Source: Croceivirga sp. (GTDB lineage Bacteria; Bacteroidota; Bacteroidia; Flavobacteriales; Flavobacteriaceae). From it: DNA of 64,000 nt. The notes beneath the pieces were generated by a model. That model had not been told where the DNA came from. It worked only from the letters and a program-made list of their open reading frames with translations, and searched no databases. The stretch is from positions 186,001 through 250,000 of the forward strand of contig JANQSA010000048.1 in the NCBI GenBank assembly GCA_028284285.1, in the 5' to 3' direction. This document shows positions 1-64,000 of this stretch, piece by piece (the stretch's first letter is position 1; the number at the start of each line of letters is the position of its first letter). The translations under genes were made by a program, and so were the position numbers.

Positions 1-1
1 A

Positions 2-349
2 CAACAACTGGGCTATGTAGAGGTACCCATGGAATTGAACTACGCCCTGGTGAATAGAAAATTTGGTGTGAATATCATTGGAGGGATCAGTTCACTTTTT
101 TTAGTGGATAATGCAGTAACCCTGGAATCCGAGGGCTTGATTACCGAAATGGGAGAGGCCAATAATGTAAACAATGTAAACTTCAGCACCAATATAGGTG
201 TGGGTTTAAATTATGAAATTGCTCCAAAAATACAGTTGAACCTGGAACCTATGTTTAAATATCAGTTGAATACTTTTTCGGAAATAGAAGGTGGTAATTT
301 TAGACCTTATTCCGTTGGGGTATACAGCGGCCTTAGTTTCAGGTTCTAG
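2..349 (+). CDS. C-terminal part of an outer-membrane beta-barrel protein
   Basis: The reading frame is open to the left edge, so only about the last 115 residues are present. They alternate polar and hydrophobic residues in strand-like blocks (IGVGLNYEIAPKIQLNLEP, then a strand ending SFRF). A C-terminal aromatic (Phe) is typical of proteins inserted by the BAM complex. In flavobacteria similar C-termini occur on barrel proteins encoded beside ECF sigma and anti-sigma genes, but no such neighbour is visible here. A strong terminator follows directly. Function and substrate cannot be inferred. Confidence 0.7.
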   Translation, partial: QQLGYVEVPMELNYALVNRKFGVNIIGGISSLFLVDNAVTLESEGLITEMGEANNVNNVNFSTNIGVGLNYEIAPKIQLNLEPMFKYQLNTFSEIEGGNFRPYSVGVYSGLSFRF

Positions 350-390
350 GAAAAATGTTGGTTAGGTAAACCGCACTCGCGGTCTACTCA

Positions 391-422
391 AAAGCCCTGC
401 AGCGCATTGCAGGGCTTTTTTT
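391..422 (+). terminator. Rho-independent terminator
   Basis: A perfect 10-bp stem (391-400 with 409-418) has an 8-nt loop and runs into seven T residues. It lies 42 bases after the barrel gene stop. The left arm begins with AAA, so it may also stop the convergent plsC transcript. Confidence 0.9.
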
Positions 423-479
423 GCATTTCACATAAGTGTTAGCCTTGTGTATTCCAAAACGGCCGTTAAAAAACTGGCA

Positions 480-1205
480 TTACACTTCGTGTTCAGTAAG
501 CAAATCCTGCAAGACTATTTTTCTGACTACTTCTTTGGTATGTAGCGCATCTTTAGTTTCCAAACCGGCTGTTTCTAGAAATGGATGTACCACAACACGA
601 AGTTTTCCTGGTGCTCCGCTGAAAAAGCGAAAAGGGAAACGTTTTTTACAATCCAAAAAAACAATAGGAACAACGGGAATCTTATGTGTGATTGCTATTT
701 TAAAGGCCCCGTCCTTAAACTCATCCAGAATGACATCTTCTTCGGGAACACCAGCCTCCGGGAAAATGCAGATGCTCAATCCCTTTTCCAGTCGTCGGCG
801 AACACTGCGATATACCGCCGATCTGCTTTTTGGGTTATTTCTATCCACTAAAATGCAGACCTTCTTATAAAAAAAGCCAAAGACGGGAATTTTTGCTAAT
901 TCCTGTTTCCCCACAAAAACAAAAGGATTCTTACTCACATAAAGCATCAACATGATATCCAGCATACTCGTATGATTGGCCACCAGCATATAGCTCATAT
1001 CACTGTTCATTCTTTGTTTCCATTCAATTTGCGGCAGACACGCCATACCAAACAAAATGGTTTTAGCCCATATATTCCGAGCCAACCAATAAAAAGCTTT
1101 GTAGGTTGAATCGGAAAATGTGGTCAACAGCAAAAGTGGTGAGAACACTAAAATGGGTAGGGCGACCAATAGGTAAAACCAGATTCGGTAAAATACATGG
1201 CCCAT
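480..1205 (-). CDS. plsC: 1-acyl-sn-glycerol-3-phosphate acyltransferase (PlsC family)
   Basis: Membrane-associated acyltransferase that would make phosphatidic acid from lysophosphatidic acid. The HX4D catalytic motif is seen as NHTSMLD (H78, D83 from the chosen start), followed by FVGKQEL and a FPEAG block that stands for the usual FPEGT. The N-terminus has a hydrophobic segment (about residues 8-30). I chose the ATG at 1205. In-frame TTG (1223) and GTG (1226) starts would add seven or eight residues (LRFFKN) and remain possible, but a TACTTTTG promoter-like element at 1231-1238 would place the transcript start close to or inside them. The 241-residue length is normal. The Ala in FPEAG is a modest deviation; substrate choice is not established. 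Confidence 0.88.
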   Translation of the reverse strand: MGHVFYRIWFYLLVALPILVFSPLLLLTTFSDSTYKAFYWLARNIWAKTILFGMACLPQIEWKQRMNSDMSYMLVANHTSMLDIMLMLYVSKNPFVFVGKQELAKIPVFGFFYKKVCILVDRNNPKSRSAVYRSVRRRLEKGLSICIFPEAGVPEEDVILDEFKDGAFKIAITHKIPVVPIVFLDCKKRFPFRFFSGAPGKLRVVVHPFLETAGLETKDALHTKEVVRKIVLQDLLTEHEV

Positions 1206-1230
1206 GTTCTTGAAAAATCGCAACACAGAT

Positions 1231-1238
1231 CAAAAGTA
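1231..1238 (-). promoter_or_regulatory. Candidate -7 promoter element for plsC
   Basis: TACTTTTG read on the minus strand matches the Bacteroidota TAnnTTTG consensus exactly. It lies about 26 nt upstream of the plsC ATG at 1205. No clear -33 TTG partner is visible, so this is tentative. Confidence 0.35.
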
Positions 1239-1281
1239 GAATTTTTGGCTATCTTTAAGAATATAACCAACAAACCATAGT

Positions 1282-1524
1282 ATGCGTTTCATATATATTA
1301 TCCTAATAAGTGCCCTGGCCGGCTGGTTGGCCGGAAAAATTATGAAGGGTGGTGGTTTTGGAACCTTAATCAACATTATTTTGGGAATTGTGGGAGGAGC
1401 CGTGGGGAACTGGCTCTTTGCAGCCTTAGGCATACATATTGGGTCTGGCCTGATCGGGTATTTAATTACAGGCGTAATCGGTGCCATTGTTATCCTGTTT
1501 GTTGCAGGATTATTCAAAAAGTAA
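1282..1524 (+). CDS. GlsB/YeaQ/YmgE-family small membrane protein
   Basis: An 80-residue protein of three hydrophobic helices rich in glycine: AGWLAGKIMKGGG, then IILGIVGGAVGNWLF, then IGYLITGVIGAIVILFVAGLF. This is the signature of the transglycosylase-associated / GlsB family, usually linked to general stress. The biochemical role of the family is not settled and no catalytic residues exist. It is divergent from plsC across a short shared upstream region and is followed after 88 bases by trpS on the same strand. The length matches the family. Confidence 0.85.
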   Translation: MRFIYIILISALAGWLAGKIMKGGGFGTLINIILGIVGGAVGNWLFAALGIHIGSGLIGYLITGVIGAIVILFVAGLFKK

Positions 1525-1612
1525 GGAATTTTCCTAAAGCTTTTAAACGGCGTTTATCCCCTTTTTTTATCCCTCCTGTTATGCTTACTTTTATGGCCAA
1601 ATCCTAAACGGA

Positions 1613-2581
1613 ATGGCTCGTATTTTAACAGGTATCCAAAGTACTGGAGTACCGCATTTGGGGAATATTCTAGGGGCTATTGTTCCTGCCATACAAATGG
1701 CACAACAACCTGAAAACGAATCCTTTTTGTTCATTGCTGACATGCACTCGCTCACCCAAATAAAAGATGGGAAAGAGCTACGGCACAATACGTATGCCAC
1801 AGCAGCAGCATGGTTGGCTTTTGGTCTTGATATTGAAAAAACCGTTTTTTATCGTCAAAGTGATGTGCCACAGGTTTCAGAACTGGCCTGGTACCTAAGC
1901 TGCTTTTTCCCGTATCAAAGATTAACACTGGCGCATTCCTTTAAAGATAAGGCAGATCGATTGCAAGATGTAAATGCCGGTATTTTTACCTACCCAATGC
2001 TTATGGCCGCGGATATTTTGTTGTATGATGCTGAAATCGTTCCGGTCGGAAAAGACCAATTGCAACATTTGGAAATGACACGTGATGTGGCCTCGCGTTT
2101 TCACAATCAAATGGGGGAAACCTTCGTGCTCCCTCAGGCAAAAGTGCAGGAAAATACCATGTATGTTCCGGGTACTGATGGGGAAAAAATGAGTAAAAGT
2201 CGCAATAATCTGATCAATCTATTTCAGACCGATAAGAAGTTGAGGAAACAAATCATGGGCATCGTAACGGACAGCACTCCCATGGAAGACCCAAAAGACC
2301 CCCGTAATGACAATGTTTTTGCCTTATACAAGATTTTGGCTTCACAGGAACAGATTGAAGAAATGAGTGCTAACTATCTTGCTGGAAATTATGGGTATGG
2401 TCATGCCAAACAAGCACTTTACGAAGTGGTACTCCAAAAGTTTGAAGAACCTCGCGAAAAGTTTGAGTACTATATGAATCATTTAGATGAAGTGGAAGAA
2501 GCCCTTGCTATTGGTGCAGAAAAAGCCAAAACAGTGGCCCATGCCGTTTTAGCCCGGGTCAGGGAGAAAGTGGGGTATTAA
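1613..2581 (+). CDS. trpS: Tryptophanyl-tRNA synthetase
   Basis: Class I aminoacyl-tRNA synthetase charging tRNA-Trp in the cytosol. The HIGH-type signature appears near the N-terminus as GVPHLGN, with the TGIQSTG nucleotide-binding start before it. The KMSKS loop is exact at residues 192-196. The 322-residue length is normal for bacterial TrpS. The start ATG sits just after a short leader with a TACTTTTA element, one base off the Bacteroidota -7 consensus. The stop overlaps the stop of the convergent gene by a few bases. No T-box or leader peptide with Trp codons is visible, so regulation is unclear. Confidence 0.97.
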   Translation: MARILTGIQSTGVPHLGNILGAIVPAIQMAQQPENESFLFIADMHSLTQIKDGKELRHNTYATAAAWLAFGLDIEKTVFYRQSDVPQVSELAWYLSCFFPYQRLTLAHSFKDKADRLQDVNAGIFTYPMLMAADILLYDAEIVPVGKDQLQHLEMTRDVASRFHNQMGETFVLPQAKVQENTMYVPGTDGEKMSKSRNNLINLFQTDKKLRKQIMGIVTDSTPMEDPKDPRNDNVFALYKILASQEQIEEMSANYLAGNYGYGHAKQALYEVVLQKFEEPREKFEYYMNHLDEVEEALAIGAEKAKTVAHAVLARVREKVGY

Positions 2582-3303
2582 TTCGGTTCTGCAATCCACA
2601 TATCAAAATTGTGATTTGATAATTCAGCATCATAAAGCATTAGTGATTCTTGAGAGAGCCTTAACTCAACATATTCCTTTGAAATATCTACAACAATTAA
2701 ACTAACACCACCCTCTTTGACCTGTGTGATGACCAATGGGGGCGTTTTAAAGTCTGGTAGCTTCTCTCCATATATTGTCCTTAAGTTTTTAAACCAATAT
2801 TTATTCGTTTTTGTTTCCTCTTCTTTATTTGTCTGAAAAACTAAATTGTTGGCAACATAAATTCTGGTATTATATTTCAAGTCCTCCTGCGTCTGATTTA
2901 CCTTTCTATTTATTAAATTAAACTCTCTTTTAACGTCATTCAAATTTTCAATAGACTGACCCTCTTCTGACTTTAAAGAATCCAAAGCACTTTGATACAA
3001 TAAGACTTGCATTCTTAAATCCTCCAATTCAGATTGTAGCGGTTCCAAATCCCCTCGCAACTCTTTCTCGACATCTCCTTTAATTTCTTGTCGTGTTGCA
3101 AATCCTAAGAAAGTTCCCACCAGAAGTAAAATGGTTGCCACTACTTCTATAACTCGTAATTCGAATTTCAATTCAAAATAGCGCTTATCAAAACTGTTCC
3201 TTTTTCTGGTTACCGGGCTTTGTTGGATTTTATACAATAGAAAAACATCAAGCGCCAACAAAACAAAAATGACTAGTAATAAAACTACCGTAAAAGTTTG
3301 CAT
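2578..3303 (-). CDS. Unknown two-helix membrane protein with coiled coil
   Basis: A 241-residue protein I do not recognise. Residues 4-26 form a strong transmembrane helix. A basic stretch with RKRNSFDKRYFELKFELR follows, and a second helix occurs at about 52-70 (VVATILLLVGTFLGFAT). Residues 72-145 are charged heptad-like sequence with EKELRGDLEPLQSELEDL, probably a coiled coil. A roughly 95-residue C-terminal domain ends in DMWIAEPN. This resembles a membrane anchor presenting a coiled-coil stalk and small domain, but no enzyme motif is visible. Its stop overlaps the convergent trpS stop by 4 bp. Upstream lies the repeat-containing intergenic stretch. Confidence 0.7.
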   Translation of the reverse strand: MQTFTVVLLLVIFVLLALDVFLLYKIQQSPVTRKRNSFDKRYFELKFELRVIEVVATILLLVGTFLGFATRQEIKGDVEKELRGDLEPLQSELEDLRMQVLLYQSALDSLKSEEGQSIENLNDVKREFNLINRKVNQTQEDLKYNTRIYVANNLVFQTNKEEETKTNKYWFKNLRTIYGEKLPDFKTPPLVITQVKEGGVSLIVVDISKEYVELRLSQESLMLYDAELSNHNFDMWIAEPN

Positions 3304-3384
3304 ACTTTAATTTTATAAGAAAATTACAATTAATTCCTACAACTGGCCTATTTTCAATTTCGTAGTAAATCCATGTATTTTCAC

Positions 3385-3708
3385 AAAGGATGCGTAGGAA
3401 GCCATCCAAAAAGTATCCCGATACAATCGGGAACGGACTGGATGGCGCTGCTGTGGAAAGACGCAGGATTTCAAGAAATTTAAAATCAGCCTGGAACTTT
3501 TTGTTTATTTTGGGCAATGCAAAAAAGAAAATTAACACCATTCATTTCTTTGCTTGTCCAAAGAAACGAATCAAAGAAAAGACACTTCTCTGTAGGAATT
3601 TTTGCTTCGCAAAACCGGTTTCAAAACTTCGCCATCCGCTATTCACGGATGAGCACCATCCGAAGCTTTCTCAACCTATTCTTCAGAGAAGAAGGTATAA
3701 GCAATATA
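3385..3708. repeat. Structured intergenic repeat element
   Basis: This 400-base gap between the coiled-coil gene and dprA has no convincing gene. It carries nested inverted repeats: an outer 8-bp stem (GCCATCCA at 3401-3408 with TGGATGGC at 3439-3446) enclosing a perfect 7-bp stem with a 3-nt loop (TCCCGAT at 3416-3422 with ATCGGGA at 3426-3432). TGCGT at 3391-3395 can also pair with ACGCA at 3461-3465. Downstream, 3515-3700 reads openly in more than one plus-strand frame without a credible protein. I recall similar stretches dispersed in flavobacterial intergenic regions and commonly mis-called as short hypothetical proteins, but I cannot confirm copies here, since only one is in the window. 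Confidence 0.5.
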
Positions 3709-4821
3709 TCATATCGCTTCAAACCATTTTCCGGGTAACGGGCGAACCACTCCCTTCATTTCCATGTTTAAAAGCGTAGATGAGACTTTAAAAACAGGCA
3801 ATTGACATTCCAGCGCCACCGTGTCAAGCAGTTGTTTGCCGTTTGATCGTAAGTAGTCATAGATGGACTTTTCCATTTCGTCCAACGCTACAAACAGTTG
3901 TTTTTGTACCGTAGTTTTTTTCTTATTCTCCAGCTGCCATCCCAGAATGTAGACCAGGTCCGCAGCTGATGTCAACATATGGGCCTTCTGCTGTTTGATC
4001 AAGTTGTTGCAGCCTGTACTAAGCGTATCCGAAAACCTACCGGGTACTGCAAAGACCTCCCTGTTGTAGCTATGGGCAATATCTGCTGTGACCAGACTTC
4101 CTCCCTGCTCGGCAGATTCAATGACCACGGTAGCTTCACTGATACCAGCTATGATGCGATTTCTTCTTAAAAAGTTTTCCCGATCGGGTTGGCTGATACT
4201 CCAAAACTCCGTTAAAAACCCTCCGTTCCTTTCCACCTCGGATACATATTTTTGATGTCTCCTGGGGTAGATCTGATTTAATCCATGGGCTAAACAACCA
4301 ATAGTTTGCAGTCCATGTTCCATAGCCGCTTTCTGCGCAGTTATATCAACCCCATAGGCAAATCCACTTATGATCACCGGTTGTAAGGGTGCAATTTCCG
4401 ATATAAATTCTTCTATAAAGTTTTGACCGTAATTTGTGATCCTTCGTGTCCCAACAATGCTAATGATGTGTTTTCCTTCTAAATCTATGTTTCCGCGCTT
4501 GAAAAATATAATGGGGGCATCAACACAATGTCTTAGGAGTTTTGGATAGTCTTCATTACCAAAAAAGCAATATTCAGTTTTCTCTTGTTGAATAAAGGCG
4601 TATTCCTGTTCCGCTTCCTTTAAATAGCGTGGGTCATAAAGCTTGGCCAGGGTGTGGGTCCCTATCCCGTTGATCTTCTGAAGTGTCCCCTTGCGCTCCC
4701 TGAAAATCTGGGCAGCACTCCCGCAACGTTCAATCAGTTTTTTAGCATTTACATCACCAATGTTCGGCAGGTTTTGCAGTCGTAATAACGCAATCAATTC
4801 ATCATCCGGAAGATAGCCCAT
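3709..4821 (-). CDS. dprA: DNA-processing protein DprA (Smf)
   Basis: DprA binds incoming single-stranded DNA in natural transformation and loads RecA. The order of domains is visible: an N-terminal helix-hairpin-helix region (residues 1-70, with NLPNIGDVNAKKL and KINGIGTH), then the Rossmann-like DNA-binding core (about 75-295) with ISIVGTRR, ISGFAYGVD, the FLRRNRIIAG block and AVPGRFSD, and a C-terminal winged-helix domain (about 310-370). At 370 residues it is full length. It has its own upstream region shared divergently with the HU-SPOR gene. Other competence genes are not present in this window. Confidence 0.95.
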   Translation of the reverse strand: MGYLPDDELIALLRLQNLPNIGDVNAKKLIERCGSAAQIFRERKGTLQKINGIGTHTLAKLYDPRYLKEAEQEYAFIQQEKTEYCFFGNEDYPKLLRHCVDAPIIFFKRGNIDLEGKHIISIVGTRRITNYGQNFIEEFISEIAPLQPVIISGFAYGVDITAQKAAMEHGLQTIGCLAHGLNQIYPRRHQKYVSEVERNGGFLTEFWSISQPDRENFLRRNRIIAGISEATVVIESAEQGGSLVTADIAHSYNREVFAVPGRFSDTLSTGCNNLIKQQKAHMLTSAADLVYILGWQLENKKKTTVQKQLFVALDEMEKSIYDYLRSNGKQLLDTVALECQLPVFKVSSTLLNMEMKGVVRPLPGKWFEAI

Positions 4822-4917
4822 TGGCTAAAGTTTTCCACAAAATACCAAAAATCAAATGTTAATAAAAAGTTACCAGGCATATTCCTTCTCCCTTCATTTT
4901 TTTAAATATTTGCAGCG

Positions 4918-5871
4918 ATGCGCGTAGAACACTATATAGCAGAATTGCTGTACCGATACAACTGTGTAGTTGTACCGGATTTTGGGGCTTTTCTCGCTAA
5001 TACTTTCTCCGCACGAATTGATTCAAAAGAAAATACATTATATCCTCCGTCAAAAACCTTGTCATTTAATCAAAGCCTGATCCATAATGACGGGCTTCTG
5101 GTGTCCCATATGGCTAACACTAAAAAATTGCCTTATGATGCACTACTTGAACAAGTGCTTCAGGAAACAAAACATTGGAAAGAAAAGTTGGAAAATGGGG
5201 AATCCCTTTTCCTGGAAGGTATTGGAAAGCTTTGGATGGGGAAAGAGCAAAAAATATTATTTACTCCTGAAAATACCATTAATTACCTGGCTTCTTCATT
5301 TGGCCTATCCGCCTTTCCCATGACAACTATTTCCAGGGAGACATTAAAGGAGGAGGTACAAGTTTTGGAAGAACGCGTACCTTTTTTGATCACTCCTGAG
5401 AAACGTAGCACTCCCGGTTTACGGCCCTTTTTAAAATATGCTGCCATCTTGTTGTTGGCGCTGTCTACAGGAATAAGTGGCTATCAGTTGTTTCAGCAGC
5501 AACAAAAACGCAAACAAGTGGTTGCCGAGGAAGCGCAACAACAAGTGTCCCGCTACCTGCAGGAAGCCACTTTCTTTGAAAGCAGCCCTTTGGAACTACC
5601 CGCCTTACAACTTGAAATTTCAAAGAGAGCGACATATCCGCGACACCATATCATAGCAGGGGCCTACAGGATACGGGAGAATGCCGATAAAAAAATTGCA
5701 TTGCTAAAAAAACAGGGGTACCAGGCCCGTTATTTGGGCACCAATTCTTATGGCTTACATCAAGTGGCGTATGCTACACTATACGACAGGAAAGAGGCGC
5801 TTCAATTCTTAAGACAAATTAAGAGAACGGTATCTCAAGACGCCTGGATGTTGTCGGAACGAAAAAAATAA
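4918..5871 (+). CDS. HU/CCDC81-like and SPOR domain membrane protein
   Basis: The N-terminal 130 residues match the bacterial CCDC81-type HU domain pair found in Bacteroidota (MRVEHYIAELLYRY, VVPDFGAFLAN, then FLEGIGKLW). A single transmembrane helix lies at about 172-188 (YAAILLLALSTGISGYQLF), then a linker rich in Gln. The C-terminal SPOR domain (about 235-317) has HHIIAGAYRIRENADKK and a repeat of the fold. SPOR domains bind denuded peptidoglycan, so this likely links a cytoplasmic DNA- or protein-binding HU module to the cell wall at division sites. That topology is inference. AATATTTG lies 8 bases before the ATG, so the transcript may be nearly leaderless. Confidence 0.88.
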   Translation: MRVEHYIAELLYRYNCVVVPDFGAFLANTFSARIDSKENTLYPPSKTLSFNQSLIHNDGLLVSHMANTKKLPYDALLEQVLQETKHWKEKLENGESLFLEGIGKLWMGKEQKILFTPENTINYLASSFGLSAFPMTTISRETLKEEVQVLEERVPFLITPEKRSTPGLRPFLKYAAILLLALSTGISGYQLFQQQQKRKQVVAEEAQQQVSRYLQEATFFESSPLELPALQLEISKRATYPRHHIIAGAYRIRENADKKIALLKKQGYQARYLGTNSYGLHQVAYATLYDRKEALQFLRQIKRTVSQDAWMLSERKK

Positions 5872-5925
5872 AATTCGCTTTATCCCACCAGCTTACATCG
5901 CTTTCCTACCTTTACCAAAAAAAGT

Positions 5926-6438
5926 ATGCTCGCAAAAACTCCAAGTGAATCGCGTACCATTATGACGGACCTGGTCCTACCCAGTGAAACCAACCCTCTG
6001 AATAACTTATTTGGCGGAGAACTGTTGGCAAGAATGGACAGGGCAGCCAGTATTGCCGCCCGGCGGCACAGTCGTAGAATCACTGTCACCGCTTCCGTTA
6101 ACCATGTGGCTTTTAATCGTTCTGTTCCTTTGGGAAGCGTACTTACCGTTGAAGCTGCCATATCCAGGGCATTTCGTACCTCCATGGAAGTGTTTCTGGA
6201 CGTTTGGATGGAAGACCGCATTAGTGGAGAACGTAGCAAAGCTAATGAAGCCATCTACACCTTTGTGGCCGTGGATGAAACCGGTAGCCCCACCGAAGTA
6301 CCTCCGCTGCAACCGGAAACGGAATTGGAAAAAGAGCGTTATGCGGCGGCATTACGTAGAAAGCAATTAAGCCTTGTCCTTGCTGGAAAGATGAAACCTA
6401 AGGAAGCTACTGAATTGAGAGCCCTTTTTGTGGATTAA
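5926..6438 (+). CDS. Acyl-CoA thioesterase, hotdog fold (YciA-like)
   Basis: Cytosolic hotdog-fold thioesterase hydrolysing acyl-CoA. The family signature is seen in NNLFGGELLARMDRAASIAARRH: the GG before the central helix and the acidic residue in the helix are the usual active-site elements. The second strand block is TASVNHVAF, followed by EAIYTFVAVDE. At 170 residues it matches the single-domain YciA/BACH type. It follows the HU-SPOR gene by about 54 bases on the same strand and may be read through from it. Chain-length preference cannot be told. Confidence 0.9.
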   Translation: MLAKTPSESRTIMTDLVLPSETNPLNNLFGGELLARMDRAASIAARRHSRRITVTASVNHVAFNRSVPLGSVLTVEAAISRAFRTSMEVFLDVWMEDRISGERSKANEAIYTFVAVDETGSPTEVPPLQPETELEKERYAAALRRKQLSLVLAGKMKPKEATELRALFVD

Positions 6439-7055
6439 AGTATATAAAATTTTAGGCCAATCGAAGGAGAAAAAATCTGTGTTCTTCTAAAAAAATTGTT
6501 TTGACTTGGTGCAGAATCTATCGCCAAAAAATCCCAGTAATGTTCAAAATTCAAAAGAAGTCCTACGGTTTTTCCCAAACGGTAGGAAACTTCAATAAAG
6601 GCCAATAGTGAGAAAGCGGTGTCCTTAAAACGTGCCCTATCCAGTCTATGCTGATATTTGGCATATCCAGGACCTATTCCAGAACGTACTCCCAAGTTAC
6701 TTTCCACCTTCAAAAAAGAATGTGCTACCAAGGCATGTAAATGTAGGATTGAAGTATTATCCATATTCCCCACCTGTTCAACTTTGCTAACTTCAGCGCC
6801 AAAATATCCAAAATTGGCTCCCAAAAGCCAGTTTTTGTCAACTCTAACCATCCCTCTTAAGGAAAAACCAATATCTGTAGTGTAGGCTTCCGAGAGAAAA
6901 TTTTGCCCGTACGCCAATGGCAAAGCAAAAGAAACCCCCATCTCACCTAAAACATCATAATAACTACTAGTCCTTTCTTTCTGCTGAGAAAACATCATAT
7001 GGCTTGTCATTGAAAAAGCAAGCAACACTACTATGTGTTTAAAACTCATACTCAT
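6435..7055 (-). CDS. Outer-membrane beta-barrel protein of unknown function
   Basis: I start at the ATG at 7055 (MSMSFKHIVV), which gives a signal peptide ending near MMFSQ and a 206-residue protein. An ATG six bases downstream is equally possible; an upstream start at 7106 would overlap the preceding gene by 68 bp and spoil the signal. The mature part has repeated amphipathic strands (GFSLRGMVRVDKNWLLGANFGYF, then VGLLLNFEHYWDFLAI) and ends in SIGLKFYIL. Its start overlaps the end of the upstream lipoprotein gene, so the two are probably translationally coupled. The stop overlaps the convergent thioesterase by 4 bp. Confidence 0.72.
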   Translation of the reverse strand: MSMSFKHIVVLLAFSMTSHMMFSQQKERTSSYYDVLGEMGVSFALPLAYGQNFLSEAYTTDIGFSLRGMVRVDKNWLLGANFGYFGAEVSKVEQVGNMDNTSILHLHALVAHSFLKVESNLGVRSGIGPGYAKYQHRLDRARFKDTAFSLLAFIEVSYRLGKTVGLLLNFEHYWDFLAIDSAPSQNNFFRRTQIFSPSIGLKFYIL

Positions 7056-7767
7056 ACCTATTGGTATTACTATTGGCTGAAATCTCAACTTCCTTTTCTT
7101 CAACAATACCTTTGTTAATGCGTTTATACGATAAAATTACCACACTATGTTGCAGCGTTTTAAAAACAATGTTTGTACTGTTTTCTTCCGGTAGCAGTTT
7201 TTCAAATAGCAGTTCGCTTTCAGAATTACCTTCAATATTTGAAAAGTCAATCATCTTTTGAATAGGAGGGTATTGCAATCTAAGTTCAATGGTGTCACTA
7301 TTGTTTTCGCTCCGTGTTCCTATAAAAGTGGCATTGACTATCTTTTGCAATTCAAATTTTGGTAGGGTATATACCAAAGAATTAGGTTCAATAGCATTAA
7401 TCTCGTTGAGTAGTATACTGGTGTGATCTTGCTTGTACAAGCTGGATTCCTCATCATTAACGATAGCAAAAATTACCCCAAAAGTCTCTGGTGATGGAAT
7501 AGTTATTTCAAAGCTACCCCGATTATTTGTAGTGCCTCGACCTATTAAATCAGTATCATTTTTTAATGATCCAAAAAAGGGTGGAATAAATAACCGTGGC
7601 GCCAGAAAATTTCCGGATGCATATACCTCAACTGAAACATCGGCAAAGGGTGCATTTTCAACATCACTTACTGCCCCCCTGATCAGCAATCTTTGGTTAT
7701 CTTCATAATCCAGGTGACAACTGGTAATCGTAATCATTAGTAATACTACGGAAAATGCGTATTTCAT
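7039..7767 (-). CDS. Lipoprotein with carboxypeptidase-regulatory-like domain
   Basis: From the ATG at 7767 the protein begins MKYAFSVVLLMITITSC, a lipoprotein signal with the lipidated cysteine at residue 17. The next 100 residues resemble a CarboxypepD_reg-like beta sandwich (RGAVSDVENAPFADVSVEVYASG, then NRGSFEITIPSP). Such domains in Bacteroidota sit at the N-terminus of TonB-dependent receptors or on surface lipoproteins. The remaining part is beta-rich and unrecognised. The upstream in-frame extension to 7833 would bury the signal and is rejected. It overlaps the barrel gene downstream, suggesting an outer-membrane pair; partner and ligand are unknown. Confidence 0.72.
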   Translation of the reverse strand: MKYAFSVVLLMITITSCHLDYEDNQRLLIRGAVSDVENAPFADVSVEVYASGNFLAPRLFIPPFFGSLKNDTDLIGRGTTNNRGSFEITIPSPETFGVIFAIVNDEESSLYKQDHTSILLNEINAIEPNSLVYTLPKFELQKIVNATFIGTRSENNSDTIELRLQYPPIQKMIDFSNIEGNSESELLFEKLLPEENSTNIVFKTLQHSVVILSYKRINKGIVEEKEVEISANSNTNRYEYEF

Positions 7768-7832
7768 ACTCTTATGATGCGATAAGAGAAAAAAGTTGTC
7801 AGGTAGTTTGTAGATTTTACGTTTACATAACA

Positions 7833-8669
7833 CTAAAAGTCAAAGTTATCAGGATCCGGGCCAAAACGCTGCCGTCGGTCCATTGCATCCAAAAGAGCAA
7901 CATCTTCTTCGGACAATGCAAAATCAAAAATATTGGCGTTGGCAACAATGCGCTCCTTTTTGGAAGACTTCGGAATGGTAACCACTCCTTTTTGCAGGTT
8001 CCAACGCAATACTACCTGAGCCACAGACTTGCCGTACTTCCTAGCAAGGGTTTGAATAGCTTCAATTCCAAAAACCTTTCCCTGCATTAACGGCGACCAT
8101 GCCTCATATTGAATCTTATGAGCAGTGCAGTAGGCCAACAACTCCTGTTGCACCAAATACGGATGGAACTCCATCTGATTCACCATGGGAACGATTTCCG
8201 ACGTTTCAACTAGATCTTCCAAATGATGTTTTAGAAAATTACTTACCCCTATAGCCCGTATTCTACCTTCCCGATACAATTTTTCAAGGGCCTTCCATGT
8301 TTCTTTATACTTGCCCGCTACCGGCCAGTGAATCAGGTACAAATCCAGGTATTCCATACCTAATCTTTTTAAACTGCCTTCAAATGCGCGCAATGTAGTC
8401 TCGTACCCCTGATCATTGTTCCATACTTTACTTACTACAAAAATATCCTCCCTGGCTATTCCACTTTGTTTAATCCCTTCACCGACACCCTCCTCATTTT
8501 TATATACCGAAGCAGTATCTACATGCCGATATCCCGTTTTAATGGCCCATTTCACCGCATTGATAACTTCCTGTCCCTCTTTAGAAAGATATACCCCTAA
8601 ACCGAAATACGGCATTCCTACCCCATTATGTAACGCAAAGGTCCCTCTTAGGTCTGTGATTGTTTTCAT
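7833..8669 (-). CDS. Aldo/keto reductase (AKR5-like)
   Basis: NAD(P)H-dependent carbonyl reductase of TIM-barrel fold. The catalytic tetrad is complete: D51 (in VDTAS), Y56 (SVYKNE), K81 (VSKVW) and H114 (IHWP). The family block IGVSNFLKHHLEDL and the C-terminal IPKSSKKERIVANANIFDF, which binds the cofactor phosphate, are present. At 278 residues it resembles 2,5-diketo-gluconate reductases and methylglyoxal-type reductases, though the substrate cannot be assigned. It lies between the lipoprotein gene (65 bases downstream) and the M23 gene (3 bases upstream), so it may be the last member of the envelope operon. Confidence 0.93.
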   Translation of the reverse strand: MKTITDLRGTFALHNGVGMPYFGLGVYLSKEGQEVINAVKWAIKTGYRHVDTASVYKNEEGVGEGIKQSGIAREDIFVVSKVWNNDQGYETTLRAFEGSLKRLGMEYLDLYLIHWPVAGKYKETWKALEKLYREGRIRAIGVSNFLKHHLEDLVETSEIVPMVNQMEFHPYLVQQELLAYCTAHKIQYEAWSPLMQGKVFGIEAIQTLARKYGKSVAQVVLRWNLQKGVVTIPKSSKKERIVANANIFDFALSEEDVALLDAMDRRQRFGPDPDNFDF

Positions 8670-8672
8670 TGC

Positions 8673-9896
8673 TTATAGTCTGTAAATCCATTCTTCCGGA
8701 TTTAGTTTTTTAGTGTCCTGATAAAGATAGAACTTCAATTTTGTAACCCCATTAAACCGATTGGTATATATTTGACCCAGTTCCTCTTTTGCTGCTACTT
8801 TATCCCCTTTTTGCACATAACTATTCGCCAAATTCCAATACATGCTTATATAATTTCCGTGCCGGATGAATACGCCTTTACGACCCATTTTATCAGTCAT
8901 TACTGTAACTACTTCGCCTTCAAAAATTGCCCTGGCCTTCTCCCCTTTATTCGTGGTAATGGTTACCCCGTTGTTTTGATGTTTTATCCCGGGATAGATC
9001 TTATCTGCATACACCCCAAAGCCCTGACTCTTAATTCCCTTTTCCACAGGCCAAATGAGCTTTCCCTTATTAGATGAAAAATTGGACGCCAATAATTTTG
9101 CTTCAGGAGTCAGACTAAATGCTGTGGTATTGGCACTTCCCGAAGCCTTGTTGGAGCTGGCAATAGCGGTCCGTATTAAACGCTCTATTTCCCGGTCAAT
9201 TCGCCTGGTTTCTTTTCTTTTCTCTTGAATGATGTTTGCATATCTGCTCTCATTAGCCCTAATAGTTCTTAAAAGCTCTTTTTGGGCGGCAGTTTCTTTG
9301 GTGAGTTGTCGTTTTATTACCCGGTTCTCCTCGAGCAATTTGGTTTTAACATTACGTTGATCGACCAATTCTTTGTTAAGAGTCATGAGTTCCGTTGTCA
9401 TATCCTGGATTTCCTCGCCTTGTTGCTTACGATGTTGTGCGTATTGTTTCAAATACTGGAACCGTTTAAAGGCCTGAAAAAAATTATCCGATGATAACAA
9501 AAACATCAGCCGGTTCTGATCCGACCTATTTTGATAGGAGTGAACGATAAGTTGGGCGTAGTCTTCTTTCAACAATTCCAGATCCTCTCTAAGTTTAGAG
9601 ATCTTTCGCACATTCGCATTAATCTGTCTGTTGAGCAAATTGGATTGCTGATTGGTTACCCGAATCAACTCCTGCCTGATATTGATTTTTTGATCCAAAG
9701 CTTCCATTTCCTCCAGTACGCTCCCTTTTTCTTTCTTTTCTTCGGAAAGTAGCCGATTCATTTCGGCTATCTCTTTTTGGAGTACCGCTCTTCTGGCTTC
9801 CAAAGCTTTTTGTTCGTTGGACTGCGCATAGGAAATACTCCCAAAAAAGAGAAAGACAATGCCAAAAAGTAAATGAAATGTTTTAATGACAAACAT
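8673..9896 (-). CDS. EnvC-like murein hydrolase activator, degenerate M23 domain
   Basis: A signal peptide (MFVIKTFHLLFGIVFLFFG, cut after YAQ) is followed by a long coiled coil (about residues 25-250) and a C-terminal LytM/M23 domain (about 275-400). The zinc site is degraded: the HxxxD motif reads H306-x3-N310, the catalytic His of the YxHL block is N355, and the terminal HxH is K386-L-K388. This is the pattern of EnvC/NlpD-type activators that switch on amidases rather than cut peptidoglycan. I choose the ATG at 9896, one base after the stop of the upstream gene; a TTG at 9908 would overlap that gene. It belongs to the 8.7-14.6 kb envelope operon. Confidence 0.88.
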   Translation of the reverse strand: MFVIKTFHLLFGIVFLFFGSISYAQSNEQKALEARRAVLQKEIAEMNRLLSEEKKEKGSVLEEMEALDQKINIRQELIRVTNQQSNLLNRQINANVRKISKLREDLELLKEDYAQLIVHSYQNRSDQNRLMFLLSSDNFFQAFKRFQYLKQYAQHRKQQGEEIQDMTTELMTLNKELVDQRNVKTKLLEENRVIKRQLTKETAAQKELLRTIRANESRYANIIQEKRKETRRIDREIERLIRTAIASSNKASGSANTTAFSLTPEAKLLASNFSSNKGKLIWPVEKGIKSQGFGVYADKIYPGIKHQNNGVTITTNKGEKARAIFEGEVVTVMTDKMGRKGVFIRHGNYISMYWNLANSYVQKGDKVAAKEELGQIYTNRFNGVTKLKFYLYQDTKKLNPEEWIYRL

Positions 9897-9897
9897 T

Positions 9898-10686
9898 TTA
9901 GCGGGCAACTACAGATTTAAATCCTTTAGGAATCCTATACGGAAAGTTTAACGATCTGTTCAACTCTATATTTTTAAAATCCAAATGTATACTTCGTACC
10001 TCCTGTCTGTCTGAAGCTTCTATAATCACAAAGCTCGGGGTAACCTTGCCCTCAATGTTCTGATAGTCATATTCCATAACCAATCTCCGATCTTTTCGTG
10101 GCTGCGACAGTTGTTGGGTTTTTGTCCTAAAAAATTTGGGTTCCAAAGCAAAAAAGACTTCGTAAAGCTCTTGTTGTGTCTTAGGTTCAAGTGCATAAAC
10201 CCCCTTTAAGATTGCAGAGGTATACTTTTCTTCTCTAAGATCCAGTACTGTGTTTCCCAACAAAAGATTTTCAACCTTTTTAAAATCCATCTCCGTCCCT
10301 AATAAGTCACTCAGATAGTCAAAATCTCCATCAAAATACTCCCCCTCCAATTTGTTGTAAAAAGAAACCCTATTTGGTGTTATGTACGCCTTGAAAATTC
10401 CCAAAGGAGCACTTATCCAGATAGCCTCATCCTTCTTCATCCTAAGACTGACTGTTATTCCTTGTTTTTTGTCCCCTTCAAAATAATCAATCTTTACCTT
10501 TCCGCTTAAGGTATTAAAATCCAAAGCATTCGCATAGTGATTTTGTATGATCCGCTTTGTGGAAAGTGCATTATTCACTTCCCCGGCAGTTACTGCTTTT
10601 TTTGCTTTACAGCCCACCAAAAGCATTGCGATAAGTATACCGCAAACAAAAACAAGATTCTTTTTCCGCTGCAAAGCTTTCATCAC
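9898..10686 (-). CDS. DUF4292 lipoprotein (LolB/LolA-like fold)
   Basis: A lipoprotein signal with the lipidated cysteine at residue 26 (MLLVGCKAKK). The rest is beta-rich, with FNTLSGKVKIDYFEGDKKQGITVSLRMKKDEAIWIS, then LGIFKAYITPNRVSFYNKLEGEY, which matches the DUF4292 family of Bacteroidota. That family is thought to have the half-barrel fold of LolA/LolB, so a role in outer-membrane lipid or lipoprotein handling is likely but unproven. The start ATG overlaps the stop of the TPR gene as ATGA, and the EnvC-like gene starts one base after its stop: a tight three-gene unit. Confidence 0.85.
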   Translation of the reverse strand: MMKALQRKKNLVFVCGILIAMLLVGCKAKKAVTAGEVNNALSTKRIIQNHYANALDFNTLSGKVKIDYFEGDKKQGITVSLRMKKDEAIWISAPLGIFKAYITPNRVSFYNKLEGEYFDGDFDYLSDLLGTEMDFKKVENLLLGNTVLDLREEKYTSAILKGVYALEPKTQQELYEVFFALEPKFFRTKTQQLSQPRKDRRLVMEYDYQNIEGKVTPSFVIIEASDRQEVRSIHLDFKNIELNRSLNFPYRIPKGFKSVVAR

Positions 10687-11621
10687 GAGCCGGTTTTTAT
10701 TTTATTCAAATACATGTTTGCCTTAGGTAGATCGCCCAATGCGGTATATGCCGTGGATAGTTCCTTGTAAAATTTGTTTTCCAGAGACGTATCATCGATT
10801 AGCAGTTCCAAACCTTCTTCCAATGTCCCAGTGGCTTCTTTGTACTTGTCCAGCTTTACCAGGGCCACTCCTTCCGCATAGTAAAAAAAAGGTTGAAGCG
10901 GAAAGGCTTCTTTTGCTTCTTTAGCCAATTCCGCTGCGGCATGAAATTCCTTTTCTGTAAGCAATTGCTCAAGATTCTCTTTATATCCCTTCAACGGATC
11001 ATCCATTGCAGGCTGCTCTGAACGTAGCGTTGACGGTTGCTTGTCCGGTTTTTCCATGGCCGACAGGGAATCTTTGATCTTCCGTTCCAAACGTTTTGCA
11101 AATTCTACCGCTTTCAAATTGTCAAGTAAACTCAGGGCCTGAGAATACTTTGCCGTATTAAAATAAATAAGCGCCAGGTTTTGTTGAAGCAATTCGTTTT
11201 CATAGGGGATACTATTCCTAATACCCTCCACCGTATTGGAACTGTTGTCCAGAATTTCCAATAAGGTATTTAAATACCAATAGTTTTCAGGTTCTGATAC
11301 TACTGCTTCAATGGCATGTGCTTTGGCATAGGTAAATTGCTTTTCCAAAAGATACACCCTGGCTAACTCATGATCCACAACAGTATTTTCCGGATCCATT
11401 TGCTTACACTCCAGTAGCAAATTCGCAGCACGATCATAATTCTGAATGCCTTTTTGCTTTAGCGCTTCGAAAAACGCTTCTTGAAACTTATCGGTATATT
11501 CTTCTAAAAAAACCTCCGAACTCGGTTCAACCTCAATGTTTTGATCCTCTTGTGCATAGCACGGGACAGTCATCAGGACTGACAACGCTTTTAACGCACA
11601 AATTACGATCTTCCTCTTCAT
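10683..11621 (-). CDS. Periplasmic TPR-repeat protein
   Basis: From the ATG at 11621 the protein opens with a signal peptide (MKRKIVICALKALSVLM, cut after CYAQ). It then carries tetratricopeptide helices: DRAANLLLECKQMDPEN, HELARVYLLEKQFTYAKAHAIEAV, LALIYFNTAKYSQALSLLDNL, and YAEGVALVKLDKYKEATGTLEEGLELL. The earlier start at 11681 would put 20 residues in front of the signal and is rejected. TPR domains mediate protein contacts; in this operon it probably acts with the DUF4292 lipoprotein and the EnvC-like protein at the outer membrane. The specific partner is inference. Confidence 0.85.
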   Translation of the reverse strand: MKRKIVICALKALSVLMTVPCYAQEDQNIEVEPSSEVFLEEYTDKFQEAFFEALKQKGIQNYDRAANLLLECKQMDPENTVVDHELARVYLLEKQFTYAKAHAIEAVVSEPENYWYLNTLLEILDNSSNTVEGIRNSIPYENELLQQNLALIYFNTAKYSQALSLLDNLKAVEFAKRLERKIKDSLSAMEKPDKQPSTLRSEQPAMDDPLKGYKENLEQLLTEKEFHAAAELAKEAKEAFPLQPFFYYAEGVALVKLDKYKEATGTLEEGLELLIDDTSLENKFYKELSTAYTALGDLPKANMYLNKIKTGS

Positions 11622-11684
11622 TTCACCGACTTCTACGTGATTATTACTTCCAAATGGCTTAGAACCACTTTTTAATGACAATAA

Positions 11685-12701
11685 TTATTCCAAAACTGAG
11701 TAATCCCCAATGCTTATCGTCTCAAAATTACCGTCATATTTTACATGATTGCCAATCATGGCATTGTCTAATTTCGCATTTTTGATAATGCTCTCACTTT
11801 GGATTAAGCTATTTTTAACGGTGGAATTCTCAATTATGGTACTATTCCCTATGGAAACGTAAGGTCCAACTGTGGTATTTTTCAACACTACGTTTTCCCC
11901 AACAAAACAAGGGGCAATAATCTCCGAATTTTCTTTCAAAGCGGAATTCGCAATCAATTCTTCTCCATCACTATGCAAAAATGCCAACATGCGTTTGTTG
12001 GTATCTACCGTTACGGTTTTGTTGCCACAGTCCATCCACTCCTCCACTTTCCCGGGAACAAATAGCTTCCCATTGTCCATCATACGTTTGATACCGTCAT
12101 TAATCTGGTACTCTCCACCGCGTGTAATATCATTGTCCAGAACGTACTGAAGTTCGTCTCTTAATATACTTACCTCTTTAAAATAGTAAATCCCAATCAC
12201 AGCCAGGTCGGACACAAATTCCTGGGGCTTCTCCACCAATTCTACTATATGGCCTTGCTCATTTAGTTCTACAACACCATAGGCATTAGGATTTGCCACC
12301 TGTTTTACCCAAATGACACTGTCGGCATCCTTATCCAAATCAAAATCGGCCCGGATCAAAGTGTCTGCATAAGCAATTACCGCAGGTCCGGTGAGGGAGG
12401 GTTGGGCGCTCATAATCGCATGTCCCGTACCTAAAGGTTGTTCCTGGCGATAGATAGAAGCTTTTGCTCCCAATTCCTTTGCCAACTCCTTTAGGCTTTC
12501 TACCACGTCCTCCCCAAAAAAAGCGGGATCCCCTAAAATAAAGGCCACCTCGTCAATAGGTTCTCCCAACACTTTGGCAATATCACTAACCAATCTGTGG
12601 ACTATAGGTTTGCCTGCTACGGGGATTAAGGGTTTTGGGATCGTCAATGTATGCGGCCGTAAACGCGATCCCCTGCCGGCCATTGGAACAATAATTTTCA
12701 T
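11685..12701 (-). CDS. Sugar-phosphate nucleotidyltransferase with left-handed beta-helix tail
   Basis: The N-terminal 235 residues are a nucleotidyltransferase domain: the signature MAGRGSRLRPHTLTIPKPL holds the G-x-G-x-R phosphate loop and the essential Lys, and AYADTLI has the metal-binding Asp. Residues 250-338 are hexapeptide repeats typical of a left-handed beta helix (IIAPCFVGENVVL, TTVGPYVSIGNSTIIENS). This architecture fits glucose-1-phosphate thymidylyl- or NDP-sugar pyrophosphorylases. The tail lacks an obvious acetyltransferase active site, so it is unlikely to be a true GlmU. It is between dut and the TPR gene, giving precursor supply to the envelope operon. Confidence 0.9.
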   Translation of the reverse strand: MKIIVPMAGRGSRLRPHTLTIPKPLIPVAGKPIVHRLVSDIAKVLGEPIDEVAFILGDPAFFGEDVVESLKELAKELGAKASIYRQEQPLGTGHAIMSAQPSLTGPAVIAYADTLIRADFDLDKDADSVIWVKQVANPNAYGVVELNEQGHIVELVEKPQEFVSDLAVIGIYYFKEVSILRDELQYVLDNDITRGGEYQINDGIKRMMDNGKLFVPGKVEEWMDCGNKTVTVDTNKRMLAFLHSDGEELIANSALKENSEIIAPCFVGENVVLKNTTVGPYVSIGNSTIIENSTVKNSLIQSESIIKNAKLDNAMIGNHVKYDGNFETISIGDYSVLE

Positions 12702-12747
12702 TTATTCTAGCTATACCTAATTAAGAATGTTCCGGGTCGGTCAGGTG

Positions 12748-13182
12748 TTACTTGACCCCTGTACTCCCAAAACCTCCACTTCCCCTTGAAGTTTCGGTCA
12801 GTTCTTCTGCCTCTGCCCAATCTGCTCTCTCATGTTTACTGATAACCATTTGAGCAATACGATCCCCGTCTCTAATTGTGAAATCTTCATTAGACAAATT
12901 CACCAAAATTACCCCCACTTCGCCCCTGTAGTCCGCATCAATTGTCCCCGGGGCATTTAGTACGGTAATTCCTTTTTTTGCTGCCAAGCCACTTCGAGGC
13001 CTAATCTGAGCTTCATATCCGATCGGCAGTTCCAGGAAAAGACCCGTTTTTATAATTCCTCTTTCCAGAGGTTTTAAAGTGACAGCTTGCGGAATACTAG
13101 CCCTAATATCTACTCCAGCCGAAGCCTTGGTTTCATATTGCGGTAGCGAATGTCCGGATTTGTTAATGATTCTTACTTTCAC
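12748..13182 (-). CDS. dut: dUTP diphosphatase
   Basis: Trimeric dUTPase cleaving dUTP to dUMP and pyrophosphate. All five family motifs can be read: [56 protein letters not shown]. The 144-residue length is standard. The start is a GTG within the 3' end of the flippase gene (20-bp overlap). No better in-frame start is seen, and motif I lies at the usual distance. Coupling of dut to a flippase and a nucleotidyltransferase is a common flavobacterial arrangement rather than a functional link. Confidence 0.96.
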
Positions 13183-14638
13183 GCTTTGAAAATATAATTC
13201 CCAGCTTTTCTCCTTCCAACTTGTAAATCAATCCCAAAAATACAAAAAGGAATAGGGTGCCGGCTATTAAGTTTCTATTAAAAACATAAAATGAAAGGAC
13301 AGAAAACAACAGGGAAAAACCTCCATAAAACACAATTTTTCGCATGTTATAAGGAATGGGGTAATACTTCCTGCCGAAATAATACGATAGTCCCATCATA
13401 GTACCGTAGGCCACCAAAGTAGCTATCGCCGAGGCCATATACCCAATGGCGGGAATAAACAGTACATTGATAAGCAGGGTTAAAATCGCTCCGATGATGG
13501 ATATATAGGCTCCAAATCTGGTGCGATCTGTAATCTTGTACCACACGGAAAGATTGTGGTAAATCCCGAGAAAGAAATTCGCTAACAATATTATAGGTAC
13601 AATGGTCATTGCCTCCCAATAGGCTTCATCCCGTATTAGGATTTCCTTTAAAATATCAGAATAGACCGTAACGGCTAGTAAAATGACCCCTCCAAAAAGC
13701 ACAAAATAGGTGGTTATTTGTGCATATGTTCTTTTCGGATTTTCAGAGCTGGCATGGCTAAAGAAAAAGGGTTCAACACCTAATCTGAATGCTGTAGAAA
13801 ACAAGGTCATAAAAATGGCAAGTTTATAACACCCGGCATATTTCCCCAACTCCGCTTTAGCTATGGTTTCCGGAAGCATTTTTGCCAACAGCACCCGATC
13901 AAAAACTTCATTTACCGTAAAGGCCAGTCCGGCAATCATAATAGGAAGTGCATAGCGCATCATCTGTTTCCACAATCTCCAATCAAAATGATACCGAAAT
14001 CTGAAATACAGGCCAGACATCCAAATCAAAGTAACCCCGCTCGCAATGAGATTGGCCATTAATATATAGGTGATCTCAAAATCAGGGCGATATAACATTG
14101 CCCATATTCCTTCGGAATTGGCGTTTACCAAAGAAAATAATATCAGCAAGAAAAAAATATTCAACAGTAGATTGATACTTACATTCACAATCTTTACCGT
14201 TGCATAACGCAAGGGACGTTCCTTCGCACGTAACCAGGCAAAGGGGATAATTACCAGGGCATCCAAACATAAAATCCCAATCACATAGTTGATATGCTGC
14301 TGTTCAATTTCTAAAAATCCTGCAAGGCTTTCCCGGTTGATCAGCGCCAAAACAAAAAACACCAAAGTGGAAAAAACAATGGATAATAGGGAAGTGGGTA
14401 CAACCTTATTCGTGTTTGTATTCCTGTGAAAAAAACGGAAAAAGGCAGTTTCCATCCCATACGCCAATACTACATTAAAAATGGCAAACCAGGTGAAGAT
14501 CAGCTGTACTTCCCCATACTTTCCCGGGGGCATTACCGCTGTATAAAGGGGCACCAGTAAAAAAGAAAGCATTCTTGGCAGGACAGTTGCCACGCCATAA
14601 ATAAAGGTTTGCCGGAATAGTTTTTTAAGCGGACCCAA
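13163..14638 (-). CDS. Polysaccharide flippase (MATE/MOP superfamily)
   Basis: About 14 hydrophobic helices over 491 residues, with the MOP-type N-terminus [22 protein letters not shown]. It would flip lipid-linked sugar intermediates across the inner membrane, like Wzx or MurJ-type proteins. The start is a TTG at 14638; the conserved N-terminus begins a few residues later, so the start is well placed. It is the first gene of the minus-strand operon that continues to 8673, and a terminator hairpin at 14651-14681 separates it from the upstream lipoprotein gene. It is distinct from the Wzx-like protein in the polysaccharide locus. The substrate is unknown. Confidence 0.88.
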
Positions 14639-14650
14639 TGGAAAATAAAC

Positions 14651-14681
14651 TTAAAATAAACCCCGAAGGGCTACTTCGGGG
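14651..14681 (-). terminator. Terminator after the small lipoprotein gene
   Basis: Perfect 8-bp GC-rich stem (14661-14668 with 14674-14681), 5-nt loop, and on the minus strand a T-rich tail TTTATTTT. It separates the upstream lipoprotein gene from the flippase operon. Confidence 0.8.
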
Positions 14682-14713
14682 CATATTTTTTGTAAAAGTA
14701 GTTAAATTATCCG

Positions 14714-15199
14714 CTATTGGTAAGTGAGCGGTTTTTTCTCCTTGACACCTTCAATCTTGACATATTTCTCCGTGTCTCCATCAAGGTAGCTAATAACACA
14801 TTGGTCTTGTTCCAACTCAAAGGGAAACTCTTGCCTGGGCTGTGGTGGCCGGTTACCCACCTCCTTCCTGGGGTCTGCATCCATGATAATATCCGGCTTT
14901 TCTACATTTTGATTTCTGAAATTGGCCTTAATCAGCCAGCCCTCCTCGGCGGACTCCATGGTAATGTCTGCAATCTTTTGTCGAAAATAAGCCTGCTTCA
15001 ATTGTACTTGTTCCATGTTCTCTCCGGAAATGGGTATGGTTAATACTACCCCGGAACCACTTTCGGCTCTGCCTCCTTTCCATGCCTGACAGCTGGCAGT
15101 TCCCAGTTCAAAAGGGGGTTGTTTCTCGAACTTTTTTTGAGAAGCACAACCAAAAAGGGAAAACACCATTGCAAAGAGTATATAAAAAGATACTTTCAT
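14714..15199 (-). CDS. Small lipoprotein of unknown function
   Basis: A lipoprotein signal is clear (MKVSFYILFAMVFSLFGC, lipidated residue 18). The 140-residue mature part has two cysteines (in TASCQAW and DQCVISYL) that could form one disulfide, a Pro-rich linker (GNRPPQPRQEFPFELE) and mostly beta-type sequence. I do not recognise a domain. It is a single-gene unit: a promoter-like pair lies upstream (15220-15249) and a terminator downstream. It is next to, but not in one transcript with, the sigma-factor set. Confidence 0.7.
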   Translation of the reverse strand: MKVSFYILFAMVFSLFGCASQKKFEKQPPFELGTASCQAWKGGRAESGSGVVLTIPISGENMEQVQLKQAYFRQKIADITMESAEEGWLIKANFRNQNVEKPDIIMDADPRKEVGNRPPQPRQEFPFELEQDQCVISYLDGDTEKYVKIEGVKEKKPLTYQ

Positions 15200-15219
15200 C
15201 TTTATTTTCTTGAATTATA

Positions 15220-15249
15220 TAAAGATATAAAACCAAAATTGATGCCAAA
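15220..15249 (-). promoter_or_regulatory. Candidate promoter of the small lipoprotein gene
   Basis: On the minus strand TTTG (15249-15246) is followed after 18 nt by TATCTTTA (15227-15220), one base from the TAnnTTTG -7 consensus, 20 nt before the ATG. Spacing agrees with the Bacteroidota primary promoter. Confidence 0.45.
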
Positions 15250-15269
15250 GTGCTATCTCCGTTTTGCTA

Positions 15270-15830
15270 CTATTCCATTTTTTCCAATAGTTCCAATACC
15301 CGTAGTTCTTTTTGAATTTGTTTGGCAATGAATACAATTAAAACCGGGAAAACTATGATAGATGAAATAACTACGTACCAGAACAATCCCGTAGAAAGGT
15401 TGTTTTTGAATACGGGAAGTAAGATGACAAAGCCTAAAATATAGGTGATAAATAAAAGCGGGGTAACCACAAGATGAACCGTTTTTCGTTCCTTATAGTA
15501 CCGGATTAAAACCGCTTTAAATTGAGATGTACTTAACAAAGCATTCAATTTACGGAGCTTTCTTATACTCAGAACTTCTATTGCCACCCTAACGATCAGG
15601 CTACATATCATCATAGACATTCCCAATATCATCTGGGAGTCTTTAAACGCGGATACCGCAAAAAAGTAAAAAACAAGCACAGCGATTGTGGTAACCAATA
15701 CTATGTTGGCTATCTTTTGTTGATTTCCTACTTTCTTTATCCGTTTTTTTACAGCACCAAAGACATCTTCCATTGAAAAATCTTCTCTTTGGTTTACCCA
15801 AGTCTCCTTTATTTTTTCAAAATCATTCAT
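15270..15830 (-). CDS. Four-helix membrane protein, possible partner of the ECF sigma factor
   Basis: 186 residues with a soluble, charged first 40 residues (MNDFEKIKETW, KKRIKKVGNQQK), then hydrophobic segments at about 40-60, 66-88, 121-140 and 146-170. The start overlaps the stop of the sigma factor gene by 8 bp, so the two are almost surely co-translated. The position suggests an anti-sigma or other regulatory membrane protein. However, the zinc-binding anti-sigma motif (HxxxCxxC) and the FecR domain are absent, so this is inference from position only. Confidence 0.72.
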   Translation of the reverse strand: MNDFEKIKETWVNQREDFSMEDVFGAVKKRIKKVGNQQKIANIVLVTTIAVLVFYFFAVSAFKDSQMILGMSMMICSLIVRVAIEVLSIRKLRKLNALLSTSQFKAVLIRYYKERKTVHLVVTPLLFITYILGFVILLPVFKNNLSTGLFWYVVISSIIVFPVLIVFIAKQIQKELRVLELLEKME

Positions 15831-16320
15831 TTGATATGCATTTTAGAAGTTCTTTTTTGATCCGATGGACTCTCGTTCGTATGGCTTCGTGTTTTTGACC
15901 CATTACTTCCGCTATTTCCTTTTGAGGCGTGCCCTCAAGCTCCAATAAAATAATTGCCCTATTTTGTTCCGAAAGCTCGTTGATGCAGTGATACATTTTG
16001 TTTAGCTTATTGCTGGTGTCCATTGCCTCAGGGGAATGGTCCGTAGGTTCTTGCAAAACATTGTGGTCTATCTGCACCTTTTTGTATTTCTCATTTCTTA
16101 AGTAGAGCAGGCAGGTATTTACAGCAATCCGGTAAACCCATGTGGAAATCTTACTTTTCCCTTTAAATCCTTCCAGATTTTCCCAGACTTTAACAAAAGT
16201 GTCTTGCACTATGTCATTGGCCAAACTCTTGTTACCCCCAACATAGCCCATGCAAAGGCGCATAATGTTGCTGTAATTAGACCTATAAACCTCCTTAAAA
16301 AGGGCTTCTTTTTCTGTCAT
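15823..16320 (-). CDS. ECF-type RNA polymerase sigma factor
   Basis: 165 residues from the ATG at 16320. Region 2 is seen at about 10-75 (LFKEVYRSNYSNIMRLC, VQDTFVKVWENL, STWVYRIAVNTCLLYLR) and region 4 at about 110-160 (RAIILLELEGTPQKEIAEVMGQKHEAIRTRVHRIKK), with nothing of regions 1 or 3. This is the sigma-70 ECF layout. The ATG overlaps the stop of the alpha/beta hydrolase as ATGA, and its stop overlaps the start of the downstream membrane protein. A longer start at 16353 would overlap the hydrolase by 37 bp and adds an atypical N-terminus. The target genes are unknown. Confidence 0.93.
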   Translation of the reverse strand: MTEKEALFKEVYRSNYSNIMRLCMGYVGGNKSLANDIVQDTFVKVWENLEGFKGKSKISTWVYRIAVNTCLLYLRNEKYKKVQIDHNVLQEPTDHSPEAMDTSNKLNKMYHCINELSEQNRAIILLELEGTPQKEIAEVMGQKHEAIRTRVHRIKKELLKCISNE

Positions 16321-17180
16321 TTTAATGCTGATGCTACTGTATTCAGGAACCACTCTGGCTGGTCGTACATAATGAAATGCGCCGATTCTTCAGCAAATTT
16401 CAGGGTATATCCTTTTAAGTTTTTGTACTGCGCCTGATAGGTATGGGTCGCCATTTCTTTCCCATACGGGTGCGTAGCTGCCAGGATGGTGACAGGAACC
16501 TGAATTTTTGCCAGATCTTCGCGTAAATCCAGCTTCAACAAATCGGTATACCCATAGACGTAGGTTTCTCTGTCTGCCTGCAAAATCCATTCCTTCAATT
16601 GTGGCTTCCTTTCTTCCTCCAAGGTCATAGCAGCGACAAATTGATTGGCCATTGCCTCAAATCCATCCTGGTCCATAGCTAAAGTGCTTTTATTGTAAGG
16701 AGAATCATAAACCATATGCTCACTCTTGTAATTTGGGATCATCAGCGCCCCTGTGGCTGGTAAGGCATCTACAACAATGAGTTGGTCTATGGGCAAATTG
16801 CCTTCTGCAACGAGCCAAAGGCCTAATGTCCCTCCCAGGCTATGACCTATTATTGCACAGTCCTGTAATTTATTCTTTTGAATATACTGCGTTAAACCCT
16901 CTTTGATCTTAGGAAGCCAGGGAAATGCTACAGGCTCAACTCCACCAAAGCCAGCAAAAGTGAAGGCATGGCACTGGTAGTTGTCAGACAGTCTTTCCAC
17001 AGTCTCTTCCCAAACCTGCATTGTGCATGTAAAACCGGGAAGTAACAAAACAGGTTTCCCCTGGCCCGTTACCGCTACCTCAAAAGGGTATTCCTGGGCT
17101 TTAGCACCCATTGAAAACGTTAAAAGGACTATGATGGCAAATGGTAGTGTACGTGTTGTAATGTGTCTTTTGGCTTTCAT
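16317..17180 (-). CDS. Exported alpha/beta hydrolase
   Basis: From the ATG at 17180 there is a signal peptide (LPFAIIVLLTFSMGAKAQ, cut near residue 28). The alpha/beta-hydrolase core follows: oxyanion loop LLLPGFTCTMQVWE, nucleophile elbow GHSLGG with S114, and the catalytic His in the C-terminal SAHFIMYDQP block. The usual acidic residue after strand 6 is not obvious (LAATHPYG), so the acid may come from another loop. At 287 residues it resembles proline-iminopeptidase or esterase-type enzymes. Its stop overlaps the start of the sigma factor gene, an uncommon pairing. An earlier start at 17216 lacks a clean signal. Confidence 0.88.
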   Translation of the reverse strand: MKAKRHITTRTLPFAIIVLLTFSMGAKAQEYPFEVAVTGQGKPVLLLPGFTCTMQVWEETVERLSDNYQCHAFTFAGFGGVEPVAFPWLPKIKEGLTQYIQKNKLQDCAIIGHSLGGTLGLWLVAEGNLPIDQLIVVDALPATGALMIPNYKSEHMVYDSPYNKSTLAMDQDGFEAMANQFVAAMTLEEERKPQLKEWILQADRETYVYGYTDLLKLDLREDLAKIQVPVTILAATHPYGKEMATHTYQAQYKNLKGYTLKFAEESAHFIMYDQPEWFLNTVASALK

Positions 17181-17264
17181 AATTAGTAGATTTTTCCTTT
17201 TGACACATAAACCCAAAAATGTTACAACAGCTTGTCAAAAAAAGCACAAAAACTTCACTCCAAT

Positions 17265-17294
17265 AAAAAAGCCCTCGATTTTCAAGGGCTTTTT
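17265..17294 (-). terminator. Terminator of the ATP synthase operon
   Basis: Perfect 10-bp stem (17266-17275 with 17285-17294), 9-nt loop, A-run on one arm and T-run on the other. Read on the minus strand it ends in U residues, 21 bases after atpG. Confidence 0.9.
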
Positions 17295-17314
17295 ACCATT
17301 ATGGTGGATATGTT

Positions 17315-18175
17315 TTAGTCATTTAGTGCTTCGGCCCCTCCTACAATTTCTAAGATCTCACCCGTAATCGCTGCTTGTCTTGCCTTATTGTATGTTAACG
17401 TCAGCTGATCTTTGAGTTCGGAGGCATTGTCCGTGGCTTTATGCATTGCGGTCATCCGTGCACCATGTTCGCTGGCAAATGAATCTCGAATGGCCTTGTA
17501 AAGCTGTGTTTTAAGGGATTTTGGGATCAATTGTTCCACAATCTCCGGTTTGGAGGGTTCAAAAATATAGTCAGCACTACCCTTAGCATCACCCTCTACC
17601 GGAAGTATCGGAAGAAATTGCTCCGTGGTAACTATTTGAGTGGCTGCGTTCTTGAAACGATTATAGACCAATTCAATTCTATCGTACTCTCCTTCGGTAA
17701 ACCTGGACATCAAATCTTCTGCAATATGGGCGACATTCTCAAACGTTAAGGCATCAAAAACACCACTGTGATTGGCCATGATATTGAACTTCTTTCCCAA
17801 AATATCATTGCCTTTCTTACCTATGGTCATAAAGTCTACCTGTTTACCTCCGTGTTTTCCATGGTATAAGGAAACCGACTCTTTGATAATATTCGAATTA
17901 AACGCACCGCAAAGGCCACGATTGGAAGTAATGGAAACCACAAGTACCTTTTTTACCGTTCTGTTATCTGTGTACTTGGCTCCAACATCGCCATCCAAAC
18001 TACCACTAAGGTTTTGCAATAGTTCGGTTAACTTATTGGCGTAAGGACGCATAGCGGTAATCGCATCTTGAGCTTTTTTCAACTTAGCGGCAGAAACCAT
18101 TTTCATGGCACTGGTAATTTGCATTGTTGATTTTACCGTAGAAATCCTATTCCGTATCTCTTTTAAGTTCGCCAT
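17315..18175 (-). CDS. atpG: ATP synthase F1 gamma subunit
   Basis: Central rotor stalk of the F1 motor. The conserved termini are present: MANLKEIRNRISTVKSTMQITSAMKMVSAAKL at the start (residues 1-32) and the C-terminal helix ARMTAMHKATDNASELKDQLTLTYNKARQAAIT, which enters the alpha3beta3 ring. The 286-residue length is normal. It is the last gene of the operon, followed by a terminator. The beta and epsilon genes do not follow; in Bacteroidota atpD and atpC are normally at a separate locus. Confidence 0.98.
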   Translation of the reverse strand: MANLKEIRNRISTVKSTMQITSAMKMVSAAKLKKAQDAITAMRPYANKLTELLQNLSGSLDGDVGAKYTDNRTVKKVLVVSITSNRGLCGAFNSNIIKESVSLYHGKHGGKQVDFMTIGKKGNDILGKKFNIMANHSGVFDALTFENVAHIAEDLMSRFTEGEYDRIELVYNRFKNAATQIVTTEQFLPILPVEGDAKGSADYIFEPSKPEIVEQLIPKSLKTQLYKAIRDSFASEHGARMTAMHKATDNASELKDQLTLTYNKARQAAITGEILEIVGGAEALND

Positions 18176-18235
18176 TATTCCAATTATGGGTTAAGGGTGG
18201 TGAGTTATGAGTTTTTAATACTACTTACCAAATGC

Positions 18236-19816
18236 TTAACTAACATACTTACTCGCTAGATCCTTACAAACCGATGTCAAGGTCTCGATTACCTCATCCG
18301 TCAGCTTACCTGATTTCAAAGTATCTAATACCCTTCTATGCTTAGCGTTCAGGAACTCTATAAAATCGCGTTCAAATTCCTTTACCTTATTCACGGGAAC
18401 GTCCCTCAATAGATTTTTAGAACCAGCAAAGATGATGGCCACCTGGTCTTCTACCGTAAAGGGGTCGTTTTGAGCTTGTTTCAAAATCTCAACATTTCTA
18501 CGCCCTTTTTCAATCACGTTCATGGTAGCGGCGTCCAGATCCGAACCAAACTTGGCAAAGGCTTCCAACTCGCGAAACTGAGCCTGATCCAGTTTTAATG
18601 TCCCGGCTACTTTTTTCATGGCTTTGATCTGCGCAGATCCCCCAACACGAGATACCGAAATTCCCACATTGATCGCAGGACGTACTCCCTGGTTGAAAAG
18701 GTCTTGCTCTAAGAAAATCTGGCCATCTGTAATAGAGATCACGTTGGTTGGAATATAGGCGGAAACGTCCCCCGCCTGTGTCTCAATAATCGGTAAGGCG
18801 GTTAATGAACCCCCTCCTTTTACTTTATCCTTCAAGACATCCGGCAGATCATTCATGTTCTGGGCAACACTATCGTCATCAATTATCTTTGCGGCACGCT
18901 CAAGTAGCCTGGAGTGTAAATAAAACACGTCCCCGGGATAAGCTTCACGCCCGGGAGGTCTTCTCAATAGAAGCGATACCTCGCGATAAGCAACCGCTTG
19001 TTTTGATAAATCATCGTAGATGATCAAGGCCGGACGACCGGTATCCCTGAAATATTCTCCAATGGCTGCGCCCGCAAAAGGAGCATACACCTGCATAGGG
19101 GCAGGGTCAGATGCGTTGGCAGCAACTATTGTGGTGTAGGCTAATGCGCCTTTGTCTTCCAAAGTTTTGGCGATGGTGGCAACAGTGGATGCTTTTTGAC
19201 CTACGGCAACGTAAACACAATATACGGGCTCCCCGGCATCGTAAAACTCTTTTTGATTTAAAATAGTGTCGATACAAACAGTGGTTTTACCGGTTTGGCG
19301 ATCACCGATCACTAACTCCCGTTGACCTCTCCCGATGGGAATCATGGCATCAACGGCTTTTACCCCGGTTTGCAAGGGCTCGTTTACAGGCTGACGGTAA
19401 ATAACCCCCGGGGCTTTACGCTCTAAAGGCATTTCATAGGTTTCTCCGGCAATAGGCCCCTTTCCATCTATTGGAATCCCCAGGGTATCCACAACACGAC
19501 CTACAATTCCTTCTCCAACGTTAATGGAGGCGATAGTTTGCGTACGCTTAACAGTAGCACCCTCTTTAATTTCTTTTGATAGGCCCAGCAATACCACACC
19601 TACGTTATCTTCCTCAAGGTTCAAGACAATACCTTGCAAGCCGCCATCAAACTCTACCAACTCGCCATACTGGGCATTTGAAAGGCCATACACCCTGGCA
19701 ATACCGTCCCCAACTTGAAGTACCGTACCCACTTCGTCCAGAGAAGCTGTTGCCTCAAAACCTGATAATTGCTGTTTTAATATCGCTGAAACCTCAGCTG
19801 CTTTTACTCCTGCCAT
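18236..19816 (-). CDS. atpA: ATP synthase F1 alpha subunit
   Basis: Regulatory, non-catalytic nucleotide-binding subunit of the F1 ring. The P-loop is seen as GDRQTGKTT near residue 171, the arginine-finger region as [13 protein letters not shown], and the family block [17 protein letters not shown]. At 526 residues it is full length. It lies 1 base after the atpH stop and 60 bases before atpG. The N-terminus starts [17 protein letters not shown], typical of Bacteroidota. Confidence 0.99.
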
Positions 19817-19817
19817 T

Positions 19818-20357
19818 TTATAGACTATTTGTAAATTCTCGTTTTAATGTGTTCAATTTGTTTGCCACACTGGTATCGTATTGTAAGTCACCAACCCTCA
19901 ATATAAATCCGCCTACAATACTTTCGTCCACTTTGTTTTCCAGGGATACTTGATTTCCGGTGAGCTCTTTTACTTTAGAAAGCACTTTTTTCTCCAGGGC
20001 TTCGCTTAGCGGTACTGCTGTTATTACAGTGGCCACATCTTCACCCTTCATCTTTTCATATTGAATGATGTATTTATACGCCACCTCTTGCAGCAGATCG
20101 ATGCGCTTGTTGTCCGCCAAAGTAGTGATGAGTCCTAATGAGATCTCATTGCTCCCTTTAAAGATCGCTTTTAAAGCGTTTTTCTTTACCTCAGTTTTTA
20201 CAATTGGGCTCAACAGCAATTGTTGAAGCTCGCTGTTACCTGAGATGGTTGCTGCCATACTGCGCATGTCAGCGTCTACCTTCTCTGCCGCCTGCTTCTC
20301 CACCGCGTAATCCAAGGTCGCTTTCGCGTATCGTATGGCTGCCCTGTTTTCGTTCAT
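19818..20357 (-). CDS. atpH: ATP synthase F1 delta subunit
   Basis: Peripheral-stalk subunit (OSCP) that joins the b dimer to the alpha ring. The start [21 protein letters not shown] and the C-terminal block [32 protein letters not shown] are diagnostic. At 179 residues it is the usual size. It lies between atpF (6 bases upstream) and atpA (1 base downstream), in the standard order. Confidence 0.97.
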
Positions 20358-20363
20358 TCTTTC

Positions 20364-20864
20364 CTAGTTCAATTTTACGTCTCCCAGCATATCTTCAACA
20401 ACCTTCAGTTGTTTTTTCTTGTCGGCCAGCTCTGCCTTAAGTACTTTTTCGGCTATATCGACTGAAAGTGTTGCCACCTGCTCCTTAATTTCTGCTACTG
20501 CTGCTTTCTTTTCGCTTTCTATGGTAGCTTGGGCCTGCTTTAACATCTTATCTCCTTCTACCTGCGCCTGTTCTTTGGCATCTGTAATCATCTTCTCCTT
20601 GATCTCACGAGCCTCTTTCAACATCTTTTCCCTTTCCGCACGGGCCTCTTTCAACAAATTCTCGCTATCCGCAGTTACGTTTTGCATTTCTTTTTTAGCG
20701 TCTTCTGCTGCCTGCAGGGCATTTTTAATGCCTTCCTCACGATCATTCACCGCCGATAATATGGGCTTCCATGCAAATTTCCATAGCAGCCACAGCAACA
20801 AAAGAAACAACAGTGTTTGCCAAAAAAACAGCCCTAACGAAAACTCCTCCAATAATTTTTCCAT
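20364..20864 (-). CDS. atpF: ATP synthase F0 b subunit
   Basis: A single N-terminal membrane helix (FSLGLFFWQTLLFLLLLWLLWKF, residues 9-31) precedes a long charged helix (about 40-160) rich in Ala, Glu and Lys that forms the right-handed coiled-coil stator. The motif PILSAVNDREEGIKNAL after the helix is typical. 166 residues is normal. It is separated from atpE by a hairpin-bearing 78-base gap, the longest within the F1 part of the operon besides the atpA-atpG gap. Confidence 0.97.
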   Translation of the reverse strand: MEKLLEEFSLGLFFWQTLLFLLLLWLLWKFAWKPILSAVNDREEGIKNALQAAEDAKKEMQNVTADSENLLKEARAEREKMLKEAREIKEKMITDAKEQAQVEGDKMLKQAQATIESEKKAAVAEIKEQVATLSVDIAEKVLKAELADKKKQLKVVEDMLGDVKLN

Positions 20865-20892
20865 GTCTTTTCTATATATCTTAATTTTTAAG

Positions 20893-20930
20893 AAGCAAGG
20901 GCTGCAACCAACCGTTGCAGCCGTTTGCTT
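20893..20930 (-). promoter_or_regulatory. Hairpin between atpE and atpF
   Basis: A perfect 9-bp GC-rich stem (20900-20908 with 20914-20922, loop of 5) can be extended by AAGCAA/TTGCTT (20893-20898 with 20925-20930) around a small internal mismatch. It lies just after the atpE stop. On the minus strand the stem is not followed by a strong U-run, so it looks more like an RNA-stabilising or attenuating hairpin than a full terminator. Confidence 0.6.
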
Positions 20931-20942
20931 TTAGATGACTGG

Positions 20943-21134
20943 TTATACTGCAAAAAGAGCAGCAAAACCAATACCTTCAATCAATGCAGCTACAATCAAC
21001 ATTGCTGTTTGGATCTTACCGTATGCCTCAGGCTGACGAGCGATGGCTTCCATAGCGGACCCACCAATTCTACCAATACCTAAACCAACACCGATAACTA
21101 CCAAACCTGCACCTACCATTACTGGAATTTCCAT
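20943..21134 (-). CDS. atpE: ATP synthase F0 c subunit
   Basis: A 63-residue hairpin of two glycine-rich helices forming the rotor ring. The polar loop is ARQPEA and the ion-binding carboxylate is the Glu in AALIEGIGF on helix 2. The extra Gln and Ser/Thr of sodium-binding rings are not seen, so proton coupling is likely. It is shorter than proteobacterial c subunits, as is normal in this phylum. The 3' hairpin may raise the amount of its message relative to the single-copy subunits. Confidence 0.96.
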   Translation of the reverse strand: MEIPVMVGAGLVVIGVGLGIGRIGGSAMEAIARQPEAYGKIQTAMLIVAALIEGIGFAALFAV

Positions 21135-21171
21135 GTCTATCTACTTTAAAAATTAAAAATTCAACTCTTTT

Positions 21172-22311
21172 TTAAAGATGGGCCAACTCCGCCTCATCAT
21201 CATGCCCATGATCGTGTTCTTCGGAAGCAAATCCAAAATACAGTGCACTCAACATGGTGAAAATATACGCTTGCAGCAGGGCCACAAGCACTTCAATCAA
21301 CATTATTGCGAAAGCCAGGCCAAAAGACAACGGGCTTCCAAGCCAACTCTTAAAAATGAACATCAACCCAATCAAACTACCAATAACAATATGGCCCGCC
21401 TGCATGTTCGCATACAATCGAATTAAGAGCGAAAAGGGTTTAATAATTAGTCCCAACAATTCTATGGGAACCAAAATAATGTATAGCGGTATTTTTCCGT
21501 ACCAGGGCAACGCATTGCCAAGGGGATTAAATTGGTGCATCCAATAATCCTTGGTTCCTGTAAAATTGGTTATTAGGAAGGTGAGTATCGCCAGGGCCGT
21601 GGTGATGGCAATGTTTCCGGTTACATTGATGCCAAGCGGTGTCATCCCAAACATGTTCAAAAACCATATGAAGAAAAATATCGTCAGCAAAAAAGGCATA
21701 TATTTTTTGTATCGCTTTTCCCCGATGTTAGGTCGGGCGATATCATCCCGGATATAAAGCACTATAGGTTCAAAGAAACGACCGACTCCGGTGGGTATAC
21801 CGTTATTCTTGGCATATGACCTTGCCAGGCTTGAAAACAGCCACAACATCAACAAACCGGTAACAATAATCATCACCACATTCTTGGTAATAGAAAAATC
21901 CAGCGGTTTTACATTTGTGGGATGATGTTCCTCATCATAGGTAATGGTCCCTTCAGCATCTGTTCTGTAGATTTTACTATGGTAGAGCTTATAAAAATTT
22001 CCATCAACCTCAGCCAGGGTTTCACCATGGTGAAATTTAGAAGAGGAGAATACTTTTAAACCGTTGTCCCACAGAATTACCGGCAAGGGAAATCCCACAT
22101 ATTTGTGTTCTCCGTTTTCCTGGGTATACGAGAATAAAGAAAAGTCGTGGGAATCCTGTAAGTGATGAAGAATGTATTCTTTAATTTCTGTCTGAAGGTC
22201 TTTTCCATGACCTTCTTCCCCCTGTTTTTCCTCCTTTTCTTTGGAGAAGGAAATTTGACTTACGATTAGTGCAGTAAAAAGAAGAAAACTCTTCAAAAAC
22301 GTTTTTCGCAT
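21172..22311 (-). CDS. atpB: ATP synthase F0 a subunit with long N-terminal extension
   Basis: The C-terminal 230 residues are the standard a subunit; the essential Arg sits in LLIRLYANMQAGH, and the last helices include MLIEVLVALLQAYIFTMLSALYFG. Unlike short bacterial forms, the first 125 residues contain a signal-peptide-like segment (TFLKSFLLFTALIVSQISFS), a His/Glu/Lys-rich stretch and a folded-looking domain (YVGFPLPVILWDNGLKVF) that should lie in the periplasm. Such extensions are common in Bacteroidota AtpB. I use the ATG at 22311 rather than 22347 because the signal then begins MRKTFLKS. The C-terminus is His/Glu/Asp-rich (EEHDHGHDDEAEL). Confidence 0.96.
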   Translation of the reverse strand: MRKTFLKSFLLFTALIVSQISFSKEKEEKQGEEGHGKDLQTEIKEYILHHLQDSHDFSLFSYTQENGEHKYVGFPLPVILWDNGLKVFSSSKFHHGETLAEVDGNFYKLYHSKIYRTDAEGTITYDEEHHPTNVKPLDFSITKNVVMIIVTGLLMLWLFSSLARSYAKNNGIPTGVGRFFEPIVLYIRDDIARPNIGEKRYKKYMPFLLTIFFFIWFLNMFGMTPLGINVTGNIAITTALAILTFLITNFTGTKDYWMHQFNPLGNALPWYGKIPLYIILVPIELLGLIIKPFSLLIRLYANMQAGHIVIGSLIGLMFIFKSWLGSPLSFGLAFAIMLIEVLVALLQAYIFTMLSALYFGFASEEHDHGHDDEAELAHL

Positions 22312-22420
22312 TGCGCTAGAACTAAGGGTCTCTAAAAATCGGTGCAAATGTAAGTCATTCCATTAAAATCAGAAAAGCTTTATGGCTTTATTTTAAATGA
22401 CTTGGAAGGAACAGGAGAAA

Positions 22421-22816
22421 TCACAAATCAGTGCCCTGATTCAACATTTTAGAGGCAAAATACGTTTCCACAATTAATGCCAATACATATGGCACAAAAA
22501 AGGCGGCAAATTCTGTGCGTTGTATTTCTCCATCTTCCCGATACCCCGGGTAAAATAGGATAAAGAAAACTGCAAATTTCAACAAACTACCGCCCATAAA
22601 TAGAAACCCAAGGGCATTCTTAAGTTTTTTGCGCGCCAGGTAAAGCCCAATAAAAATTACAGCTGCCAAAAGAAAATTGATACTGTAAGCTGGTAGGATT
22701 AAATCAAGATCGCCAAATTCTGAGTTAAGAGCATAGTAATGTACCAAAAAAGCCAATAGGAGAACAGCAGATAAAGCAAGGAAAAATGAGATCAATACTT
22801 TTAATGGTGGGGTCAA
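22421..22816 (-). CDS. Small membrane protein in atpI position (DUF6168-like)
   Basis: 131 residues with four hydrophobic helices (about 5-25, 36-56, 65-84 and 104-122). It has the place and size of AtpI in other operons, and resembles flavobacterial proteins filed as DUF6168; I am not certain of that name. The frame has no ATG that avoids a large overlap with the upstream gene. The best start is a TTG at 22816 that overlaps the upstream TGA stop as TTGA, the equivalent of the common ATGA coupling. A role in assembling the c ring or in ion supply is inference from position. Confidence 0.75.
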   Translation of the reverse strand: MTPPLKVLISFFLALSAVLLLAFLVHYYALNSEFGDLDLILPAYSINFLLAAVIFIGLYLARKKLKNALGFLFMGGSLLKFAVFFILFYPGYREDGEIQRTEFAAFFVPYVLALIVETYFASKMLNQGTDL

Positions 22817-23043
22817 TCGTTTAGTCTTTTCAGTTGTTGCAAAACTAGCCAAATTGAAATAGCCACACCCAGGAGTGTGGCTATAACGGTAAAATATTTT
22901 TTTTCCGTCTCGTAATGGGCATCCAACCAATTACCTCCTTTAACGGCCAAGTAGATAATCACTCCCATTTCAAAAGCAATGCCCGTTAAGGCTAAAGCAT
23001 TTTTTAGGGGATCCTTTTTCTTAGGAGACTTTTGCGGGTTCAT
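22813..23043 (-). CDS. atpZ: AtpZ/AtpI-family protein
   Basis: A 76-residue protein with a basic N-terminus (NPQKSPKKKDPLKN) and two membrane helices (LTGIAFEMGVIIYLAVKGG and FTVIATLLGVAISIWLVL). This is the AtpZ pattern, reported to form with AtpI a Mg/Ca transporter that aids ATP synthase biogenesis. The start lies 23 bp inside the bactofilin gene and the stop overlaps the next start, so it is tightly coupled on both sides. The ion-transport role is family knowledge, not seen here. Confidence 0.88.
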   Translation of the reverse strand: MNPQKSPKKKDPLKNALALTGIAFEMGVIIYLAVKGGNWLDAHYETEKKYFTVIATLLGVAISIWLVLQQLKRLND

Positions 23044-23452
23044 TCACTTTGGACGGCTGTAATTTATGTGTTGAGGACGACGTTGGGGCTGTCCCTTTTC
23101 CCATGGTACAAGAAGCATTAAAAGTAGCGCCAGGCTCCACGGCTAACTTTGAAACGTTCACTGTACCTTCTATTCTGGCAGAGTTTTTAAGGGAGAGCAA
23201 TTCGGAAACATACAGTTCTCCATTAAAGCTACCTTCAATGTCCGCATTTACGCATTCCACTTTGCCTTTGATGAGGCCATCTTTTCCAATAACTACCTTT
23301 CCGGAAGTTTTTACATTTCCTTCCAGTTTACCATCAATTCTGAAGTCTGCTTCCGAAGAAATATCCCCTTTGATAATGGTGTTTTTCTCTATTCTGTTGG
23401 GTTGTCCGCCGAAGGTTTCCATAGGTCGTGGTTTTTTGTTGTCTGAAAACAT
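23021..23452 (-). CDS. Bactofilin (polymer-forming cytoskeletal protein)
   Basis: The central 100 residues are the bactofilin beta-helix: repeats such as KNTIIKGDISSEADFRIDGKLEGNV, KVVIGKDGLIKGKVECVNADIEGSFNGELYVSE and SARIEGTVNVSKLAVEPGATFNASC. The disordered tails rich in Ser, Thr and Lys are typical. Bactofilins polymerise without nucleotide and scaffold envelope enzymes. At 143 residues it is the small type. It lies 5 bases after sprE and overlaps atpZ, so it is inside the sprE-atp transcript. Confidence 0.94.
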   Translation of the reverse strand: MFSDNKKPRPMETFGGQPNRIEKNTIIKGDISSEADFRIDGKLEGNVKTSGKVVIGKDGLIKGKVECVNADIEGSFNGELYVSELLSLKNSARIEGTVNVSKLAVEPGATFNASCTMGKGTAPTSSSTHKLQPSKVNEPAKVS

Positions 23453-23457
23453 TTTGT

Positions 23458-26007
23458 TCAGGGTTTTGGGGTTAACATTTGTGCCATGTAGGCGTCTAAA
23501 TTCTTATGAATAAGGATGGTCTGGTAGTTCCGGGATAAAATTACAAAATTCTCATCCTTAATACGGTAGTCCCGATTATTTTTTATAAGCTCTGCAAAGC
23601 CCATTGCAAAGTCTTTTGACTTGAATCCATGGACCACTACAAATTGGTTTTCCAGGTTGTAAATATCCCTGGAAACCATATTCTTATATCGTAAGTCTTT
23701 TATAGCCTCTTCCAGGCGTTTTCTTAGTTTCTCTATTTTTGTTGCGTCTCCTTTTTTAAATGGAAAAACGACTTTCCAATTTCCTGTGCCAGAGCTGCCT
23801 TCCTCCGGAGAAAAATCTTTAGACGCCATTTTTGGCAGTTGTTCCGCTACAATTTGTTCTGCTTTTTTTCCTTCAGGATTGTTAGGATAGGTGAGTGCTA
23901 CATAATTTAAGGCTTCCTTATACGGTTCAAAGCCTTGTAAACGTCCAATCGCATTGGCCTTCAACATTTCTAACTTTGGAACAATAGGATCGCCAGTGTA
24001 CATATTAATGAGTTCCTGGGATTGTGTTATGACCTCCAGGAAGCGTTGCTCTTTATACGATTCAAACAGTTGATTATACTTTGCTTCTGCACTATCCGAG
24101 TTGTCTGCCAAAACCGCTCGCGGGTTTAGTAAGATTTCGGTGTAACGGCTATCCGGATGGTTCGCGATAATGTTTGCCCGCATTTCCTGAGCAAGTGGAC
24201 TCCCCGCTTCTTCATAAATTTTATACAAATTATATTTAGAAGGGAGTACCAGTCGGTCCTCCGGAGCATTAGCCAGTACCGCTTCCAGTTTTGACGCGGC
24301 CAACAGGTTTTCTTTAAACTTTTCCTTGTAGATCAACCCCAGTTGGTAATTGGCAAAGTTACGTTCACCAGCCAGGCTATCAATCACAGATTGTTCCTGG
24401 GGAAGTTGTTCCAAATAAAAATCAACAGAGTACTTTCCTTCTTCGGATAGGGTTTGTTCCGAAAGATTTGCTGCAAGATCTCCTGGTTCCTCAGAGGCAA
24501 TCACACGGGTCTTATTACTCCAACGCCAATCATCTTCTAAAGGTCGTTCTCCCCATCGGGTTTTAAAATCATTCTTACCATATCCCAGGCTGGTAACATT
24601 ATAAAAGTAGAACTTACCTCTGTTTTCCTTTCCCCCCTGGGTTTCTGCAAAAGCAGCATATCCGGCGCTGGCTTTTTTCTTTGTCTCTGCTGCTGCTGCT
24701 GCTTCCGCCTCTTTGAGTTGTGTAATGTAACGTTCAAAAAATTCCTTTCGCTCTGTTTCCGGCATATTGTAGAGCGTAATCACACTATCGGTATATTGTA
24801 CGATGTCTTCGTATTGGATGACATCCTCAAGATTGTCAAATTTCTTTTTGATACGTCGGTACTTTTTGGTGTTTTCCGCCAAATTGGTCAATGTGCTGTC
24901 ATAATACGCCCCTGCCGTCTTGTATTTTTTTAAGTTGAAATTGTATTCGCCCAAGATTTCATAATTCTTCGCGTTCAGTTTCCTGTCTGGTTGTGTGGCC
25001 CTGAGCGATCTGTTGTAGTAGGCCAATGCTGTACTATCTGATGCTATTGCTAAGTGATAGTTGCCGATTTGATGATAGACGATATCTAAAAAGGGGCGAT
25101 TTTCCCGGTCCTCTTCCAAATCCGTTAAATACTCCAAAAGGAATTCCTGATTTTCCGGAGTTATCGCCGTATTTTGAATTTTCTTCAAATGCGCATTGAT
25201 CATGTACACCCGAGGGGATTTTCTGTTCAGGGCTATCACCTTCTCAAAAGCATAATTGGCGCTGTCCTTAAAGTCCAGTTGATTATACAATTGTCCGATG
25301 ATAAAAAGGTAACGACCGCGTTCCTCGTTCTTTTTAGTATACGCCTGGGCAATCTTCAATTGTTGAATCGCCGTGTCAGGGGCATTTAGGTTCAGGTAGC
25401 TCTGGGCAAGAACAGCATGGGTATCTGCATATTCCTGATCTTTTAACTGTTCAAATTTGAGTAAGCGCTTTAGGTTTTTTATAGCTAATTCCGGATTGTC
25501 CAGACGCATATTGGTTTTCTCCCGCCAAATGGAAGCTTCATTTAGTTTATTGCTTTCTTCATATTTACGCAGGATATAATTAAAGGCCTCCAATGCCGGA
25601 ATATACCGTTGGTCAAAATAGCGCGCCTTCCCCAAAAGCAAGAAGGCTTCATCGGTTTGAGGATTGCGTTCTATATCCTCAATATCCATGCTGCGTTTTT
25701 GAATGGCTTTGGTAGCTTTTTCCTCGGCAATTATAAAATTGGGGTTGTTGTCTTCCGAGTCCAGTTTAATTTCATCCGTCACTTGAAGACGTTCAACAGG
25801 TAGCACTTCCCAAAAATCATCACGGTAAGTATCTCTGAGTTCTGCTCTCCCCTGTTCGAAAGCGATGTTCCCGTTATACAATACGTTGTACTTGGTATTT
25901 AACGCATGCCAATTTCGGTTAATAAACGCATCTTTCTTGGTGGAACATCCCAAACAAAACAGAATCGCTGGCAATGCAATTAAAAAAAAGGTAAAACGGC
26001 GTTTCAA
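23458..26007 (-). CDS. sprE: SprE/PorW-type TPR lipoprotein of type IX secretion and gliding
   Basis: An 849-residue lipoprotein (lipobox FCLGC, C21) with tetratricopeptide repeats in the first half (for example AFLLLGKARYFDQRYIPALEAFNYIL and GRYLFIIGQLYNQLDFKDSANYAFEKVI). The N-terminal STKKDAFINRNWHALNTKYNVLYNGNIAFEQG is the hallmark of SprE of Flavobacterium and PorW of Porphyromonas, needed for type IX secretion and, in gliding species, movement. The second half holds further TPRs and a C-terminal GFKSKDFAMGFAELI segment. The start is TTG; no ATG gives a signal. A (GCT)n run near 24690 encodes Ala repeats in frame. It leads the operon with bactofilin and atp genes. Confidence 0.93.
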   Translation of the reverse strand: MKRRFTFFLIALPAILFCLGCSTKKDAFINRNWHALNTKYNVLYNGNIAFEQGRAELRDTYRDDFWEVLPVERLQVTDEIKLDSEDNNPNFIIAEEKATKAIQKRSMDIEDIERNPQTDEAFLLLGKARYFDQRYIPALEAFNYILRKYEESNKLNEASIWREKTNMRLDNPELAIKNLKRLLKFEQLKDQEYADTHAVLAQSYLNLNAPDTAIQQLKIAQAYTKKNEERGRYLFIIGQLYNQLDFKDSANYAFEKVIALNRKSPRVYMINAHLKKIQNTAITPENQEFLLEYLTDLEEDRENRPFLDIVYHQIGNYHLAIASDSTALAYYNRSLRATQPDRKLNAKNYEILGEYNFNLKKYKTAGAYYDSTLTNLAENTKKYRRIKKKFDNLEDVIQYEDIVQYTDSVITLYNMPETERKEFFERYITQLKEAEAAAAAETKKKASAGYAAFAETQGGKENRGKFYFYNVTSLGYGKNDFKTRWGERPLEDDWRWSNKTRVIASEEPGDLAANLSEQTLSEEGKYSVDFYLEQLPQEQSVIDSLAGERNFANYQLGLIYKEKFKENLLAASKLEAVLANAPEDRLVLPSKYNLYKIYEEAGSPLAQEMRANIIANHPDSRYTEILLNPRAVLADNSDSAEAKYNQLFESYKEQRFLEVITQSQELINMYTGDPIVPKLEMLKANAIGRLQGFEPYKEALNYVALTYPNNPEGKKAEQIVAEQLPKMASKDFSPEEGSSGTGNWKVVFPFKKGDATKIEKLRKRLEEAIKDLRYKNMVSRDIYNLENQFVVVHGFKSKDFAMGFAELIKNNRDYRIKDENFVILSRNYQTILIHKNLDAYMAQMLTPKP

Positions 26008-26414
26008 CTATGACAATCTTTCCTAAATAGAATAACTACAAAAAACCGTATTTAGTATAGTGCTGATCGACAAAATACCATTCGTTGAAATACTGTGGTC
26101 ATTGGGAAGGAACTGTTTTTAATTTTCCAGGAGTTATATCGATGTTTATACAGTAGAAAATGGAACAACCGGGCGGCTTCTTTTTTACGATCCCTTGGTC
26201 TTCGGCGGACAACACGTATCAACCCAATTTTAACATGGACGATGCGGTATATGCATGGCCTTTTTCTTTCTGTATTACGTTTGCCTCTTTTAAACGTTTT
26301 ATTCTGTTAAAGGCACTTTTGTACTTGTGATGAATAGCGTGGTTTTTGATTAAACTAACTATTTATTTTACTTTTAGAATGTAGTGTCCTAGTTATTAGC
26401 TAATTAGTGTCTAA
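26008..26414. other. 407-base divergent intergenic region
   Basis: It separates sprE from the propeller regulator and should hold both promoters. I find no tRNA and no strong terminator. One short plus frame (26095-26310) does not look like a protein; a 47-codon minus frame is listed separately. No clean TTTG/TAnnTTTG pair was found for either gene. Confidence 0.5.
26219..26362 (-). pseudogene. Possible gene remnant
   Basis: A 47-codon open minus-strand frame, without a start codon at its head, has protein-like composition (HHKYKSAFNRIKRLKEANV, then KGHAYTASSMLKLG) before a TGA. Translation beyond the TGA continues for about 40 codons. It may be a decayed gene end or simply chance; I do not recognise the family. 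Confidence 0.2.
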
Positions 26415-29264
26415 ATGGGAAAAGGTTCTATCATCCTGCTTTTCTTTTTGGCCTTCAATTGGGCCAATGCTCAGAATATGTCCTCAAGGTTTGAACACCT
26501 TACTATGGGAGATGGACTATCACAATCTTCTGTAACCTGTATTCTGAAAGACACCCAAGGGTTTATCTGGTTCGGAACCGAAGATGGCCTGAACAAATAT
26601 GACGGTACAAATTTTACGGTTTACCGGCATCAATCGAATGATAGTACAAGTCTGAGCAGCAGTTATATCAACACTTTAGTGGAACATCAAGATGGATTTC
26701 TATGGGTGGGGACCAAAAACGGACTCAACTATTTCAATCCCAATACGGAAACATTTACAAGATACCAGCACCATCCTGACAATGTCAATAGCATATCAAA
26801 CAATAGGGTAACTGCTTTGTGTCTCCATACAGAGGGAGTTTTACTGGTAGGGACTATGAATGGACTCAATGTTTTTAACGGACACGGAGGGTTTAAAAAA
26901 TATTTTTCTAAAGGATACAAAGGCAACCATGTGATATGGTCTATTGCAGCAGAAGATAAAAGCCATATTTGGGTCTTGGGATCCAGGGGTTTGGAAAAAA
27001 TAAAGATTGAAGCAACTTCCTTTACACCTGTTTTGCGACAACCCTTGAACAATCCATCCAGTACAACCATGGTATTGGATACTTCGTCCCTTTGGATAGG
27101 CTCTGATAGAGGACTTTTGAAATACAATCCTCATAGCAATGAATTACAGCCCACCAAATTTTATACTAAGAACGATATCGCACCATCGGATAATGGTGTG
27201 TTGTCACTTGTCAATGGTCCTGAAAACAATCTCTATATAGGAACAAGAAATGGCGGGCTTGTTCTCTTTAATCGCTTAGACCATTCTTTCAAGGCAATAC
27301 GTCATAATCCTTATAAGGATACGGGGCTCAATTCAAATTCAATTCGGTCCATATACCGGGACGCGGAAGGAATCCTATGGCTAGGCACCTTCGGTAGTGG
27401 TGTCAATAAATACAACCCCCGTCAACCTCATTTCAATCACTACAAACACATTCTCGGTAACAAAAACACTTTAAGTGAAAATAGCATTCGTAGTATTTTA
27501 CTGGACAGGAAAAGCAGACTGTGGGTGGGAACCCATGGAGGGCTAAAACTCATAGATAGGGCTACCGAAGAAGTTACACTGTTTACAAATGACCCAAAAG
27601 ATGTTTCAACCCTCTCTTCAAATACCATTCGGTCTATTTGTGAAGATTCAACCGGGGTAATTTGGGCAGGTACCTGGTTGAACGGATTGAACAAGTACAA
27701 TGAGAAAACAAAAAAGTTCGAACGTTTTTACACATTGCCCGGTCAAACAGATTCCATAATTCAGGTACACACCTTAGCTGCTGACGCGGACAATACGCTT
27801 TGGATAGGCAGCTATGGCCTATGGAGATTCAATAATGCGACTAAAGCTTCTAAAAAAATCTTGTTCGAATCCGACGCAAGTAGGCCCCTTTTGGCGAACG
27901 CTATCAATATACTGTTCTTTGACAAAAACGGATTGCTTTGGATAGGCACCAAGGATGGTCTCAATTGTATGGATACCACTACGGGCGCAGTAAAAAGATA
28001 TGTATTCGACGCTACCAACCTGCAAGGGTTAAGCCATAAATACATCACCAGTATTGCCGAAGACGAAAAAGGGGATATCTGGGTTGGCACCTATGGAGGG
28101 GGGCTCAATCAATTGAATATCAAAACAGGAACGTTCAAGCACTATACTACCCACAATGGCCTTTTGAACAATGTAATCTACGGCGTATTGGTCGATGACA
28201 GAGATCGCATTTGGTTTACGAGCAATGCTGGTCTCAGTGTATTTGAACAAACTTCAAAAAAGTTCATGCATTTTGATGTTCGCCAAGGCCTTCAGGACAA
28301 TGAATTCAATGCAGGGGCCTATTTTAAAAGCGCCGCCGGTGAATTCTTTTTTGGGGGAATTAATGGTTTCAACTCTTTTAACCCATTAGCTTTTGGGCAA
28401 AACACGAAAAGTGCTCCAATTGTGTTTACCCATTTTCAATTGCTTGATAAGGAAAATAATCATGTTGCCACCGATATCCTGGATGCCCATATTTCAAGAA
28501 TTGATACCGTTAAACTCAACCATCGCCAGAACAACATGGTTTTCACTTTTGCCGAATTGAGTTATACCAATTTGACAAATAGCCAATACGAATATCAATT
28601 GATTGGGGTAAGTGAGGATTGGAACCCCGTAGGTGAATCGCAAAAAATTACCTTGGGCAATCTAAGTTCGGGCACATATGTCCTTAACGTTAAAACAACG
28701 GAGGATCTCACCCAGAAGGCTTCTGTTGTCCTATTTATTTCCCCACCCATGTGGAAATCCACGTGGGCCTATGTTACCTACGCTTTGATACTACTTGTTT
28801 TAGGTACATTGTTATATCGCCATTTTGTCCAGGTACACAACACAACGCAGCAATTTGAATCAAAAATACGTGTGTTACAGACTCATTTGATCAAAAATCA
28901 AAATGATCCCAACACACTATCCATTACACGTTTAAAATTCCCTACGGAACATCAAAGAACAATTCAACGCGCATTGCAAATTGTTGAGGAACATCTGAGT
29001 GATTCCAGTTTTGACATTGGGTCCTTTGCTGCAAATATGAACATGAGTCGATCACAATTATATCGAAAATTAAAGGCGTATACAGGTTGTTCTCCAACAA
29101 AATTCATTCGTTTGATTCGTCTAAAAAAAGCGGCCCAGCTATTGAATATCGGCGTAGGTTCGGTTGCTGAAGTGGCCTTTAAAGTAGGCTTTGAGAATGT
29201 GGGGTATTTCTCCAAATGTTTTAACGAGACCTTTGGAGTACCTCCATCACAATATAAATCCTGA
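26415..29264 (+). CDS. Membrane one-component regulator: beta-propeller sensor fused to AraC-type HTH
   Basis: 949 residues. A signal peptide (to ANAQ, residue 20) precedes about thirteen Reg_prop motifs (for example WFGTEDGLNKYDG, WVGTKNGLNYFNP, WVGTYGGGLNQLN), enough for two seven-bladed propellers (20-650). Then comes a Y_Y_Y-type Ig-like domain (about 680-770), one transmembrane helix (about 780-800), a short linker and an AraC-family HTH (855-949, with NMNMSRSQLYRKLKAYTGCSPTKFIRLIRL). The histidine kinase and receiver domains of the classic hybrid two-component systems are absent, as in SusR. It probably senses an oligosaccharide or other ligand in the periplasm and acts directly on DNA. 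No susC/susD pair lies nearby; the next three genes are the closest candidate targets. Confidence 0.93.
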   Translation: MGKGSIILLFFLAFNWANAQNMSSRFEHLTMGDGLSQSSVTCILKDTQGFIWFGTEDGLNKYDGTNFTVYRHQSNDSTSLSSSYINTLVEHQDGFLWVGTKNGLNYFNPNTETFTRYQHHPDNVNSISNNRVTALCLHTEGVLLVGTMNGLNVFNGHGGFKKYFSKGYKGNHVIWSIAAEDKSHIWVLGSRGLEKIKIEATSFTPVLRQPLNNPSSTTMVLDTSSLWIGSDRGLLKYNPHSNELQPTKFYTKNDIAPSDNGVLSLVNGPENNLYIGTRNGGLVLFNRLDHSFKAIRHNPYKDTGLNSNSIRSIYRDAEGILWLGTFGSGVNKYNPRQPHFNHYKHILGNKNTLSENSIRSILLDRKSRLWVGTHGGLKLIDRATEEVTLFTNDPKDVSTLSSNTIRSICEDSTGVIWAGTWLNGLNKYNEKTKKFERFYTLPGQTDSIIQVHTLAADADNTLWIGSYGLWRFNNATKASKKILFESDASRPLLANAINILFFDKNGLLWIGTKDGLNCMDTTTGAVKRYVFDATNLQGLSHKYITSIAEDEKGDIWVGTYGGGLNQLNIKTGTFKHYTTHNGLLNNVIYGVLVDDRDRIWFTSNAGLSVFEQTSKKFMHFDVRQGLQDNEFNAGAYFKSAAGEFFFGGINGFNSFNPLAFGQNTKSAPIVFTHFQLLDKENNHVATDILDAHISRIDTVKLNHRQNNMVFTFAELSYTNLTNSQYEYQLIGVSEDWNPVGESQKITLGNLSSGTYVLNVKTTEDLTQKASVVLFISPPMWKSTWAYVTYALILLVLGTLLYRHFVQVHNTTQQFESKIRVLQTHLIKNQNDPNTLSITRLKFPTEHQRTIQRALQIVEEHLSDSSFDIGSFAANMNMSRSQLYRKLKAYTGCSPTKFIRLIRLKKAAQLLNIGVGSVAEVAFKVGFENVGYFSKCFNETFGVPPSQYKS

Positions 29265-29267
29265 CTT

Positions 29268-29359
29268 AGAGGGACCCAATAGAACCATATGTGTAAGAAA
29301 TTGAACTATAAGTAGCATTTCCCAACTGCCTTACTTTATAGTTTTAGTCTCCCTCTTTT
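29268..29359 (+). terminator. Nested inverted repeat after the propeller regulator
   Basis: AGAGGGA (29268-29274) can pair with TCCCTCT (29350-29356), followed by TTT. Inside, AACTATAA (29304-29311) pairs with TTATAGTT (29336-29343). The loops are long, so it is a weak terminator or a regulatory structure ahead of the next operon. Confidence 0.4.
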
Positions 29360-29435
29360 CATAGAACCATTAGGAATAATGAAATAGGTCTTTCTATGGA
29401 AGACCAAACCGATTTATGCACAACCTTAAACCGTT

Positions 29436-29957
29436 ATGAAAAACACCCTTATCGTTTTCACTTTACTCCTCTTTGTACTGCAAGGTCAAGCACAGTCAGA
29501 ACCTGGCACCCGGTACAATAAGGCTAAAATATACTTAAACGACCACCGTATTATCAAGGTAAGTGATTTGGAGATCAATCAAATAACCGCCCGGTTTATG
29601 GATGTAAAGGGCAACGAAGAAACGATCCTCCCAATACAGGACATTACCCAAATCAGGATTCCAAAAGGAAATCATCTGTTGTTGGGCACAGCATTTGGAA
29701 CCGCAACATTGTCACTTTCTGCACTTTTAATTGATTTGGACACAGATCCATTGGGTCAGCCCAGAGAAAAAGAAGCGGGATTTTATTTGGCAATGGCAGG
29801 TACCGGTGCAGCATTGGGAGCATTGATAGGGGTCTTAATCCCAAAATGGAGATCAATACCACTGAAGAAAAAATCCCTGGGCTTCCATAGGCCCATTCAT
29901 CTGGACATCAATGCTCAAACCAATTCCCTGAACCTAAAAATCACCATGAGACTATGA
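29436..29957 (+). CDS. Exported protein with two glycine-rich hydrophobic segments
   Basis: 173 residues not recognised as a named family. Residues 1-20 are a signal peptide (MKNTLIVFTLLLFVLQGQAQ). A beta-rich part follows (KIYLNDHRIIKVSDLEINQITARF, then ILPIQDITQIRIPKG). Two hydrophobic stretches follow, HLLLGTAFGTATLSLSALLI and GFYLAMAGTGAALGALIGVLI, with the GxxxG spacing of glycine-zipper helices. The layout recalls proteins whose N-terminal half reads out a cell-surface cue and whose hairpin inserts in a membrane, but this is speculative. Its stop overlaps the start of the next gene as ATGA. The leader AACCGTTATGAAA is shared with the gene at 30561. Confidence 0.75.
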   Translation: MKNTLIVFTLLLFVLQGQAQSEPGTRYNKAKIYLNDHRIIKVSDLEINQITARFMDVKGNEETILPIQDITQIRIPKGNHLLLGTAFGTATLSLSALLIDLDTDPLGQPREKEAGFYLAMAGTGAALGALIGVLIPKWRSIPLKKKSLGFHRPIHLDINAQTNSLNLKITMRL

Positions 29958-30532
29958 CGATATCAAAACAAATATCCGTGGTATTGATACTGTTTGTTTG
30001 TATTTCCAGCATTGGACAAAAGTGCAAGAACTCTTCAAAAGGTATGCGTAAAGCAAATAAACACTTTACAGAAGAAAAAATCATAAAGGCCACAAAACCG
30101 AAAGCTTTGTTTTCAAAATTTAGCCAGGCAGCTTCGGCAAATTTTGTCAAATCATCTGAGAACTACTACCTGTCATTGGTTCTTGTCAGAGAGATGGGGA
30201 GAAGGATAAACATTTTAGTAGATAATCCCCTGGTCATACAATTTGAAAACGACCACATTGAAACCTTATACCCCGATAGAACATTACTGGGCAAATTTAC
30301 CCTGCCGGTTACCACAGAGATTAATAGACCTTTTTACAAAGTCAGCCAAAAGCAATTGGAACTGTTCGCCCAACACCGAATTGCCCATGTCAAAGTCTAT
30401 TTTTCTTCGGATAAGACTATTGGGGAGGACAAATTTGGGACCGATGATTCAGGAACCTTTTTTGACTACGGAATACGTAATGAAAATCTTAGATCAAGCT
30501 TAATGGAACCTGCAAAATGCATTGCGCAATAG
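29954..30532 (+). CDS. Exported protein of unknown function
   Basis: 192 residues with a signal peptide (ISVVLILFVCISSIGQ, cut near residue 22). The mature part has a Lys-rich first third (KCKNSSKGMRKANKHF, EKIIKATKPKALFSKF) and a beta-rich remainder (NILVDNPLVIQFENDHIETLYPD, then AHVKVYFSSDKTIGEDKFG). No catalytic motif is visible. The start ATG overlaps the stop of the preceding gene, so the two are translated as a pair. Its family is unknown to me. Confidence 0.75.
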   Translation: MTISKQISVVLILFVCISSIGQKCKNSSKGMRKANKHFTEEKIIKATKPKALFSKFSQAASANFVKSSENYYLSLVLVREMGRRINILVDNPLVIQFENDHIETLYPDRTLLGKFTLPVTTEINRPFYKVSQKQLELFAQHRIAHVKVYFSSDKTIGEDKFGTDDSGTFFDYGIRNENLRSSLMEPAKCIAQ

Positions 30533-30560
30533 TCTTACATTTCTTTAAACCTGAACCGTT

Positions 30561-30812
30561 ATGAAACCATTGCTCTTATTTGTATTAGCCCTTGTGTTGT
30601 TTTTTTCCTGTTCTTCAGAAGATGAATTAGGTAGTTGTAGTATTAGTTGTGGTGGTTTTCGTACAAGTCAACCCTTTAGCTTTACCAATCATGCTTTTGT
30701 TTCAGAATCAAGATGTGTAGAATTGGCAGAAGAAAGAGAGGGGAGTGCCTGCAAAGCCTCGTACTGTCCCCCTACAGGAAACGATGAAGATTGCTATGAG
30801 GTCTTTCCTTGA
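30561..30812 (+). CDS. Small cysteine-rich lipoprotein
   Basis: 83 residues: lipoprotein signal with the lipidated C17 (LVLFFSC), then only 66 mature residues containing six further cysteines (26, 30, 52, 64, 69, 78), enough for three disulfides. This density suggests a compact, disulfide-locked domain on the cell surface or in the periplasm. No family is recognised. It starts 28 bases after the preceding gene, with the same AACCGTTATGAAA start context as the gene at 29436. Its stop directly abuts the stop of the convergent ABC ATPase gene. Confidence 0.72.
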   Translation: MKPLLLFVLALVLFFSCSSEDELGSCSISCGGFRTSQPFSFTNHAFVSESRCVELAEEREGSACKASYCPPTGNDEDCYEVFP

Positions 30813-31508
30813 TTAGCCAGCAAAGAAAGTTTCCAGTTCTTTAAGGGTCTCTGTGGAGGTTTGGATATCCCTTACAATTTCTCCTTTGTGAAGCACAACA
30901 ATCCGTTCGCAAACTTCAGTGACATGCATTAGATCATGACTTGAGATCAATACGGTAACTTCCTCCTTTGCCGCTAACTCTCTGATTATACTTTTCAAGC
31001 GGATTTGAGTAGTAGGATCCAAATTAGCAAAAGGCTCATCCAGGATAACCACTTCAGGATTACCGATAAAACTGGCCACTATCCCAACTTTTTTTTGGTT
31101 TCCTTTGGATAGATCCCTCAGGTACTTGTTCTGCTTCAGTATTTCACCGTGAAAGAAGTCCTCAAAATTGGCTAACAGTCCATCAATGTCTGCCTTATTT
31201 CGCCCACGTAGCTCTCCAATAAAATAGAAATACTCTTCCGGTGTTAAGTATCCGATTAAAAAAGATTCATCTATGAAAGCGGTGGTAAAAGGTTTCCAGG
31301 CTTCGCTTTTATTTACTTGAATTTCGTTATTCTCAATATATCCTGTTGTGGGTGGTATCAAATCCAGCAATAAGCTAAAAAAAGTGGTCTTTCCAGCGCC
31401 ATTATTACCCACCAACCCAAAGCTCTGTCCCTTGGGGATTTCTAACATTTCCATGTTAAGGACCTCCTGTGCCCCATACTTTTTTGAAAGTTCATGAACT
31501 CTTATCAT
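30813..31508 (-). CDS. ABC transporter ATP-binding protein
   Basis: 231-residue ATPase subunit of an ABC exporter. Walker A is GNNGAGKT (residues 34-41), the signature is LSKGNQKKVG, Walker B with the catalytic Glu is VVILDEPFANLD and the H-loop is SSHDLMHV. It lies 26 bases downstream of the permease gene on the same strand, so the two form a unit. The pairing with a DUF5687 permease is typical of Bacteroidota; exported substrate unknown. Confidence 0.95.
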   Translation of the reverse strand: MIRVHELSKKYGAQEVLNMEMLEIPKGQSFGLVGNNGAGKTTFFSLLLDLIPPTTGYIENNEIQVNKSEAWKPFTTAFIDESFLIGYLTPEEYFYFIGELRGRNKADIDGLLANFEDFFHGEILKQNKYLRDLSKGNQKKVGIVASFIGNPEVVILDEPFANLDPTTQIRLKSIIRELAAKEEVTVLISSHDLMHVTEVCERIVVLHKGEIVRDIQTSTETLKELETFFAG

Positions 31509-31534
31509 TACGGTATGTTATTTTTCAAGTTTGA

Positions 31535-33004
31535 TCAACCATTTTTTTGTTTGAAGCCCTCCAACATCACATGCTTTTTAGTAGCATACTGCTCTGTCAC
31601 TATATTCAATAAAGTATTCTTAAACGCATATCCCAATATGCCCAGAGCAATTAAGATGGTCAAAGCAGCTTCAAAAGAAACCAAATAATAAAAAACAGTG
31701 AATAATAGAATAGGAAGACCCAGAACCGGCAACATTATCAAGAATTGCACTGCACTGGTCCCTTGCATATTTCCAAAGGGACTCTGATCCAGTTCAATGC
31801 GTTTTTTATTGAAAGAACCAAAATAAAGAATTACGGGAATATTGATTCCCAGGTTATAGACCGCACAGGCGATATTGACCAACACTATTTTCCAACCAAA
31901 GTAGACATAGGGTATGGTAAGTAGGAACATGACCACTACACTAACTGTAATCAACAACGCCTTGGATTCAAGATACTTACGCAAAGGAATATTCTGCGAC
32001 ATCATCATACTGTAATAAGCACTGTCCCAGGCAGGAATGAACTGTCCAAAATTGGCCAGAAAAATACCGGTCATAAATATTCCCAGAAATACGTGCATCA
32101 CCGGCATATTGGCGTAGACTTCCTGAGTGTAAAAAATAAGGCCGTAAAAAACAAAAAGTAAGGAAATCCAAACCTGGGTCTTTGTGCGCTTATTCCGCCA
32201 GATCAATTTTAAGTCCAGCTGAAGGAAAGGCGCCATTTCTCCAAATCTTTTGGTCCATGTCAACTCAGTAGCCCTGGCCGCTTTGACCTTCCCTTTTAAC
32301 GCTCCGTCCAGAAAAAGGACGCCTTTCAGAAACCTAAAGTTCAAGAAATAGAGCAGTATCAAAAGGAGTAGCGGAACGACAAAGGCAAAAGGATAGGCAT
32401 AAAGGCCATGAAAAATTGGGGCAAATAGATCCCTTATGGATAGTATCCCAAAATATTCAAGCCCCCAAAAGGAAAGAAGAAGTGTTAAGAGTATACCAAA
32501 AGCAATATCACTCTTGTTGATGAGGAAATTGAGGAAATTGGAGCATAGCGTAATCAAAAACAAGGAGGCCAGCCAAAGGAGAACGTTTGTAGCCGGATAC
32601 CCTTTGGTCAATACTACAATTGAAAAGGGGACAAAGGTGACCAAAGCGAGCAAATTGAAGCCTGAAAAAATAGATCTCCCCAGGATATAATTTACAATTT
32701 TGGATTTGGAAATATTGTTGATCAAAAGTGGTTTAATATCCACCACCGGAAGTTTTTGCATGAAGTACCGAATAAACAACTCGGCCAGGACCCAATACAC
32801 CAAGAACTGGCTTACTACCCACATGGGACTTTGGGTGGGAACTACTTTTCTTAGGATGAAATACAAAGCGCCTCCCAAAAAACCCAAAGAGGCGAGAAGA
32901 TAGAGGCCCATAAAAGCCATAAAGATTTTAATTCCCAGACTTTTACCAAAGGAAGCTGACCTGAAGAATGACCTCCATTGCAGCCAGATAAATCTTCTGA
33001 ACAT
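31535..33004 (-). CDS. ABC transporter permease (DUF5687 family)
   Basis: 489 residues with about 12 hydrophobic helices. The N-terminal soluble segment MFRRFIWLQWRSFFRSASFGK and the FIRYFMQKLPVVDIKPLLINNISKSKIVNYIL block match the DUF5687 family, which is encoded next to ABC ATPases in Bacteroidota. It forms an exporter with the downstream ATPase. Substrate not inferable. The start ATG lies about 70 bases from the -7 element of the divergent reductase gene, so the intergenic region is short. Confidence 0.88.
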   Translation of the reverse strand: MFRRFIWLQWRSFFRSASFGKSLGIKIFMAFMGLYLLASLGFLGGALYFILRKVVPTQSPMWVVSQFLVYWVLAELFIRYFMQKLPVVDIKPLLINNISKSKIVNYILGRSIFSGFNLLALVTFVPFSIVVLTKGYPATNVLLWLASLFLITLCSNFLNFLINKSDIAFGILLTLLLSFWGLEYFGILSIRDLFAPIFHGLYAYPFAFVVPLLLLILLYFLNFRFLKGVLFLDGALKGKVKAARATELTWTKRFGEMAPFLQLDLKLIWRNKRTKTQVWISLLFVFYGLIFYTQEVYANMPVMHVFLGIFMTGIFLANFGQFIPAWDSAYYSMMMSQNIPLRKYLESKALLITVSVVVMFLLTIPYVYFGWKIVLVNIACAVYNLGINIPVILYFGSFNKKRIELDQSPFGNMQGTSAVQFLIMLPVLGLPILLFTVFYYLVSFEAALTILIALGILGYAFKNTLLNIVTEQYATKKHVMLEGFKQKNG

Positions 33005-33102
33005 GGTTGGTGCAATTTTTTGAGTTAGTATCGAAAATAAGAGATTTGTTACAATTGTTCTTATGGCAATTTAAGTTAAGGTGATATTCTGGGCACAATC
33101 CT

Positions 33103-33110
33103 TAGCTTTG
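33103..33110 (+). promoter_or_regulatory. Candidate -7 promoter element of the reductase gene
   Basis: TAGCTTTG matches TAnnTTTG exactly, 15 bases before the chosen ATG (33126). It argues against the upstream in-frame start at 33081, which would lie before the transcript start. Confidence 0.5.
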
Positions 33111-33125
33111 CAAAAAAATTTTGCA

Positions 33126-34175
33126 ATGCCAGATTTTCACGATTTGAAAGTGGCTGCGGTGGATCAACTGACCCCTAACGCAGTAGCCCTTTCTTTTGAT
33201 GTTCCTTCAGAGCTACACTCAACATTTCAATTCACTGCCGGGCAGTACATCACATTACAACAAGAAATTAACGGGGAGGAAGTTCGAAGGGCGTATTCTA
33301 TTTCTTCTGCACCTTCTTCAGGAAAATTAACCGTAGGTATCAAGAAAATGGCTAACGGAACCTTTTCCAAATATGCCAACGAAAAAATAGCTGTTGGCGA
33401 TGTTTTTGAAGTAATGCCTCCGGAGGGACGATTTGTTTTTGATCCTACAGATCAACCTACAACAATTGCTGCTTTTGCTGCAGGCAGTGGTATAACGCCC
33501 ATAATGAGTATAGCAAGGACCGTTCTGGAATCCAATGAGAAGAACATTTTTGTTTTGGTGTTCGGGAATCAAGCCCCTGAGGAAAGTATGTATCGCTCAG
33601 CACTATTGGAATTACAGGAAGAATTTAAAGAAAGGTTTTTTATCCAATGGATGTTTAGCCGCGTTTCGGAACCTGATGCTTTATTTGGAAGAATTGAACG
33701 CTCCACGGTCAATCTCATTTTAAAAAATAAATTCAAGTCGTACAATTTCGATGCTTTTTACCTCTGTGGACCGGAAAGCATGATCGAAGTGGTTTCCCAA
33801 ACGCTTCAGGAAAATGGTGTTGCTCAGGAGCAAATACTGTTTGAACTCTTTACTACCTCAGATACTGAAGATGATTTAGCCAAAGATTTGGAAGGCAAAA
33901 CAAGCGTAACTGTGCTTTTGGACGATGAGGAACATCAATTAGTAATGGACAAAAAGGAAATTGTCCTTGATGCTGTTCTCAAGAATGATATCGATGCGCC
34001 TTACTCCTGTCAGGGTGGAGTATGCAGTTCCTGTATTGCCAGGATAACCGAAGGTAAAGCGGAAATGGTAAAAAATCAGATCTTAACGGATAGCGAAGTC
34101 GCGGAAGGATTGATTCTCACCTGCCAGGCACATCCGCTGACCTCTTCTTTAAAAGTGGACTACGACGATGTCTAA
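33126..34175 (+). CDS. PaaE-like ferredoxin-NAD(P)H reductase with 2Fe-2S domain
   Basis: 349 residues in three modules. An FAD-binding barrel (1-100) carries RRAYSIS, the flavin-binding RxYS motif. An NAD(P)-binding domain (about 105-235) has AAGSGITPIMS and YLCGPESMI. A C-terminal plant-type 2Fe-2S ferredoxin domain (about 260-349) has the cluster motif CQGGVCSSC plus a later Cys in LTCQAHP. This matches PaaE, the reductase of the phenylacetyl-CoA epoxidase, and related reductases that feed electrons to oxygenases. No paaABCD genes are here, so its partner oxygenase is elsewhere or unknown. A Crp-type regulator gene follows after 11 bases. Confidence 0.92.
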   Translation: MPDFHDLKVAAVDQLTPNAVALSFDVPSELHSTFQFTAGQYITLQQEINGEEVRRAYSISSAPSSGKLTVGIKKMANGTFSKYANEKIAVGDVFEVMPPEGRFVFDPTDQPTTIAAFAAGSGITPIMSIARTVLESNEKNIFVLVFGNQAPEESMYRSALLELQEEFKERFFIQWMFSRVSEPDALFGRIERSTVNLILKNKFKSYNFDAFYLCGPESMIEVVSQTLQENGVAQEQILFELFTTSDTEDDLAKDLEGKTSVTVLLDDEEHQLVMDKKEIVLDAVLKNDIDAPYSCQGGVCSSCIARITEGKAEMVKNQILTDSEVAEGLILTCQAHPLTSSLKVDYDDV

Positions 34176-34186
34176 AACCGGAACTA

Positions 34187-34759
34187 TTGGATGTTAGTGC
34201 TTTTAGAAGGTTTATAAGCAATTATGTTTTTCTTTCGGAGAGCGATTGGAGCCAGATTTCTAAACACGTACATCCAAGAATAGTCCGGAAAGGGGCTTTT
34301 GTATTGCGAGCAGGTGAAGTTTGCAATAACTTCTCGTTTTTAGAGCAAGGGTTGTTACGGTTTTCAGTCTTAAAAAACGGAGAATATGTAACCAAGTTTT
34401 TTACCATCGCTCCTTATGCTTTTACTTCCCAGTATAGCTTTTCAAACCGTCTTCCTTCACAAGAAAACATTGAGGCCCTGGAAGAGAGTATAGTATGGGA
34501 TGTTTCCTTTGAAGATAGCAATGCACTGCTTTATCTGGAATCCTGGAATACTTTCGTGCGTAAGCTTATACAAGAAGTACAGCATTTTACCGAACTAATA
34601 CTGGAGGAGGTCCAAAACGAAACTGCTGAAAACCGTTATATACGGCTGCTTGAAAACCAACCAGGCTTAGTAAAAAGAGTACCGCTGAGGCACCTAGCTT
34701 CTTTCCTTGGGATAACTCCGCAATCCCTCAGTCGAATCCGACGCAGGGTTACAGAATAG
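34187..34759 (+). CDS. Crp/Fnr-family transcription regulator
   Basis: 190 residues: a cyclic-nucleotide-type beta barrel (about 10-110; FVLRAGEVCNNFSFLEQGLLRF) and a C-terminal winged HTH (about 145-190; HLASFLGITPQSLSRIRR). The usual cAMP-binding arginine signature (RSA) is missing, as in many Bacteroidota members. The start is TTG; it gives the conserved N-terminal MDVSAFRRFISNYV, and no ATG is available upstream in frame. It is 11 bases after the reductase gene, suggesting regulation of that gene or of the following genes, but the target is unproven. Confidence 0.9.
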   Translation: MDVSAFRRFISNYVFLSESDWSQISKHVHPRIVRKGAFVLRAGEVCNNFSFLEQGLLRFSVLKNGEYVTKFFTIAPYAFTSQYSFSNRLPSQENIEALEESIVWDVSFEDSNALLYLESWNTFVRKLIQEVQHFTELILEEVQNETAENRYIRLLENQPGLVKRVPLRHLASFLGITPQSLSRIRRRVTE

Positions 34760-34820
34760 TGAATAATTTACCATAGGGTAAGTATTCCCGTCCTATCCTT
34801 GCTTAGGTTTACCAAAAAAA

Positions 34821-35309
34821 ATGAAAAACAGTATTTGCTATTTGATGCTAGCCTTTTTGCCCTTTAATAGTTTTAGCCAGGCCGTGGAGCAAACCGACAA
34901 ACATTTTTGGAACACCTTACAAACAACAGCTGAACCTGAAAAGATTTGGGATATTTGGACAGATGTTCCCAACTGGAATACCTGGGATACAGGACTGAAA
35001 GACGCTTCCATAACAGGACCTTTTCAGCTTAACGCTAAGGGAACTATTGTTTCTTTGAAGAATCGGACCTCAAAATTCAAAGTAGTACATTTCGAAAAGG
35101 GGAAATCATATACCTTTAAAACCAGGCTTCCTTTTAGCGCCCTGTATGTTAAAAGGTATTTAGAAGTCAGGGACGGTTTTACTTACTTTACCCATGAAGT
35201 TTGGTTCACAGGATTAACAGGGGGGATCTTTGCAAAGCGATTTGGGCCGGAATTTAGACGATTGTTGCCGGAAGTAATGCAGAATGTACAACAATCAGCG
35301 GAAAAATGA
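34821..35309 (+). CDS. SRPBCC (START-like) family protein, probably exported
   Basis: 162 residues. An N-terminal signal-like segment (SICYLMLAFLPFNSFSQ, about 4-20) precedes a START/SRPBCC fold: FWNTLQTTAEPEKIWDIWTDVPNWNTWDTGLKDA at the start of the helix-grip, then a beta sheet and the C-terminal helix EFRRLLPEVMQNVQQS. These proteins bind hydrophobic ligands. An exported version is less common. The stop overlaps the start of the next gene as ATGA. The ligand is unknown. Confidence 0.82.
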   Translation: MKNSICYLMLAFLPFNSFSQAVEQTDKHFWNTLQTTAEPEKIWDIWTDVPNWNTWDTGLKDASITGPFQLNAKGTIVSLKNRTSKFKVVHFEKGKSYTFKTRLPFSALYVKRYLEVRDGFTYFTHEVWFTGLTGGIFAKRFGPEFRRLLPEVMQNVQQSAEK

Positions 35310-35677
35310 TTGGACTTAAGCTCTTTTACGCATCCAATATTGTCGTTGCGGGATGGATCAGTATCTCCTGTTTATTTTACCCCAGGAAGTCGGTGACCAC
35401 AATTTTTTCAAATGCCCTTGCCTTTTCAGAGGCCATCCGTTTAGTAGGGGCCCTTTGGGCCGGTATATTCATACTCTCTGTTCTAGGAATGTTCTTTCCC
35501 AAAAAAATGGTAGTTGTATTACTGTTTCAACTTATCTATAAAGGGCTATGGCTAATAATTGTGGCTATTCCTGCAGTTTTGCTCAAAAAGGAGTATCCTG
35601 AAGGGATGGCTATCTTTTTCCTTATCTGGTGTTTGCTACTTCCTTTTGTTATTCCCTGGAAAGAAATTTTTCTATAG
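35306..35677 (+). CDS. Small four-helix membrane protein
   Basis: 123 residues, nearly all hydrophobic, with helices at about 5-25, 44-63, 67-90 and 97-118. It starts at an ATG overlapping the stop of the SRPBCC gene, so the two are translated together. I do not recognise the family; a DoxX- or DUF4405-like layout is possible but no motif supports it. Its 3' end overlaps the patatin gene on the other strand by 29 bp. Confidence 0.7.
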   Translation: MIGLKLFYASNIVVAGWISISCLFYPRKSVTTIFSNALAFSEAIRLVGALWAGIFILSVLGMFFPKKMVVVLLFQLIYKGLWLIIVAIPAVLLKKEYPEGMAIFFLIWCLLLPFVIPWKEIFL

Positions 35678-36431
35678 CCCTATGCCCATGATCATAGCCT
35701 ATGGTATAGGCCTTTTCAATATTCTTTTTATCGAAAACCCCGATTTTTTCCAATGCCGCGGGTTCTATAAAAATATCGCAGGTTTCCAATTTTCCGATAC
35801 TTGAAGCATAAATCGCCAGGCTGGTTATTCTTGTGCCCAATTGCCAGGCATTTTTTAGATCTTTTTTTTGCAGCTTTCCCGCAATAGTAACGTTGCTGCC
35901 AATCAGGACATCACAGTCTTTTTCAATGTATTCTTTTGGAAAATTATTCATTATCCCGCCATCCGAAAAAAGGACCTCCTCTATTTCTACCGGACTAAAA
36001 ACAGGGGTTAACGCCGCTGAAGCAAGTAAAGGGTGAATTAACGACCCTGAACAAAAAACCACTTCTCTGCCATTCATTAGGTCTGTGGCCACTACGTATA
36101 GCTTTTTGTGCAATGCTTCGAAGCTATTTGATGGGAAATGCTGTTTGAAAATACTAAAATACCTTTCGGTATCTATAAACCCAGGTTTATTGAACGTAAA
36201 GAAATTATATTGAAATAAGGGTGTGTCCTTAAAAAACTGAAGCATTTCTTCAATACTATTGCCGTTGGCATAGAGTGCCCCCACCAAAGCACCAACACTC
36301 GTGCCCGCTACTACCTGTGCCGTTAAACCATGCTCCTGCATGGCTTTGATTAACCCGATATGGGCCATTCCCCGGATACCTCCTCCGGAAAGTACCAGGC
36401 CTGTTATTTTCTCCTCATTTGCCGTTCCCAT
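35649..36431 (-). CDS. Patatin-like phospholipase (RssA-type)
   Basis: Serine acyl hydrolase with a Ser-Asp dyad. The oxyanion hole is GGGIRG (in LVLSGGGIRGMAHIGLIKAM), the nucleophile elbow is GTSVG with the Ser near residue 45, and the catalytic Asp is in DGGIMNN. The 260-residue length and absence of a signal peptide fit cytosolic RssA-like proteins. It overlaps the convergent membrane-protein gene at its 3' end. Substrate lipid unknown. Confidence 0.93.
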   Translation of the reverse strand: MGTANEEKITGLVLSGGGIRGMAHIGLIKAMQEHGLTAQVVAGTSVGALVGALYANGNSIEEMLQFFKDTPLFQYNFFTFNKPGFIDTERYFSIFKQHFPSNSFEALHKKLYVVATDLMNGREVVFCSGSLIHPLLASAALTPVFSPVEIEEVLFSDGGIMNNFPKEYIEKDCDVLIGSNVTIAGKLQKKDLKNAWQLGTRITSLAIYASSIGKLETCDIFIEPAALEKIGVFDKKNIEKAYTIGYDHGHRAIEKFLSRE

Positions 36432-36549
36432 AGTCCTACGTCCGTTATAAAACCAAAATTATGGGCTTTATTAAAATTTTACGGTAAGTAATTATCAAAT
36501 TTATCGACGATAACTACAGCTTTTGTCTTAAGTTTACTACTCATACCAT

Positions 36550-37251
36550 TTGATTTTGAGGTTATCCTTCCAAAATAGCACCGCGATATTGTTTTTTGCC
36601 AACTCCGCTGATGTGGACCGGAGGAGGAAACCCCTTGGAAAAAGCCATGCCCTTTTCCAGACGCTTTCCCGGGATATGTTAGAGAAGGTAAACAAGACCG
36701 GTATTCCCTTTTTTCATATCAATGAACGGCAACAGATAGGTGAAGACTTTGGGTCGCGCTTTACCGCTGCTTTGAAGTTTGTGTACGAACAGGGCTTTGA
36801 AAATGTCATTGCAATTGGTAATGATACCCCGCACCTAACATCCCAGCACTTGTTGGAGGCTTATAAACATCTGGGGGAAGGTAAGACGGTTATTGGCCCA
36901 AGCAATGATGGTGGGTTTTACTTGCTGGGTTTACCCAAAACCCAATTTGACCAAGCCCAATTTCTAGCACTACCCTGGCAGCATTTTACCCTGTTTCAAA
37001 AAATAACTACTGTTTTGGAGCCTAACGGGACGCTATATATGCTTCCCACATTTAGCGATATAGACGACCGCAATGATATTGATGTTCTGTTGCAGGAGCA
37101 AAATACCGTATCCCCGTTAATCTATCGCATTTTAAAACGCCTGGCGAGCAGAGTTACCATCTCTCCGCTATCTATAACAACTACAACAGCCAGTGGTTTT
37201 TTATCATCTCTTCACAACAAAGGCTCTCCCGGATTACGCTTCGTTATCTAA
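36550..37251 (+). CDS. DUF2064 / glycosyltransferase A-like protein
   Basis: Residues 10-200 carry the nucleotide-diphospho-sugar transferase-like fold of DUF2064 (TIGR04282 type): TAILFFANSADVDRRRKP, IGEDFGSRFTAALKFVYEQGFENVIAIGNDTPHL and GPSNDGGFYLLGL, with the Asp residues of a metal site and DIDDRNDIDVLL near the end. Members are often encoded beside arsenosugar genes. The start is TTG at 36550; no ATG precedes the conserved core in frame. It is 65 bases before the peroxidase-like gene. Which nucleotide sugar, if any, it uses is unknown. Confidence 0.85.
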   Translation: MILRLSFQNSTAILFFANSADVDRRRKPLGKSHALFQTLSRDMLEKVNKTGIPFFHINERQQIGEDFGSRFTAALKFVYEQGFENVIAIGNDTPHLTSQHLLEAYKHLGEGKTVIGPSNDGGFYLLGLPKTQFDQAQFLALPWQHFTLFQKITTVLEPNGTLYMLPTFSDIDDRNDIDVLLQEQNTVSPLIYRILKRLASRVTISPLSITTTTASGFLSSLHNKGSPGLRFVI

Positions 37252-37315
37252 TCCTTATTTACTAAAGCAAATTACAAACCACCGCTTTTTGCAATGCGGT
37301 AATACATAAAATATC

Positions 37316-37651
37316 ATGGCAAATTCATATTATGATCCTGCTGATTTAAGAAAATTCGGCAACATTACGGAATGGAGTGAAGAACTGGGAACAAAATTTT
37401 TTGATTATTACGGAAAGGTCTTTGAAGAGGGAGCGCTTAGCGCAAGGGAAAAGTCTTTGATAGCCCTGGCAGTGGCTCATGTGGTGAAATGTCCTTATTG
37501 CATAGATGCTTATACCAAAGACGGGCTGCAACGCGGAATTACCAAAGAAGAAATGATGGAGGCGGTGCATGCAGGGGCAGCCATTGAAAGTGGGGCTACC
37601 TTAGTTCATGGCGTGCAAATGATGAATAAGTACAACAAGTTATCCATGTAA
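37316..37651 (+). CDS. Arsenosugar-associated peroxidase-like protein (CMD family)
   Basis: A 111-residue carboxymuconolactone-decarboxylase-type helical protein. The redox CxxC is in VVKCPYCIDAYTK, with the downstream helix EEMMEAVHAGAAIESGATLVHGVQMM; this resembles AhpD-like peroxidase folds. Proteins of this size immediately before arsS are classified as arsenosugar biosynthesis-associated. It is 11 bases before arsS. The actual role in arsenic chemistry has not been shown. Confidence 0.9.
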   Translation: MANSYYDPADLRKFGNITEWSEELGTKFFDYYGKVFEEGALSAREKSLIALAVAHVVKCPYCIDAYTKDGLQRGITKEEMMEAVHAGAAIESGATLVHGVQMMNKYNKLSM

Positions 37652-37662
37652 ATCCGAAATCT

Positions 37663-38751
37663 ATGTCGCAAAGTATATTGCCCCAGATAAAAAAAGCAGC
37701 AAAGAAATCCCTTAAGGCACAGAACGGAGCCCTTGCTTCGGTAAATGCACAATTGGAAATCTTAAATGGCGGTCTTTTCGCTGAAGGGGAACTTCCCTAT
37801 TTTAAGGATAAGATCGCTCCCCATGGATATGCCCCATTAAAACCTAAAAAACTGGAAATCCTTCAGATCAATGTGGGCTATATGTGTAACCAGGTTTGCG
37901 AACACTGCCATGTGGATGCCGGACCAGACCGTAAGGAAATCATGACTAAAGAAACCATGCTCCAATGCCTGGAAGTCATCCGTAATACCGGGGCACATAC
38001 CTTGGATCTGACCGGGGGAGCTCCCGAGATGAATCCAAATTTCAGGTGGTTTGTGGAAGAAGCTGCAAAGGCTGGCATACAGGATTTTATTGTCCGATCC
38101 AACCTCACCATTATCAGGGCCAATAAAAAATACTATGATCTTCCGGAGTTCTTTAAAAAACACAATGTCCACGTGGTTTCATCCATGCCGCATTACACCC
38201 GTGGCAAAACGGACAAGCAAAGAGGGGATGGGGTCTTTGATAAATCCATTGAAGCACTACAACAACTCAATGCCGTTGGATACGGCATGCCTGGTAGCAC
38301 TTTGCGATTGGATTTGGTCTATAATCCGTCAGGAGCTTTCCTGCCCGGTGACCAGGCAGCTTTGGAAAAGGATTTCAAAAAAGCATTGGATGAAGATTTT
38401 GGCATTCAATTCCACCAGCTTTTTGCCATAACCAATTTGCCCATTTCCAGGTTCCTGGATTATCTCCTCGCCTCTGAAAACTATGAAGATTATATGTACG
38501 CCCTGGTGGAAGCCTTTAATCCTGCCGCGGTGGCCAATGTAATGTGTACCAATACAATATCTGTTAGCTGGGACGGGTGGCTGTACGATTGTGACTTTAA
38601 CCAAATGCTGGACCTTAAAGTGTCTGGCAAGATAAAACACATTAAAGCGTATAACGAAGAAGTATTGAGCAATAGAGATATCGTTATTTCGCAACATTGC
38701 TACGGCTGTACTGCCGGTGCCGGAAGCAGCTGCCAGGGTACCCTGGCATAA
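37663..38751 (+). CDS. arsS: Radical SAM enzyme of arsenosugar synthesis (ArsS)
   Basis: 362 residues. The radical SAM cluster motif CxxxCxxC is seen as CNQVCEHCHVDAGPDRK, followed by the glycine-rich LDLTGGAPEMNPNF. The C-terminal part has further cysteines (NVMCTNTISVSWDGWLYDCDFNQM and HCYGCTAGAGSSC), matching the DUF3641/ArsS layout with extra cluster ligands. ArsS is described as attaching an adenosyl group to dimethylarsenic on the route to arsenosugars. Here the usual methyltransferase ArsM is not adjacent. Confidence 0.93.
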   Translation: MSQSILPQIKKAAKKSLKAQNGALASVNAQLEILNGGLFAEGELPYFKDKIAPHGYAPLKPKKLEILQINVGYMCNQVCEHCHVDAGPDRKEIMTKETMLQCLEVIRNTGAHTLDLTGGAPEMNPNFRWFVEEAAKAGIQDFIVRSNLTIIRANKKYYDLPEFFKKHNVHVVSSMPHYTRGKTDKQRGDGVFDKSIEALQQLNAVGYGMPGSTLRLDLVYNPSGAFLPGDQAALEKDFKKALDEDFGIQFHQLFAITNLPISRFLDYLLASENYEDYMYALVEAFNPAAVANVMCTNTISVSWDGWLYDCDFNQMLDLKVSGKIKHIKAYNEEVLSNRDIVISQHCYGCTAGAGSSCQGTLA

Positions 38752-38754
38752 GAG

Positions 38755-38778
38755 AAATTGGATGAAGTGATCCAATTT
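38755..38778 (+). terminator. Perfect hairpin after arsS
   Basis: 9-bp stem (38755-38763 with 38770-38778) and 6-nt loop begin 4 bases after the arsS stop. There is no T-run, so termination is uncertain; it may protect the transcript end. Confidence 0.4.
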
Positions 38779-38866
38779 GTCGATAAAAGAAAATAAGATG
38801 TCCGAAAAAATGGGCCGCTCAATAAAAAACGTTCATTATGTCGAATTTTTAGGGCTATTGCCCCTA

Positions 38867-38880
38867 TAAGATTTATCTTA
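38867..38880. promoter_or_regulatory. Candidate TetR operator
   Basis: TAAGAT-TT-ATCTTA is a perfect 6-bp inverted repeat, 64 bases before the TetR-type gene. It could be its operator; this is inference only. Confidence 0.3.
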
Positions 38881-38943
38881 CTATGGCAGGGTTGTAGTTT
38901 TATAACTAAACCGAAAATATCGGCGTCCTAAAATCCGAATCTT

Positions 38944-39558
38944 ATGCCACCGACCCTCCAAGACAGCAAGATGCTCTATCTCACCTATGCTAAGGGACTT
39001 GAGCTTTTTAGCAAAAAAGGATACCACAATACTTCCCTGGAAGATATCTGTACCTATCTCTCCATTTCAAAAGAGGCCTTTCAACATAGTTTTATTTCCA
39101 AGGAGGACTTTTTTATCAACATTGCACAGAATGTGATCCTTCGTAGTACTTTTGAGCTACTAATTGAACCCTTATCCTACAGGCAAAGCCCTTTCCCTTT
39201 GGTCCTGGACAGGATAGAATTGGAATTGGAAAAAGCGGTGAACAGCACCGATGATAAGGGTTTTTTGCTTGGAAACTTCATCACAGAATTCAACAAGCGA
39301 AATACCAGAATTAATAAATGTTTGCTGGATATTCTAAAAACCTGGCAAATCAACCTCACCGCCTTATTTAAAAAAGGGCAACTGGACAACTATGTGAACA
39401 AGGGGGTGGATTGCGAAGCTGTTGCTCAATACATCACTTCATCTTATATGGGGGTTCGCATACAAATGGTGGAAGGAAATTCACGGCTTTTGGCCAATCA
39501 ATATCTAAACCAATTACGATACTATTTTTATTCCATTTCCCGGAATTTTCGCGTATAA
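38944..39558 (+). CDS. TetR-family transcription regulator
   Basis: 204 residues. The N-terminal HTH is clear: ALELFSKKGYH-type helix 1 (KGLELFSKKGYHNTSLEDICTYLSISKEAFQHSFISKEDFF), followed by an all-helical ligand-binding domain (60-200) with the C-terminal TetR_C-like block VAQYITSSYMGVRIQMVEG. It stands alone after the arsenosugar cluster and overlaps the end of the convergent GT9 gene by 31 bp. Ligand and targets unknown; the nearby palindrome suggests autoregulation. Confidence 0.9.
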   Translation: MPPTLQDSKMLYLTYAKGLELFSKKGYHNTSLEDICTYLSISKEAFQHSFISKEDFFINIAQNVILRSTFELLIEPLSYRQSPFPLVLDRIELELEKAVNSTDDKGFLLGNFITEFNKRNTRINKCLLDILKTWQINLTALFKKGQLDNYVNKGVDCEAVAQYITSSYMGVRIQMVEGNSRLLANQYLNQLRYYFYSISRNFRV

Positions 39559-40613
39559 TCCCTTTGTCCTAAAACCTTCTGAATTTTCCGGAGAACTTCA
39601 TCCGGGGTAATCGAATTTATGGCTTTTTCATACCCCTTTGGATACTTGTTGCCATATACGGAAGTGGGGATAAGAGGATAAGTATTCCTATCGGGCAGCA
39701 AGGAGTTCTCTATGGGTTGACCGTATGGCAAAAATCCGGCATAGGGGTGTGTAACGCCCCAAATGGTAACTACCGGAACCCCATAGTTAGCAGCCAGATG
39801 TCCGTTACCGCTATCCATAGCCAGCATGAGATCTAAATTGGAAATAAATGTCAATTCTTCTTCGAAAGTCATTGTCCCAGCTATGCAATATACATTTGAC
39901 TCAAAATTGGCTTCCAATTCTTTTAATTTTTCGATTTCCTTTTGTCCACCTCCAAAGAGAAACAGGCTACTATCCACTACGTTTAATAGCTTGTTCATCA
40001 CCTCCTTTAACAAATCCAGATGATACATTTTACCGGGATAGGTGGCAAAAGGAGCTATTCCTATTTTTATGGGTTGAACTTTGGGTAGAAAAGAGAGCGC
40101 TATTCCCGACACCTGTTCTTTTGGTAAAAAAAAGCGACCTTCCTTTGGAAACTGAAATCCCAGATTTAAGAAGACTTGTTTATAGCGTTCAACTGTAGAA
40201 CGCAATGGGGTAAAGACCTTTCTTTTTTCACGGGTGAGCCTTTTCTTTTCCTTTCGGCCTTTGTCCAATTGCATAGTTTTTACTCCTTTTAGCCTAAACA
40301 ATGCTACCAGCACTTTACTTCGGATCACGTTATGGAGGTCCGCAACGGCATCAAACGGTAATTTCTTTAACTGGCCGAACAGCTTAAAAATCCCAATCAG
40401 CCCTTTGTATTCTTTTTTTACATCTACCGGGAATACGGAAATATTTGGAAGTGCATTAAATATGGGGTTGAAGCCGGCCTTAGTAAGCAGCGTAATTTGA
40501 AGTCCTGGATTATTCTGGGTCAGGGCAAGTAATACAGGAACTGCCATGGCAACATCCCCCATAGCAGAAAGCCGAATAACCAAAACATGTTGATGGCTAG
40601 CCGCGTTGGCCAC
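39528..40613 (-). CDS. Glycosyltransferase family 9 (heptosyltransferase-like)
   Basis: 361 residues of GT-B fold: N-terminal VLVIRLSAMGDVAMAVPVLLAL, the classic GT9 start with the GD pair, and a C-terminal nucleotide-binding domain with ADLHNV-type and MAMDSGNGHLAANYGVPVVTIWGVTHP. GT9 enzymes add heptose or similar sugars to the lipid A core. It overlaps the DUF4254 gene by 17 bp and is the last of a conserved flavobacterial gene set. The acceptor cannot be deduced. Confidence 0.92.
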   Translation of the reverse strand: MANAASHQHVLVIRLSAMGDVAMAVPVLLALTQNNPGLQITLLTKAGFNPIFNALPNISVFPVDVKKEYKGLIGIFKLFGQLKKLPFDAVADLHNVIRSKVLVALFRLKGVKTMQLDKGRKEKKRLTREKRKVFTPLRSTVERYKQVFLNLGFQFPKEGRFFLPKEQVSGIALSFLPKVQPIKIGIAPFATYPGKMYHLDLLKEVMNKLLNVVDSSLFLFGGGQKEIEKLKELEANFESNVYCIAGTMTFEEELTFISNLDLMLAMDSGNGHLAANYGVPVVTIWGVTHPYAGFLPYGQPIENSLLPDRNTYPLIPTSVYGNKYPKGYEKAINSITPDEVLRKIQKVLGQRDYTRKFREME

Positions 40614-41202
40614 GTAGGACAGGATTTAATTCCTCATCATTATACATTTTCATCTGCTTGTAGACTTTCATGTATTTCCGCCCGGAAGCCATATCTTCAA
40701 GGAGCTCATCAATAGCAGTTACAAGATCTTTTTGTTGCTCCAAAAGTACCGACAACTTTTCACTACAAGCTGTTCTATGTGCGTCTGTGGCATCTTCCCG
40801 CTCTACTTCCTCTTTCATGTGGTAGATTTTCAACCCAAGGATAGAAAGCCGATCAATGGCCCAGGCAGGACTTTCTGTGTTAATTCCGGCATTGGGTTGT
40901 ATCTCCACCTCTTTAAATCTTGTTAAAAAGTAACTGTCTATATATTCTACCAGGTCTGTTCTATCCTGATTGCTGGCATCAATCTTTCGTTTAAGTACCA
41001 AAGCGGCGTCCGGATCAATTTCAGGGTCCCTGATTAAATCTTCATAATGCCATTGCACTGTATCAATCCAGTTCTTGTGGTATAGTAGGTGTTCAATGGC
41101 ACCCTTTTCATAAGGGTTCTGAAGAGGTTGGTCTACCGTATCCAAAACATGGTACCTAATTATGCTTTCTTCAAAAATGGCAACGGCCTTATTACTGAAC
41201 AT
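40597..41202 (-). CDS. DUF4254 domain protein
   Basis: 201 residues, largely helical and acidic; blocks ENPYEKGAIEHLLYHKNWIDTVQWHYEDLIRDP-like and YHMKEEVEREDATDAHRTAC match DUF4254, found beside glycosyltransferase 9 genes in Bacteroidota. No catalytic residues are recognised. I use the ATG at 41202; the upstream GTG at 41226 would add eight poorly conserved residues. The gene is 23 bases after the DUF6427 gene and overlaps GT9, so the three form a unit. Function unknown. Confidence 0.87.
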   Translation of the reverse strand: MFSNKAVAIFEESIIRYHVLDTVDQPLQNPYEKGAIEHLLYHKNWIDTVQWHYEDLIRDPEIDPDAALVLKRKIDASNQDRTDLVEYIDSYFLTRFKEVEIQPNAGINTESPAWAIDRLSILGLKIYHMKEEVEREDATDAHRTACSEKLSVLLEQQKDLVTAIDELLEDMASGRKYMKVYKQMKMYNDEELNPVLRGQRG

Positions 41203-41225
41203 ATCTGGTTTTTTACAAAGATACA

Positions 41226-42149
41226 CTATTGGATTTGCCGGAAAACGAAAGTAACCAACGGCAACAAAATTCCCAGGGTTAAAAGTAGCTCCTTAATGCG
41301 GTCTTTTCTGGTGGTCTCCACCAGATTTGCCAAAAAAATGGCTGTGGCAAAAAATGACAGCAAAATAACGTGCCGCATAGCGCTTTTTGAAAATAGGACC
41401 AAAAGCAACGGAAGAATCAAATACATCAATACAATTCTTAATGACAGGTTACGTCCTAATCTTCTATATCCTAACCTCCAAAAAACAACTGCTATCACCG
41501 TTATTGATACTATTGCGTATACCAAAAAAGCATAATCAGGGGCACTGAAAACCTCCAGGTGTATGCGGAATTGAAAATGTTCAACAAAGAATTGCGTATG
41601 ATTTATTGAAAGTAAAATGGAAAGTGATACCAGTGCCACTGCTGTTATTGCCGCTAATGGCATTAACCAAACCTTGCTTCTTCTGGCTTGAAAAGAAGCT
41701 ATGGCAATATATACCGGTAGGATAAACAGTACCGCCCAATCATAGAAAAAGCTGGCAAGAAATACACACAAAGAAGCTTCAAAAACCTTCTCTTTTATTT
41801 TTTTATCATATTTCAGGGTTAATACGCTATGGGCTGAAAATATCAAAAGTAGATTACAACAAATGAGTTCCGGACTGGTAAAAACCTCAGGATAGACAAT
41901 AAGCAATGAGACGAAGAAAAACATCGCAAACGAGTTGGCCCCTGTTAATTTGTTTGTGCTGGAGGTTACCCCAATGAGATATATGGACCCCAATAATCCC
42001 AGGAGGACCCCTAAATGCATCACACTATTCTTCAACAGCAAGGCTACCCCACTTTCAAATATGATAAAAAGCACATAGGACAAAAACACCAAGCCATACA
42101 AAACAACATAGTTGACAGGTTTCGTCTTGCTAAAAAAACTCGAAATCAT
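41226..42149 (-). CDS. DUF6427 multi-pass membrane protein
   Basis: 307 residues with about nine hydrophobic helices and short loops (LLSINHTQFFVEHFQFRIHLEVFSAPDY). The N-terminal MISSFFSKTKPVNYVVLYG is typical for DUF6427 in flavobacteria. It is divergent to the DUF6341 gene, and this arrangement together with purD and GT9 is conserved. A role in envelope sugar handling is suggested by the neighbours but not by the sequence itself. Confidence 0.85.
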   Translation of the reverse strand: MISSFFSKTKPVNYVVLYGLVFLSYVLFIIFESGVALLLKNSVMHLGVLLGLLGSIYLIGVTSSTNKLTGANSFAMFFFVSLLIVYPEVFTSPELICCNLLLIFSAHSVLTLKYDKKIKEKVFEASLCVFLASFFYDWAVLFILPVYIAIASFQARRSKVWLMPLAAITAVALVSLSILLSINHTQFFVEHFQFRIHLEVFSAPDYAFLVYAIVSITVIAVVFWRLGYRRLGRNLSLRIVLMYLILPLLLVLFSKSAMRHVILLSFFATAIFLANLVETTRKDRIKELLLTLGILLPLVTFVFRQIQ

Positions 42150-42181
42150 TTTTTTGAAGAAGTAATTTGAACGGCTTTTAT

Positions 42182-42189
42182 TACTTTTG
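42182..42189 (+). promoter_or_regulatory. Candidate -7 promoter element of the DUF6341 gene
   Basis: TACTTTTG matches TAnnTTTG exactly, 20 bases before the ATG at 42209. A TTTG lies upstream but closer than the usual spacing. Confidence 0.4.
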
Positions 42190-42208
42190 CCTAGTAAATA
42201 TAACCAAG

Positions 42209-42430
42209 ATGAGCAGTTTTTTTTATGGTATCGAAGACTTGTTTGTGAATTACCTTTTTTCCCCTTTCGATTTATTTCGCTTTATGGAAAACTGGTGGGC
42301 TTCTAACGCGATTAACTGGATTTTTTTCATCGTAGGGTTCATTGCCATGGTGTATTGGATGGGACGATTAAAAATTTTTAACGATAATGGGGAAGAAGAC
42401 AAAAGTATTTCTGCCCATTCTTACCTATAA
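42209..42430 (+). CDS. DUF6341 small membrane protein
   Basis: 73 residues from the ATG at 42209 (MSSFFYGIEDLFVNYLF). The aromatic-rich N-terminus, FDLFRFMENWWASNAINWIFFIVGF and the YWMGRLKIFND tail are typical of DUF6341, a single-helix protein sometimes mislabelled uracil phosphoribosyltransferase. No enzyme motif is present. The 3' end overlaps the purD end by 6 bp. An upstream in-frame ATG at 42167 lies before the promoter element and is rejected. Confidence 0.85.
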   Translation: MSSFFYGIEDLFVNYLFSPFDLFRFMENWWASNAINWIFFIVGFIAMVYWMGRLKIFNDNGEEDKSISAHSYL

Positions 42431-43696
42431 GTCAAAACCAATATCCTTCCGAAAATATTTTCCTTTAAAGTGCACCAAGGTTGCATCATTGTAGGCCTTT
42501 TGCAGGGCTTCATGCATGGTATCTCCAAGTGAAGTTAAGGCAATAACCCTCCCCCCGTTGGTTACTACCTTGCCCTCCCTTGTCAAAGTTCCTGCATGAA
42601 ATAGTGTGGCATTTTTAACGTTTTCCAATCCGGTGATCTCCACTCCTTTTTGGTAGGATCCCGGATATCCTCCGGAGACTACCATTACGGTTACTGCCGT
42701 GCGAGGATCAATTTCCAGTACCAGCGAATTCAATTTTTGTGTAGCCACCGCTTGAAACACTTCCAAAAGATCATTTTTAATTCTGGGAAGTACTACCTCT
42801 GTTTCGGGATCCCCCATGCGTACATTGTATTCTATCACCTTGGGTTGGTCTTCAACCTTTATTAGCCCTATAAAAATGAACCCCTTGTAAGGCATTCCGT
42901 CTTTCTTAAGACCTTCTACAGTGGGCTGTACAATTTGTTCTTCTATTTTACGACGGAAAGCTCCGTCTACGAAAGGGACCGGAGAAACCGCCCCCATTCC
43001 TCCTGTATTCAACCCTGTATCTCCCTCTCCAATCCTTTTGTAGTCTTTGGCAAATGGCAGTATTTGGTAATTATCCCCATCTGTTAACACAAAACAGCTC
43101 AATTCAATCCCTTGCAAAAACTCTTCTATTACCACAGTATGGCTCGCCTCTCCAAACTTGGAACGCAGTAACATTTCTTCCAACTCCTTTTGGGCTTCTT
43201 CCAAATTATTAAGAATAACTACCCCCTTCCCGGCAGCCAGGCCATCTGCCTTTAGAACATAAGGAGGCGACATGCTTTCCAGGAAGCGAAATCCTTCTTC
43301 TACAGTTTCCGAAGTAAACGCCTTGTATTGTGCAGTAGGTATTTTATGCCTTTGCATGAATTCCTTTGCAAATTCTTTACTGCCCTCCAGAGTCGCAGCC
43401 CGTTTTTGTGGTCCTATCACGGGAATGTTTTTCAAATCTTCATCTGCAAGGAAAAAATCATGAATTCCATCTACCAACGGTGCTTCCGGACCTACCACCA
43501 CCATATCAATCGCATTGCCGATCACTGCGTTTTTGATAGCTCTGAAATCCGATATATTTATAGTAAGGTTAGTTCCTATATTCGCTGTTCCTGCATTCCC
43601 GGGGGCGACGAAAAGCTTGTTGATCTGTTTACTTTGGGAGAGTTTCCAGGCAAAGGTATGTTCCCTTCCCCCGGAACCAATTACCAACACATTCAT
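42425..43696 (-). CDS. purD: Phosphoribosylamine-glycine ligase
   Basis: ATP-grasp enzyme that makes glycinamide ribonucleotide, step two of purine synthesis. The N-terminal MNVLVIGSGGREHTFAWKL, the VVGPEAPL block, the ATP-grasp KADGLAAGKGV, NTGGMGA and EYNVRMGDPETEVVLP motifs are all present. 423 residues is the standard length. The ATG at 43696 fits the conserved start; 43705 would add three residues. No purine riboswitch is seen upstream. Confidence 0.97.
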   Translation of the reverse strand: MNVLVIGSGGREHTFAWKLSQSKQINKLFVAPGNAGTANIGTNLTINISDFRAIKNAVIGNAIDMVVVGPEAPLVDGIHDFFLADEDLKNIPVIGPQKRAATLEGSKEFAKEFMQRHKIPTAQYKAFTSETVEEGFRFLESMSPPYVLKADGLAAGKGVVILNNLEEAQKELEEMLLRSKFGEASHTVVIEEFLQGIELSCFVLTDGDNYQILPFAKDYKRIGEGDTGLNTGGMGAVSPVPFVDGAFRRKIEEQIVQPTVEGLKKDGMPYKGFIFIGLIKVEDQPKVIEYNVRMGDPETEVVLPRIKNDLLEVFQAVATQKLNSLVLEIDPRTAVTVMVVSGGYPGSYQKGVEITGLENVKNATLFHAGTLTREGKVVTNGGRVIALTSLGDTMHEALQKAYNDATLVHFKGKYFRKDIGFDL

Positions 43697-43730
43697 ACGG
43701 TACATTTTAGCAAATGTACCAACTTAGACA

Positions 43731-44717
43731 TTATTTCTTATTGCGTTTTGTAAAATCCCTATGCTCCGTTTTTTCCAGTTCTTGCTTTGAAAGTGTTTTG
43801 AAATACTCGAAGGTTTTGCGCATGCCTTCGGCTCTTCCAACCCGCGGTTCCCAACCCAAAATCTCTTTTGCTTTGGTGATGTCCGGTTGCCGCTGCATAG
43901 GATCATCTTTAGGCAAGGGTTTGTAAATTATTTTTTGATCTGTTCCCGTAAGCTTAATAATTTCCTCAGCGAAATCTTTAATGGTTATTTCATGAGGATT
44001 ACCAATGTTCATTGGCAAGCTATAATTACTCATGAGTAAACGGTAAATGCCCTCTATTTGGTCATCTACATAACAAAAAGACCGCGTTTGCGAGCCATCG
44101 CCAAAAACCGTGAGATCTTCCCCTCTCAACGCCTGCCCCATAAAGGCAGGGATTACTCTACCATCATTGAGTCGCATCCTAGGGCCATAGGTATTAAAAA
44201 TGCGAACGATACGGGTGTCCAAATCGTGAAAACGATGATAGGCCATGGTAATGGATTCCTGAAATCGTTTTGCTTCATCGTATACCCCTCTTGGGCCGAT
44301 GGTATTCACATTGCCATAGTATTCTTCCGTTTGAGGGTGTACCAAGGGATCGCCATAGACTTCGGAAGTGGAAGCAATCATAAAACGTGCCTTTTTATCT
44401 TTAGCAAGACCCAAAAGATTATGTGTGCCAAGGGCTCCCACTTTTAAGGTCTGAATGGGAATTTTTAGGTAATCAATCGGACTTGCAGGAGAAGCAAAAT
44501 GTAGAATACAGTCCAGTTTTCCGGATACATGAACAAATTTAGTGACATCGTGATGGTAGAATTCAAAATGTTCCAGCTTAAAAAGGTGTTCTATATTCTT
44601 AAGGTCTCCGGTAATAAGGTTGTCCATACCTATGACGTGGCATCCCTCTTTAATAAAGCGATCACAAAGATGAGATCCCAAAAATCCTGCGGCTCCGGTT
44701 ATAAGTACGCGTTTCAC
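43731..44717 (-). CDS. UDP-glucuronate decarboxylase (UDP-xylose synthase)
   Basis: Extended SDR converting UDP-glucuronate to UDP-xylose. The nucleotide-binding [10 protein letters not shown] starts at residue 8; the active-site Ser is in [10 protein letters not shown], and Tyr and Lys in the VYDEAKRF block. [10 protein letters not shown] and [13 protein letters not shown] match UXS1-type decarboxylases. 328 residues. The start is GTG with a TAGTTTTG element upstream. It is at the right end of the core genes and begins the surface polysaccharide locus, supplying xylose-type sugar. Confidence 0.92.
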
Positions 44718-44747
44718 TCTACGATTTTATTAGCTTTTTAATTGAAC

Positions 44748-44755
44748 CAAAACTA
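44748..44755 (-). promoter_or_regulatory. Candidate -7 promoter element of the UDP-xylose synthase gene
   Basis: TAGTTTTG on the minus strand matches TAnnTTTG, 31 bases before the GTG start. No convincing -33 element. Confidence 0.35.
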
Positions 44756-44818
44756 GAGAATTTCTTTCTAGGACTTATCCATTAATTTGACCATCTACCA
44801 ATTATTAAGATAATCCCG

Positions 44819-46171
44819 TTAATATGCTTTCTCTTCACCTTTAAAAGCGTTCAAGATGGTTTGTACAATTATCTTTAGATCTAGAAACAGCGACCAGTTT
44901 TCGATATAAAAAACATCAAACTTTATCCGGTTCTGAATATCGATATTATTTTCGATTTCACCCCGATAGCCTCGTACCTGTGCTAAACCCGTGATTCCTG
45001 GTTTTACAAAATGGCGGACCATATACTTATCTACTTTATCTGAATACTCGTTGGTATGCTTTACCATATGGGGGCGTGGTCCTACCACAGACATTGTACC
45101 GAAAAGTACATTATAGAATTGCGGTAATTCGTCAATACTGGTGCTTCTGATAAATCTACCTACCTTGGTGATCCGCATATCGTTCTTACTTGCCGATTGC
45201 ATATCGGCATTCTTGTTGGGCGCCATAGAACGGAACTTATAGCAATAAAACTCCCTGTTGTCGACTCCATTTCGGGTCTGCCTAAAAAAAACCGGCCCTT
45301 TTGACTCAATGGTAATAACAATAGCCAATAATGGTGTTAACCAAGAGAGCAATCCCAAAATTACAATAAGAGAAAAAACAATATCAAAGCTTCGCTTTAT
45401 AAGTGCATTGATAGGATTGTGAAGCGGTATATCCCTCAGGGATAATATGGGAATGTAATCGTAATATTCAAACTTGAGCTTTTTGGCAAAAATGTTTTTG
45501 TTGTCCGGTATAAACTTTAGCGTTTTTAGATTATTGTCCGCAAAGTTTATGAACTGTGTAATTTCTTCATTTCTTAACTCAGATACTGAGCAGTATATTT
45601 CATCAATATTGTTGTTAACAATATACTTGAAGCAAGTGTTTAGATTAAAATCAGATGTTTTGGAGGAAAATTGTTTCAAAAAAAGATATCCAAAATCCGA
45701 TCGCTCCTTAAAAACGGAAATTAACTGATCCGCCTTTCTGTTCTTCCCAATGACCACAACGTTTCGAATATTGCCCTTTACCTTTTCCCTATAACTCATC
45801 AATAGAACATAGCTTAAAAATTTTACTACTGATACTGTGGCAAAAACGTAAACAAAATATTGTCCCAATGCCAAGCGACTAATAATGGGTTGTTTAAAAA
45901 AACCTATAAAGGCATAAAGGATCAGAAAAAAGAAAACAAACTGCGTAAACAACAATCGTAAGATATAGGCTACTTTGGTGTAACGATAGATTTTATAAAA
46001 CTCATTTTTCACAGAGATCACTATCCAAGTAAAAGAAATATAACTATGAAAAAGAATCGGGGTCTGAAATTGTATTGGAAGTAAATAAGCAAATAAGTTA
46101 ATTACCATTAAATCCAATAAGTATCCTATCGGTATTATTAGACCAGAATATCTTCTTTGTCTAAAAAACAT
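44819..46171 (-). CDS. Initiating sugar transferase (WcaJ/WbaP type)
   Basis: 450 residues. Four N-terminal membrane helices (to about 115) precede a CoA-binding-like domain (about 135-240; RNVVVIGKNRKADQLISVF) and the catalytic bacterial sugar transferase domain (about 260-450). The latter starts with a re-entrant helix (KRSFDIVFSLIVILGLLSWLTPLL) and holds GPVFFRQTRNG, YKFRSM and DELPQFYNVL. It transfers sugar-1-phosphate to undecaprenyl phosphate, starting the polysaccharide unit. The sugar cannot be read from the sequence. Confidence 0.92.
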   Translation of the reverse strand: MFFRQRRYSGLIIPIGYLLDLMVINLFAYLLPIQFQTPILFHSYISFTWIVISVKNEFYKIYRYTKVAYILRLLFTQFVFFFLILYAFIGFFKQPIISRLALGQYFVYVFATVSVVKFLSYVLLMSYREKVKGNIRNVVVIGKNRKADQLISVFKERSDFGYLFLKQFSSKTSDFNLNTCFKYIVNNNIDEIYCSVSELRNEEITQFINFADNNLKTLKFIPDNKNIFAKKLKFEYYDYIPILSLRDIPLHNPINALIKRSFDIVFSLIVILGLLSWLTPLLAIVITIESKGPVFFRQTRNGVDNREFYCYKFRSMAPNKNADMQSASKNDMRITKVGRFIRSTSIDELPQFYNVLFGTMSVVGPRPHMVKHTNEYSDKVDKYMVRHFVKPGITGLAQVRGYRGEIENNIDIQNRIKFDVFYIENWSLFLDLKIIVQTILNAFKGEEKAY

Positions 46172-46182
46172 TTTAAACTTTT

Positions 46183-47091
46183 TTAGGCAGGACTATTGTG
46201 AAAGTACATTTCACTAAGCGTGTCCTTAAGTGGTGCAAGTTCTATATCTCTTTTAAGAACCTCTTTTAGTTTTAAGTTGGATCCTTTTAACTCTTTAATT
46301 TCGTTTTTTCGAACAAATTTTGGATTAATCTTAACGTCCATACTATGACCCGAAATCTCTTCCATTAGTTGCAAGATATCGTTTATGGAATACGTTTGCC
46401 CAGAAGAAATATTTAATACGCCAGAACTGAAAGAGGATGTAAGAAGCATTGTATATGCTTCTGTTAAATAAGCAACATCGTTGTATTCTCTAAAGGTATT
46501 GGTATTACCTAGTTCAATTTTATTCAATTTTTGTTGGAAATGGTACACTATTTTTGGTACTAGAAATCTTTGTTCTTGACCGACGCCTGTATAATTAAAG
46601 GGCCGTGTGATAATAATTTCATATTTATTGAAATAGCCGGCAATCATATTTTCCATGACAAGTTTACTATTTCCATAGTGATTAACAGGTTTTGGGCACA
46701 TTTCTTCTGTCAAATGCGATCCAATATTTCCATATACCGCAGCACTACTTGCGATTAATACTTTGGAAACATTTATTCCAAGCTCCTCAATTGCTTCCAA
46801 CACATTCAGGGTCCCTATTACATTAGTTTCATAAATCAGGGAGATGTTCTTGGTAGCCACAAAGGAGATTGCCGCAAGATGAACGATATAGGTAGGCATG
46901 ATTTCCTTGATGGTAGTTTTCAGTTCTTCCTTATTTAAAATATCACACTTAAAATGACCTTTAAGCTTAGGAGTTGAAAAACAAGTTCCATAAACTTGAT
47001 ATCCCTCCTGTACTAGTTTTTTTTCCAAATGACGACCGGTAAATCCCCCAATCCCTGTAATCAGCACCCTTTTCTTAGAAACCACCCCCAT
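46183..47091 (-). CDS. rmd: GDP-6-deoxy-4-ketohexose reductase (Rmd-like)
   Basis: 302-residue extended SDR. The [10 protein letters not shown] cofactor loop, ASSAAVYGN with the catalytic Ser, and the YGNSK block with the Tyr-Lys pair are visible. It overlaps gmd by 17 bp. A reductase of this type beside gmd most often makes GDP-D-rhamnose; GDP-fucose synthase is an alternative, but the protein lacks the GxxGMVGS start of Fcl. It therefore likely gives D-rhamnose. Confidence 0.82.
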
Positions 47092-48109
47092 TCCGATTTC
47101 TTTCTATGTCCTTTTTTACCATCATATCGCAAAGCTCCTTGAGACTTGTTTTTGGTTTCCAATCTAACAACTCCTGCGCCTTTTTAGCATCTCCTATTAA
47201 CAGATCAACTTCCGCCGGACGGTAAAACTTCGGGTTGACCTTAACCAATGTCCTTCCCGACTTTTCGTCCTTTCCTATTTCATTTTCATTTACTCCTTCC
47301 CAAACCAAATCTATGTTAACTGCTTTAAAAGCTAAAGAAACGAAATCCCTTACGGTTTGTGTTTTGTTGGTCGCTAAAACAAAAACGCCTGGTTCATTTA
47401 TTTGCAGCATTCTATACATCCCATCTACATATTCTTTCGCGTATCCCCAATCTCTTTTAGCATCCAAATTTCCAAGCTCCAACACATCCTGTTTTCCCAA
47501 ATGTATTTTGGCTACAGCATCTGTTATCTTTCGAGTGACAAATTCAATTCCTCTCAATGGGGATTCATGATTAAACAAAATGCCGCTGGTAGCAAATAAG
47601 TCATAGGATTCCTGATAATTCAATGTGGCCCAGTGTGCAAAAACTTTAGCTACCCCATAAGGACTCCTCGGATGGAAAGGTGTCTCTTCATTCTGAGGGA
47701 TAGCTTGTACCTTCCCAAACATTTCGGATGTTGAGGCTTGATAAAATCGTATTTTGGGATTAATAGTCCTTATGGCCTCAAGTAAATTCATAGCACCTAT
47801 CCCAGTAATCTGTGCTGTTGCCACCGGTTGTGTAAACGACACCCCTACAAAGCTTTGTGCCGCGAGATTATATATTTCATCAGGTTCTACTTCCGAAATT
47901 ATCCTATAAGCGCTGGAAAGATCAATTAAATCGTATTCTAAAAGTATCAGATTAGGATCTTCTTGGATTCCTAATTCCTCAATCCGCCAAAAGTTAGTTG
48001 AGCTCGTTCTTCGGTAGGTTCCAAAAACTTGATACTCTTTTTTCAAAAGGAGTTGAGCCAAATAAGCAGCATCTTGCCCGGTAATCCCTGTAATTATTGC
48101 TTTTTTCAT
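47075..48109 (-). CDS. gmd: GDP-mannose 4,6-dehydratase
   Basis: 344-residue SDR forming GDP-4-keto-6-deoxymannose. [13 protein letters not shown] binds NADP, YRRTSS, then QASTSEMFG carries the active-site Thr/Ser and Glu, and Y151-x3-K155 (SPYGVAKVF) the catalytic pair. [16 protein letters not shown] is diagnostic. It overlaps the GT4 gene by 4 bp and the Rmd gene by 17 bp. It supplies GDP-rhamnose with Rmd. Confidence 0.96.
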
Positions 48110-49248
48110 TGTATTCTTTTTTTGACAATTTCCTCAAAAGCATTTTTTGCTTTTTCTATAAAAATCTCTCTATCGAATTTTAGGGCAAAATTTCGAATCT
48201 TTTTTCCAACAAAAATGCTACTGTTATTTTCAAAATAATTGATGGCACTGACAATGGAAGATACCTCCTGCTTTTGGAAATAAATCCCCGAGTGATCTTC
48301 GTTCAATTCTTCTCCAACAAACTCCCCATTTACGGTTTCCAATGATCCTCCTTTTCCATATGCGATTACAGGTGTACCACAGGCTTGAGCTTCAATAGGT
48401 ATGATACCGAAATCCTCTTCAGCAGCAAAAATAAAGGCTTTTGCCCTTTGCATATGGTCTTTTAAAATTTCAAACTTTTGATATCCCAATAAGGTTACGT
48501 TGGATTTTGCCTTTTTCTTTATCTTACTAAATTCAGGCCCGTCTCCAATTACTACAAGCTTTCTTTCCGGCATAAGGGAGAATGCCTCTACAATGAGATC
48601 AATCTTTTTGTAAGGAACCAACCTTGAAGCAGCCAAATAGAAATCCTCTTTAACTTCTTTTAAAGTAAAATCCTTAACATTCACAGGAGGGTAAATTACG
48701 TCATAGGACTTTCTCCGATATGTTCGCCAAACCCTTTTCTCTATATATCTTGAAATGGGAATAAATTCATCCACATTATTTGCAGTCGCACGATCCCATC
48801 TTCTAATGTAATGAAGGATAAGTTTTGCGAAAAATCCTTTGATTCCTTTTTTCAATCCAGACTCATCCAGATATTGATGATATAAATCCCAAGCATACCG
48901 AATGGGAGAATAGATATAACAAATATGCGTTTGATTAGCATTGGTAATTACTCCTTTAGCAACAGCATGAGAAGATGAAATGATCAGATCATAGGATGAT
49001 AAGTCAAATTGCTCTACTGCAAAAGGAAAAATGGGCAAGTATGATTTCCATTTCGTTCTTGCTTTAGGGAGTTTTTGAATAAAAGAGTTTGTTACCCTGC
49101 TAGGATTAATACCCAATTTTTTTACACTTTCCTCATCCGACACCAAAACGAAAATATCCGCTTCAGGGTAGATTTGGGCGAACTCCTTGAAACAACTTTC
49201 AGAACCAGCAATAACGGTCAACCATTCGTGTACAATTGCAACTTTCAT
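48106..49248 (-). CDS. Glycosyltransferase family 4
   Basis: 380-residue GT-B retaining transferase. The N-terminal domain starts [17 protein letters not shown], and the C-terminal nucleotide-sugar domain shows [17 protein letters not shown], the [49 protein letters not shown] block with the E-x7-E motif, and a Gly-rich end. GDP-mannose- or GDP-rhamnose-using transferases share this pattern, and the gene overlaps gmd, so the donor may be GDP-rhamnose (inference). Confidence 0.93.
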
Positions 49249-50247
49249 TTATTTAAAATCTTCAGGAGTTGCGCTTCTCCAGTGTTTAAGGGCATTTTTG
49301 AAATCGTACTTGAATTCGAAACCATTATCAATTAAATATTTCGGTCTAATATTAGTTGGGAAACCTGCTTTTCTTACTCTAACCGGGTGAATGTCTGATT
49401 GCTTTCCAAGTAATCGATATCCTTTTTGGAGAAAAAAAGCCAAAATTGCTAACAATCTGGTTGACAGCTTAAGAGTGGGTTTAGTGTATCCCAATTCCTT
49501 TTTAGCAATGTTCACCATTTCGCGCAATTGGACCAGTGGATTTTCTGCGTAATTGTACACTATTAATCTTTTCTCCAGATTAATGGCAAAAACTATGCTC
49601 TCCACTAAGCCCAACACATAGCCGTATGCCTTTATAACCTTACCCCCATCTGGAAGTATAAAAGTTCCTTTCTTTAAGGCTTTGATCATTCGATAAATGT
49701 TTCCCGGGTCTTTAGGGCCAAAGATTACGCTAGGCCTAGCAATTATAAGTCTTCTGTCGCCTTCTTCGTGTAGCCATTTTTGATGTATTTGTTCTGCTAG
49801 CGCCTTTGATATACCGTAAGCGGTTTCAGGATATAGGGGGGATTCTTCTGAACGCTCTTCCATTGACCTTCCATATGGAGCTATACTGCTGGTAAAAAAA
49901 ATATTCTTAATTCCGGTCGTTCTGGCAAATTCGCATACATTTTCTGCACCAGGAATGTTAGTGTCAAAATACTCTCTAAACTCGTGCCCCGGTTCTCGAT
50001 GAATTGCCGCTAGGTTAAAAATCCAACTGTTCACCGGGTCTATATCTTCAGACAACTTTGCGATTGGTTTCCTAATATCTGTAGTACTGAATTTTACTTC
50101 AGTCTTTTTATGGGATTCTAAACAGAATCTAGGTTCAACAATATCATAAACAAGGTACTTTTCAAAGGCATTTTGCTCTTGAAGATACTTGAGAATATGA
50201 GATCCTATGTAGCCTGATCCACCAAAAATTATTGCTGATGTAATCAC
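49249..50247 (-). CDS. NAD-dependent epimerase/dehydratase (extended SDR)
   Basis: 332 residues from a GTG at 50247, which gives the compact Rossmann start MITSAIIFGGSGYIGSHIL. A TTG at 50274 would add nine hydrophobic residues before the beta strand. SSIAPYGRSMEERSE carries the Ser, and the Tyr-Lys pair is in YGISKALAEQ. The substrate is probably a nucleotide or lipid-linked sugar, as in WbpP, GalE or WbjF relatives, but it cannot be specified. It is 1 base upstream of the GT4 start. Confidence 0.85.
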   Translation of the reverse strand: MITSAIIFGGSGYIGSHILKYLQEQNAFEKYLVYDIVEPRFCLESHKKTEVKFSTTDIRKPIAKLSEDIDPVNSWIFNLAAIHREPGHEFREYFDTNIPGAENVCEFARTTGIKNIFFTSSIAPYGRSMEERSEESPLYPETAYGISKALAEQIHQKWLHEEGDRRLIIARPSVIFGPKDPGNIYRMIKALKKGTFILPDGGKVIKAYGYVLGLVESIVFAINLEKRLIVYNYAENPLVQLREMVNIAKKELGYTKPTLKLSTRLLAILAFFLQKGYRLLGKQSDIHPVRVRKAGFPTNIRPKYLIDNGFEFKYDFKNALKHWRSATPEDFK

Positions 50248-50318
50248 AAAGAGAAATTTATCAATTTCACGCAAATATAGCAGGATATCGCCCCTAAAAT
50301 ATCAAAAAGGAAAGCAAA

Positions 50319-51521
50319 TTATTTTGCTTTTACATTCTTTTCAGACGTCTTCCCATAAGAAGATAGTGTAAGCAGTAATGCAACAAAAACCACCCCCCAC
50401 TGTCTATTCAGAATACTTTCGGTAAAAAATATTGTCAGGACAAGCATCCAAATTGAGAATAGCAAAAACTTCTTTGCCAAAAAAAGCTCTATTGCTGACC
50501 ATGTCATTATCCCGAAAAAAACAATTGCTAAAGGGATTCCATAATAAATTGCACCCTGCAAATATTGGCTATGGGCGTTGATTCCAATAAGTTCTTCATA
50601 TCCATTTTCTAAGAACTTCTGGTTAAGAACTTGTTGAGAATCTCCAATTCCACATCCCAAAAAAGCATGTTCCTTTATAACTTCTATGCTGATCCCCCAA
50701 ACTTTTTTTCTTTTAGAAACCCCATAAAAGGGCTTTCTTTCTGTGGGTACTCCAGCAATTTCATATACGGCATAAACAAGTTTATCCCGCGCATAGTCAA
50801 ATGAAAATCCAATTGTCAGAACGGCTAAAAATGCTATTCCAAAGAAAACGGCCAGCTTTTTTTTTGCGTAGGCATTTGCAAGAAATCTAAACACAAAAAA
50901 TGGAACCACCGAAATAGCGAAAAGTATTGCTATTCTTGATGGAAGCATAAATACTACAATGTATAATACAGGTAAAGTAATTAAATAAGTAGCCTTAAGC
51001 ATTTTCTTGCCCACCATGTACGTCAAAATAAGAATGGATGATATGGCGTATAATGAAAAATAAGTGTGGTGAGGAACGTATTCCAACCATAGATTTACAC
51101 CTCTTCCATAATCATATCTTACATTTAGTTCCAATATGTCATACAATACCCTTACGCCACCATATACTATCATTAGAAAAACTCCTAAAGGAAGATAGAC
51201 TAAAATTCTTTCAATTCTTAAACTTTTATCTGAAGGGAGGAACAAAAAGATAAAAGCAAAGAAAGAAAAAAATAAAAGTAATTTTTTGTTGGCTTCTATT
51301 AAGTCAGAGCTACTGAAATATCCAAATAGCTGTATGGATAATATGATTAGATGAAAGTAGTAATCCCTAATTTTTGGAAAGGTTTTATTTTTAACGTTCA
51401 AATACAGGTTATAAACAAAAAACACAACCAAAGCAATAGAATTTAACTTAATGGATACAGGCAGTGTTAGCAGGGTGAAGCCTAGCAAATACTCATTAAG
51501 ATTATATCTTTCTATGTCCAT
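50319..51521 (-). CDS. O-antigen ligase-family membrane protein
   Basis: 400 residues with about 12 membrane helices. The large periplasmic loop has the O-antigen ligase signature GCGIGDSQQVLNQ, then INAHSQYLQGAIYYGIPLAIVFF with the conserved His, and earlier EYVPHHTYFSLYA. It is the usual WaaL or polymerase type. The start lies 20 bp inside the polymerase-like gene. Ligase and polymerase proteins share this fold, so which it is cannot be settled. Confidence 0.85.
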   Translation of the reverse strand: MDIERYNLNEYLLGFTLLTLPVSIKLNSIALVVFFVYNLYLNVKNKTFPKIRDYYFHLIILSIQLFGYFSSSDLIEANKKLLLFFSFFAFIFLFLPSDKSLRIERILVYLPLGVFLMIVYGGVRVLYDILELNVRYDYGRGVNLWLEYVPHHTYFSLYAISSILILTYMVGKKMLKATYLITLPVLYIVVFMLPSRIAILFAISVVPFFVFRFLANAYAKKKLAVFFGIAFLAVLTIGFSFDYARDKLVYAVYEIAGVPTERKPFYGVSKRKKVWGISIEVIKEHAFLGCGIGDSQQVLNQKFLENGYEELIGINAHSQYLQGAIYYGIPLAIVFFGIMTWSAIELFLAKKFLLFSIWMLVLTIFFTESILNRQWGVVFVALLLTLSSYGKTSEKNVKAK

Positions 51522-52818
51522 TCTTTGTAAGAAATTTTATCCTTAGTAAAACCCTCTCTTTTTTAAAAGTTAACTGCAAAGATGGTATTATCATAAATAG
51601 AACTGTAATCAGAAAAAAAAGAAACATGGTGCTTCCATTTTCATAAATCGGATATATAATCAATTTAAAGAACCAAAAAATCAACAAGTAAAATAAGAAT
51701 CTATTTTTTGAATATTTCAAAACGATTAAATGGCAAATGTAAACTATCAGGGCAAACACAACCGGGGCAAGAATAACCCCCAATAATCCAAAATTTACGT
51801 ATGCTTCACCTAAGTAAGTTGACCTCATACCGCCGTATAAATCAGGGTCGTGGTTTGATATATGTGAGGTGTATCGCATATAGTTATACTTCTCTTTAAA
51901 AAAATTTATTTTGGTCGGTATAAAGCTAAAAAAACCGGCTATATATGTTTTCCCCAACAAATATTCATGTGCATTATTGTTAAAGGCCATCAATACCCTT
52001 GTTAGCTCTCTTACGGAGACAAGAAAAGATGTTGATAATGACATAAATATGTCTTCAAAATTAAAGTCTCCACTCAATATTTTATTGTAGTTTCTTGAAA
52101 GTCCAACTAGTATTATCATAAAACTTCCCAAAACTGATAGTTGAATTATTTTTCTCCTATATAACAAATAGGCAACCATTGAGATGAATATTGGCAAGTA
52201 CAACTGGCCCCGTTTAGCTGTTAAAAACAGTGTTGCCGTCATAAAAAGAATCTTGAAAAAACTCTTTTTAAACGGTAACTTCAAAATGGTCAATTTTTTA
52301 TTAACAAATAGTAAATGGTTTATCTGCATAAACAGAAGTGTAGACAAAGCATTTATTGATAATGTGTAAAAAGGACGGTACGGTATAAAATCTTCAAGCC
52401 TGTCCTGAAAATATTTTGAAATATGTGTTTTACTTTCAAAAACAGGCACATATATATCAATAAAAACAACATACAATGGTATAGATGCGAAGAGTATTAG
52501 TATCCATGAAATATTGTTGATTATTAATTTATCAAAATTATGGTAATAATTTTTTTTTAAACTTCTCTCTTTAAAGAACATTTGAAAAATTAAAAAAGAA
52601 AGCATTACCACATAAAACCCTATTTTAAGATAAAAAATACTATCCTGTAAAAAAATAAAGTCTGTAAGCTGGACCCATTGTGCACTATATTTTATGGTTT
52701 CAGCACCAATGTAAATGCCTAACATTATATACAACAATGTCAAATTACATAGATTCAATATTTTTCTTGAGACAAATAAATATGTAAAAGAAACATATGT
52801 GATGTATGCTACTAACAT
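51502..52818 (-). CDS. Wzy-like oligosaccharide repeat-unit polymerase
   Basis: 438 residues, strongly hydrophobic, with around 11 helices and two charged loops (HISKYFQDRLEDFIPY and ISNHDPDLYGGMRSTYLGEAYVNFGLLG). The GEAYVNFG-LLG block is common in O-antigen polymerases (Wzy). It overlaps the ligase-like gene by 20 bp. Very AT-rich coding sequence, with many Phe, Ile, Lys and Asn codons. No sequence motif defines the repeat unit. Confidence 0.8.
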   Translation of the reverse strand: MLVAYITYVSFTYLFVSRKILNLCNLTLLYIMLGIYIGAETIKYSAQWVQLTDFIFLQDSIFYLKIGFYVVMLSFLIFQMFFKERSLKKNYYHNFDKLIINNISWILILFASIPLYVVFIDIYVPVFESKTHISKYFQDRLEDFIPYRPFYTLSINALSTLLFMQINHLLFVNKKLTILKLPFKKSFFKILFMTATLFLTAKRGQLYLPIFISMVAYLLYRRKIIQLSVLGSFMIILVGLSRNYNKILSGDFNFEDIFMSLSTSFLVSVRELTRVLMAFNNNAHEYLLGKTYIAGFFSFIPTKINFFKEKYNYMRYTSHISNHDPDLYGGMRSTYLGEAYVNFGLLGVILAPVVFALIVYICHLIVLKYSKNRFLFYLLIFWFFKLIIYPIYENGSTMFLFFLITVLFMIIPSLQLTFKKERVLLRIKFLTKNGHRKI

Positions 52819-52846
52819 TGAAGCAGTTCAAGTTTTTTAGTTTATT

Positions 52847-54265
52847 TCAATTGCCAATCAGAGCATAGATGCTATTAGCATATTCTCTAATATTTTGATC
52901 TTTAAGAATTCTTTCTCGAAGATCCATTTTAGCCACGTTGAATTCAAAAGGATATGACTTTTCTTTTAAGCAATATAGATAGTACGCCAATCTTGCACCA
53001 TAATCTTCAAAATACGCCTCTACCTCAAAACCATCTTCACTTACTTTTTTAATAGTGTCCTCCAATTGTGAAAAAGAATTTACCTTAAAGGTTAACCCCG
53101 TATCGTTGTAAAACACATTACCAAGGACTATAGAAGGTTTTTTGAAGAAAAGCGACTCTAAGCCAACCGTGCCAGATAAATTTATAGTCCCAATTGAATT
53201 TTTGATTAACTCAAAAGTGTTTATTTTATAGCTGACCAACCTAATGTTTCCATACTTTTTCAGCTCTTTATAAAAACTCATACCATGCTGTCCCAAAGCA
53301 CTTCTATGTTCTTTCACGTATAGGTAAGTGTCAGGTGGAATTAGCTTGCTTATATTAATAATTGCCGCCTTTTGATCTACATAAAATGGCGCCAAAATTA
53401 ACGTACTTGCCTCTGGCTGCATATGTAATGGAAAAACAAAATATCTATTCTTTAAATTTATTTCATCAAAAACTTTATTTTGAACCAAGTTGATTTTTTT
53501 AGCCGTGATTATTTTTTTTAATCTTATAATCCCCAATTGAATTGGCGACTTAGTAAACAAATCATATTTATGTTTCCCCTTTGAGATGTACTCAATAGAG
53601 CGTTTAAAAAACTCTTGAACAAATACTCTTCTTAAGGTAAATGCATTTATAGCATTTTTCATAAATGCCGGTTGTACAGGCCTATTGATAAAACTACGGA
53701 TCGGTTCATACATAAAATCCTTTACTTTATCCCTCTCAAACTCGTTGTATAAAGATTTGACCTCATCGAAGGAATGTGAAATTCCAAAAGAGGTTGCACT
53801 TCGACTTTCAATTCGAGTTATATAATATGAAATGTGTTTTATTTTATATCTATTACATACTTCATAAGCAACCAAATTGTATGTATAGGCAGTTCCTGTG
53901 GTAAAATAATGGGTGATTGTATCATTGAAAATCTCTTCAAAAAACAAATAAGTATATACTAACATTTTTCTTTGAAAATCTCTCTTCTTTCCAACTAAGT
54001 TTCGGTCACAAGCAAATACATTAAAATTAGAATACTCCTTTGATATTCGTCTCAGCTCTTTTTCAATATCAATGCCCTTACCATCCAATTCGTCAAAATA
54101 ATGTAACCTGTTGATACAATTAATTTCTTTTAAATCGTTGTGCCAACGATTACCTTCAGATATGCCCAACACTTTTGAAGAATCAAGCTTTTTTTGCGTA
54201 AAAAGCAATCTTAAAGCCCTAGCTGATAATGGAGCCTCATCATTTATTAAATCAAAAATTATCAT
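52847..54265 (-). CDS. KpsS/KpsC-like capsule transferase, possible nonulosonic acid transferase
   Basis: 472 residues of the capsule-polysaccharide-synthesis fold: FVFPLHMQPEASTLILAPFYVDQ, PPDTYLYVKEHRSALGQ and INLSGTVGLESLFFKKPSIVLGNVFYN match the KpsS/KpsC blocks that bind CMP-Kdo. KpsS-like proteins in Acinetobacter capsule loci serve as CMP-nonulosonate transferases, so here it may use CMP-pseudaminate made by the adjacent pathway. That is inference. It overlaps the flippase by 4 bp. No signal peptide. Confidence 0.78.
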   Translation of the reverse strand: MIIFDLINDEAPLSARALRLLFTQKKLDSSKVLGISEGNRWHNDLKEINCINRLHYFDELDGKGIDIEKELRRISKEYSNFNVFACDRNLVGKKRDFQRKMLVYTYLFFEEIFNDTITHYFTTGTAYTYNLVAYEVCNRYKIKHISYYITRIESRSATSFGISHSFDEVKSLYNEFERDKVKDFMYEPIRSFINRPVQPAFMKNAINAFTLRRVFVQEFFKRSIEYISKGKHKYDLFTKSPIQLGIIRLKKIITAKKINLVQNKVFDEINLKNRYFVFPLHMQPEASTLILAPFYVDQKAAIINISKLIPPDTYLYVKEHRSALGQHGMSFYKELKKYGNIRLVSYKINTFELIKNSIGTINLSGTVGLESLFFKKPSIVLGNVFYNDTGLTFKVNSFSQLEDTIKKVSEDGFEVEAYFEDYGARLAYYLYCLKEKSYPFEFNVAKMDLRERILKDQNIREYANSIYALIGN

Positions 54266-55494
54266 TTCATTTTGATTTCATTCCTACTACGAAGGAGTTT
54301 AAATATAAATATTAGTAAAAAAGAGCTTAATGTTGCCAATGCGGCCCCAAAAATATCGTATTTAGGAATCAATAGAAAGTTCAAAACAACGTTCAAAAAC
54401 ATTCCTGCTAACGAAATCCATAAAATTTCCTTGTCTCTGTTTTTAATGTACAAATCGTAGTGGAAAACATTTGAAATTATTAGAAAAAAAACACCTCCTA
54501 AAAGAATGTAAAAGACGTATATGTGCTCAACTATATCTCTCTTGTCAAAAACTTTTAAGATTATTGGTCCAAAAACTAAAAATATTACAATGAAAAAAAG
54601 TGATGTCACTAATAATTGTTTTAAAAAAACCTTCTTAAGTGTATTGTATTTTTCAAATTCGCCGGAAAATTTTATCATTTTGGGATAAATAACCATAGTA
54701 ATAGCGCTGAATGTAAAGACCTCTATCGCATTTGTGAATTGCGAATATGCTGTGTAGACCCCAACCAATTTTTTTCCATAAAAAAAATCTATCAAAAAGC
54801 GATCGGATAATTGTATTACTTGAAAGGATAAAGAGGAAAGGAAAAAAACACCTGCTACCCTAATTCCATTCATAATCCACTTGAAATTAGGAGGGCGGAA
54901 TTCATCTTTAACTATCCCTACTTTTTTAGATAACAAAGCACCAAAAATAAATACTGAAAGCCATGAAAAAAAAGTCCAATATGTAATATACTTCATCAAA
55001 TCTATTTTGTTTTGAAAAACAAAAAAATCAACGAAAACAATCCATATCCATAATCCCGATCTTATGAATAACATAATATTGGCCTTTACAGAGCTTTCAA
55101 GTGTTGTAAAAAGCCTATAAAATTCTTGTCCTAAGTGCTCTGAAATCAAGAGTAGCATAAAAACCCACATATATTCCATAGGAATAAACCCCATCTGAAC
55201 AACTATAAAAAGAGATAGGGGCACAATGAGGACATATCCTGCCAAATGAAACAGCAATTGGTCTCTTACCTTATTGATATAATGCTCTTTTGAACCTATA
55301 ATTTCCCTTGCATTAAAAACGTAAAAGTCAAATCCTATTAAATAAATCAGCAACACCAATGTGGTTGAGATAATTCCAAAAATTCCTAGATTCACTTCAT
55401 CCACAGAATACTTTCCAATAAAGACTATAAAGAGAAATTTTGAAAGCAAAGTAAGCCCTCTAAAGAAAATATTTAAAAAGGAAGTTTTGCTCAA
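54262..55494 (-). CDS. Wzx-like oligosaccharide flippase
   Basis: 410 residues with about 12 membrane helices (IGLLYLIGFDFYVFNAREIIGSKEHYI-like N-terminus and FGAALATLSSFLLIFIFKLL near the end). This is the MOP-type flippase expected for a Wzy-dependent pathway, exporting the lipid-linked repeat unit. The start is TTG at 55494. It overlaps the KpsS-like gene by 4 bp. A different flippase lies at 13-14.6 kb. Confidence 0.87.
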   Translation of the reverse strand: MSKTSFLNIFFRGLTLLSKFLFIVFIGKYSVDEVNLGIFGIISTTLVLLIYLIGFDFYVFNAREIIGSKEHYINKVRDQLLFHLAGYVLIVPLSLFIVVQMGFIPMEYMWVFMLLLISEHLGQEFYRLFTTLESSVKANIMLFIRSGLWIWIVFVDFFVFQNKIDLMKYITYWTFFSWLSVFIFGALLSKKVGIVKDEFRPPNFKWIMNGIRVAGVFFLSSLSFQVIQLSDRFLIDFFYGKKLVGVYTAYSQFTNAIEVFTFSAITMVIYPKMIKFSGEFEKYNTLKKVFLKQLLVTSLFFIVIFLVFGPIILKVFDKRDIVEHIYVFYILLGGVFFLIISNVFHYDLYIKNRDKEILWISLAGMFLNVVLNFLLIPKYDIFGAALATLSSFLLIFIFKLLRSRNEIKMK

Positions 55495-55535
55495 TACAAC
55501 AAAAGAATTATTTCAATTATCTGTTCAATCAAAAG

Positions 55536-56579
55536 TTATGATTGTATCATATCGGGTTTTAAAGGAGTCCCCTTTTGCACATCTACACCAAATCTTTTGC
55601 CCAAAATATCTTTATGGTGTTTTGGGTGCATTCCGTAACCAGGTCTTATTGAGCGTATATTATTTGTGGTTAGGAAATCTCCCTTTTTAACATCATCTAC
55701 AACAAAAAGTGATCTTGCAAATTTTCTGTTTTTTTCAACTTTTTCTGAAATTTCATATGACACTTTTCCTAACAGTTTTTCTGTGTTTCGAACAGCATTG
55801 ACCATTTCTGTGAATTCTCTTTCATCCAAAGAAAAATCGGCATCAGGACCTCCTATAGATTTATCCATGATAAAGTGTTTTTCAATAATCTTTGCCCCTA
55901 GTGTGGTAGCAACAACAGGTGCCAACCATCCATATGTATGATCACTAAATCCTACTTCAGCCCCAAATCTTTTATTCAAATCTCTGATGGTATTCAAGTT
56001 TGCCAGCTCTAATGGAGCGGGGTATGATGAGGTGCATTTAAGAAGAACAATATCATGATTGCCTTCTTTTCGACAGGTTTCAACAGCAAGTGAAATATCC
56101 TCTTCTTTTGCAATTCCCGTTGAAATTATTATGGGCTTCCCTTTTGAGGCAGCGTAGGCTATTAAAGGTATATCTTGAATTTCAAATGATGCTATTTTAT
56201 ATGCTGGAACATCAAATTCTTCTAAAAAATCAACGGCAGTAATGTCAAAAGGTGACGAAAAACATATAAGTCCTTCTTCTTTCGCCACCCTAAAAAGTTC
56301 ACTATGCCATTCCCATGGTGTATAGGCCTCGCCATATAGCTCGTAAAGGGTCTTACCATCCCAAAGCGTACCTTCATTGATTTGAAAGTATCTATTTTTA
56401 ACATCAATAGTCATAGTATCTGGGGTGTATGTTTGTAGTTTTATGGCATCTGCTCCCGTTCTTTTAGCTGCACGAATGGTTTGAATCGCGGTATCTAAGC
56501 TTCCATTATGGTTTGCAGACAATTCAGCTATAATAAAACAAGAGTTGCTGCCACCTATTAATTTGTTCCCTATTTTCAT
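55536..56579 (-). CDS. pseI: Pseudaminic acid synthase
   Basis: 347 residues. The NeuB-type TIM barrel (1-280) shows FIIAELSANHNGSLDTAIQTI, KLQTYTPDTMT and EKHFIMDKSIGGPDADFSLDE; the SAF antifreeze-like domain (about 285-347) has RSLFVVDDVKKGDFLTTNNIRSIRPGYGMHPK. The GYGMHPK end and the IGGPDADFS block favour PseI over NeuB and LegI. It condenses phosphoenolpyruvate with the 2,4-diamido-trideoxyaltrose sugar to give Pse. It lies 6 bases after PIG-L. Confidence 0.93.
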   Translation of the reverse strand: MKIGNKLIGGSNSCFIIAELSANHNGSLDTAIQTIRAAKRTGADAIKLQTYTPDTMTIDVKNRYFQINEGTLWDGKTLYELYGEAYTPWEWHSELFRVAKEEGLICFSSPFDITAVDFLEEFDVPAYKIASFEIQDIPLIAYAASKGKPIIISTGIAKEEDISLAVETCRKEGNHDIVLLKCTSSYPAPLELANLNTIRDLNKRFGAEVGFSDHTYGWLAPVVATTLGAKIIEKHFIMDKSIGGPDADFSLDEREFTEMVNAVRNTEKLLGKVSYEISEKVEKNRKFARSLFVVDDVKKGDFLTTNNIRSIRPGYGMHPKHHKDILGKRFGVDVQKGTPLKPDMIQS

Positions 56580-56585
56580 ATATTT

Positions 56586-57296
56586 TTAGTTTATAGATCT
56601 TACTATCATAAATGCTTCCGCATAACTCTTGCCAATAGAAATCCCCCTCTGTTGTGCTAAAATAGTTAATGCTTCCGGTGATCTTGGATGTGGAAACTTC
56701 CTTTTCTCAAACTCGTAGCTCTCCATCCCCCTGATTTTGGCTTTAATGTTCTGTTCAGATATCTCAACATACATGTTTGGTACAAAATGCTTTGGGTCAG
56801 TAGATGCCCTCCATTCTGTTCCTGACGGTGTCTCAAAGGTAATTATTGTCTTAACCCTTTCATGTGCCATAGGACGGGTAGCTGTAATTACTGCCTCAAA
56901 AGTACGTTGATGATCTATGTTGACATCACCTCCATGATGGGTAAAAATTACTTCTGGATCAAATTCATTCTTTTCTTCTTCTATTACTTTAATAATATCA
57001 AGTAGATGTATAGAATCAAATCTGTTGTCCGGAAAATCATAAATTCCTACCGATTGATATCCAATTTCATTTCTTGCCTGTTCAATGTTTGCCTTATGCT
57101 TTTTCAAATCCTCTTCCCATAGTTTTGTATCTCTGTTATTTGATCGAGATGTAATTCCTTCTCCCAAAATAACTGCTCTTATTGTGCAATCGAATTCGGT
57201 TATCAACCGATTCATACTAGCGCCAAGTCCTAATAATTCATCATCAGGATGAGCTACGACCACTAAAATTTTTTTACTTCTTAATGACTCTAACAT
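56586..57296 (-). CDS. PIG-L-type deacetylase
   Basis: 236 residues, LmbE fold. The zinc-binding HPDDE is at residues 16-20 (VVVAHPDDELLG) and the further metal ligand His is in VNIDHQRTF (H129). No signal peptide, so it is cytosolic and should act on a small N-acetylated precursor. Set between a formyltransferase-like gene and pseI, it may deacetylate a nonulosonic intermediate before re-acylation. This is inference. It overlaps the upstream gene by 23 bp. Confidence 0.9.
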   Translation of the reverse strand: MLESLRSKKILVVVAHPDDELLGLGASMNRLITEFDCTIRAVILGEGITSRSNNRDTKLWEEDLKKHKANIEQARNEIGYQSVGIYDFPDNRFDSIHLLDIIKVIEEEKNEFDPEVIFTHHGGDVNIDHQRTFEAVITATRPMAHERVKTIITFETPSGTEWRASTDPKHFVPNMYVEISEQNIKAKIRGMESYEFEKRKFPHPRSPEALTILAQQRGISIGKSYAEAFMIVRSIN

Positions 57297-57954
57297 CTGC
57301 TATTATAGTTTTATCAGCTTTAAGGGATGCTCTAGAAAACTCAAATTTAAAATGCTCATTTTCAAAGAAAGCCTTTGGATAGCCTTCAGCATCCAACATT
57401 CTAACATGGTTAAAGAAAACTTTGATATCCGTAATTCCGTCAAGAGTGCTCATTTTTTGTGTTCTTCTTTTGAAAATAGTAATTCTGCCCTCTTGATCCT
57501 TAGGTTCAATTTTTTTCTTTATTATATCTATAATCATCTCAGATATTGTATCATTGGCCCTCATAAAAATTTCCTCAGCCGTTCCGAAAAGGCTTAGCGG
57601 TCCTTTAATGTAAATAGGTCCTGCATCAAGCTCTTTGACAACGCGGATAGCAGAAATCCTTGTGTCAGAATGCCCACTTTTAATAAGGTTTTGCAGAGGG
57701 CTCCCTCCTCTACCATATGGTAGGTCGGTCATGTGAAAAACAATACATTCATATTTTTCGAAAACATGTTCAGGTATTATATATGACCAGTGAGGTATAA
57801 AAATTTTTTTTGGTTGTATTTTATCTAATTTATCCAATACAAAATCTTCTTTTTTGTTTATCAAAATAAATTGATCATTCAAGAGAACCTTTTGAAGTTT
57901 TATGGGCAAATCAGCATTCCATTGCTTTTCTGAAAGAACTATATAATTACTCAT
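57274..57954 (-). CDS. Formyltransferase-like protein A
   Basis: 226 residues with the formyltetrahydrofolate-dependent transferase fold. The active-site block is VFHMTDLPYGRGGSPLQNLI (H74) and the catalytic Asp is in ELDAGPIY (D110). The usual N-x-H pair is V72-F-H74, so the Asn of the classic Asn-His-Asp triad is missing. The core is followed by a C-terminal 45-residue part. It is a likely sugar-amine formyltransferase or a related acyl transferase; the lost Asn leaves this open. It overlaps gene B by 8 bp and PIG-L by 23 bp. Confidence 0.8.
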   Translation of the reverse strand: MSNYIVLSEKQWNADLPIKLQKVLLNDQFILINKKEDFVLDKLDKIQPKKIFIPHWSYIIPEHVFEKYECIVFHMTDLPYGRGGSPLQNLIKSGHSDTRISAIRVVKELDAGPIYIKGPLSLFGTAEEIFMRANDTISEMIIDIIKKKIEPKDQEGRITIFKRRTQKMSTLDGITDIKVFFNHVRMLDAEGYPKAFFENEHFKFEFSRASLKADKTIIADVRVIKK

Positions 57955-58585
57955 CTGCTTTAAAAATTTTTAAAACATACTTAATCCTGTCTTTAACAAA
58001 ATATGCAGGGTATCTTTCATTATCACACACCCTTAAAAGATTAAACTGTTTATTTATTGATTGTTCTATATCCAATTGACTGTCTTTCGGGGTTCTTCTA
58101 TTATAAAAACTTTCTTCCCCAGATTGTGGTGTTCCAATTATATTGGGATATGTTTCTAAAAATTTTAGAATCAAATTTTTGGTTAAAAAGCCCTGTTTTT
58201 CTTTTATTTCAGAAAGAAGTTCATGACCTTCAAAAACAATGAAGTCTTGAAAGTAAATTTGACCTGCATCTACCTTTTCTGCAGCTTCAAATAATGTGAT
58301 TGGAATCCGGTTTTTACCTTCTAAAATTTGCCAAGTAATAGGAGACCATCCTTTTCCTTTTGGAAGATCACTCTCGTGAATGACTAAATTGTGTTTGTTT
58401 CGCTGTAATTTTTTGAAGATTTTTTCGCATGATAAAAGAAAAAGCAAATCCCCTGATTCAACTTCTGAGTGGTTATGAATCAACTTTACTTCAAAATCAA
58501 ATTTTTTCCTGATTTCCTTTACAAGTTCAATGGCATAAGGTACTATCCATGATTCTTTATTATCAACCAATATTTGGACTTTCAT
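57947..58585 (-). CDS. Formyltransferase-like protein B
   Basis: 212 residues, a paralogue of the next gene. The catalytic loop VIHESDLPKGKGWSPITWQIL carries H70; the Asp is in EKVDAGQIY (D106). As in protein A, the residue two before His is Val (V68), not Asn. The two have the same DLPxGxGxSP layout but differ widely elsewhere, so they are old duplicates rather than a recent copy. It overlaps pseG by 4 bp. Cytosolic; it may formylate a free amine of a Pse precursor. Confidence 0.8.
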   Translation of the reverse strand: MKVQILVDNKESWIVPYAIELVKEIRKKFDFEVKLIHNHSEVESGDLLFLLSCEKIFKKLQRNKHNLVIHESDLPKGKGWSPITWQILEGKNRIPITLFEAAEKVDAGQIYFQDFIVFEGHELLSEIKEKQGFLTKNLILKFLETYPNIIGTPQSGEESFYNRRTPKDSQLDIEQSINKQFNLLRVCDNERYPAYFVKDRIKYVLKIFKADE

Positions 58586-59604
58586 TGTTTTAATTCTTGT
58601 AATAAGTTCATAAACCTTTTGGGTTGCTGCCCATCAAATGATTTTTTTAGCCTATCTATTTTTTGCTTATGCTGTGACATAGGTGTCTTGATGATTTTTT
58701 GTATAGCATCATAAAAGTCTCCTTCTCCATATTTGGTAAAATCTGCTCCATCATAAATTACTTCTTCCTTTTTTAATCCATTATAAATGTTTCTTTGGTT
58801 GTCAATAAAGTAACCACTAAAAACAATTATTGGGATAGAGCACACTTCAAAAGCAATAGTGCTTGACGGCACAATTGCCAGTTGACATTTTCGCATTAGT
58901 GAAATCATGTTCTTCTCACTCAAATTTCTGTAAAGACTTATTTTTGATTCATTGTGCCTATGTAATGCAATTATTTTTTCATGCTTATATGCCCCACCTA
59001 AAACCACGTGAATTCTATCAATCTCTCTAATGTTTTTTATCTCTGAGGCAACTTTATAAGTAAGATCATGAAAATCTGCTCCGCCGAAACACAGAAATAT
59101 TTGACTAATTTTTCCTATTTGAATATTGTTCTTATTCTGTTCATAAAAAGATAATCTTAGAATAGCATAATCCAAGCCAAGAGCAAACTTGGTGTAAGGC
59201 TCACATTTGAAGTTATTTTGGGTCACATAAGGAGAGTGATTTACAACAATATCTGCATACATATATTCCGTTGCCATATCGTCTACATAAATTAGATTAT
59301 ACCCAAAATCTTTTATCTTTTTTTGATAAATGGAATTGAAAAAATATCCGTCAGCAATAACAATATATTCACTAGGATTAAATTTCTTCTTTAATAATTC
59401 TGGCTCATTCTCAACCTCTACGTTTTCAGGTATTAGGACTATTTTATATTCATTGGGAATAAACTCAGTATTGGAAGTCGTCTTGGTGACAAAACAACAT
59501 TCATATTTTTCTGAGTAAATTTTAAATAGCGCTAAAAGCCTATACATATGGCCTAAGCCAATATCTTTGTTTCCATCAGCTCTAAATACTATTTTTTTAT
59601 CCAT
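58582..59604 (-). CDS. pseG: UDP-diacetamido-trideoxyaltrose hydrolase
   Basis: 340 residues of GT-B-like fold. N-terminal FRADGNKDIGLGHMYR carries the catalytic His (H19) and the Gly-rich loop of PseG, which removes UDP from 2,4-diacetamido-2,4,6-trideoxy-altrose. The C-terminal nucleotide-binding half shows CFGGADFHDLTYKVA and LAIVPSSTIAFEVCSI. Overlaps the formyltransferase B gene by 4 bp. Full length. Confidence 0.94.
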   Translation of the reverse strand: MDKKIVFRADGNKDIGLGHMYRLLALFKIYSEKYECCFVTKTTSNTEFIPNEYKIVLIPENVEVENEPELLKKKFNPSEYIVIADGYFFNSIYQKKIKDFGYNLIYVDDMATEYMYADIVVNHSPYVTQNNFKCEPYTKFALGLDYAILRLSFYEQNKNNIQIGKISQIFLCFGGADFHDLTYKVASEIKNIREIDRIHVVLGGAYKHEKIIALHRHNESKISLYRNLSEKNMISLMRKCQLAIVPSSTIAFEVCSIPIIVFSGYFIDNQRNIYNGLKKEEVIYDGADFTKYGEGDFYDAIQKIIKTPMSQHKQKIDRLKKSFDGQQPKRFMNLLQELKQ

Positions 59605-59637
59605 CAGTAGATGTCAAATTTTTATGTTTCAACAGCT

Positions 59638-60324
59638 TCATCCCAGTTTTGCAACAGCTCTTGCAAAATCTAAATCATCAAAGTCATCTATATCAACTGC
59701 GGCTTTCCAATCTATATCGAACATGGTATAATCATCACCATAAAAAGTCTTGCTCTTTTTGAACTCTTCTACCTCTGCTATCCATATTGCTCCAGTTGGG
59801 CAATGAAGCTCCTCAAGGTCTTGAGATCTCATTTTAATTTCCTTTCTATATAGAGGAGATGCTCTTTGAGTGTTTTTATCAATTCTATGTGCCCACCAAG
59901 GGTTCATCCAACCATATCTAAAGCTGCTTATTTGAAACTTATTGTTATTTCTTATAAAGTTCAACAAGGACAGTTTTATTTCCCTAGCCTTTCTTAATGG
60001 GCAGTTTGGCATAAGCATTACAACTATATCATATCTAAAGCCAAGTTTTTCAAGTGTCTCATAAACAGCAAGGCTCACCGGAGATTGGTCATCTGCGTAT
60101 TTTTCTCTCATAAAAGGCACCTTTGCCCCATATTCTTTGCAGGTCTGTGCAATTTCTTTATCATCGGTGCTAATAACAATGTCTGAAAAAATCTTTGTTT
60201 TTTTTGCTTCCTCAATGGTCCAAGCAATCATAGGTTTGCCCTCAAAATCAATTATATTTTTTTTTGGTATCCGTTTACTCCCTCCCCGAGCGGGAATAAT
60301 GGCCACTATTTTTTTTTCTACCAT
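59638..60324 (-). CDS. pseF: Pseudaminate cytidylyltransferase
   Basis: 228 residues of the acylneuraminate cytidylyltransferase family. AIIPARGGSKRIPKKNI binds CTP, and VISTDDKEIAQTCKEYGAKVPFMRE, MLMPNCPLRKAREIKLSL and DIDWKAAVDIDDFDDLDFA are typical. It forms CMP-Pse, the activated donor. I start at the ATG at 60324 to avoid a longer overlap with the SDR gene; 60333 is also possible. Confidence 0.93.
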   Translation of the reverse strand: MVEKKIVAIIPARGGSKRIPKKNIIDFEGKPMIAWTIEEAKKTKIFSDIVISTDDKEIAQTCKEYGAKVPFMREKYADDQSPVSLAVYETLEKLGFRYDIVVMLMPNCPLRKAREIKLSLLNFIRNNNKFQISSFRYGWMNPWWAHRIDKNTQRASPLYRKEIKMRSQDLEELHCPTGAIWIAEVEEFKKSKTFYGDDYTMFDIDWKAAVDIDDFDDLDFARAVAKLG

Positions 60325-61097
60325 ATTGTCCATCCGCTATCATAAATTAAATTATGCCCGGTCATCCCTATTGAACCATCAGATACTAAAAACTCCACAG
60401 GGTTTGCCACTTCAACAGGTTCCAACATTCTATTTTGTGGATTAAGTGAACTATACTTTTTAATAAATTCATCAGGTGTTCTTCCCTTAACGCCTCCGAA
60501 GGATACACTGTTTACCCGTATATTTTTATCCGAAAGTCTTACCGCTAATTCTTTGGTAAGGTGAATTTGGGATGCTTTTGAAATGCCGTATTGAATTGGA
60601 GATTGTTGTGCAAAATCATCATACAAATAAGGAGTTGGTGCTACTACCCCATAAATGGAGGAAACAAAAATTATGTTTTTCAAAGCTTTTCCAAAATCAG
60701 ACTTTAAGATATTCATTGTCAATTCATATGGAATTGCTACCCCAAGTTTAAACTCGCCCATAATATTTTCAATAGAGCTTGTTCCGTCTTCCCCGATTGC
60801 AAGCATATCGAGAGATCTTGCATTATAAATTATTACTTCAGGATATATCTTTTCTTTCTTAAAAAAGTCAATGAAATTCTCAACATAAGTATTTTTCAAA
60901 AAGTCGACTTCTAACAAAAGAAGATTGTTTTCAAGACCATCTAAATCCAGTTCTTTGATCAATTGTTTTCTTTTGTCTTTGTTCCGTGTGGTAATAATTA
61001 TCCTATGCCCTTTTTTCAAAAGGCGTAAAACCAATTGCTTTCCTACTAGGCCTGTACCGCCTGTAATAACTATTGTTTTAAGCTTACTTATCTCCAT
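60318..61097 (-). CDS. SDR-family oxidoreductase
   Basis: 259-residue classic SDR. The cofactor loop is TGGTGLVGKQL; catalytic Ser is in IIFVSSIYGVV and the Tyr-Lys pair in QYGISKASQIHL. The C-terminus TGHNLIYDSGWTIW is the usual FabG-like end. It overlaps pseF by 7 bp and the Gfo/Idh gene by 14 bp. The reaction is unknown, but its position inside the pathway suggests it reduces or oxidises a sugar or acyl donor of the nonulosonic acid. Confidence 0.87.
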   Translation of the reverse strand: MEISKLKTIVITGGTGLVGKQLVLRLLKKGHRIIITTRNKDKRKQLIKELDLDGLENNLLLLEVDFLKNTYVENFIDFFKKEKIYPEVIIYNARSLDMLAIGEDGTSSIENIMGEFKLGVAIPYELTMNILKSDFGKALKNIIFVSSIYGVVAPTPYLYDDFAQQSPIQYGISKASQIHLTKELAVRLSDKNIRVNSVSFGGVKGRTPDEFIKKYSSLNPQNRMLEPVEVANPVEFLVSDGSIGMTGHNLIYDSGWTIW

Positions 61098-61983
61098 TCT
61101 CTATTATTCGTACAATTTCCAGCACATCACTTTCTGATAAATTAGCTTTTCTTTTATGAACCAACTGAATAAAATAACGCAAAGACTCTCGAAAAGCATA
61201 AAATGTGTCTTCAAAATGGATTTCCCTATATGTTTCTTTTCCTTGTAACGTGATTTGTAAAGGGGATTTAACAGTTCCCGTAACTGTAAAAATAGCGGTC
61301 AGGCTAGCCCATCTGACCAATACTTTTACAATGTCTTTATCGTTGAACAATTTCCTTATTTCCAACAAACTGCCACGTTCAGGAAACATTTTAACAACTG
61401 GCTCTATGATGTGAATTGCATATTTTTTCCAATCTTTCATAATTGAAGCTTCAACATAACTATATTCATCACTCCCAAAAATAAAATCAAACTCTTTTGC
61501 AAATCTCATAGCAGAGCATGTAAAGATTATTTGATTATTTTTCTTTCCCATATTTAAAATCTCTTTTGCTTCCTTATAGGAAAAGGCCAAAGGCTTATCT
61601 ATGAAAATTGGAATTCCTGCTTCTATGAAAGGTCTAACAAATTCTAAATGGTTTTCAGCATCATCCCTTGCCAGCAGAACTGCATCAACAAAATTGATTA
61701 AATCTTCTTTTTTTTTGACTACATTGTTTATTTTGGAAAAACTGGCGACTTCGTTGGAGATATCAAGCGATTGGGTCCAAATATGTGTTACCTCAGCTAA
61801 ATCTGTTAGAAAAGAATCTGGGTACTTTTCTTTCTCTAGATATTCTGGGATTACTTTAAAAGGACAATGAAAATTGTTGTCAAAACCATTAAATATGGCA
61901 CTCCATGAGTATGGGTGACCATTACCCTTGCTTAATCCTATCACACCCAATTTTAACTTTTCATCAGTCTTTATTGTTTCCAT
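61084..61983 (-). CDS. Gfo/Idh/MocA-family oxidoreductase
   Basis: 299 residues: a Rossmann N-terminus (KLGVIGLSKGNGHPYSWSA; the second Gly of the usual GxGxxG is a Leu-Ser-type variation) with the diagnostic PIFIDKPLAFSYKEAKEI block holding the EKP-like Lys, and a beta-sheet C-terminal domain. The overall start is slightly atypical, so NAD binding should be confirmed. It lies between the SDR and the aldo/keto reductase, overlapping both. Sugar oxidation is likely; substrate unknown. Confidence 0.82.
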   Translation of the reverse strand: METIKTDEKLKLGVIGLSKGNGHPYSWSAIFNGFDNNFHCPFKVIPEYLEKEKYPDSFLTDLAEVTHIWTQSLDISNEVASFSKINNVVKKKEDLINFVDAVLLARDDAENHLEFVRPFIEAGIPIFIDKPLAFSYKEAKEILNMGKKNNQIIFTCSAMRFAKEFDFIFGSDEYSYVEASIMKDWKKYAIHIIEPVVKMFPERGSLLEIRKLFNDKDIVKVLVRWASLTAIFTVTGTVKSPLQITLQGKETYREIHFEDTFYAFRESLRYFIQLVHKRKANLSESDVLEIVRIIENGDK

Positions 61984-62855
61984 TTCGAAGGATTTAAAAG
62001 CTCACTGTTTTTTACTTCAAACCTGTCTATTTTAGTAAATAATGAAGAATCATAGTTTCGGTTTATTGCCTGAATATTACTTTCCAATTGAGTAATCGAA
62101 TCAATCCCTATTAAAACCTTATCAATATAATTTTTCGACAGCGGATAGTTAATCGCCAATTGATGTATGGAGATTAAATTGGATTTACAAAAATCCCTAA
62201 TCTTCTTAAGTTCATCTTTTAACTCCAATATAGTACCACTCAATGTGTCAATATCTTTAAAAAACAAACCTTGTAAGAATGACGATCTAGTGTGAATTTC
62301 CAAACCCCTTTTTTTTGTCTTATCCAAAATCGAAAATCTTTGACTATGATTGTCCAACAAGTTGAAGGGTAGTTGTACCAAATCAATACAATCGTAAGTA
62401 AGTAACTCTTCCAACTGCATGTTAGAATAAACGGAGACACCTATTTTGTTCACTTTCCCCGTTGATTTGAGTTTTGTTATTTGTTCGGCAAAAAAGTCAT
62501 AGTTGATTCTAAAATCATCGAAAGAATGGAACATGTAACCATATAATCTAGGCGTTTTAAATTGTTTTAAGAGTTTGTCAACTCTCTCGACCAATTGGGG
62601 TTTCGCTTCGTTTTCGTAGTTTGAATACTTAGTAATAATTTCAAAACGATTGACTGAGTTTAAGTGATATTCACTAATAATTTTATGCGAATCACCATAT
62701 GCTTCAGCAGTATCTAAGATGCCTATCCCTAGACTAAAAGCTTTATCTAAAATTTGAAAAACATCTTCTTTACTTGGTCTTCCTTTGGTATTGTTGATAC
62801 CATAGTTGGTTCCAAATTGTACTGTTCCAAGTATAATTTTATTAACTTTCGACAA
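61971..62855 (-). CDS. Aldo/keto reductase of the pseudaminic cluster
   Basis: 294 residues from a TTG at 62855 (MSKVNKIILGTVQFGTNYG). The catalytic tetrad is D48 (LDTAEAYG), Y53, K76 (IITKYS) and H110 (MFHSFDDF), so it should be active. It belongs to the AKR branch often found in nonulosonic and sugar clusters. The start is uncertain: TTG codons at 62879 and 62873 and a GTG at 62861 are also in frame, but cause up to 38 bp overlap with pseC. Substrate not identified. Confidence 0.83.
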   Translation of the reverse strand: MSKVNKIILGTVQFGTNYGINNTKGRPSKEDVFQILDKAFSLGIGILDTAEAYGDSHKIISEYHLNSVNRFEIITKYSNYENEAKPQLVERVDKLLKQFKTPRLYGYMFHSFDDFRINYDFFAEQITKLKSTGKVNKIGVSVYSNMQLEELLTYDCIDLVQLPFNLLDNHSQRFSILDKTKKRGLEIHTRSSFLQGLFFKDIDTLSGTILELKDELKKIRDFCKSNLISIHQLAINYPLSKNYIDKVLIGIDSITQLESNIQAINRNYDSSLFTKIDRFEVKNSELLNPSKWKQ

Positions 62856-63993
62856 ATGCACATACTTTTTCAATGACAAAATCTTGCTCTTCTTGATTTA
62901 AAGTAGGATACATTGGGAGACTAATGCACCTGTCATAATATTTTTCTGAATTACTTAAATCAGCTTCTGAATATCCGATTTTTTCATAATAAGGTAATTT
63001 ATGCACAGGTATATAATGAATTTGTGCATATATTTTATTCGTCCTAAGGTATTCGTATAGACCTGCTCTATTCTCTACTTCGACAACAAACAAATGATGT
63101 GCATTGTATGAATTCTTGGGTAAGAATTGATAATTAATCTTGTTTTTAAATGCTTCCTTATATCTAGATGCTATTTCATTCCTTTTTTTGACACCGGCTA
63201 CATTTTTTTTGAGCTGTACAATTCCAAGCGCAGACTGTATATCTGTAAGCCGATAATTAAACCCAAGCTCTCGCATTTCATAATACCATCCTCCATGATT
63301 TTGAGCCATGTTTTCTTTTGTTATACCGTGGGTTCTTAACATGGCTATTTTTTTAAACAGTTTTTCGGAATTCGTAGTTACCATTCCTCCCTCACCACAA
63401 GCAATATGTTTCACAGGATGAAACGAAAAGACCCCAATATCAGCATAGTGCGCATTTCCACACATTTGCTTATTCCCAGAAGAGTCGGTAAAGTATCCCC
63501 CAGGTGCATGGCAGGCGTCTTCTATAATCCATAAATTGAACTCATCGGCTAGCTTTCTAAACTCTTCCATATTAACCGGAAGACCGGCAAAATCAACCGG
63601 GATTATTCCTTTAAAAAACCCTTTAGGTTTACTTTCTAAAAGTTCCCTGGTTTTTTCCAATGACAACAGATACGTGTTAGGGTCAATATCTGCAAACCAT
63701 ACTTCTGCGCCCACATATCTGGCACAATTGGCAGAGGCGGCAAATGTAATTGGACTAGTTATAATTCGTTCGCCCTTTTTCAATCCCAGGGCAATTACTC
63801 CAAGATGCAGGCCAGCTGTTGCATTATTTACAGCAATTGCATATCTAGCACCTACATACTTAGCGAAGGCTTCTTCAAATTCCGAAATCTTAGGACCTTG
63901 GGTTAAATAATCTGCTTTAAGTACAGAAACTACCGCCTCGATGTCGGAATCATCGATATATTGCCTCCCATAGGGAATAGGTTTCATTTTCAT
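62842..63993 (-). CDS. pseC: UDP-4-amino-trideoxyaltrose aminotransferase
   Basis: 383-residue PLP enzyme of the DegT family. The PLP lysine is K195 in FSFHPVKHIACGEGG; other blocks are LTQGPKISEFEEAFAKYVGA, IVEDACHAPGGYF-like IIEDACHAPGG, and RLTDIQSALG. It adds the 4-amino group in the Pse pathway, after PseB. It starts 7 bases from the right edge. PseB should be upstream, outside the window. Confidence 0.93.
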   Translation of the reverse strand: MKMKPIPYGRQYIDDSDIEAVVSVLKADYLTQGPKISEFEEAFAKYVGARYAIAVNNATAGLHLGVIALGLKKGERIITSPITFAASANCARYVGAEVWFADIDPNTYLLSLEKTRELLESKPKGFFKGIIPVDFAGLPVNMEEFRKLADEFNLWIIEDACHAPGGYFTDSSGNKQMCGNAHYADIGVFSFHPVKHIACGEGGMVTTNSEKLFKKIAMLRTHGITKENMAQNHGGWYYEMRELGFNYRLTDIQSALGIVQLKKNVAGVKKRNEIASRYKEAFKNKINYQFLPKNSYNAHHLFVVEVENRAGLYEYLRTNKIYAQIHYIPVHKLPYYEKIGYSEADLSNSEKYYDRCISLPMYPTLNQEEQDFVIEKVCAFVES

Positions 63994-64000
63994 ATTGATC

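Follow-up and report, generated by a model that had tools for sequence, protein, structure and literature searches.

The window, a stretch of 64,000 nucleotides of Croceivirga sp. DNA, carries a minus-strand operon whose first gene, pseB, lies just outside it. On that strand the operon reads pseB, pseC, aldo/keto reductase, Gfo/Idh oxidoreductase, SDR, pseF, pseG, FT1, FT2, PIG-L, pseI and a flippase-like gene, the last named from a reading of its sequence (Table 1). The genes overlap or are at most 41 nt apart. The overlaps measure 4 nt between pseG and FT1, 8 nt between FT1 and FT2, and 23 nt between FT2 and PIG-L, and the four therefore appear to be real, coupled genes. PseB and PseC make UDP-2-acetamido-4-amino-2,4,6-trideoxy-altrose, and PseG, PseI and PseF come after. 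The C2 nitrogen of this sugar becomes N5 of pseudaminic acid, and the C4 nitrogen becomes N7. PseB, PseC, PseG and PseI passed their NCBIfam cut-offs, and PseF scored below its own. The first-pass annotation had described pseC, pseF, pseG and pseI in this run, with two formyltransferase-like genes and a PIG-L gene at 56586-58585. All of these genes were present at those places, PseF being under the equivalog cut-off. The motif reading was also correct. Both formyltransferase-like proteins carry the H-x3-LPxGxGxSP loop and the DAG block with Val two residues before the catalytic His (V68/H70 in FT1, V72/H74 in FT2), and the HPDDE motif of PIG-L is intact.

Table 1. Genes of the operon, with positions in the window and the evidence for each assignment
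Feature	Position	Strand	Evidence
pseB, directly upstream of pseC, just outside the window	L079 2001-3017		493.4 vs cut-off 407.75
pseC, aminotransferase	62842..63993	-	TIGR03588 465.4 vs 423.5
Aldo/keto reductase	61971..62879	-	PF00248 109.5 bits
Gfo/Idh-type oxidoreductase	61084..61983	-	PF01408 41.3 bits
SDR oxidoreductase, distantly PtmA-like	60318..61097	-	NF050062 110.6 vs cut-off 350
pseF-like cytidylyltransferase, below equivalog cut-off	59638..60333	-	TIGR03584 175.4 vs 205.7
pseG, UDP-sugar hydrolase	58582..59604	-	TIGR03590 173.2 vs 153.55
FT1, GART-fold formyltransferase-like protein, PseH slot; V68-I-H70-E71, D106	57947..58585	-	PF00551 30.4 bits; model; alignment
FT2, second formyltransferase-like protein, PIG-L partner; V72-F-H74-M-T-D, D110	57274..57954	-	PF21553 70.8 bits; 209 bits to PDB 1zgh; model
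PIG-L deacetylase, intact HPDDE	56586..57296	-	PF02585 68 bits, cut-off 28.2
pseI, pseudaminic acid synthase	55536..56579	-	TIGR03586 511.3 vs 340.25

Two formyltransferase-like families

FT1 exceeded the PF00551 (Formyl_trans_N) cut-off of 26.1 bits. Its model (pLDDT 96.6) matched PDB entry 1zgh (TM 0.82), ArnA (0.74) and VioF (0.72-0.74), with other sugar N-formyltransferases and Fmt also among the top matches, and the predicted fold is the GART fold of the sugar N-formyltransferases. FT2 scored 26.0 bits against the same cut-off and passed that of PF21553 (27). Its model reached a pLDDT of 95.5, and it aligned to 1zgh over nearly its whole length. Both proteins had initially been read as formyltransferases, with fold prediction proposed as a check. 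The structures closest to FT1 were sugar N-formyltransferases and Fmt, and FT2 is closely homologous to 1zgh, in agreement with that reading. Entry 1zgh is a Clostridium thermocellum protein named methionyl-tRNA formyltransferase, and it shares the VFHMTDLP motif with FT2. Given this relationship, the name is probably wrong. V68, H70 and D106 were invariant in a 67-sequence FT1 alignment, as were H74 and D110 in the FT2 alignment.

A single scan of species genomes gave 74 FT1 loci, with record titles from Bacteroidota, Bacillota, Pseudomonadota, Campylobacterota, cyanobacteria, Verrucomicrobiota, candidate phyla and archaea. A PseI-type synthase was found within the fetched stretch of 54 of the 75 FT1 loci (window included), and several of the loci without one were short contigs. 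Given these numbers, the association of FT1 with pse genes is not due to chance. FT1 is rare in the family of the window, with 3 clear orthologues (at least 47% identity) in 397 sampled whole genomes. The phylum of the window and that of Compostibacillus gave 5 matches per 395 and 3 matches per 398 sampled genomes, respectively, and Campylobacterota gave 35 per 347, including a few that were incomplete or interrupted. At three loci (L042, L046 and L065) the fetched stretch has no PseI, and the gene ahead of FT1 encodes a DegT-type aminotransferase, as would suit an enzyme acting on an NDP-4-amino sugar. FT1 was fused to PseG at 8 loci, as expected for a step preceding PseG, and to a PseH-type GNAT at 11 loci, one of them a near-copy.

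Sugar N-formyltransferases use an Asn-His-Asp triad. In the alignments with VioF and FdtF, the residue at position -2 from the His is asparagine, as it is in ArnA and WbkC. These four enzymes resemble FT1 and FT2 in fold and in the catalytic His and Asp, and their substrates are NDP-amino-sugars, but FT1 and FT2 lack the asparagine. At this position, where the window has Val, Val was found in 67 of 67 aligned FT1 sequences and V, I, C or L in 20 of 20 FT2 sequences; Asn never occurred in either alignment. A larger FT1 set gave V in 101, I in 2 and F in 1 of 104, under a search pattern that admitted only hydrophobic letters there and that failed at 1 of 105 loci (L037, read from a truncated frame). 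Among 23 other formyltransferase-like proteins (27 minus four proven to be FT2), Asn was present in 17, Gly in 5 and Met in 1, and a larger formyltransferase-like protein at L018 is a further Gly type. Loss of Asn as a feature unique to FT1 and FT2 was thus rejected. The first-pass annotation had concluded from the shared change that the two paralogues form a distinct subfamily. That both belong to subfamilies without Asn was upheld, and the change as a mark of distinctness was not, since it occurs elsewhere. In an unrooted tree with 24 of the FT1 sequences, FT1 formed one clade (100/100), and a branch where long branches meet (100/98) set FT1 and FT2 together apart from Fmt and the Gly-type proteins. 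One protein on a long branch, L086, was placed with FT2. A clade test for FT1 plus FT2 gave p 0.044, a value set aside because four FT2 orthologues (L088, L090, L093 and L100) had been classed in it as "other".

With Asn absent, the donor of FT1 and FT2 may be something other than formyl-THF. Both could be acyltransferases of the same fold that transfer acetyl or another small group, leading to a different final acyl. The uniformly hydrophobic residue two positions before the His favors this explanation. Against it, both families retain the fold, the LP loop and an unvarying His and Asp, the nearest structures are formyl-THF enzymes, and other formyltransferase-like proteins also lack Asn. We consider a non-formyl donor unlikely. 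The fold and the relatives of FT1 and FT2 make formyl the most likely group.

The closest functional parallel to FT1 could be PseJ, a formyltransferase named in PDB entries 6ci2, 6ci4, 6ci5 and 6edk, which acts in pseudaminic acid synthesis. PseJ has the formyltransferase fold and probably catalyzes the same step in the same pathway. The two are nevertheless remote, with E values of 0.014 by single sequence and 4e-9 by FT1 profile, and PseJ ranked after 1zgh, Fmt, the formyltransferase 5uij (FdtF), ArnA, VioF and TDP-3-aminoquinovose formyltransferase. With six other kinds of formyltransferase closer, FT1 was rejected as a PseJ orthologue. We know of no link between PseJ and FT2 or PIG-L.

Two separable modules, one of them at the PseH slot

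FT1 shares the operon slot and the presumed step of PseH, which has an unrelated GNAT fold and uses acetyl-CoA. The absence of PseH, at first claimed for the operon, was confirmed by a genome-wide profile search. No protein in the window genome (99.92% complete) passed the PseH cut-off (TIGR03585), and the best of 4 weak matches reached 47 bits against 93.1. This match was a GNAT beside a gene that, by sequence reading, is argininosuccinate-lyase-like.

Five Flavobacteriaceae loci with FT2 and without an FT1 match (L200-L204, the FT2 of L204 being diverged) were fetched for comparison. Three of the five are pse operons in which a GNAT replaces FT1, as a free protein in L200, as a PseG fusion in L202 and as an FT2 fusion in L203. 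L202 otherwise retains the gene order of the window throughout. The three slot GNATs are orthologous (42-49% identity to each other), and the two that were scored against the PseH profile gave 43 bits, under the cut-off. In L204 a GNAT directly precedes PIG-L, and the sole GNAT of L201 is incomplete and lies at the far edge of its fetched stretch. The L200 GNAT found no match in the window genome, an empty answer that alone shows little, and the L203 GNAT was weakly similar (24% identity, 32 bits) to the GNAT beside the argininosuccinate-lyase-like gene.

In the first set, 19 of the 20 loci with FT2 also had PIG-L (p 2e-8), and the two were directly adjacent at 15 of the 20. The sole exception, L019, lies near a contig start. 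The pairing recurred at 6 of 6 new non-duplicate loci (L163, L164, L172, L181, L187 and L194) and at all 5 loci without FT1, and was thus seen whether FT1 or a GNAT fills the PseH slot. FT1 and FT2 plus PIG-L are therefore two separable modules. The first-pass annotation had let all three genes stand in for PseH. That role is left to FT1, which alone occupies the slot; FT2 and PIG-L form a separate module that also accompanies a slot GNAT.

PIG-L occurred without FT2 at 13 first-set loci. An ATP-grasp-type gene was present at 4 of these and a methyltransferase-type gene at 3 (one representative of each type was annotated), and at L018 the larger formyltransferase-like gene lies beside PIG-L. 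No candidate substitute was assigned at 5 of the 13. Genes of these kinds may act in the stead of FT2, as if other groups could go on the freed amine. The window PIG-L was rejected as a BshB, with scores far under the equivalog cut-offs for BshB1 (28.4 vs 182.5), BshB2 (26.8 vs 195.25) and MshB (12.6 vs 224.35).

A more ordinary alternative is that FT1 makes 7-N-formyl pseudaminic acid (Pse5Ac7Fo), with PIG-L and FT2 serving another sugar of the same polysaccharide. In the window genome 5 matches to the PIG-L family exceed the cut-off, 43 of the 75 FT1 loci have no PIG-L, and 7-formamido pseudaminic acid is described from Pseudoalteromonas distincta in the accessible text of two papers (PMC3210612, PMC7281560). 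In the operon, however, PIG-L and FT2 are embedded with overlaps between pseG and pseI, and this arrangement recurs across several phyla. We consider service to another sugar very unlikely.

Arrangements resembling parts of this operon have been described. Geobacillus flagellin glycosylation islands have Pse C, F, G and I without PseH, and some contain formyltransferase genes; by the accessible description, to which our comparison is confined, the authors did not ascribe these to the PseH step and mentioned no deacetylase for the islands (PMC5109656). In the Acinetobacter/Shigella psa/psb variants, the acyltransferase is exchanged and the next enzyme adapted, but in the accessible text of that paper only one acylation step differs, and the word formyl is absent (PMC3628348).

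A residue of FT1 that tracks PIG-L

In 34 of 67 FT1 sequences the catalytic His is followed by Glu; in the other 33 the next residue is Ala, Pro, Ser or Gly. This residue (Glu71 in the window) was associated with PIG-L. Glu was found at 30 loci with PIG-L and 4 without, and other residues at 1 with and 32 without (p 1.4e-13; n = 67). A scan for columns associated with PIG-L was run on 64 FT1, 31 PseB, 46 PseC, 30 PseF, 34 PseG and 49 PseI sequences, with 3 truncated loci dropped, all of which would count against the Glu71 link. Glu71 was the best of 209 FT1 columns (8.7e-16), followed within FT1 by a column at 1.5e-8. The best columns elsewhere reached 4e-5 in PseC, 1e-4 in PseG and about 2e-3 in PseB, PseF and PseI.

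A hold-out of 32 loci, 28 of them Campylobacterota, gave counts of 3 (Glu with PIG-L), 0 (Glu without), 4 (other residues with) and 25 (other residues without), respectively (p 0.007). PIG-L was thus present at 3 of 3 Glu loci, but also at 4 of 29 others. The joint set (104 loci) gave 33, 6, 5 and 60 in the same order, and restricting it to the 75 loci with 5 kb or more on each side gave 24, 1, 4 and 46. Campylobacterota loci break the pattern. The hold-out exceptions (L172, L181, L187 and L194) have Ala together with PIG-L, and Glu71 as an invariable PIG-L marker was not upheld. All four carry a PseH-type GNAT and FT2; PseH may serve the PIG-L product there, a post hoc explanation. Further exceptions were L035 and the 6 Glu-type loci lacking PIG-L; L076 alone among the six had 5 kb or more on each side. 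On trees built with the Glu71 column masked, Glu changed 13 times and PIG-L 13 times (9 and 12 in the joint set). Tree-controlled pairs agreed in 3.4-4.2 and disagreed in 0.5 of 6 in the first set, and agreed in 3.3 of 4 and 3.7 of 7 with 0 disagreeing in the joint set. With 4 to 7 well-supported independent pairs, the tree-controlled test was not significant (median p 0.125-0.25). The tracking of PIG-L by Glu71 suggests that PIG-L acts first and that its product is what FT1 encounters.

Deacetylation followed by re-acylation, as the first-pass annotation had proposed, remains the best reading of the operon. We consider it slightly more likely than not that the product is a pseudaminate-type nonulosonic acid with both amino groups acylated by two separable modules, one being FT1 and the other PIG-L with FT2. 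PIG-L, probably ahead of FT1 and on the UDP-sugar, would strip the 2-N-acetyl group (future N5). FT1, in the stead of PseH, would formylate the 4-amino group (future N7), and FT2 would formylate the amine freed by PIG-L. PseG, PseI and PseF would then complete a CMP-activated di-N-formyl acid. The aldo/keto reductase, Gfo/Idh and SDR trio perhaps alters the sugar further, and the product need not have the plain pseudaminic configuration. Two cultured relatives with the FT1-FT2-PIG-L module, Polaribacter aestuariivivens (L005) and Maribacter polysaccharolyticus (L007), lack this trio. We infer formyl as the acyl group, the acylated positions and the order of the steps.

Alternatively, PIG-L could have a later substrate, either CMP-Pse or the polymer. 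If PIG-L and FT2 worked once the nonulosonate is made (CMP-Pse or Pse), only FT1 would act on the UDP-sugar. PIG-L adjoins pseI both in the window and in several relatives (e.g., L005, L007, L009, L021, L040 and L070), which is consistent with late action. However, PIG-L is tracked by an active-site residue of the early enzyme FT1 and by no such column in PseI or PseF, for which fewer sequences were available, and FT2 is fused to a PseH-slot GNAT in L203. Late action is therefore rather unlikely in our view. A more far-reaching version of the early, UDP-sugar reading is doubtful but conceivable. It holds that the two Asn-less formyltransferase subfamilies and PIG-L make 5,7-di-N-formyl pseudaminate via a free 2,4-diamino UDP-sugar, that the Glu or Ala next to the catalytic His of FT1 reads PIG-L action, that modules are swapped with GNATs of the same slot, and that poly-G switches choose the acyl group in Campylobacterota, together forming a portable N-acylation code.

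The N-acyl groups of bacterial nonulosonic acids vary, and the responsible genes are unsettled for many of them. N-formyl at N7 of pseudaminic acid is already known, as is the formyltransferase PseJ. The accessible text of published reports also describes 5-N-lactoyl pseudaminic acid from Psychrobacter marincola (PMC7281560) and 5-N-formyl legionaminic acid from Halorubrum (PMC6137143). A literature search, with most subscription papers beyond its reach, found no publication on PIG-L together with a formyltransferase in pseudaminic biosynthesis. As far as this search shows, what appears to be new is the existence of two Asn-less subfamilies, their separation such that one takes the PseH slot and the other partners PIG-L, and the connection of Glu71 to PIG-L. 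If the proposal is true, FT1, FT2, PIG-L and perhaps Glu71 would be gene markers predicting N5/N7 formylation across phyla, and formyltransferase chemistry would proceed without the usual Asn. It would also bring a likely correction of a PDB entry named Fmt and a candidate phase-variable acyl switch.

FT1 alongside PseH in Campylobacterota

PseH was searched for in 50 FT1 genomes, covering 50 of the 74 loci. It passed the cut-off in 5 genomes, and in 4 of these it neighbors FT1 or is fused to it. A PseH-type GNAT was found at 7 of 75 first-set loci and at 27 of 32 hold-out loci, mostly Campylobacterota, and 3 of 3 scored hold-out GNATs passed the PseH cut-off. FT1 as a universal replacement of PseH was rejected, with PseH-type GNATs beside or fused to it. 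By these counts, FT1 and PseH are alternatives in the kin of the window, and partners or competitors in Campylobacterota. The poly-G tracts in which the Campylobacterota PseH/FT1 cassette is rich suggest slippage that may alternate acyl groups, giving phase-variable acylation, which would explain PseH and FT1 side by side.

Homopolymer runs were counted across the loci. Runs of at least 8 G or C were present inside the acyltransferase (PseH/FT1) cassette at 24 of 28 Campylobacterota loci, with 41 per 51 kb inside the cassette versus 19 per 412 kb outside. They are located close to PseH-type gene ends and in the interval that separates FT1 from a second GNAT. Among 77 non-Campylobacterota loci, 9 had a cassette run, with 9 runs per 129 kb inside versus 14 per 1,125 kb outside. 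Positions 54001-64000 of the window contain no run of even 6 G or C. In L164, from the phylum of the window, a C14 run lies at the junction of a PseG-GNAT fusion with FT1.

A possible replacement of PseG and a gene co-occurring with PseF

A xylose-isomerase-like TIM barrel (PF01261, as assigned from the annotation of one member) is encoded in 10 loci carrying FT1, the formyltransferase-fold protein in the PseH slot (L020, L023, L025, L035, L039, L048, L049, L051, L061, and L076). PseG was undetected in all 10, and the TIM barrel was absent from all 41 loci with PseG. The exclusion was also seen when the comparison was restricted to pseC-bearing loci (7 vs 44, p = 6e-5). This barrel is a possible non-homologous replacement of PseG.

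The window PseF is of a divergent type that scores under the TIGR03584 cut-off and co-occurs with a Gfo-type oxidoreductase gene. Among the 75 FT1 loci of the first set, pseF matches exceeded 150 bits in only three (the window, L025, and L036), the only three with the Gfo gene. The pairing recurs in L202, a pse operon without FT1. A possible role for the AKR/Gfo/SDR trio is to epimerise or oxidise the acid.

Location of the divergent PseF and Gfo-type gene
Feature	Window position	Other loci
Divergent PseF + Gfo-type gene (window range also spans the SDR and AKR genes)	59638-62879	L025, L036, L202

Variation in the acyltransferase cassettes

Poly-G/C runs of 8-16 lie between the PseH-type GNAT, FT1, FT2/PIG-L, and second GNAT genes in Campylobacterota loci L168-L196 and L199, and in L164. 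Such runs occurred in 24 of 28 Campylobacterota cassettes, at a far higher density than in the cassette flanks, and are a candidate phase-variable N-acyl switch.

Some PIG-L loci that lack FT2, the deacetylase's formyltransferase-fold partner, have an ATP-grasp-type (L006, L011, L015, L024) or methyltransferase-type gene (L008, L016, L020) instead, each label resting on one annotated representative. The amine freed by PIG-L possibly receives other groups there.

Relatives of FT1 and FT2

Although deposited as a methionyl-tRNA formyltransferase, PDB 1zgh is a close homologue of FT2 and, judged by sequence, probably a nonulosonate enzyme.

FT1 possibly acts on a different 4-amino sugar as well. 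In L042, L046, and L065, whose fetched stretches yielded no PseI, a DegT-type aminotransferase and a nucleotidyltransferase adjoin an FT1 with Ala directly after the catalytic His. The L042 nucleotidyltransferase, the one annotated among the three, carries a CBS domain.
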